Origin: a virus | Length of the DNA stretch: 47,641 nucleotides | IMG/VR virus record: IMGVR_UViG_3300046028_007825 | Span: 1 to 47,641 of that record | Strand: one strand, 5' to 3' | Part shown: in pieces, positions 1 through 47,641 of the stretch | Layout of the letters: each line of letters opens with the position of its first letter | How positions within the stretch are numbered: the first letter of the stretch is position 1 | Position numbers and translations under genes: made by a program | Notes under the pieces: generated by a model | The model's input: the letters and a program-made list of their open reading frames with translations, nothing else | Told to the model about the DNA's origin: nothing | The model's database searches: none

Positions 1-316
1 GACTAATAGACCGAGATACAAACCAAGAAGCTAAATTATGCTCTTGTTTTTGTATTTCTGGAGTTAAGCATAGTCTACTAAGCTCAAAAAATCCATCCTG
101 ATTTTCTCTTGGAAGTCCGAACATTCCTGTAACTAATTCTGGAACAGGAAATCCTGTGAATATACAAACTCCAACTAACTCCTCGTTATCAAATAGTCCA
201 ACATTAAATCCACTCTTAAATCCTTTAGAAATATCTTTTAAATAATGGAACTTTAAGAGAATATCGGCAGCTTGTTGTTTTGTTACTAAGCCTAACTTAA
301 AGGATTCCTTACTCAT
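1..316 (-). CDS. Mom/GNAT-like acyltransferase family protein, C-terminus outside window
   Basis: An open frame starts at ATG 314-316 and runs off the left edge (about 105 codons visible). The start overlaps the polymerase stop as TAATG, so it is probably translationally coupled. The visible part reads like phage Mom-type or GNAT-fold proteins: an early HYL motif, then a FNVGLFDNEELVGVCIFTG-type strand pair, then an ELSRLCLT segment where the family has a core strand. In Mu, Mom modifies adenines in phage DNA; here only fold-level resemblance is claimed. It could equally be an ordinary N-acetyltransferase. Confidence 0.6.
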   Translation of the reverse strand, partial: MSKESFKLGLVTKQQAADILLKFHYLKDISKGFKSGFNVGLFDNEELVGVCIFTGFPVPELVTGMFGLPRENQDGFFELSRLCLTPEIQKQEHNLASWFVSRSIS

Positions 317-2604
317 TAATGTCCCTCTTTTAAATTCATAGCAACTTCAGGCTTTGCAATTAAAGGCATTGCCAGTTTATTAGTGTTCTCCATAGCATCT
401 TGTACAACTTCTTTAACTCTGTCAATACAATTCTTATTACAAGAGATAACTAATTGATCGTGAATTTGAAGACTTACCCAAGCATCCAATCCTTCCTCTA
501 GGAATGATCTCGTCATAGATATTGCGGCACGGTTAACTAAACTGGCACTTGCCGACTGGATTGGGAAGTTTAGAGCATTATTTAATAAATTATTATATTC
601 TTTACGAATAGTCTTTAGCTCCTCCATGCTTAAGTTATGCTTATAAGCAAGTCTTCCCAAAGCTCTAAAGTCCAATACGTTGTCACCAAACTTTCTGTGA
701 ATTTCTTTGGCTCTTGAAAGGTGGCGAACTCTTCCAAACTTAGAAGTAACAGTTCCTAACTTTTTAGCTTGATTCAAGTACTTATCCATAGAGGCTTTCA
801 GTCCGGGGAAAGAGCTAAAGTAGTTATCAATAATTGTCTGAGCTTCATCTTTACCAATGTTCAGAGTATAGCTTAATTTTACATTCTTCATTCCGTAGCG
901 AATTCCCAGAGCATAAGCCTTACCATCTTGTCTTGCCTTTGGATTTACTTTCTTCAGGAAGTTAGGGGCTTTCTTGTCAGCAGAAACTCCAGTCAGCTTC
1001 TCAGCTCCAATAGCAACTTTAGAGTAGAAGTCCTCTCCATTCAAGAAAATGTCAATGAGTGGCTGATCTCCTGCATCGTCAGCAAAAACTCGAGGCTCAA
1101 GAGATTCATAGTCGTCATCAATAAAAGCATATCCAGTTTTAGGAATAACAAGTTCTCTTACGATATTTGTGAAATACATAATTCTTTCATCTTCTGGGGA
1201 CTCCTCATCCTCTTCTTTAGGACGAGGTAATTGCTGGAAATCACTCCCATATCGAGCACTTGTAGTGGCATGCTGCTTGAACGTAGGATAATAGATACCA
1301 TCTTCCTGCATCTCCATAAACCTATCGAAGTAACTACTTTTAATCTTATTCATCTTATTAAAGACTCTAAGCTCTAAAGCCCAAGGAAAGCCATACTCTT
1401 CTGCCAAGTGTTCAACAAAATCTTCATTGAATTGACCCTTCCCACCTTTCGTTTTTGATAGTGGATCAATCCCTATTCTTTCAAATACTATCTTACCAAG
1501 CTGATCTTTAGAAGCAAGATTAATTGGGTACTGCTGATCTTGGAGCAATAGCTCCATCTGTATGCCCTTCCAGTCGAAATTAGGAAGTATAGTTCCATTT
1601 GCAAGAAAATCGTAATGCTCTGGGTGCGTGTCTTTTAAAACCTCAATGCTCTTTTTTGTAAGCTGAAACTTACCACTTTTTAGCACTGGCAGGAATCTTC
1701 CCAAACCACAAAGCTCACAAAAGTATTGCTTCAGCTTGCCGCCAGTTATTGGGTACTGTTCATTCAGTAAATCGTCCACAAACTCTTTTGCTTCTGTTAT
1801 CTCCATGATAGCCTCAACTACTGATTTCTCTGTTTTAGCTAATTCTAACTTGATTTCACCAAGGTACTTTTCAAGCTTTGGCATATCGAGATAAACCCCT
1901 CTATGCTCCATTTTAATTGTTACTAGCTTATAAAGGGGCATAACTTCATCAGTATAGAATAAGTCACACAATCCTTGCAATTCTAATTGCTCATCAAAGT
2001 AGTTGAATAGTCGCAATGTTATGTCAGTATCGGCAATTGCATACTTAGCCAAGATTGGCAAGTCGCCTTTGAACATCTGCTTATTCTCTCTTGTCCAGCT
2101 TCCACCATTAGCTTTGACATTAAGCTCAAGCTCAAGCTGCTCCTGATTGGCTGCATCCTGATTATCTAAACCAATTTCTTTAGCATATATAACAGCATTA
2201 TCCTTAAGAGCAAATGGACCTTCCTCGCATAGAGTATGCTTCATAAGCTGAGTATCTGCGTATAATGCTGATATTAAACTTACCGAGAAATTACTCATTG
2301 TTACACGAATATCAAAACTAGCATTATGCATTATAAGTTTTTTAGTAGTAAGTTCTCTAAGAATATCCATAGCTACTGATAGCTCCCATTCTTGAGGAAT
2401 GAGTAGCTGCCGTTCTTTATCCCAAATATATAAAGGTAAATACCACCCACTGCCTTCAATACAAGATACTGAAAAGCCAATGACTTTATCTTTTCTTACG
2501 TTTAACCCAGTAGTCTCAGTATCATAGGAAACTATCTCATGCTCAGAAAGCTCATTTAAGAATAGATTAATATTTTCTTTAATTATTAGATTGTAGTTTT
2601 TCAT
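316..2604 (-). CDS. DNA polymerase I family (family A) with 3'-5' exonuclease domain
   Basis: Replicative phage polymerase of 762 aa. The N-terminal DnaQ-like 3'-5' exonuclease shows the ExoI motif DTET (D28, E30). The C-terminal family A palm shows motif A (DDDYESLEPR), motif B (RQDGKAYALGIRYG) and motif C (QIHDQ). Motif C has Gln where most PolA proteins have Glu (HDE), which is unusual but occurs in some phage enzymes. There is no 5'-3' exonuclease domain. A longer reading from 2649 exists, but ATG 2604 is preferred because GGAG lies 6 bp upstream and the ATG overlaps the stop of the preceding gene (ATGA). It is the distal gene of the replication cluster with the primase-like and helicase genes. 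Confidence 0.95.
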   Translation of the reverse strand: MKNYNLIIKENINLFLNELSEHEIVSYDTETTGLNVRKDKVIGFSVSCIEGSGWYLPLYIWDKERQLLIPQEWELSVAMDILRELTTKKLIMHNASFDIRVTMSNFSVSLISALYADTQLMKHTLCEEGPFALKDNAVIYAKEIGLDNQDAANQEQLELELNVKANGGSWTRENKQMFKGDLPILAKYAIADTDITLRLFNYFDEQLELQGLCDLFYTDEVMPLYKLVTIKMEHRGVYLDMPKLEKYLGEIKLELAKTEKSVVEAIMEITEAKEFVDDLLNEQYPITGGKLKQYFCELCGLGRFLPVLKSGKFQLTKKSIEVLKDTHPEHYDFLANGTILPNFDWKGIQMELLLQDQQYPINLASKDQLGKIVFERIGIDPLSKTKGGKGQFNEDFVEHLAEEYGFPWALELRVFNKMNKIKSSYFDRFMEMQEDGIYYPTFKQHATTSARYGSDFQQLPRPKEEDEESPEDERIMYFTNIVRELVIPKTGYAFIDDDYESLEPRVFADDAGDQPLIDIFLNGEDFYSKVAIGAEKLTGVSADKKAPNFLKKVNPKARQDGKAYALGIRYGMKNVKLSYTLNIGKDEAQTIIDNYFSSFPGLKASMDKYLNQAKKLGTVTSKFGRVRHLSRAKEIHRKFGDNVLDFRALGRLAYKHNLSMEELKTIRKEYNNLLNNALNFPIQSASASLVNRAAISMTRSFLEEGLDAWVSLQIHDQLVISCNKNCIDRVKEVVQDAMENTNKLAMPLIAKPEVAMNLKEGH

Positions 2605-2819
2605 AATAACTCCATCATTAGTGAGCTGTGATATTTCCCGTCTACCCAATATTTTATACCATCTATGTTTATTAAGTATACAAAACGTAATCCAAACGGA
2701 TCTATTGCTTCAATTGGGTGAATCGTTCCGATTATATTAGCAGCTTTAGTTGGGCATAGGGTTAGTATGTTAGTAACTACTATTATATCATTTATATTTA
2801 AATTCTTTATACTTCCCAT
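2601..2819 (-). CDS. Small beta-rich protein with conserved ELL tail
   Basis: Hypothetical protein of 72 aa with alternating beta-strand pattern (DIIVVTNIL, FVYLINIDGIKYWVDG), resembling small SH3-like phage proteins. It ends SSLMMELL followed by TGA; the codons for the last residues (GGAGTTATTATGA) supply the Shine-Dalgarno and start of the polymerase gene. It overlaps the upstream gene by 13 bp. Function unknown. Confidence 0.65.
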   Translation of the reverse strand: MGSIKNLNINDIIVVTNILTLCPTKAANIIGTIHPIEAIDPFGLRFVYLINIDGIKYWVDGKYHSSLMMELL

Positions 2820-3058
2820 CCAAAATCCCCATAAGCTAATAAATAAATGGATTCGGCTTTAAGTCTTTCAAGTTTGCTTATTTTACCAGTTTTAAAATAA
2901 TTAACTATTATATCCTCTATGTCATCCATATTATGAAATCCTGCTAGAATATTATTACACTCATCTAGCAAAGCGTCATCACTTAAGCTATCTAATTCCA
3001 TATAAAGAGTATCACTCTCAAAACATATATCATTATAGTCTACTAAAGTTTGTTTCAT
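2807..3058 (-). CDS. Acidic hypothetical protein
   Basis: 83 aa, strongly acidic N-terminal two thirds (DYNDICFESD, ELDSLSDDALLDE), mostly helical by pattern. The start overlaps the previous stop as ATGA. It sits between the primase-like gene and the polymerase, so a replication accessory role is possible, but nothing in the sequence identifies it. Confidence 0.6.
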   Translation of the reverse strand: MKQTLVDYNDICFESDTLYMELDSLSDDALLDECNNILAGFHNMDDIEDIIVNYFKTGKISKLERLKAESIYLLAYGDFGWEV

Positions 3059-3282
3059 AATAATTGTTTCTCCAATGATGAAAGTGGAAGAATGAACACA
3101 TCGTCTGTAAAATGCGTATATAAAATTCCTATTGTGTTATCATAGTATCGTATTCTTACTTTAAAGTCATCTACTTCTTCTAATACAATAAACCAAAATG
3201 TACTATCACCGGCATCTTCATTTAAAGAATACCTCTCATTAATTATCAAATTATTTGTTTTTGTCTTTTGCAATAGTACCAT
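3055..3282 (-). CDS. Small beta-rich protein with LSSLEKQLL tail
   Basis: Up to 75 aa. Beta-strand rich centre (FWFIVLEEVDDFKVRIRYYD) and the tail LSSLEKQLL shared by many small proteins of this phage. Start uncertain: ATG 3282 overlaps the primase-like gene by 32 bp without a strong ribosome site, while TTG 3249 lies just past that gene's stop. The stop forms ATGA with the next gene. Function unknown. Confidence 0.6.
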   Translation of the reverse strand: MVLLQKTKTNNLIINERYSLNEDAGDSTFWFIVLEEVDDFKVRIRYYDNTIGILYTHFTDDVFILPLSSLEKQLL

Positions 3283-4105
3283 CTTTTATAGATCTTTTAA
3301 TTTGATACATATCTTTTTTATCTAAATCTTGAGGAGAAATTTTAGACATAACCTCCTCTATTATTGTAGCATCAACACCAGAAAGGGCAAGTGAAAAGAC
3401 ACACGCATTTAATGAATTAATCCATAATCCCGATAATCCAGTATGCGCATTGGTCAAGAAGAATTCAACCGCTTCAGGTATAGTATCCCTTTCCTTGCCA
3501 TATAATAATTTAACTATTTCGGAAAGCTCCTCGGGTACAATGACTTGTGCTTCATTTAAATTGTACTTAGCTTCTATAAAATCTTTAGCTTTTTTAGGAA
3601 TTAGAAACTCACCATCCTGCCAAAATCCATCATCTATCTTAGAAGGGCAGTAATACCTAGCAGTATCGGAACATTGCCTATCAAGTTCTGGGAATTTTTC
3701 AGATAGCCAGTTCCAAGTCTCATCAAAATCCTTTGAATTTAAAATAGTCTTAGCTAATGGAAATACTAGCCTGAACTTATGTAACTCATTAGTATGACTA
3801 GGACTTGGCAGACATAGGCAGGATAATCCAATTTGCTGTATTCTATGCTCAGCTTGTGGAATAGTTAAACCACTGTCTACATCTAAAGTCATAAAATCGG
3901 TAGATATAAAATGCTCATCAAGCCTAGTTCCAGAAAAAATACTGGGACTCCAAGCATAAGATGATATATAAGATATTAGATCTTCTTCATTTATAATATC
4001 AACTACTTTAGGCAAATTAGGAGTAGAGGCAAGGAATGCTTGCTGTATTTTATCTTGTTTATTCTTAGGTAAGAAATTAGCTAAGGGATATATTGATAGT
4101 CTCAT
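3251..4105 (-). CDS. Archaeo-eukaryotic primase-like (PrimPol) protein
   Basis: 284 aa. The N-terminal half has hallmarks of phage/plasmid AEP primases: FMTLDVDSG (acidic metal-binding pair), a conserved serine/histidine stretch near SPSHTNELHKFRLVF, and DRQCSDTARYYCPS matching the late AEP motif. The C-terminal helical part (VEFFLTNAHTGLSG to the end) resembles the primase C-terminal helical domain. It lies immediately upstream of the polymerase block and downstream of the helicase, so primer synthesis is the likely role. Start ATG 4105 overlaps the previous stop (ATGA). A stand-alone VirE-type primase-like domain is the main alternative. Confidence 0.7.
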   Translation of the reverse strand: MRLSIYPLANFLPKNKQDKIQQAFLASTPNLPKVVDIINEEDLISYISSYAWSPSIFSGTRLDEHFISTDFMTLDVDSGLTIPQAEHRIQQIGLSCLCLPSPSHTNELHKFRLVFPLAKTILNSKDFDETWNWLSEKFPELDRQCSDTARYYCPSKIDDGFWQDGEFLIPKKAKDFIEAKYNLNEAQVIVPEELSEIVKLLYGKERDTIPEAVEFFLTNAHTGLSGLWINSLNACVFSLALSGVDATIIEEVMSKISPQDLDKKDMYQIKRSIKDGTIAKDKNK

Positions 4106-4290
4106 AATAATTGTATTTCCAATGATGATAGTTTTACTAATCCCATTTCAAAATTAGACTTATAATACCACGAAGTTTCTCTAAAGATAGATGAATTATA
4201 TTTTATTACAACAAAAACTAATTGATCAGTAACTTCAGTTATTTCAAATATAGCCCAATAATCATTTCTGTATATATCCCCTTTTTTCAC
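4102..4290 (-). CDS. Small KGD-type beta-barrel protein with LSSLEIQLL tail
   Basis: 62 aa, GTG start overlapping the helicase stop (GTGA). Begins KKGDIYRNDYW, like other small SH3-like proteins in the window, followed by alternating strands and the tail KLSSLEIQLL. The tail codons here contain no good Shine-Dalgarno, so the peptide is not explained by an embedded ribosome site. Function unknown. Confidence 0.7.
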   Translation of the reverse strand: MKKGDIYRNDYWAIFEITEVTDQLVFVVIKYNSSIFRETSWYYKSNFEMGLVKLSSLEIQLL

Positions 4291-5294
4291 AGATCTCCGC
4301 TATCTCCGCTAAACTTCTCTACGATAGTAACTACTTTACCACTAGGACTCACTACTTCTTTAATTAAATCATAAGTAAAACTCTTATGCTTCTCTTCTGC
4401 AGACTTCATTGCTAGAAGTTCATTATAGTATAACTTAAAGGTAGAGTACTCATTAATAGACATTTTCTTAAACCCTCTAGTCTCCACATCATAAGCCAGT
4501 AGCTTATTTTGACCACGCTTAATCTTATCCTCTTTGTGAGCTTCTCTAATCTTGCAATACCCCCATCCCATTACGCTTATCTTAGCCTCTTCTTCAAGTC
4601 TTAAAACTGGGCGATGAATCTGCATAATATCAGAGCAAATGTACTTAAACTGACTACAGCCCAATACTGCATCTGCATCAAGAGGAACCTCTCCCTTCTG
4701 ACCAGCACCTTTATTTACTTGAGCCATAGGGACTCCAAAAGCATTTAATTCTACAGCCATTTCTTTTAATGTAATCATAATAGAATTAAGAGTAGACGGA
4801 TCGTTCTCGCCTAGACAATGAATATGGTCAATTGCAAAAGCTGCAACATCTCCAATGACTTCACGATACTTAACAAGTTCTTTCTTAATCCATCCCATGC
4901 TAACCTCACGAGATTTTCCAGTCTCATCATATCTGGAGATTACGTATAATCTTTCAGATACCTCTGGACAATCCTCAGTAAGCTTAAACCATCGTTGAGA
5001 GATCTTTTCGTCGGTCATTTCAAGTGAAACGTATACGGCACAAGAATTTGGATTGTTCTTCAGAATCTCTTTAAAAAAATATAATACTACCTCAGACTTT
5101 CCTACGCCAGAATCTCCAATTACTCCAAGTAACTCTTGTCTACTCCATTGATTTATTAAGCAATCAAATTCTTTAGGTCCATTAATAAAAAGCTTTGTAT
5201 TTAATCCACCAGAAACCTTACCGGATCTTTTTAGATCTGCTAAGCTCCTTACTCCCATTTGCTGCTTTCTTTTATCATTAAAACTAGTCATCAT
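4287..5294 (-). CDS. DnaB/RecA-type replicative helicase-like ATPase
   Basis: 335 aa RecA-fold ATPase. Walker A is GDSGVGKS (GVIGDSGVGKSEVVLYFF), followed by the VSLEMT signature typical of DnaB (SLEM), Walker B near AAFAIDHIHCL, and AQVNKG in the DnaB QLNR position. It lacks a recognisable DnaB N-terminal domain, which fits short phage DnaB-like helicases. Neighbours are the primase-like and polymerase genes, so replication-fork unwinding is the probable job. Start: AAGGAG lies 5 bp before tandem ATGATG codons; either could be used. Confidence 0.85.
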   Translation of the reverse strand: MMTSFNDKRKQQMGVRSLADLKRSGKVSGGLNTKLFINGPKEFDCLINQWSRQELLGVIGDSGVGKSEVVLYFFKEILKNNPNSCAVYVSLEMTDEKISQRWFKLTEDCPEVSERLYVISRYDETGKSREVSMGWIKKELVKYREVIGDVAAFAIDHIHCLGENDPSTLNSIMITLKEMAVELNAFGVPMAQVNKGAGQKGEVPLDADAVLGCSQFKYICSDIMQIHRPVLRLEEEAKISVMGWGYCKIREAHKEDKIKRGQNKLLAYDVETRGFKKMSINEYSTFKLYYNELLAMKSAEEKHKSFTYDLIKEVVSPSGKVVTIVEKFSGDSGDL

Positions 5295-5313
5295 GTAATC
5301 TCCTTATTTTTCA

Positions 5314-5538
5314 CTACTCTATAATATCAACTATTCCATAAAATACCTTAACACTCTCAATTCTCCTTGTCAATTCCGTATTAGAAGGATCTTTCTCTCT
5401 ACAAAACCAATAAGCAGCTACAACAGGGCATAAGTTACATGCACAATATAAAGATATAGAATCAATACCTTTCTCTTCATACGTATCATGTACTAGTTTT
5501 TCATGTGCGTTTCTAAATTCACCAATTTTAAATATCAT
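5314..5538 (-). CDS. Cysteine-containing hypothetical protein
   Basis: 74 aa. The central CACNLCPVVAAYWFC carries four cysteines that could bind a metal or form disulfides. First gene downstream of an intrinsic terminator and upstream of the helicase; no promoter was seen between them. Not recognised. Confidence 0.6.
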   Translation of the reverse strand: MIFKIGEFRNAHEKLVHDTYEEKGIDSISLYCACNLCPVVAAYWFCREKDPSNTELTRRIESVKVFYGIVDIIE

Positions 5539-5546
5539 TTATTCCT

Positions 5547-5572
5547 AAAAAAAGGAGCCTTTCGGCTCCTTT
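5547..5572 (-). terminator. Intrinsic terminator between the recombination and replication clusters
   Basis: On the minus strand AAAGGAGCC-GAAA-GGCTCCTTT forms a 9-bp stem with a 4-nt loop followed by a T-run. It starts 2 bp after the stop of the 5574-5912 gene. Replication genes lie downstream, so readthrough or antitermination must occur, or an unseen promoter exists. Confidence 0.85.
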
Positions 5573-5573
5573 G

Positions 5574-5912
5574 TTATTTCTCTAAATCAGCTACAATTTC
5601 CATTTGCACAAATTCCAACCTACCACCTGATCCATAATCTGCTACTTTTTTTTCAAATTCTTTTTTATCAATAACACCTTTATCGAGAAGTCTTGCAAAT
5701 TTAGTATCAGGACGAGATACGTATAGTGTTTTACCACTCATATTAACCCCATTGATAACAACTTCTGTATTCTTATCTAGCTTAAGAGCGTATAGTTTAC
5801 GACCCTTATCATCAGTCTTATATTCGCCTTCTAGTCGATTGCCTTCATCATCAAACTGAGATTGAAAGATCAAACTTCCAACTGTAGCATACTTACCCTT
5901 CTGTTTCGACAT
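5574..5912 (-). CDS. Conserved-looking protein next to the ERF module
   Basis: 112 aa, lysine and aspartate rich, beta pattern (KLYALKLDKNTEVVINGVNMSGKTLYVSRP) then a helix (DKKEFEKKVADYG) and a final strand. Position downstream of the ERF gene and before the replication block would suit an ssDNA-binding or recombination accessory protein, but no OB-fold signature can be claimed. Starts inside the end of the 5893-6255 gene. Confidence 0.65.
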   Translation of the reverse strand: MSKQKGKYATVGSLIFQSQFDDEGNRLEGEYKTDDKGRKLYALKLDKNTEVVINGVNMSGKTLYVSRPDTKFARLLDKGVIDKKEFEKKVADYGSGGRLEFVQMEIVADLEK

Positions 5913-6255
5913 TTTGTGCTCCTTGTGTTAAGCCTTCGGCTTCATTAGTCTGTTGATTTTGGACAAATCCATTTAAAATACCTTCGATAGCTGCTTCCGT
6001 TCCCAACGCTACTAAGCTATCACAAATTCTCTTCCAAGTCGATAGAGCAATTCTAAGTTCAGGTTCTGACTCCTCAAATTGAGAATCAATTAGAGGGTAG
6101 GTAGCCATAGCTTCCATAAGCCTATCTTTTTGACCATGTTTTAGAATTGATCTAGCATTTTTAAATTCTTCTTGATCTCCAAGAAGACCTCTAACTAAAG
6201 TTTCAGTTACTTCTGTTTTAGAAATAACTCTTGGCGTGTTCGGTAAATTTTCCAC
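5893..6255 (-). CDS. Helical hypothetical protein of the recombination cluster
   Basis: 120 aa, mostly helical (EVTETLVRGLLGDQEEFKNA; LRIALSTWKRICDSLVALG) with a polar Gln/Glu-rich tail. Start ATG 6255 abuts the ERF stop. Not recognised. Confidence 0.6.
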   Translation of the reverse strand: MENLPNTPRVISKTEVTETLVRGLLGDQEEFKNARSILKHGQKDRLMEAMATYPLIDSQFEESEPELRIALSTWKRICDSLVALGTEAAIEGILNGFVQNQQTNEAEGLTQGAQNVETEG

Positions 6256-6806
6256 TATAGATCTCCTGATGGAATTGATGAAGTAGTTGCTTTAGTAGCA
6301 TTCTTTCTAAAAGAACCACGACTAGCAGCAGGAGTAGAGTCTACTACTACTTCCTCTAATTTGTCAAAATTTGTAGTTTGTAAAGTTGCTACTACTTGTG
6401 TTTTGGAATTTCCACGACCAACGGCTTGTTCTCCATCGTCATCATCGGCACCAATATTAGCTAGAGACTGTAAGCCATAACGACGAGCATAGGAAATTCC
6501 CGATCCTTGTTGTTGGGCATCATTCAATTTATTTACAATAATCTCTGTGAGACTTGAAATAAACTCACCAGATTCATGCAGAAGAATAGTTTCTACAAAC
6601 GACTTTCCATCAATATGAACAGTTGGCTGTAGAACAGAGATACCATTGGCATTCATAACAGGTAGCACTGCTTCACGTACCGCATTAAGATCTGCATAGC
6701 GACTTTTAAAGAATGGATTTTTAGCATCTTTAATAGCATTTCCCATAGCAGATTGAGCTTTAACTAGAGCAGGTGCAATTTTAACGATTGACTCTGACTT
6801 ATTCAT
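6255..6806 (-). CDS. erf: ERF-family single-strand annealing protein
   Basis: 183 aa. Matches the ERF superfamily: an N-terminal helix (IVKIAPALVKAQSAM) then KNPFFKSRYADLNAVREAV, strands with VETILLHESGEF, and the diagnostic QGSGISYARRYGLQSLANI followed by an acidic GADDDDGEQA. ERF proteins anneal complementary ssDNA for phage recombination and circularisation. The C-terminal 50 residues are low complexity. Start overlaps the previous stop as TAATG. A RecB/Cas4-like nuclease (8126-9118) upstream in the same operon would supply end resection. Confidence 0.92.
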   Translation of the reverse strand: MNKSESIVKIAPALVKAQSAMGNAIKDAKNPFFKSRYADLNAVREAVLPVMNANGISVLQPTVHIDGKSFVETILLHESGEFISSLTEIIVNKLNDAQQQGSGISYARRYGLQSLANIGADDDDGEQAVGRGNSKTQVVATLQTTNFDKLEEVVVDSTPAASRGSFRKNATKATTSSIPSGDL

Positions 6807-6958
6807 TATACACCTTCCAGTTCTTTAATTTTAAACAAAGCCTCGTCTAAAGTGTTAAAAATAAAACTATTACTATCTTGTCTTAAAATTGGAGAAAATG
6901 CTGACACAATAAATCCATTTTCAGCTTTCTGAATTGTAAAACTACTGTACGTTTTCAA
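6806..6958 (-). CDS. 50-aa protein with TTG start
   Basis: A short frame with TTG start preceded by GGGGG 8 bp upstream, ending in TAATG with the ERF gene. The pattern ENGFIVSAFSP then FIFNTLDEALFKIKEL (strand-strand-helix) is common in small phage proteins. It fills an otherwise empty 150-bp gap exactly. Function unknown. Confidence 0.6.
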   Translation of the reverse strand: MKTYSSFTIQKAENGFIVSAFSPILRQDSNSFIFNTLDEALFKIKELEGV

Positions 6959-6959
6959 A

Positions 6960-7214
6960 CTACACCCCCAAAAGTGTAAGAGTACTTTCTAGTGCTGAAC
7001 GGTTAGCTTCTTCAACAGTTGCTTCAATCGCAGGGATGGATACCTTCTTAGTAATAATTGGATTCTTACCTTCTTTTCCAGCAGCGTAAATGGTTAAATT
7101 TAGAGTCGAAGCTACCTTTCCGGCTTGACCAGAATTAGATAGATTAAAACTCAAATCAAATCCTCCATCTTCTGGAACTAACTTTTTTAATCGTTTTGAA
7201 AATTCTTTATCCAT
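6960..7214 (-). CDS. Hypothetical protein of the recombination operon
   Basis: 84 aa: basic N-terminal helix (EFSKRLKKLV), two long strands (FDLSFNLSN, KVASTLNLTIYAAG) and a C-terminal helix (EEANRSALESTLTLLGV). Start overlaps the preceding gene by 8 bp. Lies two genes upstream of ERF. Not recognised. Confidence 0.65.
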   Translation of the reverse strand: MDKEFSKRLKKLVPEDGGFDLSFNLSNSGQAGKVASTLNLTIYAAGKEGKNPIITKKVSIPAIEATVEEANRSALESTLTLLGV

Positions 7215-7545
7215 TTTTTTTCTCCTTTAAATGGTTTAAGTTCTCTTTTGTCATTACAGCGTCTATAAGATATTTTTTAGCTTGAAACATAGCAAATTCA
7301 TAATTACTTGGATGAATCTCCTCAAGCTTCTCTATTCTACCAGCTTTTGTAGTCGTGTCAAATGATAAATGTACTAGTTGAAACTTATCATTCTCGTCTT
7401 GGATAATAGAGAATCCTTTACCATCCAAACTAGTTTCCAAAGCTTCATGCTTTGCTTCAACTCCTTGCATTTCTGAAAGTTTTGACCTTAACTGATCAAT
7501 GATATCTAAAAGTTCTTTTTTAGATTTTTTTTCTAAATCTGTCAC
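7207..7545 (-). CDS. Coiled-coil hypothetical protein
   Basis: 112 aa from GTG 7545, whose GTGA overlaps the stop of the preceding small gene. A longer frame to 7590 exists but would cover that gene's tail. N-terminal coiled coil (LEKKSKKELLDIIDQLRSK), then a mixed region (FSIIQDENDKFQLVHLSF) and a helical end. Not recognised. Confidence 0.6.
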   Translation of the reverse strand: MTDLEKKSKKELLDIIDQLRSKLSEMQGVEAKHEALETSLDGKGFSIIQDENDKFQLVHLSFDTTTKAGRIEKLEEIHPSNYEFAMFQAKKYLIDAVMTKENLNHLKEKKNG

Positions 7546-7709
7546 GTTAATTCCTTTATAAGAGATGAGTATAACATCACTGCTGCACAATCTATGGGAA
7601 AATCAAATGTACCTGAGTTTACAACTACACAAAATCCCAACATATATTTTACAGTATAAACCTTACTAGTATATTTGTCAATAATTAGATCACCTTTACT
7701 ATATCTCAC
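7542..7709 (-). CDS. KGD-type small protein with SSLIKELT tail
   Basis: 55 aa, GTG start at 7709 overlapping the previous stop (GTGA) and ending GTGA with the next gene. Reads RYSKGDLIIDKYTSKVYTV then strands and the tail YSSLIKELT. It has the same overall form as its upstream neighbour, whose tail is ESSLIKELM, so the two look like paralogues. The tail codons (AAGGAATTAACGTGA) also place an AAGGA ribosome site for the next gene. Confidence 0.7.
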   Translation of the reverse strand: MRYSKGDLIIDKYTSKVYTVKYMLGFCVVVNSGTFDFPIDCAAVMLYSSLIKELT

Positions 7710-7945
7710 ATTAACTCCTTTATAAGAGAAGATTCTGGGACAATCTCATCTAAAAAAAATGGGAATATATTTAATGCATTATACTTATCCCCGTACCTAT
7801 CATCCTGATTAACAAATACATTAATTAATCTAACATTATTGTTATAACCGTATACAATTTCTGCTACTACATATATTTTACCTATAAAAGCAGGAACATC
7901 ACTTTCTTTTATACAGAGAACTCTATCACCAACTTTATAGTTCAT
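7706..7945 (-). CDS. VGD-type small beta-barrel protein with SSLIKELM tail
   Basis: 79 aa from ATG 7945 (ATGA overlap with the preceding gene; a longer frame to 7993 is not favoured). Starts NYKVGDRVLCIKESDV, then strands KIYVVAEIVYG and VRLINVFVNQ: an SH3/KOW-like pattern. Tail ESSLIKELM. Function unknown. Confidence 0.7.
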   Translation of the reverse strand: MNYKVGDRVLCIKESDVPAFIGKIYVVAEIVYGYNNNVRLINVFVNQDDRYGDKYNALNIFPFFLDEIVPESSLIKELM

Positions 7946-8148
7946 ATTAGCTCCAACAATAATGCAGGTGCTCTCTCTATGGTTTCTAGCCAATCAAACT
8001 CCCCATTATCATATGTTACAGCCGGAATATGTGCAGTTAAATTAATTGTAGCTACTCTTAATGGATTTCCATTTTGTCCAGTTACAATAGACCCCTCTCC
8101 CCTATACATTACGTAATCTCCAACCCTAACTTCGTTTTTTGAGTCCAT
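7942..8148 (-). CDS. VGD-type small beta-barrel protein with LLLELI tail
   Basis: 68 aa. Start ATG 8148 is chosen because GGGAGG lies 4 bp upstream, giving a 23-bp overlap with the nuclease gene. Sequence EVRVGDYVMYRGEGSIVTG with a later strand pattern looks like an SH3-like barrel. Tail PALLLELI ends in ATGA with the next gene. Function unknown. Confidence 0.65.
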   Translation of the reverse strand: MDSKNEVRVGDYVMYRGEGSIVTGQNGNPLRVATINLTAHIPAVTYDNGEFDWLETIERAPALLLELI

Positions 8149-9118
8149 CCATCCTCCCATGCCAACATAAGTTAAAGAACTCGCAAGGCTTTCCATAAAA
8201 ATGACACTCTTTAGGTGAATTCTTTTTTGAAAAACTAGCACAAGCTATATTATTAAGTTTCTGCTCTACAATGTCAAATGTTTTTTGCTTATGCTCATCA
8301 GAAATTGTATCCCTTATTATTTGAGTTCTTACCTTTGGATCTTTGACCCTAATCTTTTTTTGTAATACAACGTAAGAAGCTTCGGCACAATTTTCAGCCT
8401 CACAGTAAATAGCAAGTTGTACACTATTTGCTACAGAATCCTCTTTATAAGGCTCTGAGGATGTTTTATTATCACAGATATGTCTTACAGTAGGATCATC
8501 TTTAAAACTTGCAATAAAGTCAATCTTGCCTCTAAGCTTATCTCCGGATTCATTTTCAAGGGATATTTCCTTTTGAATTTCAAATACTTCTTCTATATGA
8601 GGCAATACATCTTTCTCATATGCTTCTATTAATAGTCTACCTTTACGATATAAACTAATCCAACAAAGATTATTTAATGCTATCTTAGATCCCTTTGATA
8701 GTTCTCCATCGGATTTTATTTTTTTCTTGCAATAGACTATAAACTCTTCAAAATCTACTATAGACGGATACCTAGTATTAAGCATGACAATATCTTGAGC
8801 TTGCAGTATATTCAAATCACAATCAGAAAAAAAATACTCACACAAAGGATTCCTTTCCAATAATTGACCATTTTGCTCTATCATCCACTTGTCGAATACA
8901 GAGTAAGCATCTTCATTTAAAAGTAAATCTAATTCTACATCAGTTAAATATTGCTTTTTCTTTAAAAGAAGCAGTTCCATAGCAGCATCAATAGCTGAAC
9001 CAAAAAATAGAGAGCTGGGTATTTTTTCAGAGGCTAACTTTTCTCTATACCTAAGTCTATACTTCTCAGAGCATTGCTCAAAACAGTCTAAAGCAGAAAA
9101 TGAAACATTAATACTCAA
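8126..9118 (-). CDS. PD-(D/E)XK exonuclease, RecB/Cas4-like
   Basis: 330 aa, TTG start at 9118 (TTGA overlap; GGAG 8 bp upstream). N-terminal FSALDCFEQCSEKYRLRY is the QxxxY-type opening of PDDEXK_1 nucleases, with the catalytic core LRGKIDFIASF (D), ICDNKTS (DxK) and QLAIYCEAEN (QxxxY). The C-terminal CHFYGKPCEFFNLC, together with the early Cys, resembles the four-cysteine Fe-S site of Cas4/AddB-like nucleases. Probably resects DNA ends for ERF, encoded downstream in the same operon. Confidence 0.85.
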   Translation of the reverse strand: MSINVSFSALDCFEQCSEKYRLRYREKLASEKIPSSLFFGSAIDAAMELLLLKKKQYLTDVELDLLLNEDAYSVFDKWMIEQNGQLLERNPLCEYFFSDCDLNILQAQDIVMLNTRYPSIVDFEEFIVYCKKKIKSDGELSKGSKIALNNLCWISLYRKGRLLIEAYEKDVLPHIEEVFEIQKEISLENESGDKLRGKIDFIASFKDDPTVRHICDNKTSSEPYKEDSVANSVQLAIYCEAENCAEASYVVLQKKIRVKDPKVRTQIIRDTISDEHKQKTFDIVEQKLNNIACASFSKKNSPKECHFYGKPCEFFNLCWHGRMDGLKKRS

Positions 9119-9288
9119 AATAACTCCAATAGTAGGCTAGAGGGTCTTACAAATCTACTAGCTTGATGATGGAAGAATCTACCATCTATGTAAATAGTAA
9201 AGCCATGTTCATCAGCGATTACTTGATACATGCCAACTGGACATCTCTCTAAGTATGGATCTATGAGGAACATTGAAATTAGCTTCAT
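9115..9288 (-). CDS. 57-aa protein with SSLLLELF tail
   Basis: ATG 9288 overlaps the lipoprotein stop (ATGA) and the stop overlaps the TTG of the nuclease gene (TTGA). Core MYQVIADEHGFTIYIDGRFFH is two or three strands; the tail is RPSSLLLELF, with TTGGAG inside it serving as the next ribosome site. One of the short tailed proteins of this phage. Function unknown. Confidence 0.65.
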   Translation of the reverse strand: MKLISMFLIDPYLERCPVGMYQVIADEHGFTIYIDGRFFHHQASRFVRPSSLLLELF

Positions 9289-9407
9289 CTAAGTCTACCA
9301 GACTGATCTGGATTAACTACGGATTCTTTAGGATCTAATACCCCACTTTGGTTAGAAGCACAAGAAATAAAAAATCCAAGCAAAAATAATAATATAAAAG
9401 TTTTCAT
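9285..9407 (-). CDS. Small lipoprotein
   Basis: 40 aa: MKTF, a hydrophobic core LLFLLGFFIS, then Cys16 in a lipobox-like FISC, followed by a short polar, Pro-containing tail. Ribosome site GAGGA is 5 bp upstream. Size and topology fit an Rz1-like outer-membrane spanin or another phage lipoprotein; no inner-membrane spanin partner is visible beside it. It implies a bacterial envelope with lipoprotein sorting. Confidence 0.7.
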   Translation of the reverse strand: MKTFILLFLLGFFISCASNQSGVLDPKESVVNPDQSGRLR

Positions 9408-9421
9408 TTATCCTCTACTGA

Positions 9422-11278
9422 TTAAAAATTTACTTCACAAGCCCCGCCTGCACAAGCAGCTTCAGCACTTAGATCTGTATTATCTTCTTGTTCAATTACT
9501 TTTGTCAAATCAATATTTTTTAATGTAGCGTATAAACTATCAAATCTTTCCTTTGAACACTCCTCAAACGGTGGTTGCTGATACGAATGATCATTTCTAG
9601 GAAGCACAGAAAGTCCATTATAACAATCCCTATTGTCCCACATCCATTCTGCCACATTATCCCATTCAGTATCACCTACAGATATAGTAGCCGAAACATT
9701 GTGAGTATTATCACCTTTTCTATGCCCAACTTTAACCCACTCTGACGAGAACTTTTTAATTCTCTCCAATAGCTGAATTGCACTCTCAGTTCTAAAAATA
9801 GCAGTTTGAGGAGCTTTAACAGGAATCCCTATAACAGCTTGCTCCATAGGTTTAAAGAATTCATCTTGAACAATCTCAGGATGATTTTTAGCTAGGAATT
9901 TGTAGATTGTTTCGTTTTTACCAAATCGTATATTACGAATATAATACTCACTATGCCAAGCATGAATACCAGAACTAGACCCAACAACCAAGGAAGTGGT
10001 CCCTGATGGTTTAATACAAGTTGTCCTAGCAGCCACGTTAATCCCAATAATGGTAGCAACACGTTCATTCTCCTGTTTTACAATATTAGAAGCAGATTCT
10101 AAATTAAGATTTAGGATATTACCTGAAGCAATTCCTGTAATTCCAACTCCTATTAGCGAGTCTTTTTCTGTTGTCTTTTTCCAAATATCTCTAAGATAGT
10201 GAAAATCTGTATATCCCGCTTGGAGAGTGCCGAGAAATGCTGCGGCTCTAGATCTATCTTCTAAATCCCCTTGACTCACTATATCACTTCCATTAATTTC
10301 CGTCAAGTTACAAAATTGGAATGGTCTTAATGCAATTTCACAGCATGGATTAGTTCCCCAATCTGCATTATTGCTAAAGTATAATCCCGGCTCACCAGAT
10401 CCAGAGGCTTTAATTTTAGACCATAATTCCATAAATTTATCTTTAGTAACCTTATGTCTAATTACTACAGCCGAGTTATTTGCTCGTCCTCTCTGAGGAT
10501 TTAATTCCCACCAGTTACCAAATTTACATGTTAGCATTTCATTGTCATCAATATCAAATAGGCATATCAAAGCGGCTCGTCTAATTCCACCAGAAAGTAC
10601 TGCATCTGCAATGAAGCATAGCATGTCATGTACTTCTAATGTAGATAGCTTATCCCCAATACTTTTTCTATCCAATATTCTTTGCAGATTAAATAGGCAA
10701 GTCTTTAATGGTTCAGCTCCGGGGGCTTTGCCTCCACTAGTTACGAGTTCCTCTCCTTTTGCACGAATATCAGAAAAATCAAATAAAGGAAATGATTTCC
10801 CATGAAAATAAGCTTCCATGAGTTTTTTAATTGCATTAGCCCATCCTTGAATGGAATCTTCAATTAAAAATCTTCTTGCTCTTCCCGGCTTTAATACTTC
10901 ACCTATATGATCTACATGATGCTTTTGAACAGAATAACCTAAGCCAGTACCTCCTAGTAAAAGAAACATGGCTTCAGAAAAGATCTTATAGTTATCTGCA
11001 GGGGCATAAGCACAGTTAAATATTCTATTAGGACTAACTTCAATAGGCTTTCCTGCAAACTGCATAGAGCGCATAGATGGTAGGATCTTTTTAGGAATTA
11101 CAAAGTCATTATATAAATTAATAATTTCAGAATCTAGTTGAGGATATTTTTTTAAATGCATGTCTCTATTTCTTAGACAAATTTCTTCCCAAGTCTCTCT
11201 TCTGTTTTTGCTTTTATCAAATTTAGCATACTTAGAAAATACTGTAATATCTGACATAATCTTAACACTTTTGTCCAT
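9422..11278 (-). CDS. nrdJ: Adenosylcobalamin-dependent (class II) ribonucleoside-triphosphate reductase
   Basis: 618 aa. Reduces ribonucleotides to deoxyribonucleotides for phage DNA synthesis using B12. Features: LPSMRSMQFAG and RIFNCAYAPAD near the N-terminus, LGGTGLGYSVQ, SGGIRRAAL, NPCCEIALRPFQFCNLTEIN (active-site loop Cys), IKPSGTTSLVVG, and a C-terminal CAGGAC pair for thioredoxin reduction. It is shorter than the about 740-aa Lactobacillus RTPR, as often seen in phages. No NrdB-type radical subunit or NrdG activase is present nearby, supporting class II. AGGAG lies 6 bp before ATG 11278; own sigma70 promoter upstream. Confidence 0.92.
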   Translation of the reverse strand: MDKSVKIMSDITVFSKYAKFDKSKNRRETWEEICLRNRDMHLKKYPQLDSEIINLYNDFVIPKKILPSMRSMQFAGKPIEVSPNRIFNCAYAPADNYKIFSEAMFLLLGGTGLGYSVQKHHVDHIGEVLKPGRARRFLIEDSIQGWANAIKKLMEAYFHGKSFPLFDFSDIRAKGEELVTSGGKAPGAEPLKTCLFNLQRILDRKSIGDKLSTLEVHDMLCFIADAVLSGGIRRAALICLFDIDDNEMLTCKFGNWWELNPQRGRANNSAVVIRHKVTKDKFMELWSKIKASGSGEPGLYFSNNADWGTNPCCEIALRPFQFCNLTEINGSDIVSQGDLEDRSRAAAFLGTLQAGYTDFHYLRDIWKKTTEKDSLIGVGITGIASGNILNLNLESASNIVKQENERVATIIGINVAARTTCIKPSGTTSLVVGSSSGIHAWHSEYYIRNIRFGKNETIYKFLAKNHPEIVQDEFFKPMEQAVIGIPVKAPQTAIFRTESAIQLLERIKKFSSEWVKVGHRKGDNTHNVSATISVGDTEWDNVAEWMWDNRDCYNGLSVLPRNDHSYQQPPFEECSKERFDSLYATLKNIDLTKVIEQEDNTDLSAEAACAGGACEVNF

Positions 11279-11310
11279 TATTTCTCCTATCTGTTGTTTT
11301 CGACAAAACC

Positions 11311-11339
11311 ATTATAGCACTTTCTTTTAAATTTTTAAA
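11311..11339 (-). promoter_or_regulatory. Sigma70-type promoter of the reductase gene
   Basis: Minus strand: TATAAT (11311-11316) preceded after 17 bp by TTTAAA (-35 match 4/6), with TGC just upstream of the -10. About 30 bp before the reductase ATG. Confidence 0.7.
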
Positions 11340-11702
11340 TCATTTTCTCATGGCATTCATCACTTTTTTATAGTAAATAAAACTACTTGGATATTTAATT
11401 TTCCTAGCACCTTTAATTCCAAGATTATAACATATAACCCAAGTGTTATTAGCTTTATGAATACAGTCCTGTTTAGCTTTTTTTAATAACTGAACACCTC
11501 TTTCAATATTGGTACAACTGTTTAGTAATTGTAGTTGGGTCTCTGGAACAAATTGATGTCTAATTTGCATTAATCCAGAATCCCCATGGCTCCCTATAGA
11601 AAATGGATTTTCTCTACTTTCAACTTGTATAATTGCATTTGTTAGGACTGGATTTAATCCATGCATGAGGGAATAGAATAGTACGCATGAGTACATACTC
11701 AT
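11340..11702 (-). CDS. SLT-domain lytic transglycosylase-like protein
   Basis: 120 aa from ATG 11702 (ATGA overlap, GGAG upstream; the longer frame to 11738 is not favoured). An N-terminal hydrophobic stretch (YSCVLFYSLMHG) may be a signal or anchor. IIQVESRENPFS contains the catalytic Glu of family 1 transglycosylases (ES motif), followed by GDSGLMQIR (GLMQ motif) and NNTWVICYNLG (the usual AYNAG position). Cleaves peptidoglycan. Early placement, away from structural genes, suggests lysis or cell-wall remodelling rather than a virion role. Confidence 0.82.
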   Translation of the reverse strand: MSMYSCVLFYSLMHGLNPVLTNAIIQVESRENPFSIGSHGDSGLMQIRHQFVPETQLQLLNSCTNIERGVQLLKKAKQDCIHKANNTWVICYNLGIKGARKIKYPSSFIYYKKVMNAMRK

Positions 11703-11941
11703 AGCAACTCCGATTCTAATCCTGACAATATTCTCCATCCATAAAGATTAAAGCATTCTAACGCTGTTTTAACTTTAATTATATGATGAAACTCATTAGT
11801 AACTGCATCTTCTGAGGAATCTATCCAGATAAAAGTAAATTTATCTTTTGTAAGATCACTACATAAGCCATATACGTTAGGATCTTCCCTAGTGGGTTTA
11901 AATTTCATACCTACAAAAAGATTATCCATATTTATATTCAT
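11699..11941 (-). CDS. Small protein with LSGLESELL tail
   Basis: 80 aa. NLFVGMKFKPTRE then strands (KFTFIWIDSS; HHIIKVKTALE), and the tail ILSGLESELL whose codons GGAGTTGCTATGA form the ribosome site and start overlap of the transglycosylase gene. ATG 11929 is an alternative start. Function unknown. Confidence 0.65.
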   Translation of the reverse strand: MNINMDNLFVGMKFKPTREDPNVYGLCSDLTKDKFTFIWIDSSEDAVTNEFHHIIKVKTALECFNLYGWRILSGLESELL

Positions 11942-12071
11942 TTAGTTTATCCAATAAAATATTTAATAGAACTACTATAAATCCCTTTGCTATAAAAAAT
12001 AATACTACTTTTATAAGAATTAGTATAAACAATAGTCTAAAAATAGTATCTTGTATATTTTCTAGCTTCAT
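11922..12071 (-). CDS. Small membrane protein
   Basis: 49 aa from ATG 12071, which overlaps the VWA gene stop as TAATG. Almost the whole protein is hydrophobic (LLFILILIKVVLFFIAKGFIVVLLNILL), enough for one or two membrane spans, with a polar C-terminus. Possibly lysis related because the transglycosylase follows two genes later, but that is inference. Confidence 0.65.
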   Translation of the reverse strand: MKLENIQDTIFRLLFILILIKVVLFFIAKGFIVVLLNILLDKLNEYKYG

Positions 12072-13264
12072 TATTCTTTTTCCAGATAGATTACCTTTCC
12101 AAATTCTGCAGGGGCTGGAGATTTTCTTACTCCTACCCATAGAAAAGGCTTATTAGGATTTTCTGGAGTGTCTGCAGTATCAAAATCACCACAGTATAGA
12201 ATGCCATCGACCTTTAATTCTACAGCTTTTTTAATAGCCGGATTGTAGGCAGTCCCTCCCCTACCTTTAAAATTGGGGGTCTTACCTGCTTCAAATTCAT
12301 ATACATTTTGTACAATACAATCTGCTTCGATAACTGTAATTTTAACTCCACATGCCCCAATAGATTGCATTTCTGCCCAAAACATTGACAATTCCTCATC
12401 GCTTACCGATCCAGAAGTATCCACACATAAACCCAAATGAAGTTCTGGCTTCTTCTTACTACCCGGCTGCAAAATTCCATATCTTCTATTTCTTTTTTTC
12501 CTAGTGGGAATCCTGCTACTCTTTAAAGTATTAACATAAAATTGTCTTAATTGTTGTTTCCAATTAACTTGACTTTTATTCATGTCACTTACTAAGCTAA
12601 CTAACTCACTAGGTAGATTACCAATTCCCCCAATTGATTTAACTGAGTCATTGACCGCTTGCTTGGCTACTTCCTTCTGCATCTCTGCATTTCCTTCGGA
12701 CTTATCCCAAACAGAATGGTCATCGATAGTATCCCCTAAGCCATCCCCCTCTGGGAGTATATCCGAGTTTTCTTCTGCAAATTGATTTATTCTATTGTAA
12801 TAATACTCAGCCATTTGACCTTCTATCATGGGAGTAAAAGCCCTTTTTGCATTGTCTTTGGCATTAGCCTTCTCTATCATTCCCTTCATCATTTCATTAA
12901 TTGACTTAATAGTAACTCCACCTATTTTTTCAACTGTAGCAACTAAATCATGTGTATTAATAGTTGCATCTGTTGCAATATTAAATCTTTTATGTAGTTC
13001 TGCATTAACTACTCCAATCTGTTTTGCGCGAATAATATGCTCTTGTAGAATGTGAGCGCACTCATGTTTTAATACCTTAACAACATCGATTAGATCTAAA
13101 CTTTCAATCCAATCCTCGTTATAAATTAGATTTATTTTATCTGTAATAAAAACTCCGGCAGTAGGAATCTTATCAGTCTTATTAATTTTCATTTTAGAGA
13201 TCAAATGCCCATAAAATGGTTCAGAAAAAATGAGAGCTGTTATTGCTTGTTGGAACTTATTCAT
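12071..13264 (-). CDS. VWA-like protein with N-terminal metallopeptidase-like domain (DUF2201 type)
   Basis: 397 aa. The N-terminal part holds VVKVLKHECAHILQEH, a zinc-peptidase-like HExxH variant (HECAH). The C-terminal part holds LCVDTSGSVSDEELSMFW, a MIDAS motif (DxSGS), with further VWA strands and GRGGTAYNPAIK carrying the MIDAS Thr. This architecture matches the DUF2201 metallopeptidase plus VWA-like family, which normally partners MoxR AAA+ ATPases. The MoxR gene lies directly upstream. Acts probably in remodelling a target protein or complex; the target is unknown. Confidence 0.85.
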   Translation of the reverse strand: MNKFQQAITALIFSEPFYGHLISKMKINKTDKIPTAGVFITDKINLIYNEDWIESLDLIDVVKVLKHECAHILQEHIIRAKQIGVVNAELHKRFNIATDATINTHDLVATVEKIGGVTIKSINEMMKGMIEKANAKDNAKRAFTPMIEGQMAEYYYNRINQFAEENSDILPEGDGLGDTIDDHSVWDKSEGNAEMQKEVAKQAVNDSVKSIGGIGNLPSELVSLVSDMNKSQVNWKQQLRQFYVNTLKSSRIPTRKKRNRRYGILQPGSKKKPELHLGLCVDTSGSVSDEELSMFWAEMQSIGACGVKITVIEADCIVQNVYEFEAGKTPNFKGRGGTAYNPAIKKAVELKVDGILYCGDFDTADTPENPNKPFLWVGVRKSPAPAEFGKVIYLEKE

Positions 13265-13276
13265 ATATCTCCTAGT

Positions 13277-13309
13277 AAAAAAATGGGCAAGGTATTTATA
13301 GCCTTGCCC
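13277..13309 (-). terminator. Intrinsic terminator/possible attenuator before the VWA gene
   Basis: GGGCAAGG and CCTTGCCC pair (8 bp, 9-nt loop), and on the minus strand the hairpin is followed by ATTTTTTT. It lies after the MoxR stop, but also downstream of the promoter at 13328-13356, so transcripts from that promoter meet it before reaching the VWA gene. Confidence 0.85.
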
Positions 13310-13327
13310 TTAGCTTAGTCTTATACA

Positions 13328-13356
13328 ATAATACAGGAGTTAAATTATTGCGTCAA
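13328..13356 (-). promoter_or_regulatory. Sigma70-type promoter with TTGACGCAW element
   Basis: TTGACG-17 bp-TATTAT on the minus strand, in the MoxR-VWA intergenic gap. The -35 is part of a TTGACGCAA nonamer shared by other early promoters here. Confidence 0.65.
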
Positions 13357-13357
13357 G

Positions 13358-14545
13358 TTAAAAAGGTATATCAGAGTTTTCAAATGCTTTAGCTTTAGCT
13401 TTAGCTTCCCTCTCTTCTTTAGCCGTTTTATATGCATCTTTTGCAAGCCTAGCTTCTCTTGTCTTTTCTACTAATTGTTTATTCTCTAGTACATAAGCCT
13501 TCATGTTAACATCTGTCGAAAATTGAGCAACCTCTCTTAAGGGTAGCAAAAAAGCATACAAATTTTCTACAGGGCAGTCTAAAAGAAATGCCACTAGATT
13601 TTTAGCATTATTGTCAGTTAGTGTAGTTGCTTTAAGTCTAATTACTAGCTCCTCAGAAACATTAGAGCAAACTGTAGCTATGATATCGGCTCTAGGTGCT
13701 TCAATATCTTCTAGAGTAACTGGGTTTTTAAAATTCTTAATAAAACTAGTTCTGCTCTTTTCATAATTATCTAGAATATCCTTTGCATCAACAATTTTTA
13801 CTTGGTTTTCCTTCCATGAACTATAGGCAATCATACTAGTAGTTCCTACAATGCCCATACCTGCTTCTCTAAAAAGATTTTCAGGCATACTGGTTAATTC
13901 TAATTTTTGAAGTCTATCCCATGATCTTCGTGAAGGTTTAACAAAATCTAAGGTAACAGCTTTAAGATCAGTTTCTTCTAAAAGTTTTGTCTGTTGACGT
14001 AAGAAATCACTTACTGGACTATTAGTATACCGACCAGTCATATATTCATGAAATTCTTCATGAGTAGGATCTAGATTAATATGAACAAAACGATCTGCAA
14101 AAGCCTTGTCTGCAAAGTCAAGTACAGAATAGTCATCGGTAGCCGGATTCATTGCCATGATAATGGCAGAATCTTTTGGTAACGTATAATCATGTAAGGT
14201 TCCTTCTAGAGCCAATTGAAAGATAGCTTGGAGTAGTTCTTTTGATGCCCTGTTAAGCTCATCAAAGAAAAGAATTGACTTAGGATTTTTAGGCAATTTT
14301 TCAGGATGGACAAAGCTAACTGATAAAGCTTTACCAGAACTATCCCTATTAAATTCTGGGAGACCTAACAAGTCCCCATTGTCGGACATTTGACCAAGAA
14401 AGAATGGGTGGAACGTATATCCATTTTCCTTAGCGTACTGAGCTACTACTGAAGACTTCCCAATTCCATGTTTACCAATAATATTAGGCACAAGCCCAGA
14501 CTCAATAATGAATGGAAGTGATTGTTTAAGTTGTGTGATATTCAT
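13358..14545 (-). CDS. MoxR-type AAA+ ATPase
   Basis: 395 aa. Walker A GKHGIGKS (about residue 24), a MoxR-like GQMSDNGDLLGLPEF segment, Walker B SILFFDELNRA, sensor 1 AIIMAMNPATDDY and an arginine-finger-region KAFADRFVHI. The C-terminus is a charged Lys/Ala/Glu-rich helix ending DIPF. MoxR ATPases work with VWA-domain partners as chaperones or remodelling machines; the partner gene follows downstream. AGGAG is close to ATG 14545. Confidence 0.9.
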   Translation of the reverse strand: MNITQLKQSLPFIIESGLVPNIIGKHGIGKSSVVAQYAKENGYTFHPFFLGQMSDNGDLLGLPEFNRDSSGKALSVSFVHPEKLPKNPKSILFFDELNRASKELLQAIFQLALEGTLHDYTLPKDSAIIMAMNPATDDYSVLDFADKAFADRFVHINLDPTHEEFHEYMTGRYTNSPVSDFLRQQTKLLEETDLKAVTLDFVKPSRRSWDRLQKLELTSMPENLFREAGMGIVGTTSMIAYSSWKENQVKIVDAKDILDNYEKSRTSFIKNFKNPVTLEDIEAPRADIIATVCSNVSEELVIRLKATTLTDNNAKNLVAFLLDCPVENLYAFLLPLREVAQFSTDVNMKAYVLENKQLVEKTREARLAKDAYKTAKEEREAKAKAKAFENSDIPF

Positions 14546-14580
14546 AATTTCTCCTGTTATCAGTTAAGTAGCCTTTAATT

Positions 14581-14609
14581 ATTATAATTTATTTTACATT
14601 TTGTGTCAA
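14581..14609 (-). promoter_or_regulatory. Full-consensus sigma70 promoter of the MoxR gene
   Basis: TTGACA-17 bp-TATAAT on the minus strand, overlapping the 3' end of the zinc-finger gene. 36 bp before ATG 14545. Confidence 0.9.
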
Positions 14610-14981
14610 TTTATTTTTATTCTTACTTCTAATTACTTCACCAATACAGCATTCTTTACATGCCGCCCTCACCCCTCCCTTTGATGTTTTATGGGGTGAA
14701 AAAGAAATAAACGGTTTATTTTTACGACATTTAGTACATACCTTTTCTCTAAAATTTACTATCTTGTAATCTTTAACCATGCGCCTAGTATCTTTTTTTT
14801 GCTTTAAACACAATCTAATAAATTCATTTCCCACTTTTATTTTTCTTTCATCTGCACTTAATAAATCTAATATCTGCACATCTAAATTATTACTATCTTC
14901 AATCGGAGTAGACTTAAAAACTTTATTAAAAGTTTTAACATCTTGTTTAGGCATATTCTCAAAAATCTCTATAAGACTCAT
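14589..14981 (-). CDS. Zinc-finger protein of the phage endonuclease-VII/HNH-associated type
   Basis: 130 aa. VCTKCRKNKPFISF and AACKECC give a CxxC...CxxC zinc ribbon with the Lys-Pro-Phe spacing often seen at the N-terminus of phage HNH/endonuclease VII proteins, but no HNH catalytic motif follows. The first 70 residues are helical and charged. Start ATG 14981 overlaps the previous stop (ATGA) with AAGGAG 6 bp upstream. Probably DNA binding. Confidence 0.65.
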   Translation of the reverse strand: MSLIEIFENMPKQDVKTFNKVFKSTPIEDSNNLDVQILDLLSADERKIKVGNEFIRLCLKQKKDTRRMVKDYKIVNFREKVCTKCRKNKPFISFSPHKTSKGGVRAACKECCIGEVIRSKNKNKLTQNVK

Positions 14982-15298
14982 TGTAACTCCTTCAAGGTTA
15001 GTATTTTATTTTTACCATATTTTCTCTGAGTGATATACCCTAATTTTTCTAAATTGTTGGCACCGCTTCTGATAGTTCTAAATGATAAGCAAGTGTTATT
15101 TAACAAAGTAGTGAGCGAATGAATTTGTTTAGTATCCCTGACCGCTATAAAGATCATAAATTCAGATAAGGTAAGTTTTTTATAATAATCTGGAAAACTT
15201 AAATTAGTCTCACTTCCAGAAATATCTTTTAATTCTCTTTTCTTTTTTAAGTAATATCTTTTATTTCTTCTCTGCTTGCCTGTTTGTTTTGTTGTCAT
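14978..15298 (-). CDS. Winged-helix DNA-binding protein
   Basis: 106 aa. A very basic N-terminus (KQRRNKRYYLKKKREL), then a helix-turn-helix (LSEFMIFIAVRD; IHSLTTLLNN; SFRTIRSGANNLEKLGYI) and wing (TQRKYGKNKILTL). Organisation is like MarR/ArsR-type winged helices, so a phage transcription regulator is likely. It ends TLKELQ with AAGGAGTTACAATGA overlapping the next gene. Own promoter upstream. Confidence 0.75.
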   Translation of the reverse strand: MTTKQTGKQRRNKRYYLKKKRELKDISGSETNLSFPDYYKKLTLSEFMIFIAVRDTKQIHSLTTLLNNTCLSFRTIRSGANNLEKLGYITQRKYGKNKILTLKELQ

Positions 15299-15316
15299 TG
15301 CTTCCCCCTTACACCT

Positions 15317-15345
15317 ATCATACAGCTATTTAATGCAAGTGTCAA
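15317..15345 (-). promoter_or_regulatory. Sigma70-type promoter of the winged-helix gene
   Basis: TTGACA-17 bp-TATGAT on the minus strand, ending about 18 bp before the start of the winged-helix gene. Confidence 0.85.
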
Positions 15346-15494
15346 TTTTTTAATTCGGAGCATTTATATGTAGAATATTTAATAGTATTACTATAATACT
15401 TTCCAATCTTTTCACAATTAGATTTATTTATGAATTTGTATCCATACTTAACCTCACCATGAATCATAGTTATGGTCAAAATCCAAAAAATCAC
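15342..15494 (-). CDS. Small secreted or membrane protein, two cysteines
   Basis: 50 aa, GTG start at 15494 overlapping the previous stop (GTGA) with ATGGAG 6 bp upstream. Hydrophobic N-terminus (FWILTITMI) followed by a polar, Lys/Tyr-rich part with Cys27 and Cys45, suggestive of a periplasmic peptide with a disulfide. Function unknown. Confidence 0.6.
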   Translation of the reverse strand: MIFWILTITMIHGEVKYGYKFINKSNCEKIGKYYSNTIKYSTYKCSELKN

Positions 15495-15727
15495 ATAAGC
15501 TCCATTTCTAAAGAAGTAAGTTTTTGATCTAAAATCTCAGGAAATTTCATAAAATCCCATCTTTGCTCATAGACAACTCCATTTACTAGTGTATATAAAG
15601 CGATATTATAACCAACATAGTGGATTTTCATCACATTACCGACAGTTAATCCATCATTCTCCCAAATTTTATAAAATTCCCCTATCTTTGGTTTTTGAGT
15701 AGCCGCTTTTTTTGAATTCCTTTTCAA
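15491..15727 (-). CDS. Small beta-barrel protein with LTSLEMELM tail
   Basis: 78 aa with TTG start 15727 (TAGGAG 6 bp upstream), overlapping the previous gene by 59 bp. After a basic head comes KIGEFYKIWENDGLTVGNVMKI and NIALYTLVNGVVYEQRW, an SH3-like run of strands, then the tail KLTSLEMELM. Function unknown. Confidence 0.7.
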   Translation of the reverse strand: MKRNSKKAATQKPKIGEFYKIWENDGLTVGNVMKIHYVGYNIALYTLVNGVVYEQRWDFMKFPEILDQKLTSLEMELM

Positions 15728-15953
15728 ATTTAACTCCTAGCTTTTGAAGTTCCCGTCTTATCATTCGCCTTAGTACGTTTTTATTAGTGCTAAAATACTC
15801 TTTAATGATATTTCTACGTTTAAAGTTTAATATTTTACCATATCCAGTTACAAAGTTAATTTTAGCATAATAAGAAACCCCAGAAGATGATATAATTTCA
15901 TCACTCTGGAGTTCGCCTGTTTTTAGTTTATTGTATTTAATGCGACAAGTCAA
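15669..15953 (-). CDS. Basic hypothetical protein
   Basis: 94 aa, TTG start at 15953 with AGGAG 8 bp upstream. Beta N-terminus (GVSYYAKINFVTGYGKI) and a very basic helical C-terminus (NVLRRMIRRELQKLGVKFEKEFKK). Could bind nucleic acid; not recognised. Its 3' end overlaps the following gene by 59 bp. Confidence 0.6.
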   Translation of the reverse strand: MTCRIKYNKLKTGELQSDEIISSSGVSYYAKINFVTGYGKILNFKRRNIIKEYFSTNKNVLRRMIRRELQKLGVKFEKEFKKSGYSKTKDRGIL

Positions 15954-15956
15954 ATA

Positions 15957-16178
15957 TTATTCTCCTAAAATTATTCTTTTAACAACATCATCTGTTAGTT
16001 CTACAGTAACTAAAGCTTGTTTAAGAGTTTTACTTGTAATATCTAAATTGGTGCCATGTTCCACAACTTGGAACGATTCTTTATTCCTAAGCTTACTGAC
16101 CAAATAGTTTAGCGTTACGTAGCTCTTTGTTGTTTTACTGTAAAGCTTGCGGTTTTTAAATTTCTTAATTGTTTCCAT
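15957..16178 (-). CDS. PhaR N-terminal-type DNA-binding domain protein
   Basis: 73 aa. IKKFKNRKLYSKTTKSYVTL followed by LVSKLRNKESFQVVEHGTNLDITSKTLKQAL matches the PHB-accumulation regulator DNA-binding domain (the IKKYxNRRLYdT...SYVTL pattern). In bacteria, PhaR senses polyhydroxyalkanoate and represses phasin genes. Here it is reduced to this domain alone. It may bind DNA as a phage regulator or interfere with host carbon-storage control. AGGAG 5-6 bp before ATG 16178. Confidence 0.8.
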   Translation of the reverse strand: METIKKFKNRKLYSKTTKSYVTLNYLVSKLRNKESFQVVEHGTNLDITSKTLKQALVTVELTDDVVKRIILGE

Positions 16179-16188
16179 TGTTTTCTCC

Positions 16189-16380
16189 TTATAAAAGTTC
16201 TATTTCCAAATTGGATAATTTTTTTACGTGATAATGCCCACCATATAAATAATAATCCGTATAACCATTAACCATTATTACAAAATAACCATCATCATCA
16301 AAAGCCACAATTTCGCCAGTATGCTTATCGTTATTAACGATATGAGTTACACTTACAAAATCTCCCAAGTCTACGTCCAC
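16189..16380 (-). CDS. LGD-type small beta-barrel protein with LSNLEIELL tail
   Basis: 63 aa, GTG start 16380 inside the end of the preceding gene (GGGAG upstream). DVDLGDFVSVTHIVNNDK then GEIVAFDDDGYFVIMVNG is SH3/KOW-like. The tail is KLSNLEIELL, but the gene ends in TAA and the next gene has its own AGGAG after the stop. Here the tail cannot be a by-product of an embedded ribosome site. Confidence 0.75.
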   Translation of the reverse strand: MDVDLGDFVSVTHIVNNDKHTGEIVAFDDDGYFVIMVNGYTDYYLYGGHYHVKKLSNLEIELL

Positions 16381-16838
16381 TTTGGCTCCCTCTTATCACT
16401 TTCCCATCGTTCTGATAGGTAAAGTCTATAAGCCAATGTTACATCATTTTCATGCGTGAAGTCAACGCCTTTCGTCAAGTTTCTTGCATTGTTTGAAAAA
16501 GGCATTTGCTCCCCTACTGGAATAAGCCTAATATTAACTTCAAAAATAGGGAGAAGTTTAGAGCTTGCATGAACCTTTCCACCTCGTCTAGTATATTCAT
16601 CACATAACGCTCTAAAATGCTCTAGAAGCCATTTATAATTGCCCCTAGTAGTCCTACACCAAACATTAGAAGGGTGGTTTTTATGAGTGATTTTATAAAC
16701 ATCCTCACCAGTATAACCGCATAGGCGCAAAGCACTTGATAGTAATTGAGCAGTCTCTAGACACATTTTATTTACTCGCTTATCATCTAAAAAATTTGCC
16801 GATTCAATAGGACAATTTGAAGTTATAAAAATATTCAT
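16371..16838 (-). CDS. Pyrimidine-dimer glycosylase-like phage protein (tentative)
   Basis: 155 aa. Opens MNIFITSNCPIESANFLDDKRVNKM, then ETAQLLSSALRL, THKNHPSNVWCRTTRGNYKWLLEH and YTRRGGKVHAS. This is a widespread phage family often compared with T4 DenV-type pyrimidine-dimer DNA glycosylases: both share a His/Lys/Arg-rich helical core. Catalysis has not been judged here. Start ATG 16838 (ATGA overlap). Confidence 0.6.
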   Translation of the reverse strand: MNIFITSNCPIESANFLDDKRVNKMCLETAQLLSSALRLCGYTGEDVYKITHKNHPSNVWCRTTRGNYKWLLEHFRALCDEYTRRGGKVHASSKLLPIFEVNIRLIPVGEQMPFSNNARNLTKGVDFTHENDVTLAYRLYLSERWESDKREPKWT

Positions 16839-17032
16839 ATTAGTTCTTTTTCTAAAGTAGAAAGTTTTTGCATTTTAAGCAACGTATTTTTATGTTCAAT
16901 ACAAGTATTTAAATCCCTACCATTTTCTGCCAATAAAGCCCGACATTTAATATAACATGTATCTAATGGAATTGAAATAATTTTATACAAAATCATACCA
17001 TGTTTAAAAATATCTCCCTTTTGAATCTCCAT
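16835..17032 (-). CDS. KGD-type small protein with LSTLEKELI tail
   Basis: 65 aa, start at TAATG overlap. EIQKGDIFKHGMILYKIIS and CYIKCRALLAENG resemble its KGD-type relatives; tail KLSTLEKELI. The tail codons (GAAAAAGAACTAATATGA) contain no AGGAG. Function unknown. Confidence 0.7.
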   Translation of the reverse strand: MEIQKGDIFKHGMILYKIISIPLDTCYIKCRALLAENGRDLNTCIEHKNTLLKMQKLSTLEKELI

Positions 17033-17181
17033 TATTGTACTGTCAAATAAATAGTATTTCCATTTAATTGTTCTACAAGTTCAAAAAGCTTAGCTTCGAG
17101 AATTTTTCTTTCAATTTCATCAATAGTAACATCTAAAATATCACAAGTATTATCAATTTCAATTTCAAGTTTAGTCATCAT
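17032..17181 (-). CDS. 49-aa hypothetical protein
   Basis: Start ATG 17181 chosen over the longer frame to 17226 because GGGGGAG lies 5 bp upstream. M-MTKLEIEIDNT then a helix (IDEIERKILEAKLFELVEQLNG). The MTKLE start echoes the next two upstream microproteins (MSKLE, MTKLE). Function unknown. Confidence 0.6.
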   Translation of the reverse strand: MMTKLEIEIDNTCDILDVTIDEIERKILEAKLFELVEQLNGNTIYLTVQ

Positions 17182-17278
17182 TAAGCTCCCCCATAAATAA
17201 GTTATAAATAAGACCACCTGCGACAATTATAAGCCCAAAAACTCCGATAAGCAACAAAAAAGATTCTAATTTTGACAT
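17171..17278 (-). CDS. 35-aa membrane microprotein
   Basis: Starts TAATG, overlapping the previous gene. MSKLE followed by a single membrane span (LLLIGVFGLIIVAGGLIYNLF) and an acidic end. Its last codons overlap the start of the next gene, which is preceded by GGGGGAG inside this gene. Function unknown. Confidence 0.65.
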   Translation of the reverse strand: MSKLESFLLLIGVFGLIIVAGGLIYNLFMGELNDD

Positions 17279-17358
17279 TATAGCCTCACTAAATAATTAG
17301 TTAAGTATGAAAAAAATAATCCAGTCATTAGATAACTTAAAAATTCTAGTTTTGTCAT
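17278..17358 (-). CDS. 26-aa membrane microprotein
   Basis: ATG 17358 with AGGGG upstream. MTKLEF followed by one span (LMTGLFFSYLTNYLV). Ends TAATG with the next microprotein. The two have similar starts and lengths and may be diverged copies. Confidence 0.55.
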   Translation of the reverse strand: MTKLEFLSYLMTGLFFSYLTNYLVRL

Positions 17359-17365
17359 AAAGCCC

Positions 17366-17704
17366 CTATTTTACTATTGTAAACTTTTTACCAGTAGACT
17401 TATCACTATAAAACTCCGATAAGCCATCAATAGACTTTACTTGAGTAAATACACCGACTCTTTTTCCGTCCACAATTGCCCTATTTTCGTTTCCAATAGT
17501 GACCTTTTGCCTAATATTGTTATCAGCTAAAAACTGTTTTAAAGCGTTTTCTTCCACCTTAGAAGATAGTTCTATGATTAATACCCTACCAGATAGTGAG
17601 TTATCTATTTTCCTAAAATTTAAGCCAATAGTCAGCACAAACCCCATTAATTCCTTGCTTAAATTATTGGATAGTCCATCGATATCAATAATAAATGTTT
17701 TCAT
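17366..17704 (-). CDS. Hypothetical protein
   Basis: 112 aa, alpha/beta pattern: FIIDIDGLSNN, MGFVLTIGLNFRKI, RVLIIELSSK, a helix (ENALKQFLADN), then several strands. The first half resembles a small STAS- or ferredoxin-like fold, but no family was recognised. ATGA overlap with the previous gene. Confidence 0.6.
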   Translation of the reverse strand: MKTFIIDIDGLSNNLSKELMGFVLTIGLNFRKIDNSLSGRVLIIELSSKVEENALKQFLADNNIRQKVTIGNENRAIVDGKRVGVFTQVKSIDGLSEFYSDKSTGKKFTIVK

Positions 17705-17874
17705 TCACTAGCCTTTTTTTCAATGCTTTCTATATTATATAACTCATTTATAGCCATCTCTATGCGTTTTATATTATCACTCTTTACTCTTACTTGCACT
17801 GAAAATTTATAATTATCTAAAGCCCTTTCCAAAACTTCAAGCTCTTTTTTGTTTAATTTTATTACTTTTTCCAT
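17701..17874 (-). CDS. 57-aa helical protein
   Basis: ATG 17874, AGGAAAG upstream. VIKLNKKELEVLERALDNY then a strand and helix (AINELYNIESIEKKASE). Looks like a small three-helix or ribbon-helix protein. ATGA overlap with the next gene. Function unknown. Confidence 0.6.
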   Translation of the reverse strand: MEKVIKLNKKELEVLERALDNYKFSVQVRVKSDNIKRIEMAINELYNIESIEKKASE

Positions 17875-17886
17875 TTTACTTTCCTA

Positions 17887-18204
17887 TTAGTTTAATGCAT
17901 TTTCCAAGCTAGACTGAACTAGTAGCGTTTTATTTAAATCACTAAAGGGAGTCCATTTTTCACTTCTAAAGCCATCCTCTAAAGCCACCTCAACAAAGTC
18001 TAGCCTTACTTTTGCCGGTGTATTATAAACCGTTTTCATATTAGCTTCAATCATTCCCCGAGCAAGCTCTAAAATCTCATCCTCATTAAATTTTCCGTCA
18101 TTGTAAGGGATATATCCCGCACTTAAAGTATGATATTCAACTTTTCTGCATCTTTTTTTAATACCCGCTACAACAATTGAAATTTTAAAAAGTTTACCTT
18201 GCAT
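17887..18204 (-). CDS. Hypothetical protein
   Basis: 105 aa from ATG 18204 (AAGGGG 6 bp upstream; the frame also extends to 18237, which would overlap the promoter). LFKISIVVAGIKKRCRKVEYHT then DEILELARGMIEANMK and KVRLDFVEVALEDG: alpha/beta small fold. Not recognised. Confidence 0.6.
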   Translation of the reverse strand: MQGKLFKISIVVAGIKKRCRKVEYHTLSAGYIPYNDGKFNEDEILELARGMIEANMKTVYNTPAKVRLDFVEVALEDGFRSEKWTPFSDLNKTLLVQSSLENALN

Positions 18205-18236
18205 AAATTCCCCTTTAGTTTTTTCTTCCCTGCTCA

Positions 18237-18265
18237 ATTATAATACATGCGTCAATTTATTGCAA
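18237..18265 (-). promoter_or_regulatory. Sigma70-type promoter with TTGACGCAT in the spacer
   Basis: TTGCAA-17 bp-TATAAT on the minus strand. The nonamer TTGACGCAT (18247-18255) sits within the spacer rather than at -35. Confidence 0.8.
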
Positions 18266-18323
18266 GCGTTATTTGCAGATATCTTTGCAATAGATACTTA
18301 CACCTTTAGTTAATTCACCAATG

Positions 18324-18392
18324 CTAGGCGTAGGCTTTAGAGATGAAAGGAAAGTAATGAAAGCAATTAAAATAATAATATTCTTAAGCATA
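18324..18392 (-). pseudogene. Signal-peptide microprotein, possibly frame-shifted
   Basis: ATG 18392 follows GAGGGAG. Reads MLKNIIILIAFHYFPFISKAYA then TAG: a secretion signal ending exactly at an AYA cleavage-like site. Removing one T from the TTTT run (about 18360-18363) would extend the frame to 18269 and add a 20-odd residue mature part with two cysteines (IYCKDICK). Either a real microprotein, a broken gene or a sequence error. Confidence 0.35.
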
Positions 18393-18402
18393 TAACTCCC
18401 TC

Positions 18403-18684
18403 TTATGATAAGTAATGAAGCAAAGCCCCACTTCCTAGCACTTCCTTGTTATTGTATCTAAGAAAAATAAGAGTATTCATGTTAATAGTTCTATAAGCCC
18501 CCTTTTCAACATCAAAAACCACAATGTAATTATATGACTCGGGAGAATATTTTAATTCGCCACCTTTCAAATGCTTTTTAACTCCAAAACGCGCAGTCAT
18601 TTCTCTAGTGGTCCCATCCTTTTTTAGGAAGCATGCTCTAAAAAAATTCCCCTTAACCTCATTTCTAAATTCTTGAATGTTCAT
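18403..18684 (-). CDS. Phage SH3-like barrel protein
   Basis: 93 aa. RACFLKKDGTTREMTARFGVKKHLKGG and YIVVFDVEKGAYRTINMNTLIFL fit a common phage family (KKDGTxRxMxAR...GVKK...YRTIN) annotated as SH3 beta-barrel fold protein. Function unknown. ATGA overlap with the previous gene. Confidence 0.75.
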   Translation of the reverse strand: MNIQEFRNEVKGNFFRACFLKKDGTTREMTARFGVKKHLKGGELKYSPESYNYIVVFDVEKGAYRTINMNTLIFLRYNNKEVLGSGALLHYLS

Positions 18685-18854
18685 TTTGCTTCCCCTTTTG
18701 CGCTATTTAATAAATCTTTTTTATAATTAATATAATCGTCAATCTGCCAACAATGGTCAGGATAATCCCAAATTTGAGTTTCGCCATTTTGTTTTAATTC
18801 TTGCGCTTCTTTTATATCACTTTCCGTTTTTTTAAACCAAAAATCAGTATTCAT
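18681..18854 (-). CDS. 57-aa Trp-rich acidic protein
   Basis: ATG 18854, ending ATGA with the next gene. NTDFWFKKTESDIKEAQELK, then IWDYPDHCWQIDDYINYKKDLL. Fills the gap between its neighbours exactly, with AAGGGGAAGCAAAATGA at its end as the next ribosome site. Function unknown. Confidence 0.65.
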   Translation of the reverse strand: MNTDFWFKKTESDIKEAQELKQNGETQIWDYPDHCWQIDDYINYKKDLLNSAKGEAK

Positions 18855-18855
18855 T

Positions 18856-19191
18856 TTAAACTATCTCCCAGTGTTCAAGTGAAATTCTGCCGAGGTCGCA
18901 AGGGCAACAAGTGTCATGTCCCTCTGTCAGACCTACCCTATCTCGCGCTTTGAGAGGCAAGTCCCCGTGCTCCCTAGACTTAAGAATACATACGCCTTCG
19001 ATTACGTCCGTAAATACATCGCCCCATTTTGTACCTATGCTCGGAATTTTTAATATCGCCCCTTTAGGAATAAATATGCGAGTCGAGTATTCAAAACAGG
19101 CGTTTATCCCAAATAAATCTTTTTTGGCCCTGATTTTTTGGCCCGCTTTCAAGGCAATCGTGGGCACATTTGTTGGAATCTTGTTTTTCAT
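18856..19191 (-). CDS. Beta-rich hypothetical protein
   Basis: 111 aa: IALKAGQKIRAKKDLFGI, IFIPKGAILKIPSIGTKWGDVF, ending in HDTCCPCDLGRISLEHWEIV. The strand-turn pattern with IPKGAILKI is KOW/SH3-like, and the CCPC cluster is unusual. Locally more GC-rich than its neighbours. Not recognised. Confidence 0.65.
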   Translation of the reverse strand: MKNKIPTNVPTIALKAGQKIRAKKDLFGINACFEYSTRIFIPKGAILKIPSIGTKWGDVFTDVIEGVCILKSREHGDLPLKARDRVGLTEGHDTCCPCDLGRISLEHWEIV

Positions 19192-19192
19192 T

Positions 19193-19366
19193 TTAAACCT
19201 CCCCTATTTTTTCTAAATAATCTAAATGAGTTTTAGGTTGATTTTCTGCTTGTTCCTTCTCTAAGCACTCCCCACAAATATAATCACCCATAACTCCACA
19301 ATAAAAAACACTGTAAGATGAACCGCAGCAATCACATAGGCATTTATGTAAATCTCTTTTTGTCAT
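19193..19366 (-). CDS. Small zinc-ribbon protein
   Basis: 57 aa from ATG 19366 (GGGGGAG 5 bp upstream; a longer frame to 19402 is not favoured). KCLCDCCGS and YICGECLEKEQ give two CxxC knuckles, the form of a treble-clef or ribbon zinc finger. Possible RNA polymerase or nucleic-acid binder; inference only. Confidence 0.65.
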   Translation of the reverse strand: MTKRDLHKCLCDCCGSSYSVFYCGVMGDYICGECLEKEQAENQPKTHLDYLEKIGEV

Positions 19367-19385
19367 TTGCTCCCCCTTCGTTATA

Positions 19386-19550
19386 TCACAATGATGATTC
19401 AATTGATTCGATTTTTTCTTTTTGTTCTTGGAGAAAATCTTCTAAAGTATCAAATTCTTGAAAACCTTCTATTTTAACATGTTTAAAATCATTTTGTTCT
19501 AGAATATCTATTAAATCAAATAGAATTTCTTGAACTTTTGTTTTCAGCAT
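19386..19550 (-). CDS. 54-aa acidic coiled-coil protein
   Basis: ATG 19550, AAGGAG 7 bp upstream. Amphipathic helices (VQEILFDLIDILEQNDF; FDTLEDFLQEQKEKIESIESS). Its promoter is 30-58 bp upstream. Function unknown. Confidence 0.65.
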   Translation of the reverse strand: MLKTKVQEILFDLIDILEQNDFKHVKIEGFQEFDTLEDFLQEQKEKIESIESSL

Positions 19551-19579
19551 GCAGTCTCCTTTGTTGCTTTCCTTTAATC

Positions 19580-19608
19580 ATTTTATATTATGTTGCGTCA
19601 TTAGTCAA
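19580..19608 (-). promoter_or_regulatory. Sigma70-type promoter with ATGACGCAA in the spacer
   Basis: TTGACT-17 bp-TAAAAT on the minus strand. A variant of the TTGACGCAW nonamer (ATGACGCAA) lies in the spacer. Confidence 0.8.
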
Positions 19609-19666
19609 TTAGTTTCATCAAAAGATAGAAAATAAATGTTTTTAAAACTAAACTTAATAAAATCAT
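19601..19666 (-). CDS. 21-aa membrane microprotein
   Basis: ATG 19666 overlaps the previous stop (ATGA), preceded by GAG in the ELT codons. Nearly all hydrophobic (MILLSLVLKTFIFYLLMKLI). Overlaps the -35 region of the next promoter. Plausible but very short. Confidence 0.35.
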   Translation of the reverse strand: MILLSLVLKTFIFYLLMKLID

Positions 19667-19878
19667 GTTAACTCATTTTTTTCTAAAATAATCCCCCATG
19701 AATTTTTATCGTCATCGCAATAAAAATATCCATGCTTATTTATATCTAAAATAACTTCATCCATGTTTTCCGTTTCGTCCCAATCCTTTAAATAATTCAG
19801 TGCTTTTTGTTTGGTCTTAAAACTTTCGGAATAAATACCATTACCAGATGTTTCAAAAATTAATGTGTAAATTTTCAC
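19663..19878 (-). CDS. Hypothetical alpha/beta protein
   Basis: 71 aa. IYTLIFETSGNGIYSESFKTKQKALNYLKDW is the small strand-turn-strand-helix pattern of many phage proteins, followed by VILDINKHGYFYCDDD. Ends KNELT with ATGA to the microprotein below. Function unknown. Confidence 0.65.
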   Translation of the reverse strand: MKIYTLIFETSGNGIYSESFKTKQKALNYLKDWDETENMDEVILDINKHGYFYCDDDKNSWGIILEKNELT

Positions 19879-19892
19879 TTTATCCCTCCCAT

Positions 19893-20600
19893 TTAGTTAT
19901 GAATCACAAAGCCTGTTTTATCTTTCTTTGCCTCGCCCTTTGCCTTTAGTGCCACAATTTTACCCTTAACATCCAAAAATCTTAGGTCATGTAAATCGCC
20001 ATCGATTGCGCCAAGCTCATTGACTACTTTGCTCACATTGGAATAAACCGCTGCGACGTTAACGCCTAGTCTCAACATTTTCTCGCACTGTATATGATTC
20101 GCCCTTGACTCTTTACGGCTAAACGTAAGGTGGTAATTGTTCCATTTTCCTGTTAATGCATCCATTCTAGTATGATTCGGAGTGTAATCATAAAATTGGA
20201 CATACGAGAAAACTTCAAAGATATTTTTTCCATCCTTTATGACAATTTCTTCCCATGAAATATCACTCGTTCCATTCAATCGAATCGCTGGAATAAGATT
20301 TTTTCTTTTTGCTTCCCTTAATACGCCTTCAATTGACCAAACAAGGGAAGTGATAAACGCCTCTTTGTTATCTCTAAAAAATTCAGTTTTTGCAATACGC
20401 GCCTTTTTAACGCTGTTAAATTTTCCCCTACCTGCACTATAAAGGCAAGCTTCCTTACATCCTTTAGAGGCAAATTTGCAAACATTTATACCCTCGACAA
20501 GATTAGCCGGAGCCATATAAAGAATTCCAGTGAGATATCCTAGATCCTCGCCCTTTGAAGTTTTTGCGTTTGCAGTAGTCAATAGTTTTTTATGTTTCAT
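19893..20600 (-). CDS. Gp88-family protein
   Basis: 235 aa. MAPANLVEGINVCKFASKGCKEACLYSAGR carries the Cys cluster (CxxxxxxCxxxC) of the phage Gp88 family, followed by KKARIAKTEFF, IRLNGTSDISWE, SYVQFYDYTPNHTR and YHLTFSRKES. The family has a TIM-barrel-like look with a possible Fe-S or metal site; its biochemical role is not established. Own promoter at 20631-20659. Confidence 0.85.
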   Translation of the reverse strand: MKHKKLLTTANAKTSKGEDLGYLTGILYMAPANLVEGINVCKFASKGCKEACLYSAGRGKFNSVKKARIAKTEFFRDNKEAFITSLVWSIEGVLREAKRKNLIPAIRLNGTSDISWEEIVIKDGKNIFEVFSYVQFYDYTPNHTRMDALTGKWNNYHLTFSRKESRANHIQCEKMLRLGVNVAAVYSNVSKVVNELGAIDGDLHDLRFLDVKGKIVALKAKGEAKKDKTGFVIHN

Positions 20601-20630
20601 TGTATCCCCTTTGGTTGAAAAGCTTGATTC

Positions 20631-20659
20631 ATCTTATCAAAAAAGAAATAATGCGTCAA
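20631..20659 (-). promoter_or_regulatory. Sigma70-type promoter with TTGACGCAT at -35
   Basis: TTGACG-17 bp-TAAGAT on the minus strand. The 19 bases TTGACGCATTATTTCTTTT are identical to those of the promoter at 22314-22342. Confidence 0.85.
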
Positions 20660-20670
20660 ATAGTATTTAA

Positions 20671-20697
20671 AAAAATGAGCGGGCATAAAGCCCGCCC
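20671..20697 (-). terminator. Intrinsic terminator after the DUF932 gene
   Basis: GCGGGC-TTTAT-GCCCGC on the minus strand followed by TCATTTTTTT. A C4T5 run on the other side could let it work on the plus strand too. Confidence 0.85.
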
Positions 20698-20701
20698 CTT
20701 T

Positions 20702-21433
20702 TTATGCGATAAGCTTCAAAGCTTCGTTGTAGATACTAGTATTTAAAAGGATATTAGCGTCAACGCCTTTTATCGCTCTTACTTTACTAGTCTTATTCTT
20801 ATCCTCATCCTGTACATAAAAGCCCGTTCTCATCAAATTTTCTTGAATGATATTAAATTGGCTAAATAAATCTTCTCTTTTATCTTCCCACCGCTTCGCT
20901 TCAAAAAGAGGGATAAGTTTATCAGAATATTTATCCCCCATTCTCAATTTTAGGCATGAATCTTGCAAGGCTTTAATTTCGTCACTAGTCAAAATTTTAT
21001 TGCTCATTGCATTAATTCCATCGATTGCTACAGTCCTATAGTCCATCATTTCCTCGATTGAATCGTCAAGCTTTAAAAGCCCATTTTGGGTATGCCTTAC
21101 TTTAATTTTAGGAATTAAGTCACTCCCCACTATCAAACCATTGGAACAAACCATTCGAAAAAAGCCTAGTCGGAAAGTCAACGCGCTTGAACCTTCGTGA
21201 GAATTAATAGCTAATAGTTGAAGTTTCCCTTGACTATTTGAATAGCCAACATCAAAGCGCAAAACATGTTTTTGGAAGCCTAGGCGTTTTTCCTTATCCT
21301 TTCTAATTTTAGACTCCACAACATCAGACAATTTAAATCCCTTATTTTCAAGATTTTTTACTAGACTTTCACTTGAGATAAACCCGAATTTATTAGAGCC
21401 AATGTGAGACGTTTGAGTTAAGCAAATTGACAT
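20702..21433 (-). CDS. DUF932 phage/plasmid-like protein
   Basis: 243 aa. LLAINSHEGSSALTFRLGFFRMVCSNGLIVGSDLIPKIKVRHT is the core DUF932 signature (the FRMVCSNGL block). DUF932 proteins are common on phages and plasmids; their function is unproven. Its own consensus promoter lies upstream and a terminator directly downstream, so it forms a single-gene unit. Confidence 0.85.
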   Translation of the reverse strand: MSICLTQTSHIGSNKFGFISSESLVKNLENKGFKLSDVVESKIRKDKEKRLGFQKHVLRFDVGYSNSQGKLQLLAINSHEGSSALTFRLGFFRMVCSNGLIVGSDLIPKIKVRHTQNGLLKLDDSIEEMMDYRTVAIDGINAMSNKILTSDEIKALQDSCLKLRMGDKYSDKLIPLFEAKRWEDKREDLFSQFNIIQENLMRTGFYVQDEDKNKTSKVRAIKGVDANILLNTSIYNEALKLIA

Positions 21434-21465
21434 ATTATTTCCTTTTTGTTAAATTCCCTAAGATT

Positions 21466-21494
21466 ATTATATTCCATGCGTCAAATTAAGTCAA
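21466..21494 (-). promoter_or_regulatory. Sigma70 promoter of the DUF932 gene, TTGACGCAT in the spacer
   Basis: TTGACT-17 bp-TATAAT on the minus strand. TTGACGCAT (21476-21484) lies in the spacer. Confidence 0.85.
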
Positions 21495-21498
21495 GTTT

Positions 21499-21930
21499 TT
21501 AAGTTAATTCTATCTCAAGTGAAGTCACGCCCTCGGCTTTTTGACCACAAAAATCTTTTAAACGCCCATTATAAAGCACTTTTTTAGTGTAACTATCAAT
21601 GACTTTTAACTTTACAGAATTCACATCTTGACTTAAAATATAAGTAAAATCCTCCCCACTGCCCTCTGTATTAGGTGCCATAATATAAACATTTCCTATT
21701 TTCTTTTGCTTTAACTCCCCTATTAAATAAGCAGCCAAACATCCCATGCCGTTAAATTTTGAAGGCGTAGCGCATGAATCATTATAACCATTCAAAATAA
21801 TAACATTTCCATTGTTTAAAATTTTCTTAACATCCTCGCCTAGTCCAGTAGGATATCCGTCATACTGCCTATAAATTGTGGCAATTGTCTTTCTTCCATC
21901 CTTAACGTGAATTAATGCCCTCGTTCCCAT
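21499..21930 (-). CDS. Conserved phage/plasmid protein (MGTRALI family) with TSLEIELT tail
   Basis: 143 aa. MGTRALIHVKDGRKTIATIYRQYDGYPTGLGEDV is the hallmark of a widespread uncharacterised family (GTRxLI...YRQYDGYPxGxG). Followed by CLAAYLIGELKQK and a beta C-terminal half. The end GVTSLEIELT carries the phage's recurring tail, although the stop is TAA and the next gene has its own promoter. Function unknown. Confidence 0.8.
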   Translation of the reverse strand: MGTRALIHVKDGRKTIATIYRQYDGYPTGLGEDVKKILNNGNVIILNGYNDSCATPSKFNGMGCLAAYLIGELKQKKIGNVYIMAPNTEGSGEDFTYILSQDVNSVKLKVIDSYTKKVLYNGRLKDFCGQKAEGVTSLEIELT

Positions 21931-21931
21931 A

Positions 21932-22081
21932 TTATTCCCCTTTTATTAAAATTAAAACTCTAGTATTAAAGCCCCAATGATATTTGTCATTGAATAACTT
22001 AAGGCTTCGTTTACTGAATGATCTTTCATAAATTGCCGTTTTTCCATCTTGAACCATACCGATTTTAAATTTTATGCTCAT
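21932..22081 (-). CDS. 49-aa basic beta protein
   Basis: ATG 22081, GGGG 6-9 bp upstream. SIKFKIGMVQDGKTAIYERSF and LKLFNDKYHWGFNTRVLILIKG: strands only. Ends with AAGGGGAATAATATG supplying the next ribosome site. Function unknown. Confidence 0.65.
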   Translation of the reverse strand: MSIKFKIGMVQDGKTAIYERSFSKRSLKLFNDKYHWGFNTRVLILIKGE

Positions 22082-22092
22082 TTTGTCCCCTT

Positions 22093-22278
22093 TTATGCTA
22101 CAAATGATTTAATTCTAGTTATTTCTTGATCTAATAACATTAACTCAATAATAGCTGAATTAAGTTGATCTAATTGATCTTTTAAGGCTTTAGTCTCATC
22201 GCTTGACCATCCGTAAAATTCAACATAAATATCCATTTTCTTTTCAATCATTTCAACTTTATTTAATAAATCTTTCAT
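22093..22278 (-). CDS. 61-aa coiled-coil protein
   Basis: Starts ATG 22278 (GAGGGCAAC upstream). Entirely helical heptad pattern (LLNKVEMIEKKMDIYVEFYG; ETKALKDQLDQLNSAIIELML). First gene of the operon driven from 22314-22342. Function unknown. Confidence 0.65.
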   Translation of the reverse strand: MKDLLNKVEMIEKKMDIYVEFYGWSSDETKALKDQLDQLNSAIIELMLLDQEITRIKSFVA

Positions 22279-22313
22279 ATGTTGCCCTCTTTGTTGTTTG
22301 CTTCCTTAGTAAG

Positions 22314-22342
22314 ATTCTACAGGAAAAGAAATAATGCGTCAA
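22314..22342 (-). promoter_or_regulatory. Sigma70-type promoter with TTGACGCAT at -35
   Basis: TTGACG-17 bp-TAGAAT on the minus strand, 36 bp before ATG 22278. Confidence 0.85.
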
Positions 22343-22578
22343 TAATAAAGTGACATCTCTTAACTTTTATATAAACCCCCTTACATTATGAGGATAAGCC
22401 CTCGCACTGGCATTAATTGGGAACGTGAAAAAAAGCATGCCTTGAACGTTTTAAAGCGTTTGAGCCATGTCAGCGCAAGCCCCTGAAATAGCTTGACTCG
22501 AAAACGTGGGATTATGTTTCGAGCGTAACGCCCTTAAAACAGTGACAATTTAGCCATGGTTGATGAAATGAGACTATA

Positions 22579-22594
22579 TGGCACAGACTTTGCA
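22579..22594 (+). promoter_or_regulatory. Sigma54-like -24/-12 element
   Basis: TGGCACAGACTTTGCA: GG and GC separated by exactly 10 bp, full match to TGGCAC-N5-TTGCA. No coding gene follows directly on this strand. Confidence 0.65.
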
Positions 22595-22812
22595 GGGAAT
22601 GAATTGAGTACCTGTAAAGGCATAAAACAAGGTGTCACATAAAGACAGCTTAGTTTCATTGCGCCCGCATATTAATTCCCTGTAAGTATCTGAAAATTGG
22701 AAAGAGGACCAAGCTCAAGCCCAGTCCCCTCGGATGGTATGTTTAAGCTTCCCCAGTACGTTTTGAAGCCCTGATTTGAGCTTACTAGGTCAGCTTGATA
22801 AGGTGTATTAAA

Positions 22813-22902
22813 TCACTGCTCAAAAGCCTTTAAAACAGTATCAGAGCGTGATAATAAGTTTACTAAGGTTAATGTCAGCACTAGTATAATATAAGTTTTC
22901 AT
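22813..22902 (-). CDS. 29-aa hydrophobic peptide
   Basis: ATG 22902, AGAGGGG 6-7 bp upstream. KTYIILVLTLTLVNLLS forms one membrane span or signal, followed by RSDTVLKAFEQ. The closest upstream promoter-like element on this strand is the sigma54-type site at 23024-23039, about 110 bp away. Too short to assign. Confidence 0.5.
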   Translation of the reverse strand: MKTYIILVLTLTLVNLLSRSDTVLKAFEQ

Positions 22903-23005
22903 CTAATCCCCTCTTAAAACAATATTCTCACACTATGCATCATAATGCAATAGCCAAACGAAATAAATATTTGTCAAGCGGTTACTCATAAATTCGTAAC
23001 TGGTA

Positions 23006-23039
23006 AGGCCTCAATATTGCACTAGCAAAGCATGTGCCA
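23006..23039. promoter_or_regulatory. Facing pair of sigma54-like elements
   Basis: Plus-strand AGGCCTCAATATTGCA (weak, 23006-23021) and minus-strand TGGCACATGCTTTGCT (full consensus, 23024-23039) face each other with 2 bp between their -12 ends. The minus element could drive the 29-aa peptide gene. Confidence 0.6.
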
Positions 23040-23068
23040 ATTGGAAGATCCCCCCCCCTAAAGAAACA

Positions 23069-23101
23069 TGGCATGAGTTTTGCTTATGCAAAGCCAACAT
23101 C
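23069..23101. promoter_or_regulatory. Sigma54-like element with degenerate facing partner
   Basis: Plus-strand TGGCATGAGTTTTGCT (23069-23084), 2 bp gap, then minus-strand TGCAAAG half-site whose -24 GG is lost or shifted by one base. Confidence 0.5.
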
Positions 23102-23130
23102 CAGCGTATATTCCAGCTTAGAAAATGTTT

Positions 23131-23146
23131 TGGCATGATCTTTGCG
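23131..23146 (+). promoter_or_regulatory. Sigma54-like element
   Basis: TGGCATGATCTTTGCG with GG-N10-GC. Followed 27 bp later by TACAAT and ATGAGGGTAAG (23173-23187), a possible second start region. No partner site. Confidence 0.55.
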
Positions 23147-23263
23147 TTATATACAGCTTAATTCTTTTTTGCTACAATGAGGGTAAGACAAGCGCAAAAG
23201 GGCGAGCTTGAAAAATAAGCCCAATAGTAATCATGATTAGGGAAGGAGCGAGCTTAAAAAAAT

Positions 23264-23297
23264 AGGCACAGTTATTGCATCTGCAAGCCCCATGCCA
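23264..23297. promoter_or_regulatory. Facing pair of sigma54-like elements
   Basis: Plus-strand AGGCACAGTTATTGCA (23264-23279) and minus-strand TGGCATGGGGCTTGCA (23282-23297), 2 bp apart; the centre is the palindrome TTGCATCTGCAA. Their predicted start points lie inside each other's element, which is odd for two productive promoters. Confidence 0.65.
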
Positions 23298-23302
23298 AGC
23301 CA

Positions 23303-23322
23303 AAAAAACTCCCCGAAGGGAG
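23303..23322 (-). terminator. Intrinsic terminator with UUCG loop
   Basis: CTCCC-TTCG-GGGAG followed by TTTTTTT on the minus strand, 18 bp after the stop of the 84-aa gene. Confidence 0.9.
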
Positions 23323-23339
23323 CTTAGCGACTTGGAGAG

Positions 23340-23594
23340 TTATAAGATGTTGACTGTAGTGGCTGCTGCTTTAAGCATGTTGGGCTTTAGAATGCAGTCG
23401 GTTAACATTTGAAGTTGACCATTATCCTCAACGCTTAGACCGAAGTGGTTGAAAAGCATGTCATTGACTAGAGTAGTTTCGTCCCCCTTCCATCCCATGT
23501 CATTCAGCTCATAGTCAAGGTCTGAAAACAATGCCACGAACTCCCTTTGTTGTTTCTTGTTAAGCATTCTAAGTATTTGTAATAAGTAAATCAT
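23340..23594 (-). CDS. 84-aa helical hypothetical protein
   Basis: Start ATG 23594 chosen (ATGGAG 7 bp upstream) over a TTG at 23636. IYLLQILRMLNKKQQREFVALFSDLDYEL, then ETTLVNDMLFNHFG and a hydrophobic helix at the end. Possibly all-alpha. The last gene before the terminator. Function unknown. Confidence 0.65.
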   Translation of the reverse strand: MIYLLQILRMLNKKQQREFVALFSDLDYELNDMGWKGDETTLVNDMLFNHFGLSVEDNGQLQMLTDCILKPNMLKAAATTVNIL

Positions 23595-23645
23595 ATGGCT
23601 CCATTTGTTGTGTTGTCGTATGCTATAGCGTGTCAAGATAAAAGG

Positions 23646-23849
23646 CTATCTTAGCCTCTCTCCTTCAATGTCAGTTTCAGAGCTTGTCCGAAGATAGTGA
23701 AGCTCTTTGTGCTTAGTGCAGTACCCAAGCTCGACCGACACTGCCTGATCATTTATCCGCACGTCTTGCTTAATCCATCTGTACCCTCTCGGAACCTTGT
23801 CTTCAGTAAGTGATAGGCTTAAATCATTGCATACATTATAAAGCTTCAT
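23646..23849 (-). CDS. 67-aa hypothetical protein
   Basis: ATG 23849 with AAGGGGATAAC upstream. NDLSLSLTEDKVPRGYRWIKQDVRIND then strands VSVELGYCTKHKELHYLR. Two consensus promoters lie upstream. Function unknown. Confidence 0.65.
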   Translation of the reverse strand: MKLYNVCNDLSLSLTEDKVPRGYRWIKQDVRINDQAVSVELGYCTKHKELHYLRTSSETDIEGERLR

Positions 23850-23887
23850 GTTATCCCCTTGTTGCGTTGTGTTATTTGCTTACTAAG

Positions 23888-23916
23888 ATACTACACCCAT
23901 TCGATGTTTCTGTCAA
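23888..23916 (-). promoter_or_regulatory. Sigma70-type promoter
   Basis: TTGACA-17 bp-TAGTAT on the minus strand, first of two in tandem before the 67-aa gene. Confidence 0.85.
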
Positions 23917-23935
23917 CTTTCCCCTTGATGTCCTC

Positions 23936-23964
23936 ATCTTAGCATTTTTGATTCAAAGTGTCAA
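23936..23964 (-). promoter_or_regulatory. Sigma70-type promoter, tandem upstream copy
   Basis: TTGACA-17 bp-TAAGAT on the minus strand, 48 bp upstream of the promoter at 23888-23916. Confidence 0.85.
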
Positions 23965-24017
23965 ATTATGCTGCAAGTCCCCGTCATTATTGACTTTGCT
24001 GCGAATCGTTACACCTA

Positions 24018-24030
24018 TGGTATGATGAGG
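24018..24030 (+). promoter_or_regulatory. Extended -10 promoter of the plus-strand gene
   Basis: TGGTATGAT (extended -10) followed by GAGGGTAAG. The -35 region is poor; TTGACT at 23990 is 25 bp away. The following ATGAGGGTAAG sequence recurs at 22388 (A for G) and 23178. Confidence 0.55.
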
Positions 24031-24055
24031 GTAAGAAACAAACAAGGGGAAAACA

Positions 24056-24277
24056 ATGGTACGATTTAAAACAAAGGCAGACAACAAAGGTAAGGAAGGG
24101 AATGAAGTTTATCACATTGTAGCTACAAGGTCACTGGATGTCATACAAGATCACTGGACTAAGACTAATACCATCCTAGGCGTTATGATACGAAAAACTT
24201 ATAAGACACTAAACGGAGCTACTAAGGGAGTCAAGGAAGGCGAGACCATTCTACTAGAGAAACCAATGGGAATCTAA
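24056..24277 (+). CDS. Lone plus-strand basic protein in the early region
   Basis: 73 aa, AAGGGG 7 bp before ATG. RFKTKADNKGKEGNEVYHIVATRSL, then TKTNTILGVMIRKTYKTLNGAT and EGETILLEKP: a small beta-rich basic protein. It is the only convincing plus-strand gene between 1 and 27 kb and lies between tandem minus promoters and a sigma54-like cluster. Function unknown. Confidence 0.65.
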   Translation: MVRFKTKADNKGKEGNEVYHIVATRSLDVIQDHWTKTNTILGVMIRKTYKTLNGATKGVKEGETILLEKPMGI

Positions 24278-24300
24278 TAGCAATAATCATGCCAAGGACT

Positions 24301-24334
24301 AGGCATGACCTTTGCATCTGCAAGGCCTGTGCCA
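24301..24334. promoter_or_regulatory. Facing pair of sigma54-like elements
   Basis: Plus-strand AGGCATGACCTTTGCA (24301-24316) and minus-strand TGGCACAGGCCTTGCA (24319-24334), 2 bp apart, with the same TTGCATCTGCAA centre as the pair at 23264-23297. Lies between the 3' ends of two converging genes. Confidence 0.65.
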
Positions 24335-24344
24335 AGCCAGTGCA

Positions 24345-24360
24345 TGCAAGGCCGGTGCCA
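24345..24360 (-). promoter_or_regulatory. Sigma54-like element, tandem copy
   Basis: Minus-strand TGGCACCGGCCTTGCA, full consensus, 26 bp from the preceding minus element (24319). Confidence 0.65.
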
Positions 24361-24369
24361 AGTGGCCCA

Positions 24370-24385
24370 TGCAAGAACGATGCCA
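24370..24385 (-). promoter_or_regulatory. Sigma54-like element, tandem copy
   Basis: Minus-strand TGGCATCGTTCTTGCA, 25 bp from the copy at 24345. The three minus-strand copies fall on a 25-26 bp period. Confidence 0.6.
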
Positions 24386-24413
24386 AGCCACGGACGGCTG
24401 AGCTGTGCGGCTA

Positions 24414-24429
24414 GGGGGGGGGGGGGGGG
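24414..24429 (+). repeat. G16 homopolymer
   Basis: Sixteen consecutive G, then T and GAGGGGG, in an AT-rich genome, directly beside the tandem sigma54-like sites. May vary in length between virions or form a G-quadruplex; assembly length uncertain. Confidence 0.9.
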
Positions 24430-24501
24430 TGAGGGGGATGTGAGTGTGGAGTTGAAGGTGAATATGCTCCACAATATATTTCCCACTTTATAGTTAGACT
24501 G

Positions 24502-24702
24502 TCACAATAATTCTTTGATCAACGCAGAGGTAGCTACTTGCACAAGCGTTGGTTGGCTGCTATGCTCATCCCACGTTACAATAGCTTTGAACCCTCTTGA
24601 CATGTCCATGTCGTAACCACTAGGAAAAACGCTTCGCTCATGCCAGTCTTTTAATAGCTTAGCATATTCTTCTCCAGTTACCCATTTAATCTTATAATTC
24701 AT
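24502..24702 (-). CDS. Small protein with SALIKELL tail
   Basis: 66 aa; start ATGA overlap. NYKIKWVTGEEYAKLLKDWHERS then KAIVTWDEHSSQPTLVQVATSALIKELL. More alpha/beta than its barrel-like neighbours. Last gene of the 24.5-27.2 kb operon; nothing coding follows, so its tail does not serve a downstream gene. Confidence 0.7.
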   Translation of the reverse strand: MNYKIKWVTGEEYAKLLKDWHERSVFPSGYDMDMSRGFKAIVTWDEHSSQPTLVQVATSALIKELL

Positions 24703-24932
24703 AATAACTCCTGCTCTAAGCTACTGAGTTCAGTAATAGTCCAGCAATCTGGCACAAACCCAGATAGTCTATAACCGGGATGCCTTACAACTTCGTAAGA
24801 TACTAATCCTCCAAACTCGGCATAGGTATTAACCTTACTAGAGATTCTTTTAACAATTATACTAGATTTAAAGCTTGTTGTGCTATCAGAACCAGTATAC
24901 CAAGTAGCTTTATACCAGACATCTATTTTCAT
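24699..24932 (-). CDS. Small protein with LSSLEQELL tail
   Basis: 77 aa. KIDVWYKATWYTGSDSTTSF, strands SIIVKRISSK and LVSYEVVRHPGYRL, then CWTITELSSLEQELL. The tail codons carry GAGCAGGAG and end ATGA with the next gene. Its VWYKATW opening resembles RWYKVWH in 25171-25368, so these look like paralogues. Confidence 0.7.
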   Translation of the reverse strand: MKIDVWYKATWYTGSDSTTSFKSSIIVKRISSKVNTYAEFGGLVSYEVVRHPGYRLSGFVPDCWTITELSSLEQELL

Positions 24933-25174
24933 AGTAGTTCAACTTCTAAACTGCTAAGTTCTTCTATTATTTCCCAATCATCTGGGTATAAGTGCATGAA
25001 ATATGATTGGTTTAGTAGGTCGTCTCCCATTTTAATAATCTGGGCTTTATAGTAATATTCGTTATGTGAGTATATCATAGGCTCTTGTACAATTTTAATA
25101 GTATAGATTACTTCATCCCATGGGTCGTATACGGAATTACCCAACTTATATAACTTACCAAGCTTTAGCGTCAC
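24929..25174 (-). CDS. Small protein with LSSLEVELL tail
   Basis: 81 aa, GTG start 25174 (GTGA overlap). LKLGKLYKLGNSVYDPWDEV then VIYTIKIVQEP and YYKAQIIKMG, with DDWEIIEELSSLEVELL. Tail codons GAAGTTGAACTACTATGA have no strong ribosome site, unlike its neighbours, yet the peptide is kept. Confidence 0.7.
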   Translation of the reverse strand: MTLKLGKLYKLGNSVYDPWDEVIYTIKIVQEPMIYSHNEYYYKAQIIKMGDDLLNQSYFMHLYPDDWEIIEELSSLEVELL

Positions 25175-25368
25175 AGTAGTTCCTGCTCTAAACTACTTAA
25201 TTCCATTACATTATCACAGTATTCTTTAGATATGACCGTGGTAGTTATTTTAGAAATTTGTTTATCATAGATATATACTAAGAAAGCCGCAGGGCCATAG
25301 CGTTCATATGGCTTTACATAGTACTCTCCATGGTAGTGCCATACCTTATACCAGCGATTAAGCTTCAT
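25171..25368 (-). CDS. Small protein with LSSLEQELL tail
   Basis: 65 aa. KLNRWYKVWHYHGEYYVKPYE, AAFLVYIYDKQISKITTTVIS, then VMELSSLEQELL. Same layout as the two genes that follow. Function unknown. Confidence 0.7.
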   Translation of the reverse strand: MKLNRWYKVWHYHGEYYVKPYERYGPAAFLVYIYDKQISKITTTVISKEYCDNVMELSSLEQELL

Positions 25369-25394
25369 ATACTATTTCCTATCTACTTGAAATT

Positions 25395-25640
25395 TCAGAA
25401 TAACTCCCTTCCAAGTCCTGTGTTCTTAAAGAAAAATACATGCTTCTCTGCTCTCTTAAACTCTTGAGTTTTAGCAACTTGCCTATAATCCCCATATAAT
25501 CTCTGGGTAAGTATTCTTATGTTAGCATCTGCTGTAATTAAATAACTGGAATTATTAAGCATTAACTCCACACATCGTTGGAATAGGATTAAACTAGCCT
25601 CTTCTGTGGATATTGTATTCCAGTTATTGATTATACTCAA
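25395..25640 (-). CDS. Helical protein with GLGRELF tail
   Basis: 81 aa, TTG start 25640 with TTGA overlap. Mostly helical (EEASLILFQRCVELMLNNSS; ANIRILTQRLYGDYRQV), ending KNTGLGRELF. The tail parallels SSLGRELG in the gene upstream. Function unknown. Confidence 0.6.
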   Translation of the reverse strand: MSIINNWNTISTEEASLILFQRCVELMLNNSSYLITADANIRILTQRLYGDYRQVAKTQEFKRAEKHVFFFKNTGLGRELF

Positions 25641-25816
25641 CCTAATTCTCTGCCGAGAGAGCTTGAGTATAAGTTTTTTCTAATACCAGATACTTGCTCA
25701 AGTACATCTATTATTTCTTGTGCTGACATTCCAACAACTTGATCATCTAATTCTTCTGTGCATTCAGTATTATTAATAAGATAGTTAATTAATTTAATCT
25801 GTTTGTTATTATTCAT
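25637..25816 (-). CDS. 59-aa helical protein with SSLGRELG tail
   Basis: ATG 25816, AGGGAG 6 bp upstream. NKQIKLINYLINNTECTEEL then SAQEIIDVLEQVSGIRKN and the tail YSSSLGRELG. The stop overlaps the TTG of the next gene. Function unknown. Confidence 0.65.
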   Translation of the reverse strand: MNNNKQIKLINYLINNTECTEELDDQVVGMSAQEIIDVLEQVSGIRKNLYSSSLGRELG

Positions 25817-25817
25817 A

Positions 25818-26174
25818 TTACTCCCTTATTGTTACTGTAAATCCAATAAGTCTCCCATCTTTTATTCTCTTTTTTATAACAAAAGCTCCACCTTGCATGT
25901 GGGTATTGATTAGAACCCCTCTACCCGGAAGATATGGGGCTACTTCTACATTGGTTTCCCCATCTCCTACTAAGTCAAAGGTTCTATCTAAGGTATTAAA
26001 GGGGTTAAGTGGGTCTACTGGAGTGATGTCTTTAGTCTGTCCCGTGGAAGCGTCTAGCTCTAGTACAGGGGATTGTGCAAAGAATTGACAATCTCCGATA
26101 AAAAGTACCCCACTATGTATGGTTCCTTTAAGATCTTGCTTTTTTTTCCGTGTTCTTTTAAGTTTAACTGTCAC
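25818..26174 (-). CDS. Hypothetical protein
   Basis: 118 aa, GTG start 26174 with AGAGG 6 bp upstream. Basic head (KLKRTRKKKQDLKG), then beta pattern SGVLFIGDCQFF, a Pro/Asp/Thr-rich middle and AFVIKKRIKDGRLIGFTVTI. Lacks the LSSLE-type tail. Not recognised. Confidence 0.6.
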   Translation of the reverse strand: MTVKLKRTRKKKQDLKGTIHSGVLFIGDCQFFAQSPVLELDASTGQTKDITPVDPLNPFNTLDRTFDLVGDGETNVEVAPYLPGRGVLINTHMQGGAFVIKKRIKDGRLIGFTVTIRE

Positions 26175-26187
26175 TTGTAACCTCTGG

Positions 26188-26397
26188 TTATATTAATTCT
26201 TTAAGTAAGCTGGGAGGATCGTATATATCTGATGTATGTATGATACAATATCCCTTTTTATGTAAGTATTCAAAAACAAAATCCTCGTCAAAATCCTTTC
26301 CTGTGTATATTACATAGCATTTAAAATGTTCTGACCATACAACTTGCCCATGTTTTAGTTCAAATAAGTTTAATTTTTTGCCTTTCTCCTCAAACAT
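26188..26397 (-). CDS. Small protein with SLLKELI tail
   Basis: 69 aa. LFELKHGQVVWSEHFKCYVIYTG and FVFEYLHKKGYCIIH, then YDPPSLLKELI. HGQVVW fits the KGD/VGD position of the other small barrels. Overlaps the previous gene by 28 bp. Function unknown. Confidence 0.65.
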   Translation of the reverse strand: MFEEKGKKLNLFELKHGQVVWSEHFKCYVIYTGKDFDEDFVFEYLHKKGYCIIHTSDIYDPPSLLKELI

Positions 26398-26672
26398 ACA
26401 ACACTACCTTTAATTTTGCTCTTATCGCTAGTAATTTCAATAGCATCTTCCATTGCTTTCTCAACTAACTTCTTACCTACGTGTTCTTTTAGAAAATCTT
26501 CAAAGTCAGAGCTTAAATATTTTTGATTTAGTACTGATTGTTCGTATTCCAACTCAATAAACCAATCACTTATCCACTCTTCCAATGCTCTTTCACGCAT
26601 TTCTGTACAGTTCCAATGTTTTTGATCGGTCATCTGTGCAATCCTGCGTAGTGCTTTTAGGGCATCTTTCAT
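26370..26672 (-). CDS. Helical hypothetical protein
   Basis: 100 aa, helical (KDALKALRRIAQM; MRERALEEWISDWFIELEYEQSV; FLKEHVGKKLVEKAMEDA), ending with a basic strand. Not recognised. Confidence 0.6.
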   Translation of the reverse strand: MKDALKALRRIAQMTDQKHWNCTEMRERALEEWISDWFIELEYEQSVLNQKYLSSDFEDFLKEHVGKKLVEKAMEDAIEITSDKSKIKGSVVCLRRKAKN

Positions 26673-26909
26673 TTACGTAAGCTCTAGAAGGAGTGGAGTT
26701 TCTTTTTTCATATTTTCAACAAACTTAAGATAGTTATGCTTAGTTTCAGGACTTACTAAGTAAACATATCCATTTTCTCCACCGTCAAATACCTCATCAG
26801 TCCATAAATATGCAATATCACAAGAAATATATGGAGTGGTCTCTACTTTAAAACCAGAAAAGTATATTGTTAAAAACGTATCTTTATTAAACTTAATCAT
26901 ATCTGTCAC
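26673..26909 (-). CDS. Small protein with LLLELT tail
   Basis: 78 aa, GTG start 26909 (AAAGG 7 bp upstream; ATG 26900 is the alternative). FLTIYFSGFKVETTPYISCD, then GYVYLVSPETKHNYLKFVENMKK and TPLLLELT. Function unknown. Confidence 0.65.
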   Translation of the reverse strand: MTDMIKFNKDTFLTIYFSGFKVETTPYISCDIAYLWTDEVFDGGENGYVYLVSPETKHNYLKFVENMKKETPLLLELT

Positions 26910-26998
26910 TTTTTACCTTTGTGAGCGTACTTTGATGTGTCACTGCGGCACAAACTTAGCTACACTTCATAAAATCATTCGTCACGTATTATAACTGG

Positions 26999-27214
26999 CT
27001 ATTCTTCATCTTTTAGGCCAAAACTTACTGGTCCAAAATTACTCAGATTATAGCTGGTTAATATAGCCTGTGCAAGTTGATTAGCATAGTGACGAATAAT
27101 AGCCTCATCTCCTGAGAACTCCCATAATGCAAGCTCTAGAACTACTGTTCCGGGAGTTATCATTACTTTCTTTTGTTTATTTAATGCTTTGCGTCTAACT
27201 TGTTGTTTTTTCAT
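26999..27214 (-). CDS. First gene of the right-hand early operon
   Basis: 71 aa: very basic head (KKQQVRRKALNKQKKV), then MITPGTVVLELALWEFSGDEAIIRHYANQL and SFGLKDEE. AAGGTAG lies before ATG. It starts the minus-strand operon opposite the first late promoter. An 89-bp gap (26910-26998) follows with only a TATAAT box (26988-26993) and no gene. Function unknown. Confidence 0.65.
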   Translation of the reverse strand: MKKQQVRRKALNKQKKVMITPGTVVLELALWEFSGDEAIIRHYANQLAQAILTSYNLSNFGPVSFGLKDEE

Positions 27215-27230
27215 TCTACCTTCTAAGGGG

Positions 27231-27259
27231 GTTATACCACAAATAGGATAATTTGTATA
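27231..27259 (-). promoter_or_regulatory. Extended -10 promoter of the right-hand early operon
   Basis: TGGTATAAC (-10 at 27231-27236) with TATACA 17 bp upstream, on the minus strand. Confidence 0.65.
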
Positions 27260-27301
27260 GCTTTGTCTTCAGGTGCGATTTTGATGCAGGATGCAGAAAA
27301 A

Positions 27302-27321
27302 AGCACCCTTATAGTATACGG
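27302..27321 (+). promoter_or_regulatory. Late-type promoter motif, copy 1
   Basis: GCACCCTTATAGTATACGG 40 bp before the first late gene. Divergent from the early promoter at 27231. The motif recurs before late transcription units at 29291, 31563, 35470, 37088 and 46327. Confidence 0.75.
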
Positions 27322-27360
27322 GGAATTAGCATATGCCTTGCTTTATGCTATATTATAATT

Positions 27361-27615
27361 ATGAAAAAGAAAAGATGGTCTAGTTTAAAAGAAAAGCTAT
27401 CTTGCAATAGTCCCAAAAGAACTCCCGGTGAAAATAAGTCATGGGTAGTTAAGGGTTGTGAGGGTGGAGAGGAGAAAATCGTAAGATTTGGAGATCCTGA
27501 AATGCCAGACAAGTCATATAACCCAGAACGTAGAAAAAATTTTCGCGCCCGCCATAAGTGTGGTCAGAAAAACACTAAACTATCTGCTCGTTATTGGAGT
27601 TGTAAGAAATGGTAG
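27361..27615 (+). CDS. Small conserved phage protein (ARYWSCKxW motif)
   Basis: 84 aa from ATG 27361. A longer frame from 27253 would start before the promoter and is rejected. Basic and Cys-bearing: IVRFGDPEMPDKSYNPERRKN, FRARHKCGQKN and a C-terminal ARYWSCKKW, a pattern seen in small proteins near the head genes of large phages. Function unknown. No clear Shine-Dalgarno; possibly a short leader. Confidence 0.7.
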   Translation: MKKKRWSSLKEKLSCNSPKRTPGENKSWVVKGCEGGEEKIVRFGDPEMPDKSYNPERRKNFRARHKCGQKNTKLSARYWSCKKW

Positions 27616-28535
27616 ATCCTAGAAAACAAGCTTTAGAAGATTTTGCAAAAAAAGTTGAATTAGGAGACTACTCCACTACTACTATGGTATCTCCAGAAAA
27701 AACTTTATTTAATCAAGGACTATCTGCTAGGGATGTTGCTGAAAAGACATTGGCTAAGAAAGTATTAGATAATACAGGTATATCTATTCCAGATAATGGA
27801 AGTATTAAGCAGTTAGAAGAATTTTTAGGTAGAGTAGCCAAGGAGCGATACCCTGAAATAGATCCTAATATCAGAATATTACAAGAAAATGAAAAAAATT
27901 ACCTAAAAGGTAATAAGGGATTATACGGGAAATTAAAAAGCGGAAGCCCTATTATAGCCTTAAATAGAAAGATTTTGCAGTCTGGGGATATCTTAGATCC
28001 AGTGGCTACTCTTCTACATGAACTTGGGCATCAGTATGATGAAGAACAATTAGGCTACGAACTGCCTAAAGAATTAAAGAACATAAATAATAAATCTCAA
28101 TTAAGTAAAGAAAAAGCATATGCACTTGCTAAAAAGTCCCTACCTAGATCACTAGATCCCTCTGATTTTTATGAAGCAGCTGCCGAAGGTCATCATGCTA
28201 GTATTCCTAAGTTACGTGAAGGTAGCTATGGTCTTGGTGCTTTGAAGAGTTACCTTAAATCTGGTACATTTAAAGGGATTGCCCCGATATTAGCAAAGGG
28301 CGTTGCTGCAGGTGCTGGTGGTCTAGTTAGTTTAGCATCAGAAGCCGCTGGTGCAGAATCAACCGGAGAAGCCCCTGAACAAGCTGCCATGCTAAGGGAT
28401 ATTGATCAAAGTAATAGAGAGAAGAAGATATTAGAAGCTATACCTGAGCAAAATCGCCAACAAGTTCAAAAAGACCTAGAAGATCAAAGACTTGGAATTA
28501 AAAGAAATGTTTTGGAAGGAATGCTAAGGAAATAG
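27609..28535 (+). CDS. HExxH zinc-metallopeptidase-like virion protein
   Basis: 308 aa. The middle has PVATLLHELGHQYDEEQ, a zincin motif (His137, Glu138, His141), and DFYEAAAEGHH about 50 residues on offers a possible third ligand. The last 90 residues are Ala/Gly-rich (APILAKGVAAGAGGLVSLAS) then charged, ending RNVLEGMLRK. That C-terminal layout is shared with the next gene. Late-gene position suggests packaging in the virion or a role in assembly or host takeover after entry. GGAG 9 bp before ATG. Confidence 0.75.
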   Translation: MVDPRKQALEDFAKKVELGDYSTTTMVSPEKTLFNQGLSARDVAEKTLAKKVLDNTGISIPDNGSIKQLEEFLGRVAKERYPEIDPNIRILQENEKNYLKGNKGLYGKLKSGSPIIALNRKILQSGDILDPVATLLHELGHQYDEEQLGYELPKELKNINNKSQLSKEKAYALAKKSLPRSLDPSDFYEAAAEGHHASIPKLREGSYGLGALKSYLKSGTFKGIAPILAKGVAAGAGGLVSLASEAAGAESTGEAPEQAAMLRDIDQSNREKKILEAIPEQNRQQVQKDLEDQRLGIKRNVLEGMLRK

Positions 28536-28536
28536 T

Positions 28537-29292
28537 ATGGCTGAAAAAAGGCTTTCTGATGAAGAAATACTTAGAATGATTGAAGAATTTGAATTCATGA
28601 CTCCAGAAGAAAAAAGTGCTAATTTTTTAGGTAAGGGTAGTTTAAAAACTACATATAAATTACCAAATTCAGATTATGTAATAAAAAATCCAAGGTATAG
28701 AGAGGATGATTTAATAAAAGATTACATAACTCATAAGCAATTAGCTAAAACAGGCATTCCTACAGAAGTTCCCATTTTAATAAAACGACCCGATAAAAAA
28801 GCTGTTTTAATACAAAGAAGATTATCTGCTCCAGAAATTGAGGACGTACAAGCTTTAGAAAATAAAGCAAATTCAAAATTTTTAAAACATACCGATATTC
28901 ATGCAGATAATGTCGGATTAGATGAAGCTAAAACTGCAAAAGTATTTGATTCCGGACCATTTGTAGAATCTTGGAGAACCTCCGATACTATGAAAAATTC
29001 TAAGGGCTTAAGTATAAATGATTTATTAGAAAAACCGAGGGAAGCTGCGGCTAAAAAAATAATTAATTTAAAAAGTCCAAAGATTTATCGCTCAATACCT
29101 CTTGTAGGTCCAGCTATTGGCGCAGGACTTGCTGCTTTATCTGGTGAGGCAAATGCTGCTTCCGCTCTACCAATACTTGGAGAGGCTGATTCTTTAGGGC
29201 CAGAGCAAGGCATGGAAGATTATGAAATTGAAAATCCACAAGCTAATCCAGCTGCTCGTCGTGCTGCATTAAATTCAATCCTTAAGAAATAA
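28537..29292 (+). CDS. Protein-kinase-like (possibly pseudokinase) virion-associated protein
   Basis: 251 aa. Kinase-like landmarks in order: a glycine loop LGKGSLKT (31-38), lysine strand DYVIKNPR (K50), a catalytic-loop-like HTDIHADN (D120, N125) and VFDSG (D138) in the DFG position. It is far shorter than a full kinase, and HxDxxxxN replaces HRDxxxxN. The C-terminus is hydrophobic and Ala/Gly-rich (GPAIGAGLAALSGEANAAS), ending ARRAALNSILKK, like the preceding metallopeptidase-like protein. AAGGAAATAG before ATG. Function inferred only. Confidence 0.6.
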   Translation: MAEKRLSDEEILRMIEEFEFMTPEEKSANFLGKGSLKTTYKLPNSDYVIKNPRYREDDLIKDYITHKQLAKTGIPTEVPILIKRPDKKAVLIQRRLSAPEIEDVQALENKANSKFLKHTDIHADNVGLDEAKTAKVFDSGPFVESWRTSDTMKNSKGLSINDLLEKPREAAAKKIINLKSPKIYRSIPLVGPAIGAGLAALSGEANAASALPILGEADSLGPEQGMEDYEIENPQANPAARRAALNSILKK

Positions 29293-29311
29293 CACCCTTA
29301 TATATTAACAG
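29291..29311 (+). promoter_or_regulatory. Late-type promoter motif, copy 2
   Basis: AACACCCTTATATATTAACAG just after the kinase-like gene and 52 bp before the next gene. Confidence 0.75.
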
Positions 29312-29362
29312 ACTGTCACATAGATACCAATAGGCTCTAAGTGCTTTACTTATAAGGACATT

Positions 29363-29701
29363 ATGAAAAAATACCTAGATGCATTTCCTGCAATCTTATT
29401 ACTCGCATTTTTTATTTATATTGCTATTAATCCCATCAGTGCTGGTCCAATTGTTGGCTTTGTAGCATCCTCTGTATTATTTGCTTATCAGCAATACCTA
29501 TTTAGAACTGAGCAGCCCGATATTCTTGGAGAGCTTGAACTGCTTCGTAAAGAAACTGATGAGCGAGTTATGAAAATTCAGACTAAGGCTGAAATTGAAT
29601 TAACACAGCTTAGAGATGATGTTGCTAAATTTAGTTTAAACATGGCAAGAGTTCCGGGTACACTTGACCGTCCAAAAGATAGACCTAAAGTTCAATTCTA
29701 A
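29363..29701 (+). CDS. Membrane protein with coiled coil
   Basis: 112 aa: two closely spaced membrane spans (FPAILLLAFFIYIAINPI; PIVGFVASSVLFAYQQYLF), then a charged coiled coil (LGELELLRKETDERVMKIQ, IELTQLRDDV) and a basic end. The form could fit a holin, an i-spanin-like protein or a membrane anchor. Precedes the terminase genes. Confidence 0.65.
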   Translation: MKKYLDAFPAILLLAFFIYIAINPISAGPIVGFVASSVLFAYQQYLFRTEQPDILGELELLRKETDERVMKIQTKAEIELTQLRDDVAKFSLNMARVPGTLDRPKDRPKVQF

Positions 29702-29708
29702 GGATAGT

Positions 29709-30053
29709 ATGAGCGTATACCACCAACTTGATAATCTTGAAATTGAAAAGCTTAGAAAAAAAGTAGCTGAACTTGAACTAGAACTATCTAAAGCTCATTC
29801 ATTACTACAGGACAATGATTTATTTGAAGATTTACCTACAATTTCTGATGAAGAAGTAATTTGTGTCAGTGAAATTCATAAGTTAAGAATCGCGTCAGAT
29901 AATGGAATTCTCACTTTAGAGGATGTTAAAGTATTAGATCTACTTGTTAAAAATCTTCTTGCAATTAGAGGAAAGCCAATAGAGGAAAAGAAAGAGAAGA
30001 AGAAGGGTGCTAAATCTGTTGCCGAGCTTCTCAGCATTGTTGATAGAAGATGA
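29709..30053 (+). CDS. Probable small terminase subunit
   Basis: 114 aa from ATG 29709 (AAGGA 5 bp upstream; the longer frame is not favoured). A coiled coil at the start (LEIEKLRKKVAELELELSKA) and a helical middle (LRIASDNGILTLEDVKVLDLLVKN) with a Lys-rich tail. Identified chiefly by position and size: it overlaps the large terminase start (ATGA). Confidence 0.55.
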   Translation: MSVYHQLDNLEIEKLRKKVAELELELSKAHSLLQDNDLFEDLPTISDEEVICVSEIHKLRIASDNGILTLEDVKVLDLLVKNLLAIRGKPIEEKKEKKKGAKSVAELLSIVDRR

Positions 30054-31534
30054 GTGAAAAAAAAGAAAGACCTATTTCTAGAGACGAAGCCGTTGTTCAA
30101 TTATGGGAGCATGCTGTCTTAGATTATAAATTAACAGAGCCTCAGAAAATTATTAAGAAAGGCATTCTTGAAGATAGTAGTAAGATAAGTGTAGTAATGT
30201 GTGCCAGACGATTAGGTAAAAGTTATTTAGCTTTATCCATGGCAATAGAGGCATGTCTAAAAGTTCCAGATACTATTGTTAAGTATGTGTTTCCTAAACA
30301 AAAAGCTGCCAAGAAAAACATTATTCCAATAATGAAAACTATTTTGGAAGATTGTCCAAAGCATTTACGTCCTATATTCATGGCGGCTGATCTACTGTAT
30401 AAATTTCCAAATGGAAGTGAGCTGCAAATGGCTGGTTCGGATAACGGTAACATTGAAAGTATTCGAGGTGGTAACTCTAGTTTAAATATTGTAGATGAGG
30501 CTGGATTTTGTGATGATTTAACATATGCAGTTAGATCTGTACTTGCTCCAACTACAAAGTTAACGCAGGGTAGAACAATTCTAGTTTCAACTCCTTCAAG
30601 ATATGAAGATCACGAGTTTGTACAGGATTGGGCTTTAAAGTATCAAGCAGAAGGTCGTATTAGAGTATTCACTATTTTTGACAACCCGCAATTTACAGAA
30701 GCAATTATCAAAGACGCTTTAGATGATTACCCAGATGGTGAGAAAGATCCGGGGTTTAGGCGTGAGTATATGTGTGAAATTGTAAGAAGTGCAGATACTT
30801 CTATTCTACCATCATTCAGTTCTGACGTTGAAAAAGTTATCGTAAGATCGGATTATCCTAGACCTATATTCTATGACTCCTATGTTTCTATGGATATTGG
30901 GGGATCTGACTTAACAGCTGTTTTATTTGGATATTATGATTATCTAAATGCTACTACTGTAATTGAAGATGAGCTTATATTCGGTAAAGAAGTAAATACA
31001 AAAGCAGTTGCAGAAGCAATAAGAATAAAAGAATCTCAACTATGGAGAAATACCATAGATGAGAGTATAATTCCACCATATCTAAGAATTGCTGATAACA
31101 ACAATTTAATTATGTTAACAGATTTACAAAGAGATCATGGGATAACTTTTATTCCAACTAGAAAAGATAACAGGGAAGCTGCGATCAATGCTTTAGACGT
31201 AGCGTTATCTCAGCATAAGGTAGTAATTCATCCAAGATGTACTCATACCTTATATCATATGAAATTTGCTAGGTGGGATAAGAATAGAAGAAATTTTTTA
31301 AAGATTAAAGATTCTCCATCAGGTCAAATTAAAGGTGGACACGCGGATGCCCTAGCTGCTATAATCTACCTACATAGAAATATAATAAAAAGTAAAAATC
31401 CATATCCAGCTGGGTATGGAGATGTCTCTGGATCTGGCGTATTTACATCTCAGCTTAAAAAAGATGAATTAAAAGACAAGTCTGTGAAATCATGGCTATC
31501 TAGTATGGTTTGGAGAAAAGATAGTACTAAGTAG
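30050..31534 (+). CDS. terL: Large terminase subunit
   Basis: 494 aa DNA-packaging motor. Walker A CARRLGKS (51-58), Walker B SLNIVDEA (about residue 145), a coupling segment TILVSTPSR, then the RNase H-like nuclease with YVSMDIGGSDLTAV (first Asp), an acidic ADNNN segment, and HADALAAI with the last Asp. Usual length for the family. Followed by the portal gene under a separate late promoter. Confidence 0.95.
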   Translation: MSEKKERPISRDEAVVQLWEHAVLDYKLTEPQKIIKKGILEDSSKISVVMCARRLGKSYLALSMAIEACLKVPDTIVKYVFPKQKAAKKNIIPIMKTILEDCPKHLRPIFMAADLLYKFPNGSELQMAGSDNGNIESIRGGNSSLNIVDEAGFCDDLTYAVRSVLAPTTKLTQGRTILVSTPSRYEDHEFVQDWALKYQAEGRIRVFTIFDNPQFTEAIIKDALDDYPDGEKDPGFRREYMCEIVRSADTSILPSFSSDVEKVIVRSDYPRPIFYDSYVSMDIGGSDLTAVLFGYYDYLNATTVIEDELIFGKEVNTKAVAEAIRIKESQLWRNTIDESIIPPYLRIADNNNLIMLTDLQRDHGITFIPTRKDNREAAINALDVALSQHKVVIHPRCTHTLYHMKFARWDKNRRNFLKIKDSPSGQIKGGHADALAAIIYLHRNIIKSKNPYPAGYGDVSGSGVFTSQLKKDELKDKSVKSWLSSMVWRKDSTK

Positions 31535-31562
31535 TTGATTATTCAGCGTATCATTTGCATAT

Positions 31563-31580
31563 AGCACCCTTAGTTAATAG
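31563..31580 (+). promoter_or_regulatory. Late-type promoter motif, copy 3
   Basis: AGCACCCTTAGTTAATAG, 18 bp before the portal ATG region. The most diverged copy (AGTT in place of ATAN). Confidence 0.65.
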
Positions 31581-31598
31581 AAAAGTAAAGGAATTTAC

Positions 31599-33758
31599 AT
31601 GGCTTATTATGATAAAAATGAATATTTTGCAGCAAGTGATGATGAGACATTAGTCCTTTATTTACAAAAAAAATCAGATGCTTGGTTTAATTCTCTTATA
31701 TCTACAGATTATTTAGATAAGATTAAAAGAAGTTGGCAAGCATACTACGGCTTCTTCTATGAAGGTGGCCATGCTATTACCTTTGGTGGAGAAACTGGAG
31801 AATTAGTAAATCTACCTATGAACCATTATGGGAACATTGCAAGTCATATCCTAACTATGGTTACTGCTACTAGACCATCTTTTCAAGCAAGATCTGTTAA
31901 TACTGATGTTAGATCTCAGATTCAGACAAATCTAGCCAATGGTCTTTTAGAATATTACATGCGGGATAAAAGATTAGAACAAGATTTAAAAAGAGCTGTT
32001 GAATATGCTATTGTTATGGGCGCGGGCTATATTAAAATGGAGTGGAACGCTACTACTGGTGAAGTGTACGACTTTATTGAGCCAGAATATAAGCCGCTTG
32101 TTGACGAAAGTGGAAACATGCAATACGGTCCTGATGGAGAAGTTATATTTGAAACTGACGAAGATGGCGAAAAGGTTGAACTTAGAGCAGGAGTTCCATT
32201 ATACAGCGGTGATATTATATTTAATGTTATGTCGCCTTTTGATGTAGTTTTTGATCCAACTAGATCTGATAGTAATCATGATTGGCAGTTATGTAGAAGT
32301 TTTAAAAATAAATTTGATTTAATTGCTAAATATCCAGAATTTTCTGAAAAAATTAAAGCTTTAAAAACTAAGTCTGACTTAAATACTACTCGTATTACTA
32401 TGTCAGCTTATGATGAAACTACAGATGTTCCAGTTTATGAATTTTTTCATAGACCTACAGAATCACTGCCTAAAGGTAGATATGTTCTATATCTAGACAA
32501 TGATATTGTTCTTGAAGATACAGTATTGGTATATAAAAAACTTCCTGTATTTAGAATTGCTTCTAGAGATATTATCGGTACGCCTTTTAGTTATACAGCT
32601 ATGTTTGACCTATTACCAATTCAAGATGCTGTAAACTCTCTCTATTCTACTATTATGACTAACCAAAATACGTTTGGTGTTCAAAACGTATATGTAGAAA
32701 GAGGGTCTGATGTTCAGATGGAACAGATTTCAGATGGACTAAACTTTATTCAAGGTAATCCGGGATTTCAACCTCCTAAAGCTTTAAACCTAACGTCTAC
32801 TCCTGCAGAAATATTTAACTTTTTAAAAATGTTAGAATCTTCAATGGAAACTATATCTGGAGTAAATTCGGTTGCTCGTGGTAATCCAGAGTCTCAGCTC
32901 AAGTCGGGTAATGCTCTAGCATTAATTCAATCCCAAGCTTTGCAGTTTATTTCAGGACTTCAGCAGTCATACATACAATTAATTGAAGATGTTGGTACAA
33001 ATGTTGTAGAACTTCTTAAAACTTTTGCAAAAACTCCTAGAGTTGCTGCAATTGCTGGTAAATCTAATGTAACTTACATGAAAGAGTTTACATCAGATGA
33101 CCTTAGCTCTATTACAAGAGTTATTGTTGACGCAGGTAATGCTCTTGCTCAAACTACGGCTGGAAGAGTAGAAATGGCATCTCAAATGATGCAAATGAGT
33201 ATTATTACTACTCCTGAGCAGTATATATCTGTTATTAATACAGGTAAATTAGAAACCATGACAGAAGGTCAGAACAAGGAGTTATTGCTTGTTAGAGCTG
33301 AAAGAGAACGCCTTGTGGACGGTACGACTCCCGTGGTGGCTGTACTTACTGATTCTCACTCATTGCATATTAGAGAGCATAAGGCTGTTCTCGCAGATCC
33401 TGATTTACGTATGGATGCGCAGCTTGTTCAACGAACACTTGCCCATATCCAAGAGCACATTGATATCTTATCTGATCCTAATGTTGCTAATATTCTTACT
33501 TTGTTAGGCGAAACACCCCTAGGCCCAGTTGGTGGAGGAATCCCTTCTCCTCAAGCTGCAGCTCCTCAACAGCCTAATCAGCAAGGTCAAGAACAAATTC
33601 CTCCATTATTAGAAAATCCAGAAGCACAGTCTGTTGCTGTACAACAAAATATGGGACCACTACCTAGTCCAGCACAACCAGCTGGAGTAGCTCAGGGTAT
33701 CTTACCTGCACAACCAACCACGCCAGAACAACTGGCTATAAATAACTTAGGAGTATAG
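31599..33758 (+). CDS. Portal protein (P22/N4-like)
   Basis: 719 aa. Forms the dodecameric head vertex for packaging. Portal hallmarks: NHYGNIASHILTMVTATRPSF, a stem region DLKRAVEYAIVMGAGYIKMEW, SPFDVVFDPTRSDSNHDW, and the long helix ESSMETISGVNSVARGNPES. The last 90 residues are Pro/Gln-rich low complexity. AAAGGAAT lies 7 bp before ATG. Confidence 0.93.
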   Translation: MAYYDKNEYFAASDDETLVLYLQKKSDAWFNSLISTDYLDKIKRSWQAYYGFFYEGGHAITFGGETGELVNLPMNHYGNIASHILTMVTATRPSFQARSVNTDVRSQIQTNLANGLLEYYMRDKRLEQDLKRAVEYAIVMGAGYIKMEWNATTGEVYDFIEPEYKPLVDESGNMQYGPDGEVIFETDEDGEKVELRAGVPLYSGDIIFNVMSPFDVVFDPTRSDSNHDWQLCRSFKNKFDLIAKYPEFSEKIKALKTKSDLNTTRITMSAYDETTDVPVYEFFHRPTESLPKGRYVLYLDNDIVLEDTVLVYKKLPVFRIASRDIIGTPFSYTAMFDLLPIQDAVNSLYSTIMTNQNTFGVQNVYVERGSDVQMEQISDGLNFIQGNPGFQPPKALNLTSTPAEIFNFLKMLESSMETISGVNSVARGNPESQLKSGNALALIQSQALQFISGLQQSYIQLIEDVGTNVVELLKTFAKTPRVAAIAGKSNVTYMKEFTSDDLSSITRVIVDAGNALAQTTAGRVEMASQMMQMSIITTPEQYISVINTGKLETMTEGQNKELLLVRAERERLVDGTTPVVAVLTDSHSLHIREHKAVLADPDLRMDAQLVQRTLAHIQEHIDILSDPNVANILTLLGETPLGPVGGGIPSPQAAAPQQPNQQGQEQIPPLLENPEAQSVAVQQNMGPLPSPAQPAGVAQGILPAQPTTPEQLAINNLGV

Positions 33759-33759
33759 T

Positions 33760-33807
33760 ATGGCTAAATGTGGATCAAAAAAAGGTAAAGGCAAGAAAGG
33801 TAAGTAG
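33760..33807 (+). CDS. 15-aa lysine/glycine-rich peptide
   Basis: ATG 33760 follows the portal stop by 1 bp, GGAG upstream. MAKCGSKKGKGKKGK: one Cys and eight Lys. Tiny Lys-rich genes next to portal genes are seen in other phages, which argues that this one is expressed. Possible nucleic-acid binder. Confidence 0.55.
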   Translation: MAKCGSKKGKGKKGK

Positions 33808-33808
33808 T

Positions 33809-33868
33809 ATGCCAGCAAAAATAGTTCATCAGTTAAAAAAGGAAAAGAAAAGTGCCCGCATCCAGTAA
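33809..33868 (+). CDS. 19-aa basic peptide, doubtful
   Basis: MPAKIVHQLKKEKKSARIQ, starting 1 bp after the previous stop and overlapping the next start by 17 bp. May only couple translation to the next gene, or be an old start of it (MPAK versus VPASS). Confidence 0.35.
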   Translation: MPAKIVHQLKKEKKSARIQ

Positions 33869-34025
33869 GAAACAATTTAAATTCATGAAAGCGGCTGAGA
33901 ACAATCCTGACTTTGCTGAAAAAGTTGGAATTGAGCCAGAAGTAGCTAAGGAATTTACCAAGGGTAATGTAGGCAAAAAACGCTTTGCTAAACTTAAGGA
34001 GAAAGTAAGTGGAAAAAAAGAGTAA
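33852..34025 (+). CDS. Small PASSKKQF-type phage protein
   Basis: 57 aa, GTG start with AAGGAAAAG upstream. The opening PASSKKQFKFMKAAENNPDFAE is the signature of small basic phage proteins beginning MPASSKKQF. The rest (EPEVAKEFTKGN, KRFAKLKEKVSG) is helical and basic. Function unknown. Confidence 0.7.
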   Translation: MPASSKKQFKFMKAAENNPDFAEKVGIEPEVAKEFTKGNVGKKRFAKLKEKVSGKKE

Positions 34026-34203
34026 GAAAACTTTAGAAGATTATTACACAAACGAGCTTTTACAAGATCCTTATAAGGAAACTACAATTTCTGATATGGC
34101 TGAAGCGCAAGATCCAGAAGCTATGAGTCGTGCAGTGCAAAAACAAAAAAAGCAAAAATCTTATTTTGAGAGACTTAAAAGTAAACTTGATAAGGGCATG
34201 TAG
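34009..34203 (+). CDS. Charged small head-region protein
   Basis: 64 aa, GTG start 34009 with AAGGAG upstream, overlapping the previous gene by 17 bp. KKTLEDYYTNELLQDPYKET, then AVQKQKKQKSYFERLKSKLDKG. Helical and highly charged. Function unknown. Confidence 0.6.
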   Translation: MEKKSKKTLEDYYTNELLQDPYKETTISDMAEAQDPEAMSRAVQKQKKQKSYFERLKSKLDKGM

Positions 34204-34206
34204 TGT

Positions 34207-34407
34207 ATGAGTGAAGCTAATAAAAAAGCAAGAAGACCTCCCGGGTATAAACCATTTTGGGAGAGTGAGGAAGAAAATCCGAAGGAAGTTTCTCCCAGTT
34301 CTTCTTATGATTGGACTGGATTAAAAAAAAGAATATTCGGGGATAAGCTTGCAGCAGATGTTGCGGAAGAAGAAGCTAGAAAATTAAAAGAAAGATATAA
34401 TAAATAA
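34207..34407 (+). CDS. Charged small head-region protein
   Basis: 66 aa. NKKARRPPGYKPFWESEEENP, then YDWTGLKKRIFGDKLAADVAEEEARKLKERYN. Function unknown; placed between the portal and scaffold genes. Confidence 0.6.
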   Translation: MSEANKKARRPPGYKPFWESEEENPKEVSPSSSYDWTGLKKRIFGDKLAADVAEEEARKLKERYNK

Positions 34408-34479
34408 TAATTTAAATATAGACTTATCCCACTAACGGGACAGTCACTCAGGCTCATACAAACAGCCAAAGGAAAAGTT

Positions 34480-35433
34480 ATGTCAGAAGAAAATTTGTCT
34501 CCAGAATCAGCAGAAGCCCAAACAGACGAAGCTCTATCTCAAGAAACTCAAGAGGGTGAAGAATCCGGACAAGAAGGTCAATTACAAGATGTCGTAGAAA
34601 CAGCTCTTGCTAATGGTGCTTCTGAGAAAGAAGTTAAGAGCTTAATCAGAGAATACCAACTCAAAGTAAATGGTAAAACTATTTCTAAAAAAATTGATTT
34701 AGCTGATGAAAACAATCTCCGCAATGAGCTACAACTTGCTGCTGCTGCTCGTCAATCTATGCAGGAATCTGCTAATCTTAAAAAACTATATGAAAGGGAA
34801 GTAGGTCGTCTTAAGTCTGATCCTTGGGCTGTTTTACAAGAGCTTGGAATTGACGCAGATGAAATGGCTGAGCTTCGTATTCAGCAGCGTATTGAAGAAA
34901 TGAAGAAATCTCCTGAGCAATTGGAAAGAGAAAAAATTCAAATTGAATTACAGGCTGCTCGTGAAGAAGCTCGTAAGCTTAAAGAGGAAAGAGATACTGA
35001 TCAGTTTGAAAAACTTAAAGAACAAGCTGCTGTACAAATTGAATCTGAAATTGAACATGCTTTAGATGCTCATAAAACTCTTCCTAAATCTCGTCATATT
35101 GTTAAGCGTATCGCAGACTCTATGCTATGGGCTATGAATAATGGATTTGATGATGTTAGTGCCGAAGATGTCATGCCTCTTGTTGAAAAAGAATGGCGCG
35201 ATGAAATGAGTCGTCTTATGGATGATTCTCCAGAAGATGTACTTGAGCAATTAATTGGTCAGCGAAATCTAGAAAGAATGAGAGCCAAGAGACTTAATGT
35301 TATGAATACTTCTAATGCTAAGAATGCGAATTCTATCAAATCTACAGCTTCTTCTATCCAAAAAAAGGAAGAGCCAAGAGGTGAAAAGATTAAGCAACGT
35401 GACTTTTTTAAGGCATTAGGTAGATCTAAATAA
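34480..35433 (+). CDS. Scaffold-like protein
   Basis: 317 aa, acidic Gln/Glu-rich N-terminus, long coiled coil (IQIELQAAREEARKLKEERD) and a basic C-terminus (KEEPRGEKIKQRDFFKALGRS). Acidic head, coil and basic tail immediately before the coat gene is the usual scaffold layout. AAGGAAAAG before ATG. Confidence 0.75.
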   Translation: MSEENLSPESAEAQTDEALSQETQEGEESGQEGQLQDVVETALANGASEKEVKSLIREYQLKVNGKTISKKIDLADENNLRNELQLAAAARQSMQESANLKKLYEREVGRLKSDPWAVLQELGIDADEMAELRIQQRIEEMKKSPEQLEREKIQIELQAAREEARKLKEERDTDQFEKLKEQAAVQIESEIEHALDAHKTLPKSRHIVKRIADSMLWAMNNGFDDVSAEDVMPLVEKEWRDEMSRLMDDSPEDVLEQLIGQRNLERMRAKRLNVMNTSNAKNANSIKSTASSIQKKEEPRGEKIKQRDFFKALGRSK

Positions 35434-35445
35434 TTGAAATTATTA

Positions 35446-35475
35446 GGTGCTATAACCATATGATATTATAGCACC
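35446..35475. repeat. 10-bp inverted repeat overlapping the coat-gene late promoter
   Basis: GGTGCTATAA (35446-35455) and TTATAGCACC (35466-35475), perfect over 10 bp with a 10-nt loop. The right arm contains the CACC of the late motif. May be an operator or an mRNA hairpin. Confidence 0.75.
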
Positions 35476-35487
35476 CTTATACAATAG
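35470..35487 (+). promoter_or_regulatory. Late-type promoter motif, copy 4 (coat gene)
   Basis: AGCACCCTTATACAATAG, 120 bp before the major coat protein start; the long leader has no gene. Confidence 0.75.
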
Positions 35488-35607
35488 CTGGTGTATTTAG
35501 TACAGACGATGCCTCCAAATATCTAAGGACTTTGGACAAGCTAGTTAGGAAGAATATAACTTAGTTATAAACAACTTAACAAAACTTATAGAAACAAGGA
35601 AAATTAA

Positions 35608-36867
35608 ATGGCTATTGCAAACACCGTCTCCACACTTGACGGACACTTTAAAGAAGTTTACGCTTCAAAAATCAGAGATCTAGTTCCAGAAGGTATGAAA
35701 ATGCTTAAGCTTGCTGAATTCTCAGCTGCTGAAAAACTTCTAGGTAATCTATATCATCAACCAGTTGTTCTTGGTCTAGAGCACGGTTTCACTTATGGTG
35801 GATCTGCTGGTGATGCTTTCATTCTTAACGCAGCTGTAGCTTCTCCAAATAGAGATGCTCAAGTTAAGGGTCATGAACTAGTTCTAGTATCAGCTATTTC
35901 AGTTGGTGCTGCTTCTCGTTCAGTATCTTCTAAAGCTGCTTTCGAGCAAGAAACTAAACGTCTTGTTCAGAACATGCTTAAATCAACTCAAATCCGTATG
36001 GAAGTTCAACTTATGTACGGTCAGTCTGGTATTGCTAAAGTTGCAATCGTTGATGGCAATATTCTTACTATCTGTGCTTCTGAATGGGCTGCGGGTATTT
36101 GGTCAGGTTCTAAAAATGCTGTTTTAGAAATTCGTTCTTCTAATGGAACAACACTTCGCGGTTATTGTACTGTAGTTAAGCCAGATCTTAAAAACCAAAC
36201 TGTAGAAGTTGACGTTATGCCAGTTGGTGTTAGTGGTGATGTAAATGCTGATGCTGTTGGTGCTGATATTATACACTTTAAAGGTGCGTATAATAAAGAA
36301 TTTGCGGGCCTTCATAAAATTATTACTAATGATGCTACTATCTTTAACATTGATGCTGGTGAATTCGATCTTTTCAAAGGTAACGTAGTTAATTGCGGAA
36401 CTTCTGAACTTGCTAAAGAATTTCTTTCTTTTGCAAAAGTTGAAGAAGCTATTGCTCTTTGTATGGAAAAAGGTCTTACAGAAGAAGATGTTGTTTGTTT
36501 AGTAAATCCTAAACATTGGAACAAGTTGATGACTGAGCAAGCTGCTAAGCGTCAATATGATTCTTCTTATTCTTCTGAAAAAATGGAGAACGGTTCTAAG
36601 TCTCTAGTTTTCTACGGTCAGAATGGTAAAATTGAAATCCACGCTTCACTTTTTGTGAAAGAAGGTTTCGCTTATATCTTCCCTCCTGCTGAACTTGAGC
36701 GTATCGGTTCTTCTGATATTACTTTTGAACGTCCGGGATTTCCGGGTAAATTTTTCCGTGAAATGGAATCTGCTAACGGTTATGAGCTTCGTGCTTATTC
36801 TGACCAAGCTCTCTTCACTTCAGCTCCGGGTAAAATGGCTGTTCTTAAGTATATTAAGACTGCTTAA
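35608..36867 (+). CDS. Major capsid protein
   Basis: 419 aa, HK97-type coat related to N4/P22-like coats. N-terminal helix (GHFKEVYASKIRDLVPEG), GDAFILNAAV, LVSAISVGAASRSVSSKAAFEQETKRLVQNMLKS as the spine-helix region, strands, then QNGKIEIHASLFVKEGFAYIFPP and FRELRAYSDQALF-like end. Codon use is the most T-rich and regular in the window, as for a highly expressed gene. AAGGAAAATTAA before ATG, intrinsic terminator after. Confidence 0.9.
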   Translation: MAIANTVSTLDGHFKEVYASKIRDLVPEGMKMLKLAEFSAAEKLLGNLYHQPVVLGLEHGFTYGGSAGDAFILNAAVASPNRDAQVKGHELVLVSAISVGAASRSVSSKAAFEQETKRLVQNMLKSTQIRMEVQLMYGQSGIAKVAIVDGNILTICASEWAAGIWSGSKNAVLEIRSSNGTTLRGYCTVVKPDLKNQTVEVDVMPVGVSGDVNADAVGADIIHFKGAYNKEFAGLHKIITNDATIFNIDAGEFDLFKGNVVNCGTSELAKEFLSFAKVEEAIALCMEKGLTEEDVVCLVNPKHWNKLMTEQAAKRQYDSSYSSEKMENGSKSLVFYGQNGKIEIHASLFVKEGFAYIFPPAELERIGSSDITFERPGFPGKFFREMESANGYELRAYSDQALFTSAPGKMAVLKYIKTA

Positions 36868-36888
36868 TTTTAAAATCTTATTCAAGAG

Positions 36889-36920
36889 AAAAGGACTCCT
36901 TTCTGGAGTCCTTTTTTTTT
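36889..36920 (+). terminator. Intrinsic terminator after the coat gene
   Basis: AAAAGGACTCC-TTTCT-GGAGTCC then nine T. Strong rho-independent form. Confidence 0.95.
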
Positions 36921-36929
36921 GGAAAACCC

Positions 36930-36961
36930 CCTAACAAGAAAGGGAGGAAAAACTTGTTAGG
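36930..36961. repeat. Inverted repeat after the terminator
   Basis: CCTAACAAG (36930-36938) and CTTGTTAGG (36953-36961), perfect 9-bp stem with a 14-nt loop, not followed by a T-run. Function unknown; the following 120 bp hold no gene. Confidence 0.6.
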
Positions 36962-37087
36962 AGGATGATTAGATTGAGGCTAATAGATTGTGGCCTCTTG
37001 ATAAGAGTATTAGATATTTAACTAAAAGTCAACAGATATTTTCCAAATAAAATCAATATCTTAGTTGTGAATCCAATAGCTATATAA

Positions 37088-37105
37088 AACACCCTTATAT
37101 TACAG
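37088..37105 (+). promoter_or_regulatory. Late-type promoter motif, copy 5
   Basis: AACACCCTTATATTACAG, 22 bp before the next ATG. Confidence 0.8.
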
Positions 37106-37127
37106 ATGCTTTTCAACGAGGATGCTA

Positions 37128-37598
37128 ATGCCTAAATTATTAACCGTAGGAACTGAAGAATTTGAATTCCCTTTAGAAGGGGAAAATCCCGGTTATGGCT
37201 CTGAAATTACAGATTGGGCTGTTGCTGTCACAACTGCTCTTGAAACTGTACAGAAGCCAAATGATATACCAACAAGAACTGAATCCATATTAAATAATAG
37301 ATCAACTCTAACTCCAATCTCTGGATTTAATTTTAATACTTCAGAAGTTATTTCTATAGAATGTAAATATTTTATACAAAGATCTAGCTCTACTACTTCA
37401 ATTATAGCTGAATCAGGATTTATTGAAGGTTACTATGATGGCAATGATTGGGGAATAAGTAGAAGAACGACTGGAGATTCTGGTGTATTGGAAATATCTA
37501 TTACGTCAACAGGACAAATACAATATAAAAGTTCTGATATAGGATCTGTTTCTTATATAGGTACTATAACTTTTGAAGCTAAAGTGATAAATAAATAG
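37128..37598 (+). CDS. Tail-fibre-associated protein
   Basis: 156 aa from ATG 37128; ATG 37122 lies directly against the Shine-Dalgarno and is less likely. The N-terminus MPKLLTVGTEEFEFPLEGENP is a virion attachment-like segment of some phages. The C-terminal domain (ITSTGQIQYKSSDIGSV..GTITFEA) is closely like the end of the 1470-aa fibre (ITTSGQIQYTSDNVAG..GILKFRA). Confidence 0.7.
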   Translation: MPKLLTVGTEEFEFPLEGENPGYGSEITDWAVAVTTALETVQKPNDIPTRTESILNNRSTLTPISGFNFNTSEVISIECKYFIQRSSSTTSIIAESGFIEGYYDGNDWGISRRTTGDSGVLEISITSTGQIQYKSSDIGSVSYIGTITFEAKVINK

Positions 37599-37608
37599 GA
37601 GTTCTATA

Positions 37609-39993
37609 ATGGCACTTAAAAAGACACGTTTTATTAAAGGAATTATTTTAGCTCCAGATGATGTTGCTATTGAGAGTATCAATGGAGAGTTAAAAGTTGA
37701 CTCTGCTGATGGCTATAAAATTAAGGCGTACTTAGACGGTGCTTCTAGAGAGATTGTTACAAATTCTCAGTCTCAAGTTCTTACAAATAAAACTCTAACT
37801 TCTCCAGTTATTAACACCGGAGTAAGTGGAACAGCAATATCTTTAGATGGAACTCTAACTGCTAACTCTGATACTCTATTATCTTCTCAAAAAGCTATTA
37901 AAACATACGTAGATGCTCAAATAGGTCAAAAAGATCAGGCCAATGAAATTTTAACAAACCCTTCTATTAGTGGAACGGTTGGAGAAACTGTTCAAGTCGT
38001 GTTACAAGAGCATGAGGATAGATTAGATGATCTAGTAACTCTATCTGGAGTTGCCGCTAATGCAGAGAACCTTGGAACTTTCACTGGAACAACAATTCCT
38101 GATAATTCTACAGTTAAGGGTGCTCTACAATCAATTGAAACAACTTATGAGTATGGAATTTCTAATATTGAAGTTTCTAATTTAAAATCAGGAGTACTTA
38201 ATACAAGTACGACTCTAGCCTCTGCATCTGATTCACAAGTTCCATCTGCTCTTGCAGTAAAAAGTTATGTAGATTCTTCTGTAACTCCCGATGCAACTAC
38301 CTTAATAAAAGGTAAGATTAAATTAGCAGGAGATCTTGCAGGTACAGCAGATCTTCCAACAGTCCCATCACTCTCTTTGAAAGCTCCACTGGCATCTCCT
38401 ACATTTACGGGAATTCCGAAAGCACCGACCGCAACAACTGGAGATGATTCCACTCAAATTGCGACAACTGCATTTGTGACCAATGCAGTACTAGGGGCAG
38501 GAGGAGGAGGAGGAGGATCTTCTGACTACCTTATAGATGAGATGATTTCCAAAACATCTAGTAATACTTCGGCAACTGGTCTTATTTATAAAAGAGTAAG
38601 AGAAGCAACTAGTTTAACTTCATTTAATTCGCTAATGGTAGACGAAGGAACTCCTACATCTGGAAATCTAACAATTGATATAAAAGTTGGAGCAGTTCCA
38701 TATACATTGACATCAAGGTTTGGAGCTAGTTCAGTAATTAATGGCATGGCGGTACAAACAGATGGCAAAGTAATACTTGTGGGATCTTTTACTTTATATA
38801 ACGCAAAATCGGTCGGTAGAAATATTATACGATTAAATACAGATGGTACAGTAGATCCTACATTTGTAGTAGGTACTGGATTCAATGTTGGATCAGATAT
38901 AAAAGTAGCTAAACTTCTTTCTGATGGTTCCATTTTAATTGGAGGCTCTTTTACTAGTTATAATGGGGTAACTCTTTCTGGACTTTGTAAATTAAATAGC
39001 TTGGGTATATTAGATACTGCATTTACATCAAGCGGAACAAGAAGATTTAATGCAAGTGGAGGAGGTATTTGGGATATTGAAATAAGATCAAGCGGTAAAA
39101 TACTTTTATTAGGTGATTATACAACAAGTGGATATCCCGTTATAGCAAAGGGATTAATACAGTTAAATACAGATGGTTCTTATGATTCTTCTTTTGAAGC
39201 AGGAAATTTAGATGTTGGTAGCTCATTTAAATTCCAACAAGGATTATTATTAAGTGATGATAGCTTAGTAGTAGTTGGTACATTCACTTCATACCAGTTA
39301 CTATCCGGTGCTTCATATTCAGTAACTGGAGTTATAAAATTAACTTCCAGTGGAGTAAAAGATCCCACGTTTACAACACCGGGATCTGGATCTGGTAATA
39401 TTAATACTATAATTCTACATCAAGGTGATATTGTTCTGGGGGGTACTTTTAATACAGGAGCCTTTGGGGGAGGATTATCAGCTCAGAGAATTGTGAAACT
39501 TAATTCAACTACAGGAGATGTAATTGGTGCTCCTACATTTACTCTACCTACAGGATTATCCGATATAATAAGAATTCAAGTTGCAACAGATGATACAATA
39601 TTTGTAGCTCCATTATCTGGAAATATGTATAAACTAAATGCTAATGGAACAAGTAATGCTACGTTTACTGGTGTAGTTCCAACTGTAAAATGTTTTGAAT
39701 TTGCATCCAATGGGAACTTGCTTGTTGGTGGATCATTTAGTACCGTAAATGGAATTTCTTATATAGGTAATACAAGGATACTACCAAGTACGGGTGTTAT
39801 TGATCCTACTTATGATACTATGATTTCAATATTCGATGCTCTTCCAAGTTTTAATTTTGCATCACTTGCAAATGGGGATATCCTCAATGGAACAATAGCA
39901 AGGGATTATATCCCAGCCGGATACTATGTTAAAGTTGATATCACAGCAGTACCCGCAACATATATAGGAAGCTTTTACATAACATTGTATTAA
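37609..39993 (+). CDS. Tail fibre with seven delta-60-type beta-propeller repeats
   Basis: 794 aa. N-terminal fibre part has repeats such as TLLSSQKAIKTYVDA and SQVPSALAVKSYVDS, QIATTAFVTNAV and a Gly7 hinge. From about residue 375 come seven 50-60 aa repeats of the form DGKVILVGSFT...IIRLNTDGTVDPTF, the delta-60 pattern, which would form a seven-bladed propeller. Such repeats are typical of surface proteins in delta-proteobacteria and relatives, so they are probably a receptor-binding head. The last 60 residues are beta-sandwich like. Confidence 0.85.
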   Translation: MALKKTRFIKGIILAPDDVAIESINGELKVDSADGYKIKAYLDGASREIVTNSQSQVLTNKTLTSPVINTGVSGTAISLDGTLTANSDTLLSSQKAIKTYVDAQIGQKDQANEILTNPSISGTVGETVQVVLQEHEDRLDDLVTLSGVAANAENLGTFTGTTIPDNSTVKGALQSIETTYEYGISNIEVSNLKSGVLNTSTTLASASDSQVPSALAVKSYVDSSVTPDATTLIKGKIKLAGDLAGTADLPTVPSLSLKAPLASPTFTGIPKAPTATTGDDSTQIATTAFVTNAVLGAGGGGGGSSDYLIDEMISKTSSNTSATGLIYKRVREATSLTSFNSLMVDEGTPTSGNLTIDIKVGAVPYTLTSRFGASSVINGMAVQTDGKVILVGSFTLYNAKSVGRNIIRLNTDGTVDPTFVVGTGFNVGSDIKVAKLLSDGSILIGGSFTSYNGVTLSGLCKLNSLGILDTAFTSSGTRRFNASGGGIWDIEIRSSGKILLLGDYTTSGYPVIAKGLIQLNTDGSYDSSFEAGNLDVGSSFKFQQGLLLSDDSLVVVGTFTSYQLLSGASYSVTGVIKLTSSGVKDPTFTTPGSGSGNINTIILHQGDIVLGGTFNTGAFGGGLSAQRIVKLNSTTGDVIGAPTFTLPTGLSDIIRIQVATDDTIFVAPLSGNMYKLNANGTSNATFTGVVPTVKCFEFASNGNLLVGGSFSTVNGISYIGNTRILPSTGVIDPTYDTMISIFDALPSFNFASLANGDILNGTIARDYIPAGYYVKVDITAVPATYIGSFYITLY

Positions 39994-40008
39994 GAAGGAG
40001 ATATTTTT

Positions 40009-40647
40009 ATGACTACATATATTGGTTTAGATCCTTATACTAAACTAGTCGCAGCTGGGGCTTTAAAAAGTGTAACTACATTTACAACATCAGGCACCTA
40101 TACTCCTGCAACTGGAGTAACTAAAATTTTAGTTCACGTTGTCGGAGGTGGAGGCGGTGGAGGAGCAGCAGGAACAACAATGTCAGGTGCTGGAGGCGGT
40201 GCTGGGGGATATAATAGCAGTCTTCTTGCTGTTACAGCGGGAACTGGATACGCTGTTGTAGTTGGGACAGGAGGAGCATCCGCTACAGCAGGAATTGCTT
40301 CGTCTTTCACTGGCGCGGTTACGGTAACTGCAGGAGGTGGAGGCGCAGGAGCAAGTAATACTGCAAATGGAACAGGAGGCTCTGGCGGTACAGCGGGTAG
40401 CCCTGCAGGAACTATTATATCTATTGCAGGTGGAGCTGGGGATTCTCCCTTTTCAACTACAAGGTCTGGAATGGGGGGAGATAGTGCCTTCTTAAACGGA
40501 GGCGGTAGGTCAAAAGCAGTAGCTGGTGTTGGAAGTGCAGGAATTGCAAATACTGGTGGAGGAGGAGGCGGTGGGCATACTTCCGCAAATGCTGGCGGTG
40601 CTGGCGGTGCTGGTATTGTAATTATTTATGAATATGGTATCAATTAA
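40009..40647 (+). CDS. Glycine-rich phage adhesin-like protein
   Basis: 212 aa. TTFTTSGTYTPATGVTKILVHVVGGGGGGG then repeated Gly/Ala/Ser segments, ending GGAGGAGIVIIYEYG. Matches the phage glycine-rich domain often found in tail-tip adhesins and fibre tips. GAAGGAGAT 8 bp upstream. GGN-repeat DNA here is prone to length change. Confidence 0.85.
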   Translation: MTTYIGLDPYTKLVAAGALKSVTTFTTSGTYTPATGVTKILVHVVGGGGGGGAAGTTMSGAGGGAGGYNSSLLAVTAGTGYAVVVGTGGASATAGIASSFTGAVTVTAGGGGAGASNTANGTGGSGGTAGSPAGTIISIAGGAGDSPFSTTRSGMGGDSAFLNGGGRSKAVAGVGSAGIANTGGGGGGGHTSANAGGAGGAGIVIIYEYGIN

Positions 40648-40757
40648 ATAAAAAGCTACTATGTGCAGAAGTTGTTAAAAATAGAAGTTTAAAGCATAGC
40701 GTTAGGTAGCTAGGGATAGAGTTATAAAAGGCTAAGAATTTTTAGTAAGGAAGATTT

Positions 40758-41249
40758 ATGTATAAGTTACTTATTAAAAATGTAGATTCTGGAGAGGAAG
40801 AATTAAAAGAATTTGAATCTGCAGAGCTTGCAATTTTGTATAGAGATTATCATTTAGCTTTTGGACAGTGGAATTGTGCAGTAAAGTGGGTAGATGAAAA
40901 ATATTTAACTAATGAACAAAAACCATTCATTATTGATGAAAAGACAGAAATTGTAAATGGAAAACTATCCAGATTATTTAAGCTTTCTGAAGGTATAGAG
41001 GTAAAGGTAGAGGAAGTAGCTAAACAAGAAACCAAATACTTTTGGAAATGTATAAGAAAAACAAGAGATTATTTATTACAATCTTCTGACTGGACCCAGC
41101 TTGCAGATGCAGATATAGATACAGATCTTAGAAAAGAGTATAGATCTTATAGATCATACTTAAGAGATATGCCGAAATTGTACGATGATAGCACCATATT
41201 TCATGCAGAAGTTTATAGTTTTGAAGATTGGAAAAAGGGAAAAAGATAA
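40758..41249 (+). CDS. Phage tail assembly chaperone-like protein
   Basis: 163 aa. The C-terminal half KTRDYLLQSSDWTQLADADIDT..YRSYRSYLRDMPKLY is the motif of phage tail assembly chaperones (RDxLLxxSDWTQLPDxxl...YRxaLRDiP). N-terminal half is alpha/beta. The chaperone probably helps fold neighbouring fibres. AAGGAAG 7 bp upstream. The 110-bp gap before it holds no gene. Confidence 0.8.
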   Translation: MYKLLIKNVDSGEEELKEFESAELAILYRDYHLAFGQWNCAVKWVDEKYLTNEQKPFIIDEKTEIVNGKLSRLFKLSEGIEVKVEEVAKQETKYFWKCIRKTRDYLLQSSDWTQLADADIDTDLRKEYRSYRSYLRDMPKLYDDSTIFHAEVYSFEDWKKGKR

Positions 41250-41522
41250 GTGAAGAGTCTAAAAGATCCTAAGTCCCAGTTTACTGAGTGGTGTACTAAA
41301 AAAGGTATACCAGTCCCAGTATTACGAGATGCGTTATCTCAAAAACCCTCCGCATCTTTTACACTTTTGGTAATATCTTCTGGATTAGTTATATTTGGTC
41401 TTTTAAATAAAATAGCAAAGTTAGTCGATGGAGTAGATATAGATAATGCATTACAATTTTTTTATGCATGTGCTGGATTATATTTTGGAAGAAAATTAGC
41501 TTCTAAAAAAAAAGAGGGATAA
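41250..41522 (+). CDS. Holin-like small membrane protein
   Basis: 90 aa, GTG start directly after the previous stop. A cytosolic helix, a span (SFTLLVISSGLVIFGLLNKI), and a second span (LQFFYACAGLYFGRKL) ending in KKK. The GLYFGRK end is common in phage holin-like proteins. Function inferred from topology. Confidence 0.6.
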   Translation: MKSLKDPKSQFTEWCTKKGIPVPVLRDALSQKPSASFTLLVISSGLVIFGLLNKIAKLVDGVDIDNALQFFYACAGLYFGRKLASKKKEG

Positions 41523-41879
41523 ATGGGTTGTATATTAGATAGTATAAGACTTAAAGAAATATTAGAAGGTTCACAAACTGTAAATGTTGATTGGACTTCT
41601 CCATCTTTTTCTTTAGATGATAGAGAAGCTGAATTTTCAATAATGGTTACGTATGAAAATGGAGTTTCTCCAAATATGAGACTGATTCTTCAATTTTCTT
41701 CTGATAATGTTAATTTTTCAGATTTAACAGAGTCCTATCAAAGAATTACAGATTCATCTGGAAGTCATATATGGGATATAAACGGAGCTGGTTCCTTATA
41801 TGTACGTGTAAAAGTACTTGTAACATCGGGTTCTATAGATATCTCTAGAATATTTTACGCTGGAAAACAAAGGCATTAA
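41523..41879 (+). CDS. Beta-sandwich structural protein
   Basis: 118 aa, strand-rich (AEFSIMVTYENG; RLILQFSSDNVNFSDL; SLYVRVKVLVTSGSIDISRIFY). Looks like a small carbohydrate-binding or Ig-like virion protein between fibre genes. Not recognised. Confidence 0.6.
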   Translation: MGCILDSIRLKEILEGSQTVNVDWTSPSFSLDDREAEFSIMVTYENGVSPNMRLILQFSSDNVNFSDLTESYQRITDSSGSHIWDINGAGSLYVRVKVLVTSGSIDISRIFYAGKQRH

Positions 41880-41881
41880 TT

Positions 41882-44800
41882 ATGGCAAATACATTACTAA
41901 GAATAGGTTATATATCTGGTTCTGGTGGAGGAGGGGGAATCTCTCAGTATCCAGATCTTGCTAGTTTTCCTCCGACTGGGTCTGTTAACGTCTTATATTT
42001 TGCTATTGATACTGCAAAGTTATATGCTTGGAATGGAGCTACTTATATAGAAGCATCTCCTTCTTTAGTAACTTCTGTAAATACTCAAGTTGGAGACGTA
42101 GTCTTAGATAAGAGCGATGTAGGTTTAAGTAATGTAGATAATACAAGCGATGCTGACAAACCTATAAGTGACGATACTCAAGCAGCATTAGATTTAATTA
42201 CTGATGTTACTTGGACCGGCGATTATAATAACGGAGTAACATACGCTGTTGGTGATGGTGTAATGTTTAATGGTGCTTCATTTAGAATGATTGCAGCAAT
42301 TGGAGCAGCCGGTTATAATCCAGCAGGTTATCCCGGAAATTGGCTTCAAGTTACAGACTATATTTCAGCCAATGATATTGGTTTAGGAAATGTAGATAAT
42401 ACCAGTGATGCGGATAAGCCTATAAGCGATGCCACTCAGGATGCATTAGACGCTTTAGACGACAGAATTATTCCGATTGAAGATCGTGCCGAAGTTTTAA
42501 CAGTTTACGCTTACGAAAATAATACGCAAGTTTATGCAGATGGACAACCGGGTATAAAAGACCCTTCTGCATTAATTAGGGATGGTTGGTATTTTAAAAA
42601 TTCAATAGCTGGACAAAAAATAAACTGGTATTATTTTGATGGCACAAGCCAAGGTAATATAACTTTAGGCGATTTTAAATCAGCCTATGCCATAATGACT
42701 TTTGATGCAGTGTCTGGAGCAGCATCTCCGATTATTGCAATTTACACATCTCCTACTGGAGCTGGGGACGTAATTCCCGGCTTTGCCCATTCAAGAATTG
42801 TTTACGATGGACCAATGACTCCAACTCCAGTGGTCGGAAAGCAATATTTAGTATATGCTGGAGAAAATCCTCCCGTTAGACAAGATCTTCCAAGAATTAA
42901 TCTGGCTTTAATTACGGGATCATCTATTGGAGATAAACTTCCTACAGAACAAATTCTAACAGTTTCTTTCGGCTCAAACACTGCAGCGTCTGTAGATAGT
43001 GTTCAATACATGGTTGAAACTTTAGGCTTATTCTCAGATCCAGTTAAGCATGAAATGGATCTGAGAATTAGAGTTGCTTCTCAGGATGCATTAGATCTTA
43101 AAGTTGCTAAAGCTGGCGACACTATGACAGGCAACTTGGTCGTTCATACTGGAACAACTACTGCTACTCTTGGAAGTAATAACTTATACATTACAGATTC
43201 TGCATATCCTAACAATATAGCCTACTACGGACAGGATAACAGTTTCATAACATCTCAAGCTGATGACGTTAATAATCTTTTAGATGCCTACTCTAATAGA
43301 CTAGAAGTGAGAGAAGAGAACTATGTTACGTATTCACAAAAGACTACGGCAATTACCCCTTCTGAAATATCTTTGCTTACAGCAGATGATGGTATCGCTG
43401 CTCCTGCTATAGCCACGTTACCGGAACACGTTACCACTAAAAAATATGTTGATGATCAGGATGCTTTAAAAGAAGACGTTGCTAATAAATCCATTGATGG
43501 TACTCTAGCTTCTAACTCAGACACGCTTTATCCTTCTGAGAAAGCTGTAAAAACGTATGCGGATGCTATAACTACGTCGGTAAATGCTATTATTGATAGT
43601 TTAGCTTATTCTCAAATTATTTACGTTGATAAAAATAATACAAGAACTTATACAGCCTCTGGAACTATAGACAAGCCTTTTAAATCATTAGAGGCAATGT
43701 ACACAGCCATTACAGATGCTGGCGCATCAAAACGGTATGCTTGTATTATAGCTCCCGGGACATACGTAGAAGCTGCAACAATACGATTAAAAGGCTGGAT
43801 TGATTTAACTTCTTTTGCTACTGATACTGTAATTATTTCTGTGGCAGGTGGAGTTACTTTAAAATGGAGTAATAATAATCACGGGAGAGCATTTATTAAA
43901 GATATTGGATTTACTTCTGGACTTGAAATCCTCAATGATAATCCGACAGGAACTTCTGGAATTGTTTTGGATTTAGATAATGTCGATGCTCCTTCTATTC
44001 TCTTTAATGGGAGAGGGGGCGGGCGGGATTTTATCCAACTAAGAAACGACACAAGAATTACTGGATCTTGTACTATTCGCTCAGCAGCCACTACTATATT
44101 TGACTCTACAGGAATTGGCACTTTAGTAATGAATGACGTTGGATGTCTTGTACCAGATTCCTTTGGATCTGCTATTACAGCAAGTCTTCGTTCAAACTAC
44201 ATCGGTGTAATTTCTATATCTGCTACAACTCATGATATTTATACAGATGCTTGGGGAACCATTATTGCAGGAAATTTAACAATTGCAAGTAACGCTTCTT
44301 CATACCCGTGTTATTTTAATTATGACGCAACTTCGTATCCACTTGGAACTGTAACTTTAACTGGCACAAATCCAGCTCAGCTTGTTCAAACTTCTGTTGC
44401 ACAAGCAATTCGCTATACTCCAATTATTTCAGGAAATTGGGCAGCTCCGGCTCCAACGGAAGTTAAAGCTGCTTTAGATAGTTTAGCTGCTAACAAAATT
44501 GCTATAACTGAAAAAGCTGCAATAAATGGAGTTGCTTCTCTTGATGAAACTGGTAAAGTTCCTCTTTCTCAGCTTCCTGCATCTACATTTTCAGCTGATG
44601 TATTAGAGTTTGCTAATTTAGCAGCATTTCCTATACCCGGAGTGGCAGGAATTGTATACGTAGCGTTAGATACTAATAAAATATACAGATGGAGCACAAC
44701 AGTTTATACTGAGTTATCTACGGCACCTGTTACTTCAGTTAATGGAAAAACTAATGCAGTTACTCTAAACGCAATAGATGTTCCATTTTCTCCTACATTA

Positions 44801-46294
44801 ACTATTTCATCAGATAATGTGCAAGATGCTATTGTTGAAATACAAGCTGCAGCCACGGGAACGGCTATTTATCAAGATACAAAAGAGCCTACTGGGTTTA
44901 TTAATAGAACAGATTCAACAACAAGTTTCATTGATGGATCTAGACTTTTTGCAATAGCTCCGGTTAGTGCTTCTTTTAGCTTTTATATTAAAGGCACCAA
45001 GTTTACAAAAACAACTTCTCAACAAATTACGATTCCTAACCTTGCTGGAAATCATTATATTTACTTTAATACTTCTGGAGTTTTAGAATCTACCCAAATA
45101 TTTAGTAGTGATATTATTGAGCAGAATGCTTTTGTTTCAGTTATTTATTGGAACACAGATTTAAATACCCACACGTATTTTGCAGAAGAGAGACATGGTA
45201 TAACGATGGATGGGGCAACTCACATATACCTACATACTACTTTTGGAGCAAGGTACTTATCAGGATTAGCCTTACAAGGTTTTACGCCTGATGGCAATGG
45301 TAGTCTTGACGCACATGCTCAGTTTACCGCTGATGAAGGCTCTATTAGAGATGAAGATATACTTTTATCAAGTGCAGCTCAGGCTCAGATTCCTATTCTT
45401 TTCAGACAGGGTCAGTTATGGAGAAAAAAAGCAGCGGATGCATTTCCTTTAATCTATAGCGGTACAGCTGGATATACAGGAGTCAATGGAAGAATACCAT
45501 TCAATGAATTTGCTGGCGGATCTTGGCAGTTAACACAAGTAAGTAGTGCAAATTATGTATTAGTACATTTTTTTGCAACAAACGATAAAGAAAATCCTAT
45601 TGTTGGTATTCAAGGTATTGCTCAATATAATAATGCTCCCCAAGCAAAAGCTGCGGCAAGTACTGAAATTACTAGTCTATCTGGACTTCCTTTTGCAGAA
45701 TTTGTAGCAATTGGTACAGTTTTGTTCCAAACTAATACTTATGCTAATACTCCAGATGCTAGGGTTGTGAGTGTAAATGGAGCTACTTACATTGATTTTA
45801 GAGGAACTCAGCTTTATACTCCAGCTGGAGAAGCGACTACTCATAGTCTTTTGTCAGGATTAAGTAACGATGATCATATCCAATACCATACTGATGCTAG
45901 AGGAGATATCAGATACTATACAAAAGCTCAGGTAGATACCCTAATAACTGGAATAACATCTACGGGAGACATTGATGAGAAGTTGTTTAGCATTTCAAAT
46001 TCACAGGCACTTCCAGACAATGTCCATAATTTTGTATTTTCAAATTCAATTGTAAGAGCATTTGAAGCACTTGTATCTATTGAAATAGAGGCGACCGCTT
46101 CATTGTATGAGACTGTTAAGATTTCAGGAATTCAGAAAGGATCTGACTGGGATATCACTCTTATTTCTAGTGGAGATATTAGTGGTGTGGCCTTTAGTAT
46201 TACTACTTCTGGTCAAATCCAGTATACGTCGGATAACGTGGCTGGTTTTGTTTCTGGAATCCTTAAATTTAGGGCAATTACAACCTCAGTATAA
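41882..46294 (+). CDS. Large modular tail fibre/spike protein
   Basis: 1470 aa. Order: N-terminal head with GGGGG, two repeats of GLSNVDNTSDADKPISD (about 80 and 165), a middle sandwich region, DTLYPSEKAVKTYADA, a right-handed beta-helix-like spike (opening YVDKNNTRTYTASGTIDKPF) at about 580-800, SVNGKTNAVTLNAIDVPFS, then SLLSGLSNDDHIQYHTDARGDIRYYTKAQVDTL near 1330, and a C-terminal domain shared with the 37128 protein. Similar to host-recognition fibres with several receptor-binding parts. Confidence 0.88.
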   Translation: MANTLLRIGYISGSGGGGGISQYPDLASFPPTGSVNVLYFAIDTAKLYAWNGATYIEASPSLVTSVNTQVGDVVLDKSDVGLSNVDNTSDADKPISDDTQAALDLITDVTWTGDYNNGVTYAVGDGVMFNGASFRMIAAIGAAGYNPAGYPGNWLQVTDYISANDIGLGNVDNTSDADKPISDATQDALDALDDRIIPIEDRAEVLTVYAYENNTQVYADGQPGIKDPSALIRDGWYFKNSIAGQKINWYYFDGTSQGNITLGDFKSAYAIMTFDAVSGAASPIIAIYTSPTGAGDVIPGFAHSRIVYDGPMTPTPVVGKQYLVYAGENPPVRQDLPRINLALITGSSIGDKLPTEQILTVSFGSNTAASVDSVQYMVETLGLFSDPVKHEMDLRIRVASQDALDLKVAKAGDTMTGNLVVHTGTTTATLGSNNLYITDSAYPNNIAYYGQDNSFITSQADDVNNLLDAYSNRLEVREENYVTYSQKTTAITPSEISLLTADDGIAAPAIATLPEHVTTKKYVDDQDALKEDVANKSIDGTLASNSDTLYPSEKAVKTYADAITTSVNAIIDSLAYSQIIYVDKNNTRTYTASGTIDKPFKSLEAMYTAITDAGASKRYACIIAPGTYVEAATIRLKGWIDLTSFATDTVIISVAGGVTLKWSNNNHGRAFIKDIGFTSGLEILNDNPTGTSGIVLDLDNVDAPSILFNGRGGGRDFIQLRNDTRITGSCTIRSAATTIFDSTGIGTLVMNDVGCLVPDSFGSAITASLRSNYIGVISISATTHDIYTDAWGTIIAGNLTIASNASSYPCYFNYDATSYPLGTVTLTGTNPAQLVQTSVAQAIRYTPIISGNWAAPAPTEVKAALDSLAANKIAITEKAAINGVASLDETGKVPLSQLPASTFSADVLEFANLAAFPIPGVAGIVYVALDTNKIYRWSTTVYTELSTAPVTSVNGKTNAVTLNAIDVPFSPTLTISSDNVQDAIVEIQAAATGTAIYQDTKEPTGFINRTDSTTSFIDGSRLFAIAPVSASFSFYIKGTKFTKTTSQQITIPNLAGNHYIYFNTSGVLESTQIFSSDIIEQNAFVSVIYWNTDLNTHTYFAEERHGITMDGATHIYLHTTFGARYLSGLALQGFTPDGNGSLDAHAQFTADEGSIRDEDILLSSAAQAQIPILFRQGQLWRKKAADAFPLIYSGTAGYTGVNGRIPFNEFAGGSWQLTQVSSANYVLVHFFATNDKENPIVGIQGIAQYNNAPQAKAAASTEITSLSGLPFAEFVAIGTVLFQTNTYANTPDARVVSVNGATYIDFRGTQLYTPAGEATTHSLLSGLSNDDHIQYHTDARGDIRYYTKAQVDTLITGITSTGDIDEKLFSISNSQALPDNVHNFVFSNSIVRAFEALVSIEIEATASLYETVKISGIQKGSDWDITLISSGDISGVAFSITTSGQIQYTSDNVAGFVSGILKFRAITTSV

Positions 46295-46326
46295 TGTAAT
46301 TTCGGCTATTTAAATACGGCATAGAA

Positions 46327-46344
46327 AGCACCCTTATAATACAG
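46327..46344 (+). promoter_or_regulatory. Late-type promoter motif, copy 6
   Basis: AGCACCCTTATAATACAG, only 8 bp from the end of the motif to the ATG, giving a very short leader with GAGG just before the start. Confidence 0.8.
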
Positions 46345-46351
46345 AGGTAAC

Positions 46352-47197
46352 ATGGCACAGGTAAAGCCTAATCCAAATTCATTCTATGATCCGGGCTTAA
46401 TTGTCAAGGAAATCCATGACTTACATGCTAAGTCTATTAGGGTATCCGATACTAGGTCCGTAGTAGATAAGTTTTATACTCACTTTAGAGTTTTATACAC
46501 TGAGCTAAATTTACCATCAGAAGTTTCTTATTTTAGAGGAACAAGATCTCATACAACTATAATAGGCTGTGTTGCCGATGTTGAAGCCTCCCTCCAAAAT
46601 TCATATATTAAAATATACTCTTGTCCAGATAATACCCCATTCCATATTTGGTTTAATGTAGATAATCTAGGAGTTCCTCCAACAATTCCCGGATCTACAC
46701 CGATTGAGATTCCTATAAATAAAAATGAAGGATCTTCTGTTATATCTATGGCTGTGGGTTTGATTATAAACTCTTTGTTTAAATCTGATTTTTCAGTATC
46801 TAGATCTAATTCGGTCGTTGAGATTACAGCTGTTGGAATGGGTGAGATACTTGATTCATCAGAGGAAGGAACTGGGTTTGCGTTAGTAAACTCTAGAGGA
46901 GAGCAAGAATTAGCTAGTTATATTCAAATAGGGTATCAGGATCTGCATCCTGTATATAAAGGACAAGTTTTAAAGAATTACATATTTAATGTGTTCTCTG
47001 GACAATTTGAAATTAAAGAAGAACTTCCAACAACCATTCAAGAAGTAGTCTGGGATGAAATTGCAACAACATTTCCACTTGAAAATCAAGAGCTGTATTC
47101 TTATAAATATAATTCTAATTTAGTTCAAGAAATGCTAGTAACCTATATTGATGCGACAAAAAAAGCAATAGTGTCTATTCAAAAGACAAGGTATTAA
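46352..47197 (+). CDS. Tail structural protein
   Basis: 281 aa. FYDPGLIVKEIHDLHAKSIR and VDKFYTHFRVLYTELNLPSEVSYFRGT, then SYIKIYSCPDNTPFHIWFNVD, a module found in tail proteins of several phages. Ends with a beta domain (VSIQKTRY). Role probably in tail or fibre attachment. Confidence 0.65.
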   Translation: MAQVKPNPNSFYDPGLIVKEIHDLHAKSIRVSDTRSVVDKFYTHFRVLYTELNLPSEVSYFRGTRSHTTIIGCVADVEASLQNSYIKIYSCPDNTPFHIWFNVDNLGVPPTIPGSTPIEIPINKNEGSSVISMAVGLIINSLFKSDFSVSRSNSVVEITAVGMGEILDSSEEGTGFALVNSRGEQELASYIQIGYQDLHPVYKGQVLKNYIFNVFSGQFEIKEELPTTIQEVVWDEIATTFPLENQELYSYKYNSNLVQEMLVTYIDATKKAIVSIQKTRY

Positions 47198-47383
47198 ATG
47201 TCTTGGAAATTTGACCCATTCATTATGAATCTAATCTGGGTAGCTCCAATTCCTATCGTGGAAGATGTGGGCGATATTGATTTGGGTACGATGGATAGCG
47301 ATCTCATGATTGATATGGGTTCTAGAGAGGATAGTCCTTCTGGCATTGATCAAGGATTAAGAGTATACGATGGCAATTTTTAA
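47198..47383 (+). CDS. Small acidic tail protein
   Basis: 61 aa. WKFDPFIMNLIWVAPIPIVEDVGDI, an FDPFxxxLVWV pattern common in small phage tail proteins. Directly follows the previous stop. Confidence 0.65.
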   Translation: MSWKFDPFIMNLIWVAPIPIVEDVGDIDLGTMDSDLMIDMGSREDSPSGIDQGLRVYDGNF

Positions 47384-47641
47384 AGCTCCCAAATTAACCA
47401 GTGCTCAAAGAAATAACCTCGTTCTAGAGGTTAGTGAACTTGTATATGACTTAGATCAAAAAGCATTTTACGGTGGAGATGGCTCTGTATCTGGTGGCTT
47501 TTTAGTTGGTGCTACCTCCGGCTTTATTGTTGAAACAATTGAATTAACGCAACAAAATATAAATGATAAGTTTGTGACGCTTGCGCAAACACCCTTAATT
47601 CCTAGTGCTGTAATTGTTACTCCAGAGGGTGGAATATCTCA
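47370..47641 (+). CDS. Start of a further tail protein, cut by the window end
   Basis: ATG 47370 overlaps the previous gene by 14 bp and the frame is open to the last base (90 codons). IFKAPKLTSAQRNNLVLEVSELVYDLDQKAFYGGDG is typical of phage tail or fibre proteins with a DLDTxxxYxGDG-like strand; the rest is missing. Confidence 0.65.
   Translation, partial: MAIFKAPKLTSAQRNNLVLEVSELVYDLDQKAFYGGDGSVSGGFLVGATSGFIVETIELTQQNINDKFVTLAQTPLIPSAVIVTPEGGIS

Follow-up and report, generated by a model that had tools for sequence, protein, structure and literature searches.

Face-to-face and tandem sigma54-type sites in non-coding arrays of many phages

The window, by which we mean the whole stretch of DNA analysed here, is a virus record of 47,641 bases in which small minus-strand genes flank a gene-poor stretch carrying an array of short sigma54-type sites. 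The entire window holds 12 exact matches to WGGCAY-N5-TTGC against 0.25 expected from dinucleotide shuffles, and none of 100 shuffles reached 12. Eleven of the matches lie within 22579–24385, six of them on the minus strand, and the twelfth is at 20952; the bound on uniform placement as the cause of this clustering is 8e-13, and the reversed pattern, used as a control, had no match in the window. These counts confirm the cluster of sigma54-like promoter elements proposed in a preliminary description of the same DNA. A comparable density of sites across the genome, which would speak against such a cluster, is not seen, because 11 of the 12 sites fall within 1.8 kb. Full matches to TGGCAC-N5-TTGCW number four and stand exactly where that description had placed them, at 22579 (+), 23024 (−), 24319 (−) and 24345 (−), and within TGGCAY-N5-TTGC the GG and GC dinucleotides of the window sites are 10 bp apart. 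The left half of the array occupies a gene-free stretch (22300–23330) without any stop-to-stop frame longer than 53 aa, and the earlier remark that most elements do not precede genes is supported. The arrays are non-coding and are not conventional promoters of genes.

The array starts with a single plus-strand site (TGGCACAGACTTTGC, 22579–22593), which is identical in the relatives G001 and G004. A face-to-face pair with a 4-bp gap follows at 23006–23039, composed of a degenerate left arm (AGGCCTCAATATTGC, plus strand) and a full right arm (TGGCACATGCTTTGC, minus strand, 23025–23039); the weaker copy suspected earlier at 23006 is real and is this left arm. Next come a plus-strand site (TGGCATGAGTTTTGC, 23069–23083) trailed by the remnant of a facing arm (GCAAAGCCA), a single plus-strand site (TGGCATGATCTTTGC, 23131–23145), whose core is kept and whose spacer is changed in G004, and a second face-to-face pair with a 4-bp gap (AGGCACAGTTATTGC, plus strand, and TGGCATGGGGCTTGC, minus strand; 23264–23297), the cores of which are identical in G001 while the N4 spacer is changed. 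Further along, a minus-strand site (TGGCATGATTATTGC, 24280–24294) stands back to back, at a centre distance of 21 bp, with a third face-to-face pair, again with a 4-bp gap (AGGCATGACCTTTGC, plus strand, and TGGCACAGGCCTTGC, minus strand; 24301–24334). The minus arm of that pair opens a tandem of three minus-strand sites (24320–24334, 24346–24360 and 24371–24385; 24320–24385 overall) with steps of 26 and 25 bp. In all three face-to-face sets (23006/23025, 23264/23283 and 24301/24320) the −12 ends are 4 bp apart, and the pairs of the window follow the pattern TTGGCAY-N5-TTGC-N4-GCAA-N5-RTGCCAA. The informative feature of the cluster is this arrangement in pairs and tandems, not the bare number of sites. 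The outlying plus-strand site (AGGCATGAATCTTGC, 20952–20966) lies inside a DUF932 gene and is kept by near relatives; it may be coincidental.

Directly adjoining the array lies a block (24415–24514) that includes a poly-G tract as well as a short inverted repeat and is conserved at 73–89% identity in relatives (G003, G004, G005, G007, G010 in part, G011 and L035 in part). The close relative G001 keeps both full pairs but has unrelated sequence in place of the region between them (23640–24260); this is a swapped gene cassette between arrays.

The extended sigma54 consensus reads mrNrYTGGCACG-N4-TTGCW. We compared with it the positions that had been left free by the search, using the 334 arms of 167 paired sites. 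T precedes GGCA in 90% of the arms and a pyrimidine (Y) precedes that T in 74%; GGCAY is followed by a purine (R) in 94%, and TTGC is followed by W in 86%; some loci behind this last figure derive from a scan in which that position was set to A. Since the free positions reproduce the sigma54 consensus, the paired sites are, judged by their sequence, very probably real host sigma54 sites. Comparison of the window with its 82-kb relative G001 revealed changes at 0 of 132 core positions versus 6 of 48 spacer positions (Fisher p = 0.0003), as purifying selection on the core would have it. The spacers of the two arms of a pair are less alike than those of shuffled pairs (0.26 versus 0.34), which excludes a hairpin. 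A structured RNA was thus rejected as the function of the pairs: the spacers are not complementary, an Rfam search gave no match, and no stable fold stands beside the pair of the Pseudomonas phages described below.

A scan of IMG/VR with the palindromic pair pattern returned 56 stretches, from contigs that are mostly uncultured, versus none with the reversed pair pattern. An origin by chance or from composition, for which nothing speaks beyond the shortness of the motif, is extremely improbable, and we rejected it on the shuffles, the reversed-pattern controls in both the window and IMG/VR, and the conservation of the cores. When the gap between the arms was left free (0 to 24 bp allowed), nearly all convincing pairs had gaps of 3–7 bp, and a strict helical-phase rule for wide gaps was not seen. 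Each of two stricter scans, in which 21 bases were specified, gave at least 120 matches, and the collected set comprises at least 292 distinct strict pairs in at least 217 contigs. The gaps among these strict pairs are most often 4 bp (122), followed by 5 (62), 7 (52), 6 (29) and 3 bp (18), and the gap sequence is 73% AT. Relatives chosen by terminase or DUF932 homology, and not by the motif, contained 66 sites versus 3 control matches, with pairs present in G004, G006, G007 and G011.

Bacterial chromosomes present a different picture. In 257 Gb of bacterial and archaeal genomes we found 64 stretches with the loose pattern, where about 15 are expected by chance on our own estimate, and 2 strict pairs; the loose matches mostly lack the extra sigma54 positions. 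The only bacterial-genome match that is viral-like throughout, a 4.3-kb Verrucomicrobiia contig (L163, JAAZXX010000390.1) with three viral-type pairs, comes from a bacterial bin and is probably a phage contig. Because pairs occur in hundreds of phages and hardly ever in bacterial chromosomes, viruses seem to use the host sigma54 RNA polymerase in a previously undescribed way. The preliminary description had missed the face-to-face pairs, their spread over hundreds of phage contigs and their near absence from bacterial chromosomes. No cultured phage turned up as a direct relative, at the DNA level, of the window or of either of two further arrays; the nearest cultured terminase to that of the window phage is from a Silvanigrella phage (29%), and the nearest polymerases are those of Flavobacterium phages (44%). 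The Pelagibacter phages tested had no sites, as would be expected if Pelagibacter lacks sigma54.

The spacing of sites is far from uniform. Across 801 sites in 2.3 Mb, facing sites prefer a centre distance of 17–21 bp, tandem sites 26–28 bp and back-to-back sites 24–26 bp, with weaker peaks near 36 bp. One genome, G030, carries a perfect 26-bp tandem array of at least six sigma54-type sites, with the same step as the tandem of the window. This array is present at both ends of the contig (L317 at the end, L315 at the start), which suggests that the genome is circular or terminally redundant and that the full array is longer. Pairs fall inside an open frame of at least 150 aa in 11% of cases versus 48% of random positions. 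Of 126 pair clusters, 48 have a run of at least six G or C no more than 150 bp away, versus 8.7% of random non-coding positions in these contigs; the window has a C9 run near 23050 and a G16 run near 24414.

A small terminase-like gene, recognised by where it lies and by the terminase next to it, with no match in PHROGs, is common to 26 contigs with arrays, which form a marine family. Their arrays are intergenic and contain 2–9 sites, mostly 230–580 bp upstream of this gene and 600–930 bp in a few contigs, and the far side of the array is usually occupied by minus-strand replication genes. The array is not the promoter of the terminase gene, because a separate sigma70-like promoter stands just before that gene (16–274 bp, in the 7 contigs examined). 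An ordinary terminase-operon promoter is, thus, unlikely, and the sigma54 sites closest to the gene are often directed away from it. The terminase link holds for this subset, and a single gene common to all carriers was rejected; likewise, a pac or terminase-binding array would account for the adjacency in the 26 contigs, and not for the window or for the Pseudomonas phage PAK_P4. More generally, the sites could be bound by a different protein, such as a factor for replication, partition or packaging, whose target happens to resemble the sigma54 consensus. The mixture of tandem and inverted repeats does resemble iterons, centromeres or pac arrays, and the small terminase gene comes after the array in the 26 contigs. 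We consider this unlikely, however, as the same extended consensus, including its weak sigma54 positions, recurs across unrelated phages, the window and PAK_P4 have their arrays away from the terminase, and no protein resembling the sigma54 DNA-binding domain is encoded in 49 pair-bearing records.

The position of the marine-family arrays upstream of the terminase promoter and, in at least one of these contigs, between divergent sigma70-like promoters would also suit a roadblock or insulator, in which Esigma54, held stably in closed complexes, keeps adjacent sigma70 transcription units apart at divergent or early/late junctions; pairs would work in both directions. Such a role is very unlikely, given that no such effect was observed at chromosomal intragenic sigma54 sites of E. 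coli (PMC4591121) and that the window array lies among minus-strand genes, away from the divergence near 27.2 kb.

Across 49 pair-bearing records we counted several hundred TGGCAYR-N4-TTGC sites, up to 18 per genome, versus 4 in the control. In the same 49 records, some of them incomplete and all of them other than the window record, neither a sigma54 activator domain (PF00158) nor a sigma54 DNA-binding domain (PF04552) was found, and we rejected a phage-encoded activator or sigma54-like protein on these grounds. The earlier remark that no enhancer-binding protein gene is visible in the window, which was screened by annotation, agrees with this. The array would depend on a host activator, because the phage brings none.

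Paired sites are also present in cultured phages of Pseudomonas. In the Pakpunaviruses of P. aeruginosa a region free of genes holds one pair and one single site, and the pair, together with an adjoining block of ~55 bp, is found in phages of P. putida and P. syringae, where the spacers of the pair vary; about 180 cultured Pseudomonas phage records carry the pair or the block. The block itself (CTGTTTGTCTCCGGTGCTCGG...CTGCGTTGCCCGC) occurs in 184 Pseudomonas phage records (for example, L305, L306, L307, L308 and L345–L348), has no Rfam match and no stable fold, and is kept where the pair decays: one arm is lost in CHA_P1, and the whole pair in phiPsa315. No tRNA was found between the Pseudomonas sites.

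Published RNA-seq of PAK_P4 gives a view of transcription at such sites. The strict sites of this phage number exactly 7 and form two clusters; all of them lie inside the antisense RNAs as16 (55650–55850) and as17 (67500–68700; coordinates rounded), which are the only 2 of the 17 RNA-seq antisense RNAs of PAK_P4 that lie outside the structural module. The chance that both clusters fall in antisense RNAs is about 0.0075 genome-wide and 0.0004 outside the structural module. As all 7 sites are covered by these RNA-seq-defined transcripts, the clusters appear to be transcribed, and transcription across both is supported by this one outside data set. The annotated 5′ end of as16 (55850, rounded) is at most 20 nt from the start predicted from the pair; the start of as17 is not at a minus-strand site. 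Both RNAs were annotated without reference to sigma54, and as16 is listed without a determined function (PMC12197685). In PAK_P3 (Nankokuvirus) no antisense RNA is annotated at the corresponding block itself.

Our preferred, still tentative, reading is that the array consists of sites for the host sigma54 (RpoN) polymerase that act as bidirectional, host-activated starts of short non-coding RNAs, with titration of the polymerase as a by-product. The host sigma54 RNA polymerase would bind the sites and, where these face each other, could face either way across a single AT-rich region of opening common to both sites, waiting there as a closed complex. A host enhancer-binding protein active during infection would then trigger short non-coding or antisense transcripts running outward both ways, with divergent starts predicted 19 bp apart for the 4-bp gap (23 minus gap), and the array, when present in many copies, would also tie up sigma54 polymerase. 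Three points incline us towards bidirectional transcription: the transcription seen across the PAK_P4 clusters, the AT-rich gap and the predicted distance of 19 bp between the starts. For the window phage itself we infer sigma54 binding, dependence on a host activator, firing in both directions and a benefit to the phage. The proposed arrangement resembles the bidirectional sigma70 promoters of E. coli (Warman et al.), where symmetric DNA lets the polymerase bind in two exclusive orientations and divergent starts are most often 18 bp apart (PMC12825309). The sigma70 promoters, however, share a −10 element, whereas the phage arrays place two complete sigma54 sites face to face. Several observations weigh against bidirectional starts: it is difficult to picture tandem copies every 26 bp, or nine sites within 200 bp, as separate promoters; a conserved structured RNA product was looked for and not found; an arm in CHA_P1 and the pair in phiPsa315 are lost while the block is kept; and the start of as17 is away from a minus-strand site, with the PAK_P4 coordinates rounded.

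The strongest rival to bidirectional starts is a decoy, in which the array sequesters host sigma54 polymerase as inert closed complexes, sigma54-dependent host responses are shut down and transcription is a side effect. Near-perfect consensus sites, packed in dense gene-free arrays with up to 18 sites per genome, in 26-bp tandem copies and in both orientations, would suit a sink, as would the absence of activator genes and the behaviour of relatives, which vary in the number and order of sites and keep their place. Phages are able to inhibit Esigma54 by other means, through the proteins T7 Ocr and Xp10 P7 (PMC7064336, PMC5053324). Facing sites 4 bp apart, however, should exclude each other and so waste sink capacity, the PAK_P4 clusters are transcribed, and 7 sites would need a high genome copy number to titrate the polymerase. 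Moreover, the host rtcA/rtcB operon, which is controlled by sigma54 and RtcR in enterobacteria, rises nearly 80-fold during infection by PAK_P3, a phage related to PAK_P4 (PMC4933390); this point is weakened in that PAK_P3 belongs to the genus of CHA_P1, the sampled relative with one arm lost. A decoy is possible, then, if doubtful, and we hold it slightly more doubtful still that many unrelated phages carry facing-site DNA decoys that silence host sigma54 responses without any phage protein. Small RNAs or leader transcripts, on the one hand, and a decoy, on the other, had both been suggested in the preliminary description, and both remain alive: the antisense RNAs of PAK_P4 favour the former, and the dense, activator-less arrays the latter.

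Use of sigma54 by phages has been described as rare, the cited case being the P. aeruginosa phage YuA (NC_010116), whose development reportedly has a strict requirement for host sigma54 (PMC5053324). The YuA record annotates three −24/−12 promoters with high reporter activity. YuA thus shares with the phages described here a reliance on host sigma54, but its promoters stand singly at structural genes, and it has no strict-consensus sites, pairs or arrays. In E. coli, Esigma54 can sit transcriptionally inactive at intragenic sites (PMC4591121); those sites are single and intragenic, unlike the phage sites, which are non-coding and paired or in tandem. In the open-licence full-text papers searched, phage sigma54 sites in pairs or arrays are nowhere described. 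The element is present in hundreds of phage contigs, though sigma54 use by phages is considered rare. If the interpretations hold, these phages would either have non-coding RNAs run by host sigma54 and stress activators or carry a DNA sponge for a sigma factor; either would be new, and the decoy would amount to a nucleic-acid counter-measure against a sigma factor.

Apart from the array, many small and otherwise unrelated proteins of the window share a C-terminal motif of the approximate form LSSLExELL. Examples in the window, all five on the minus strand, are 24502–25368, 16189–17032, 15491–15727, 11699–11941 and 3055–4290, and the form LxxEL[LIMTFV] is found at the C-terminal end of 18 of 210 short window frames versus 2 of 11,921 internal positions. 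C-terminal motifs of the LSSLExELL type are also present in some relatives (L032, L034 and L036).
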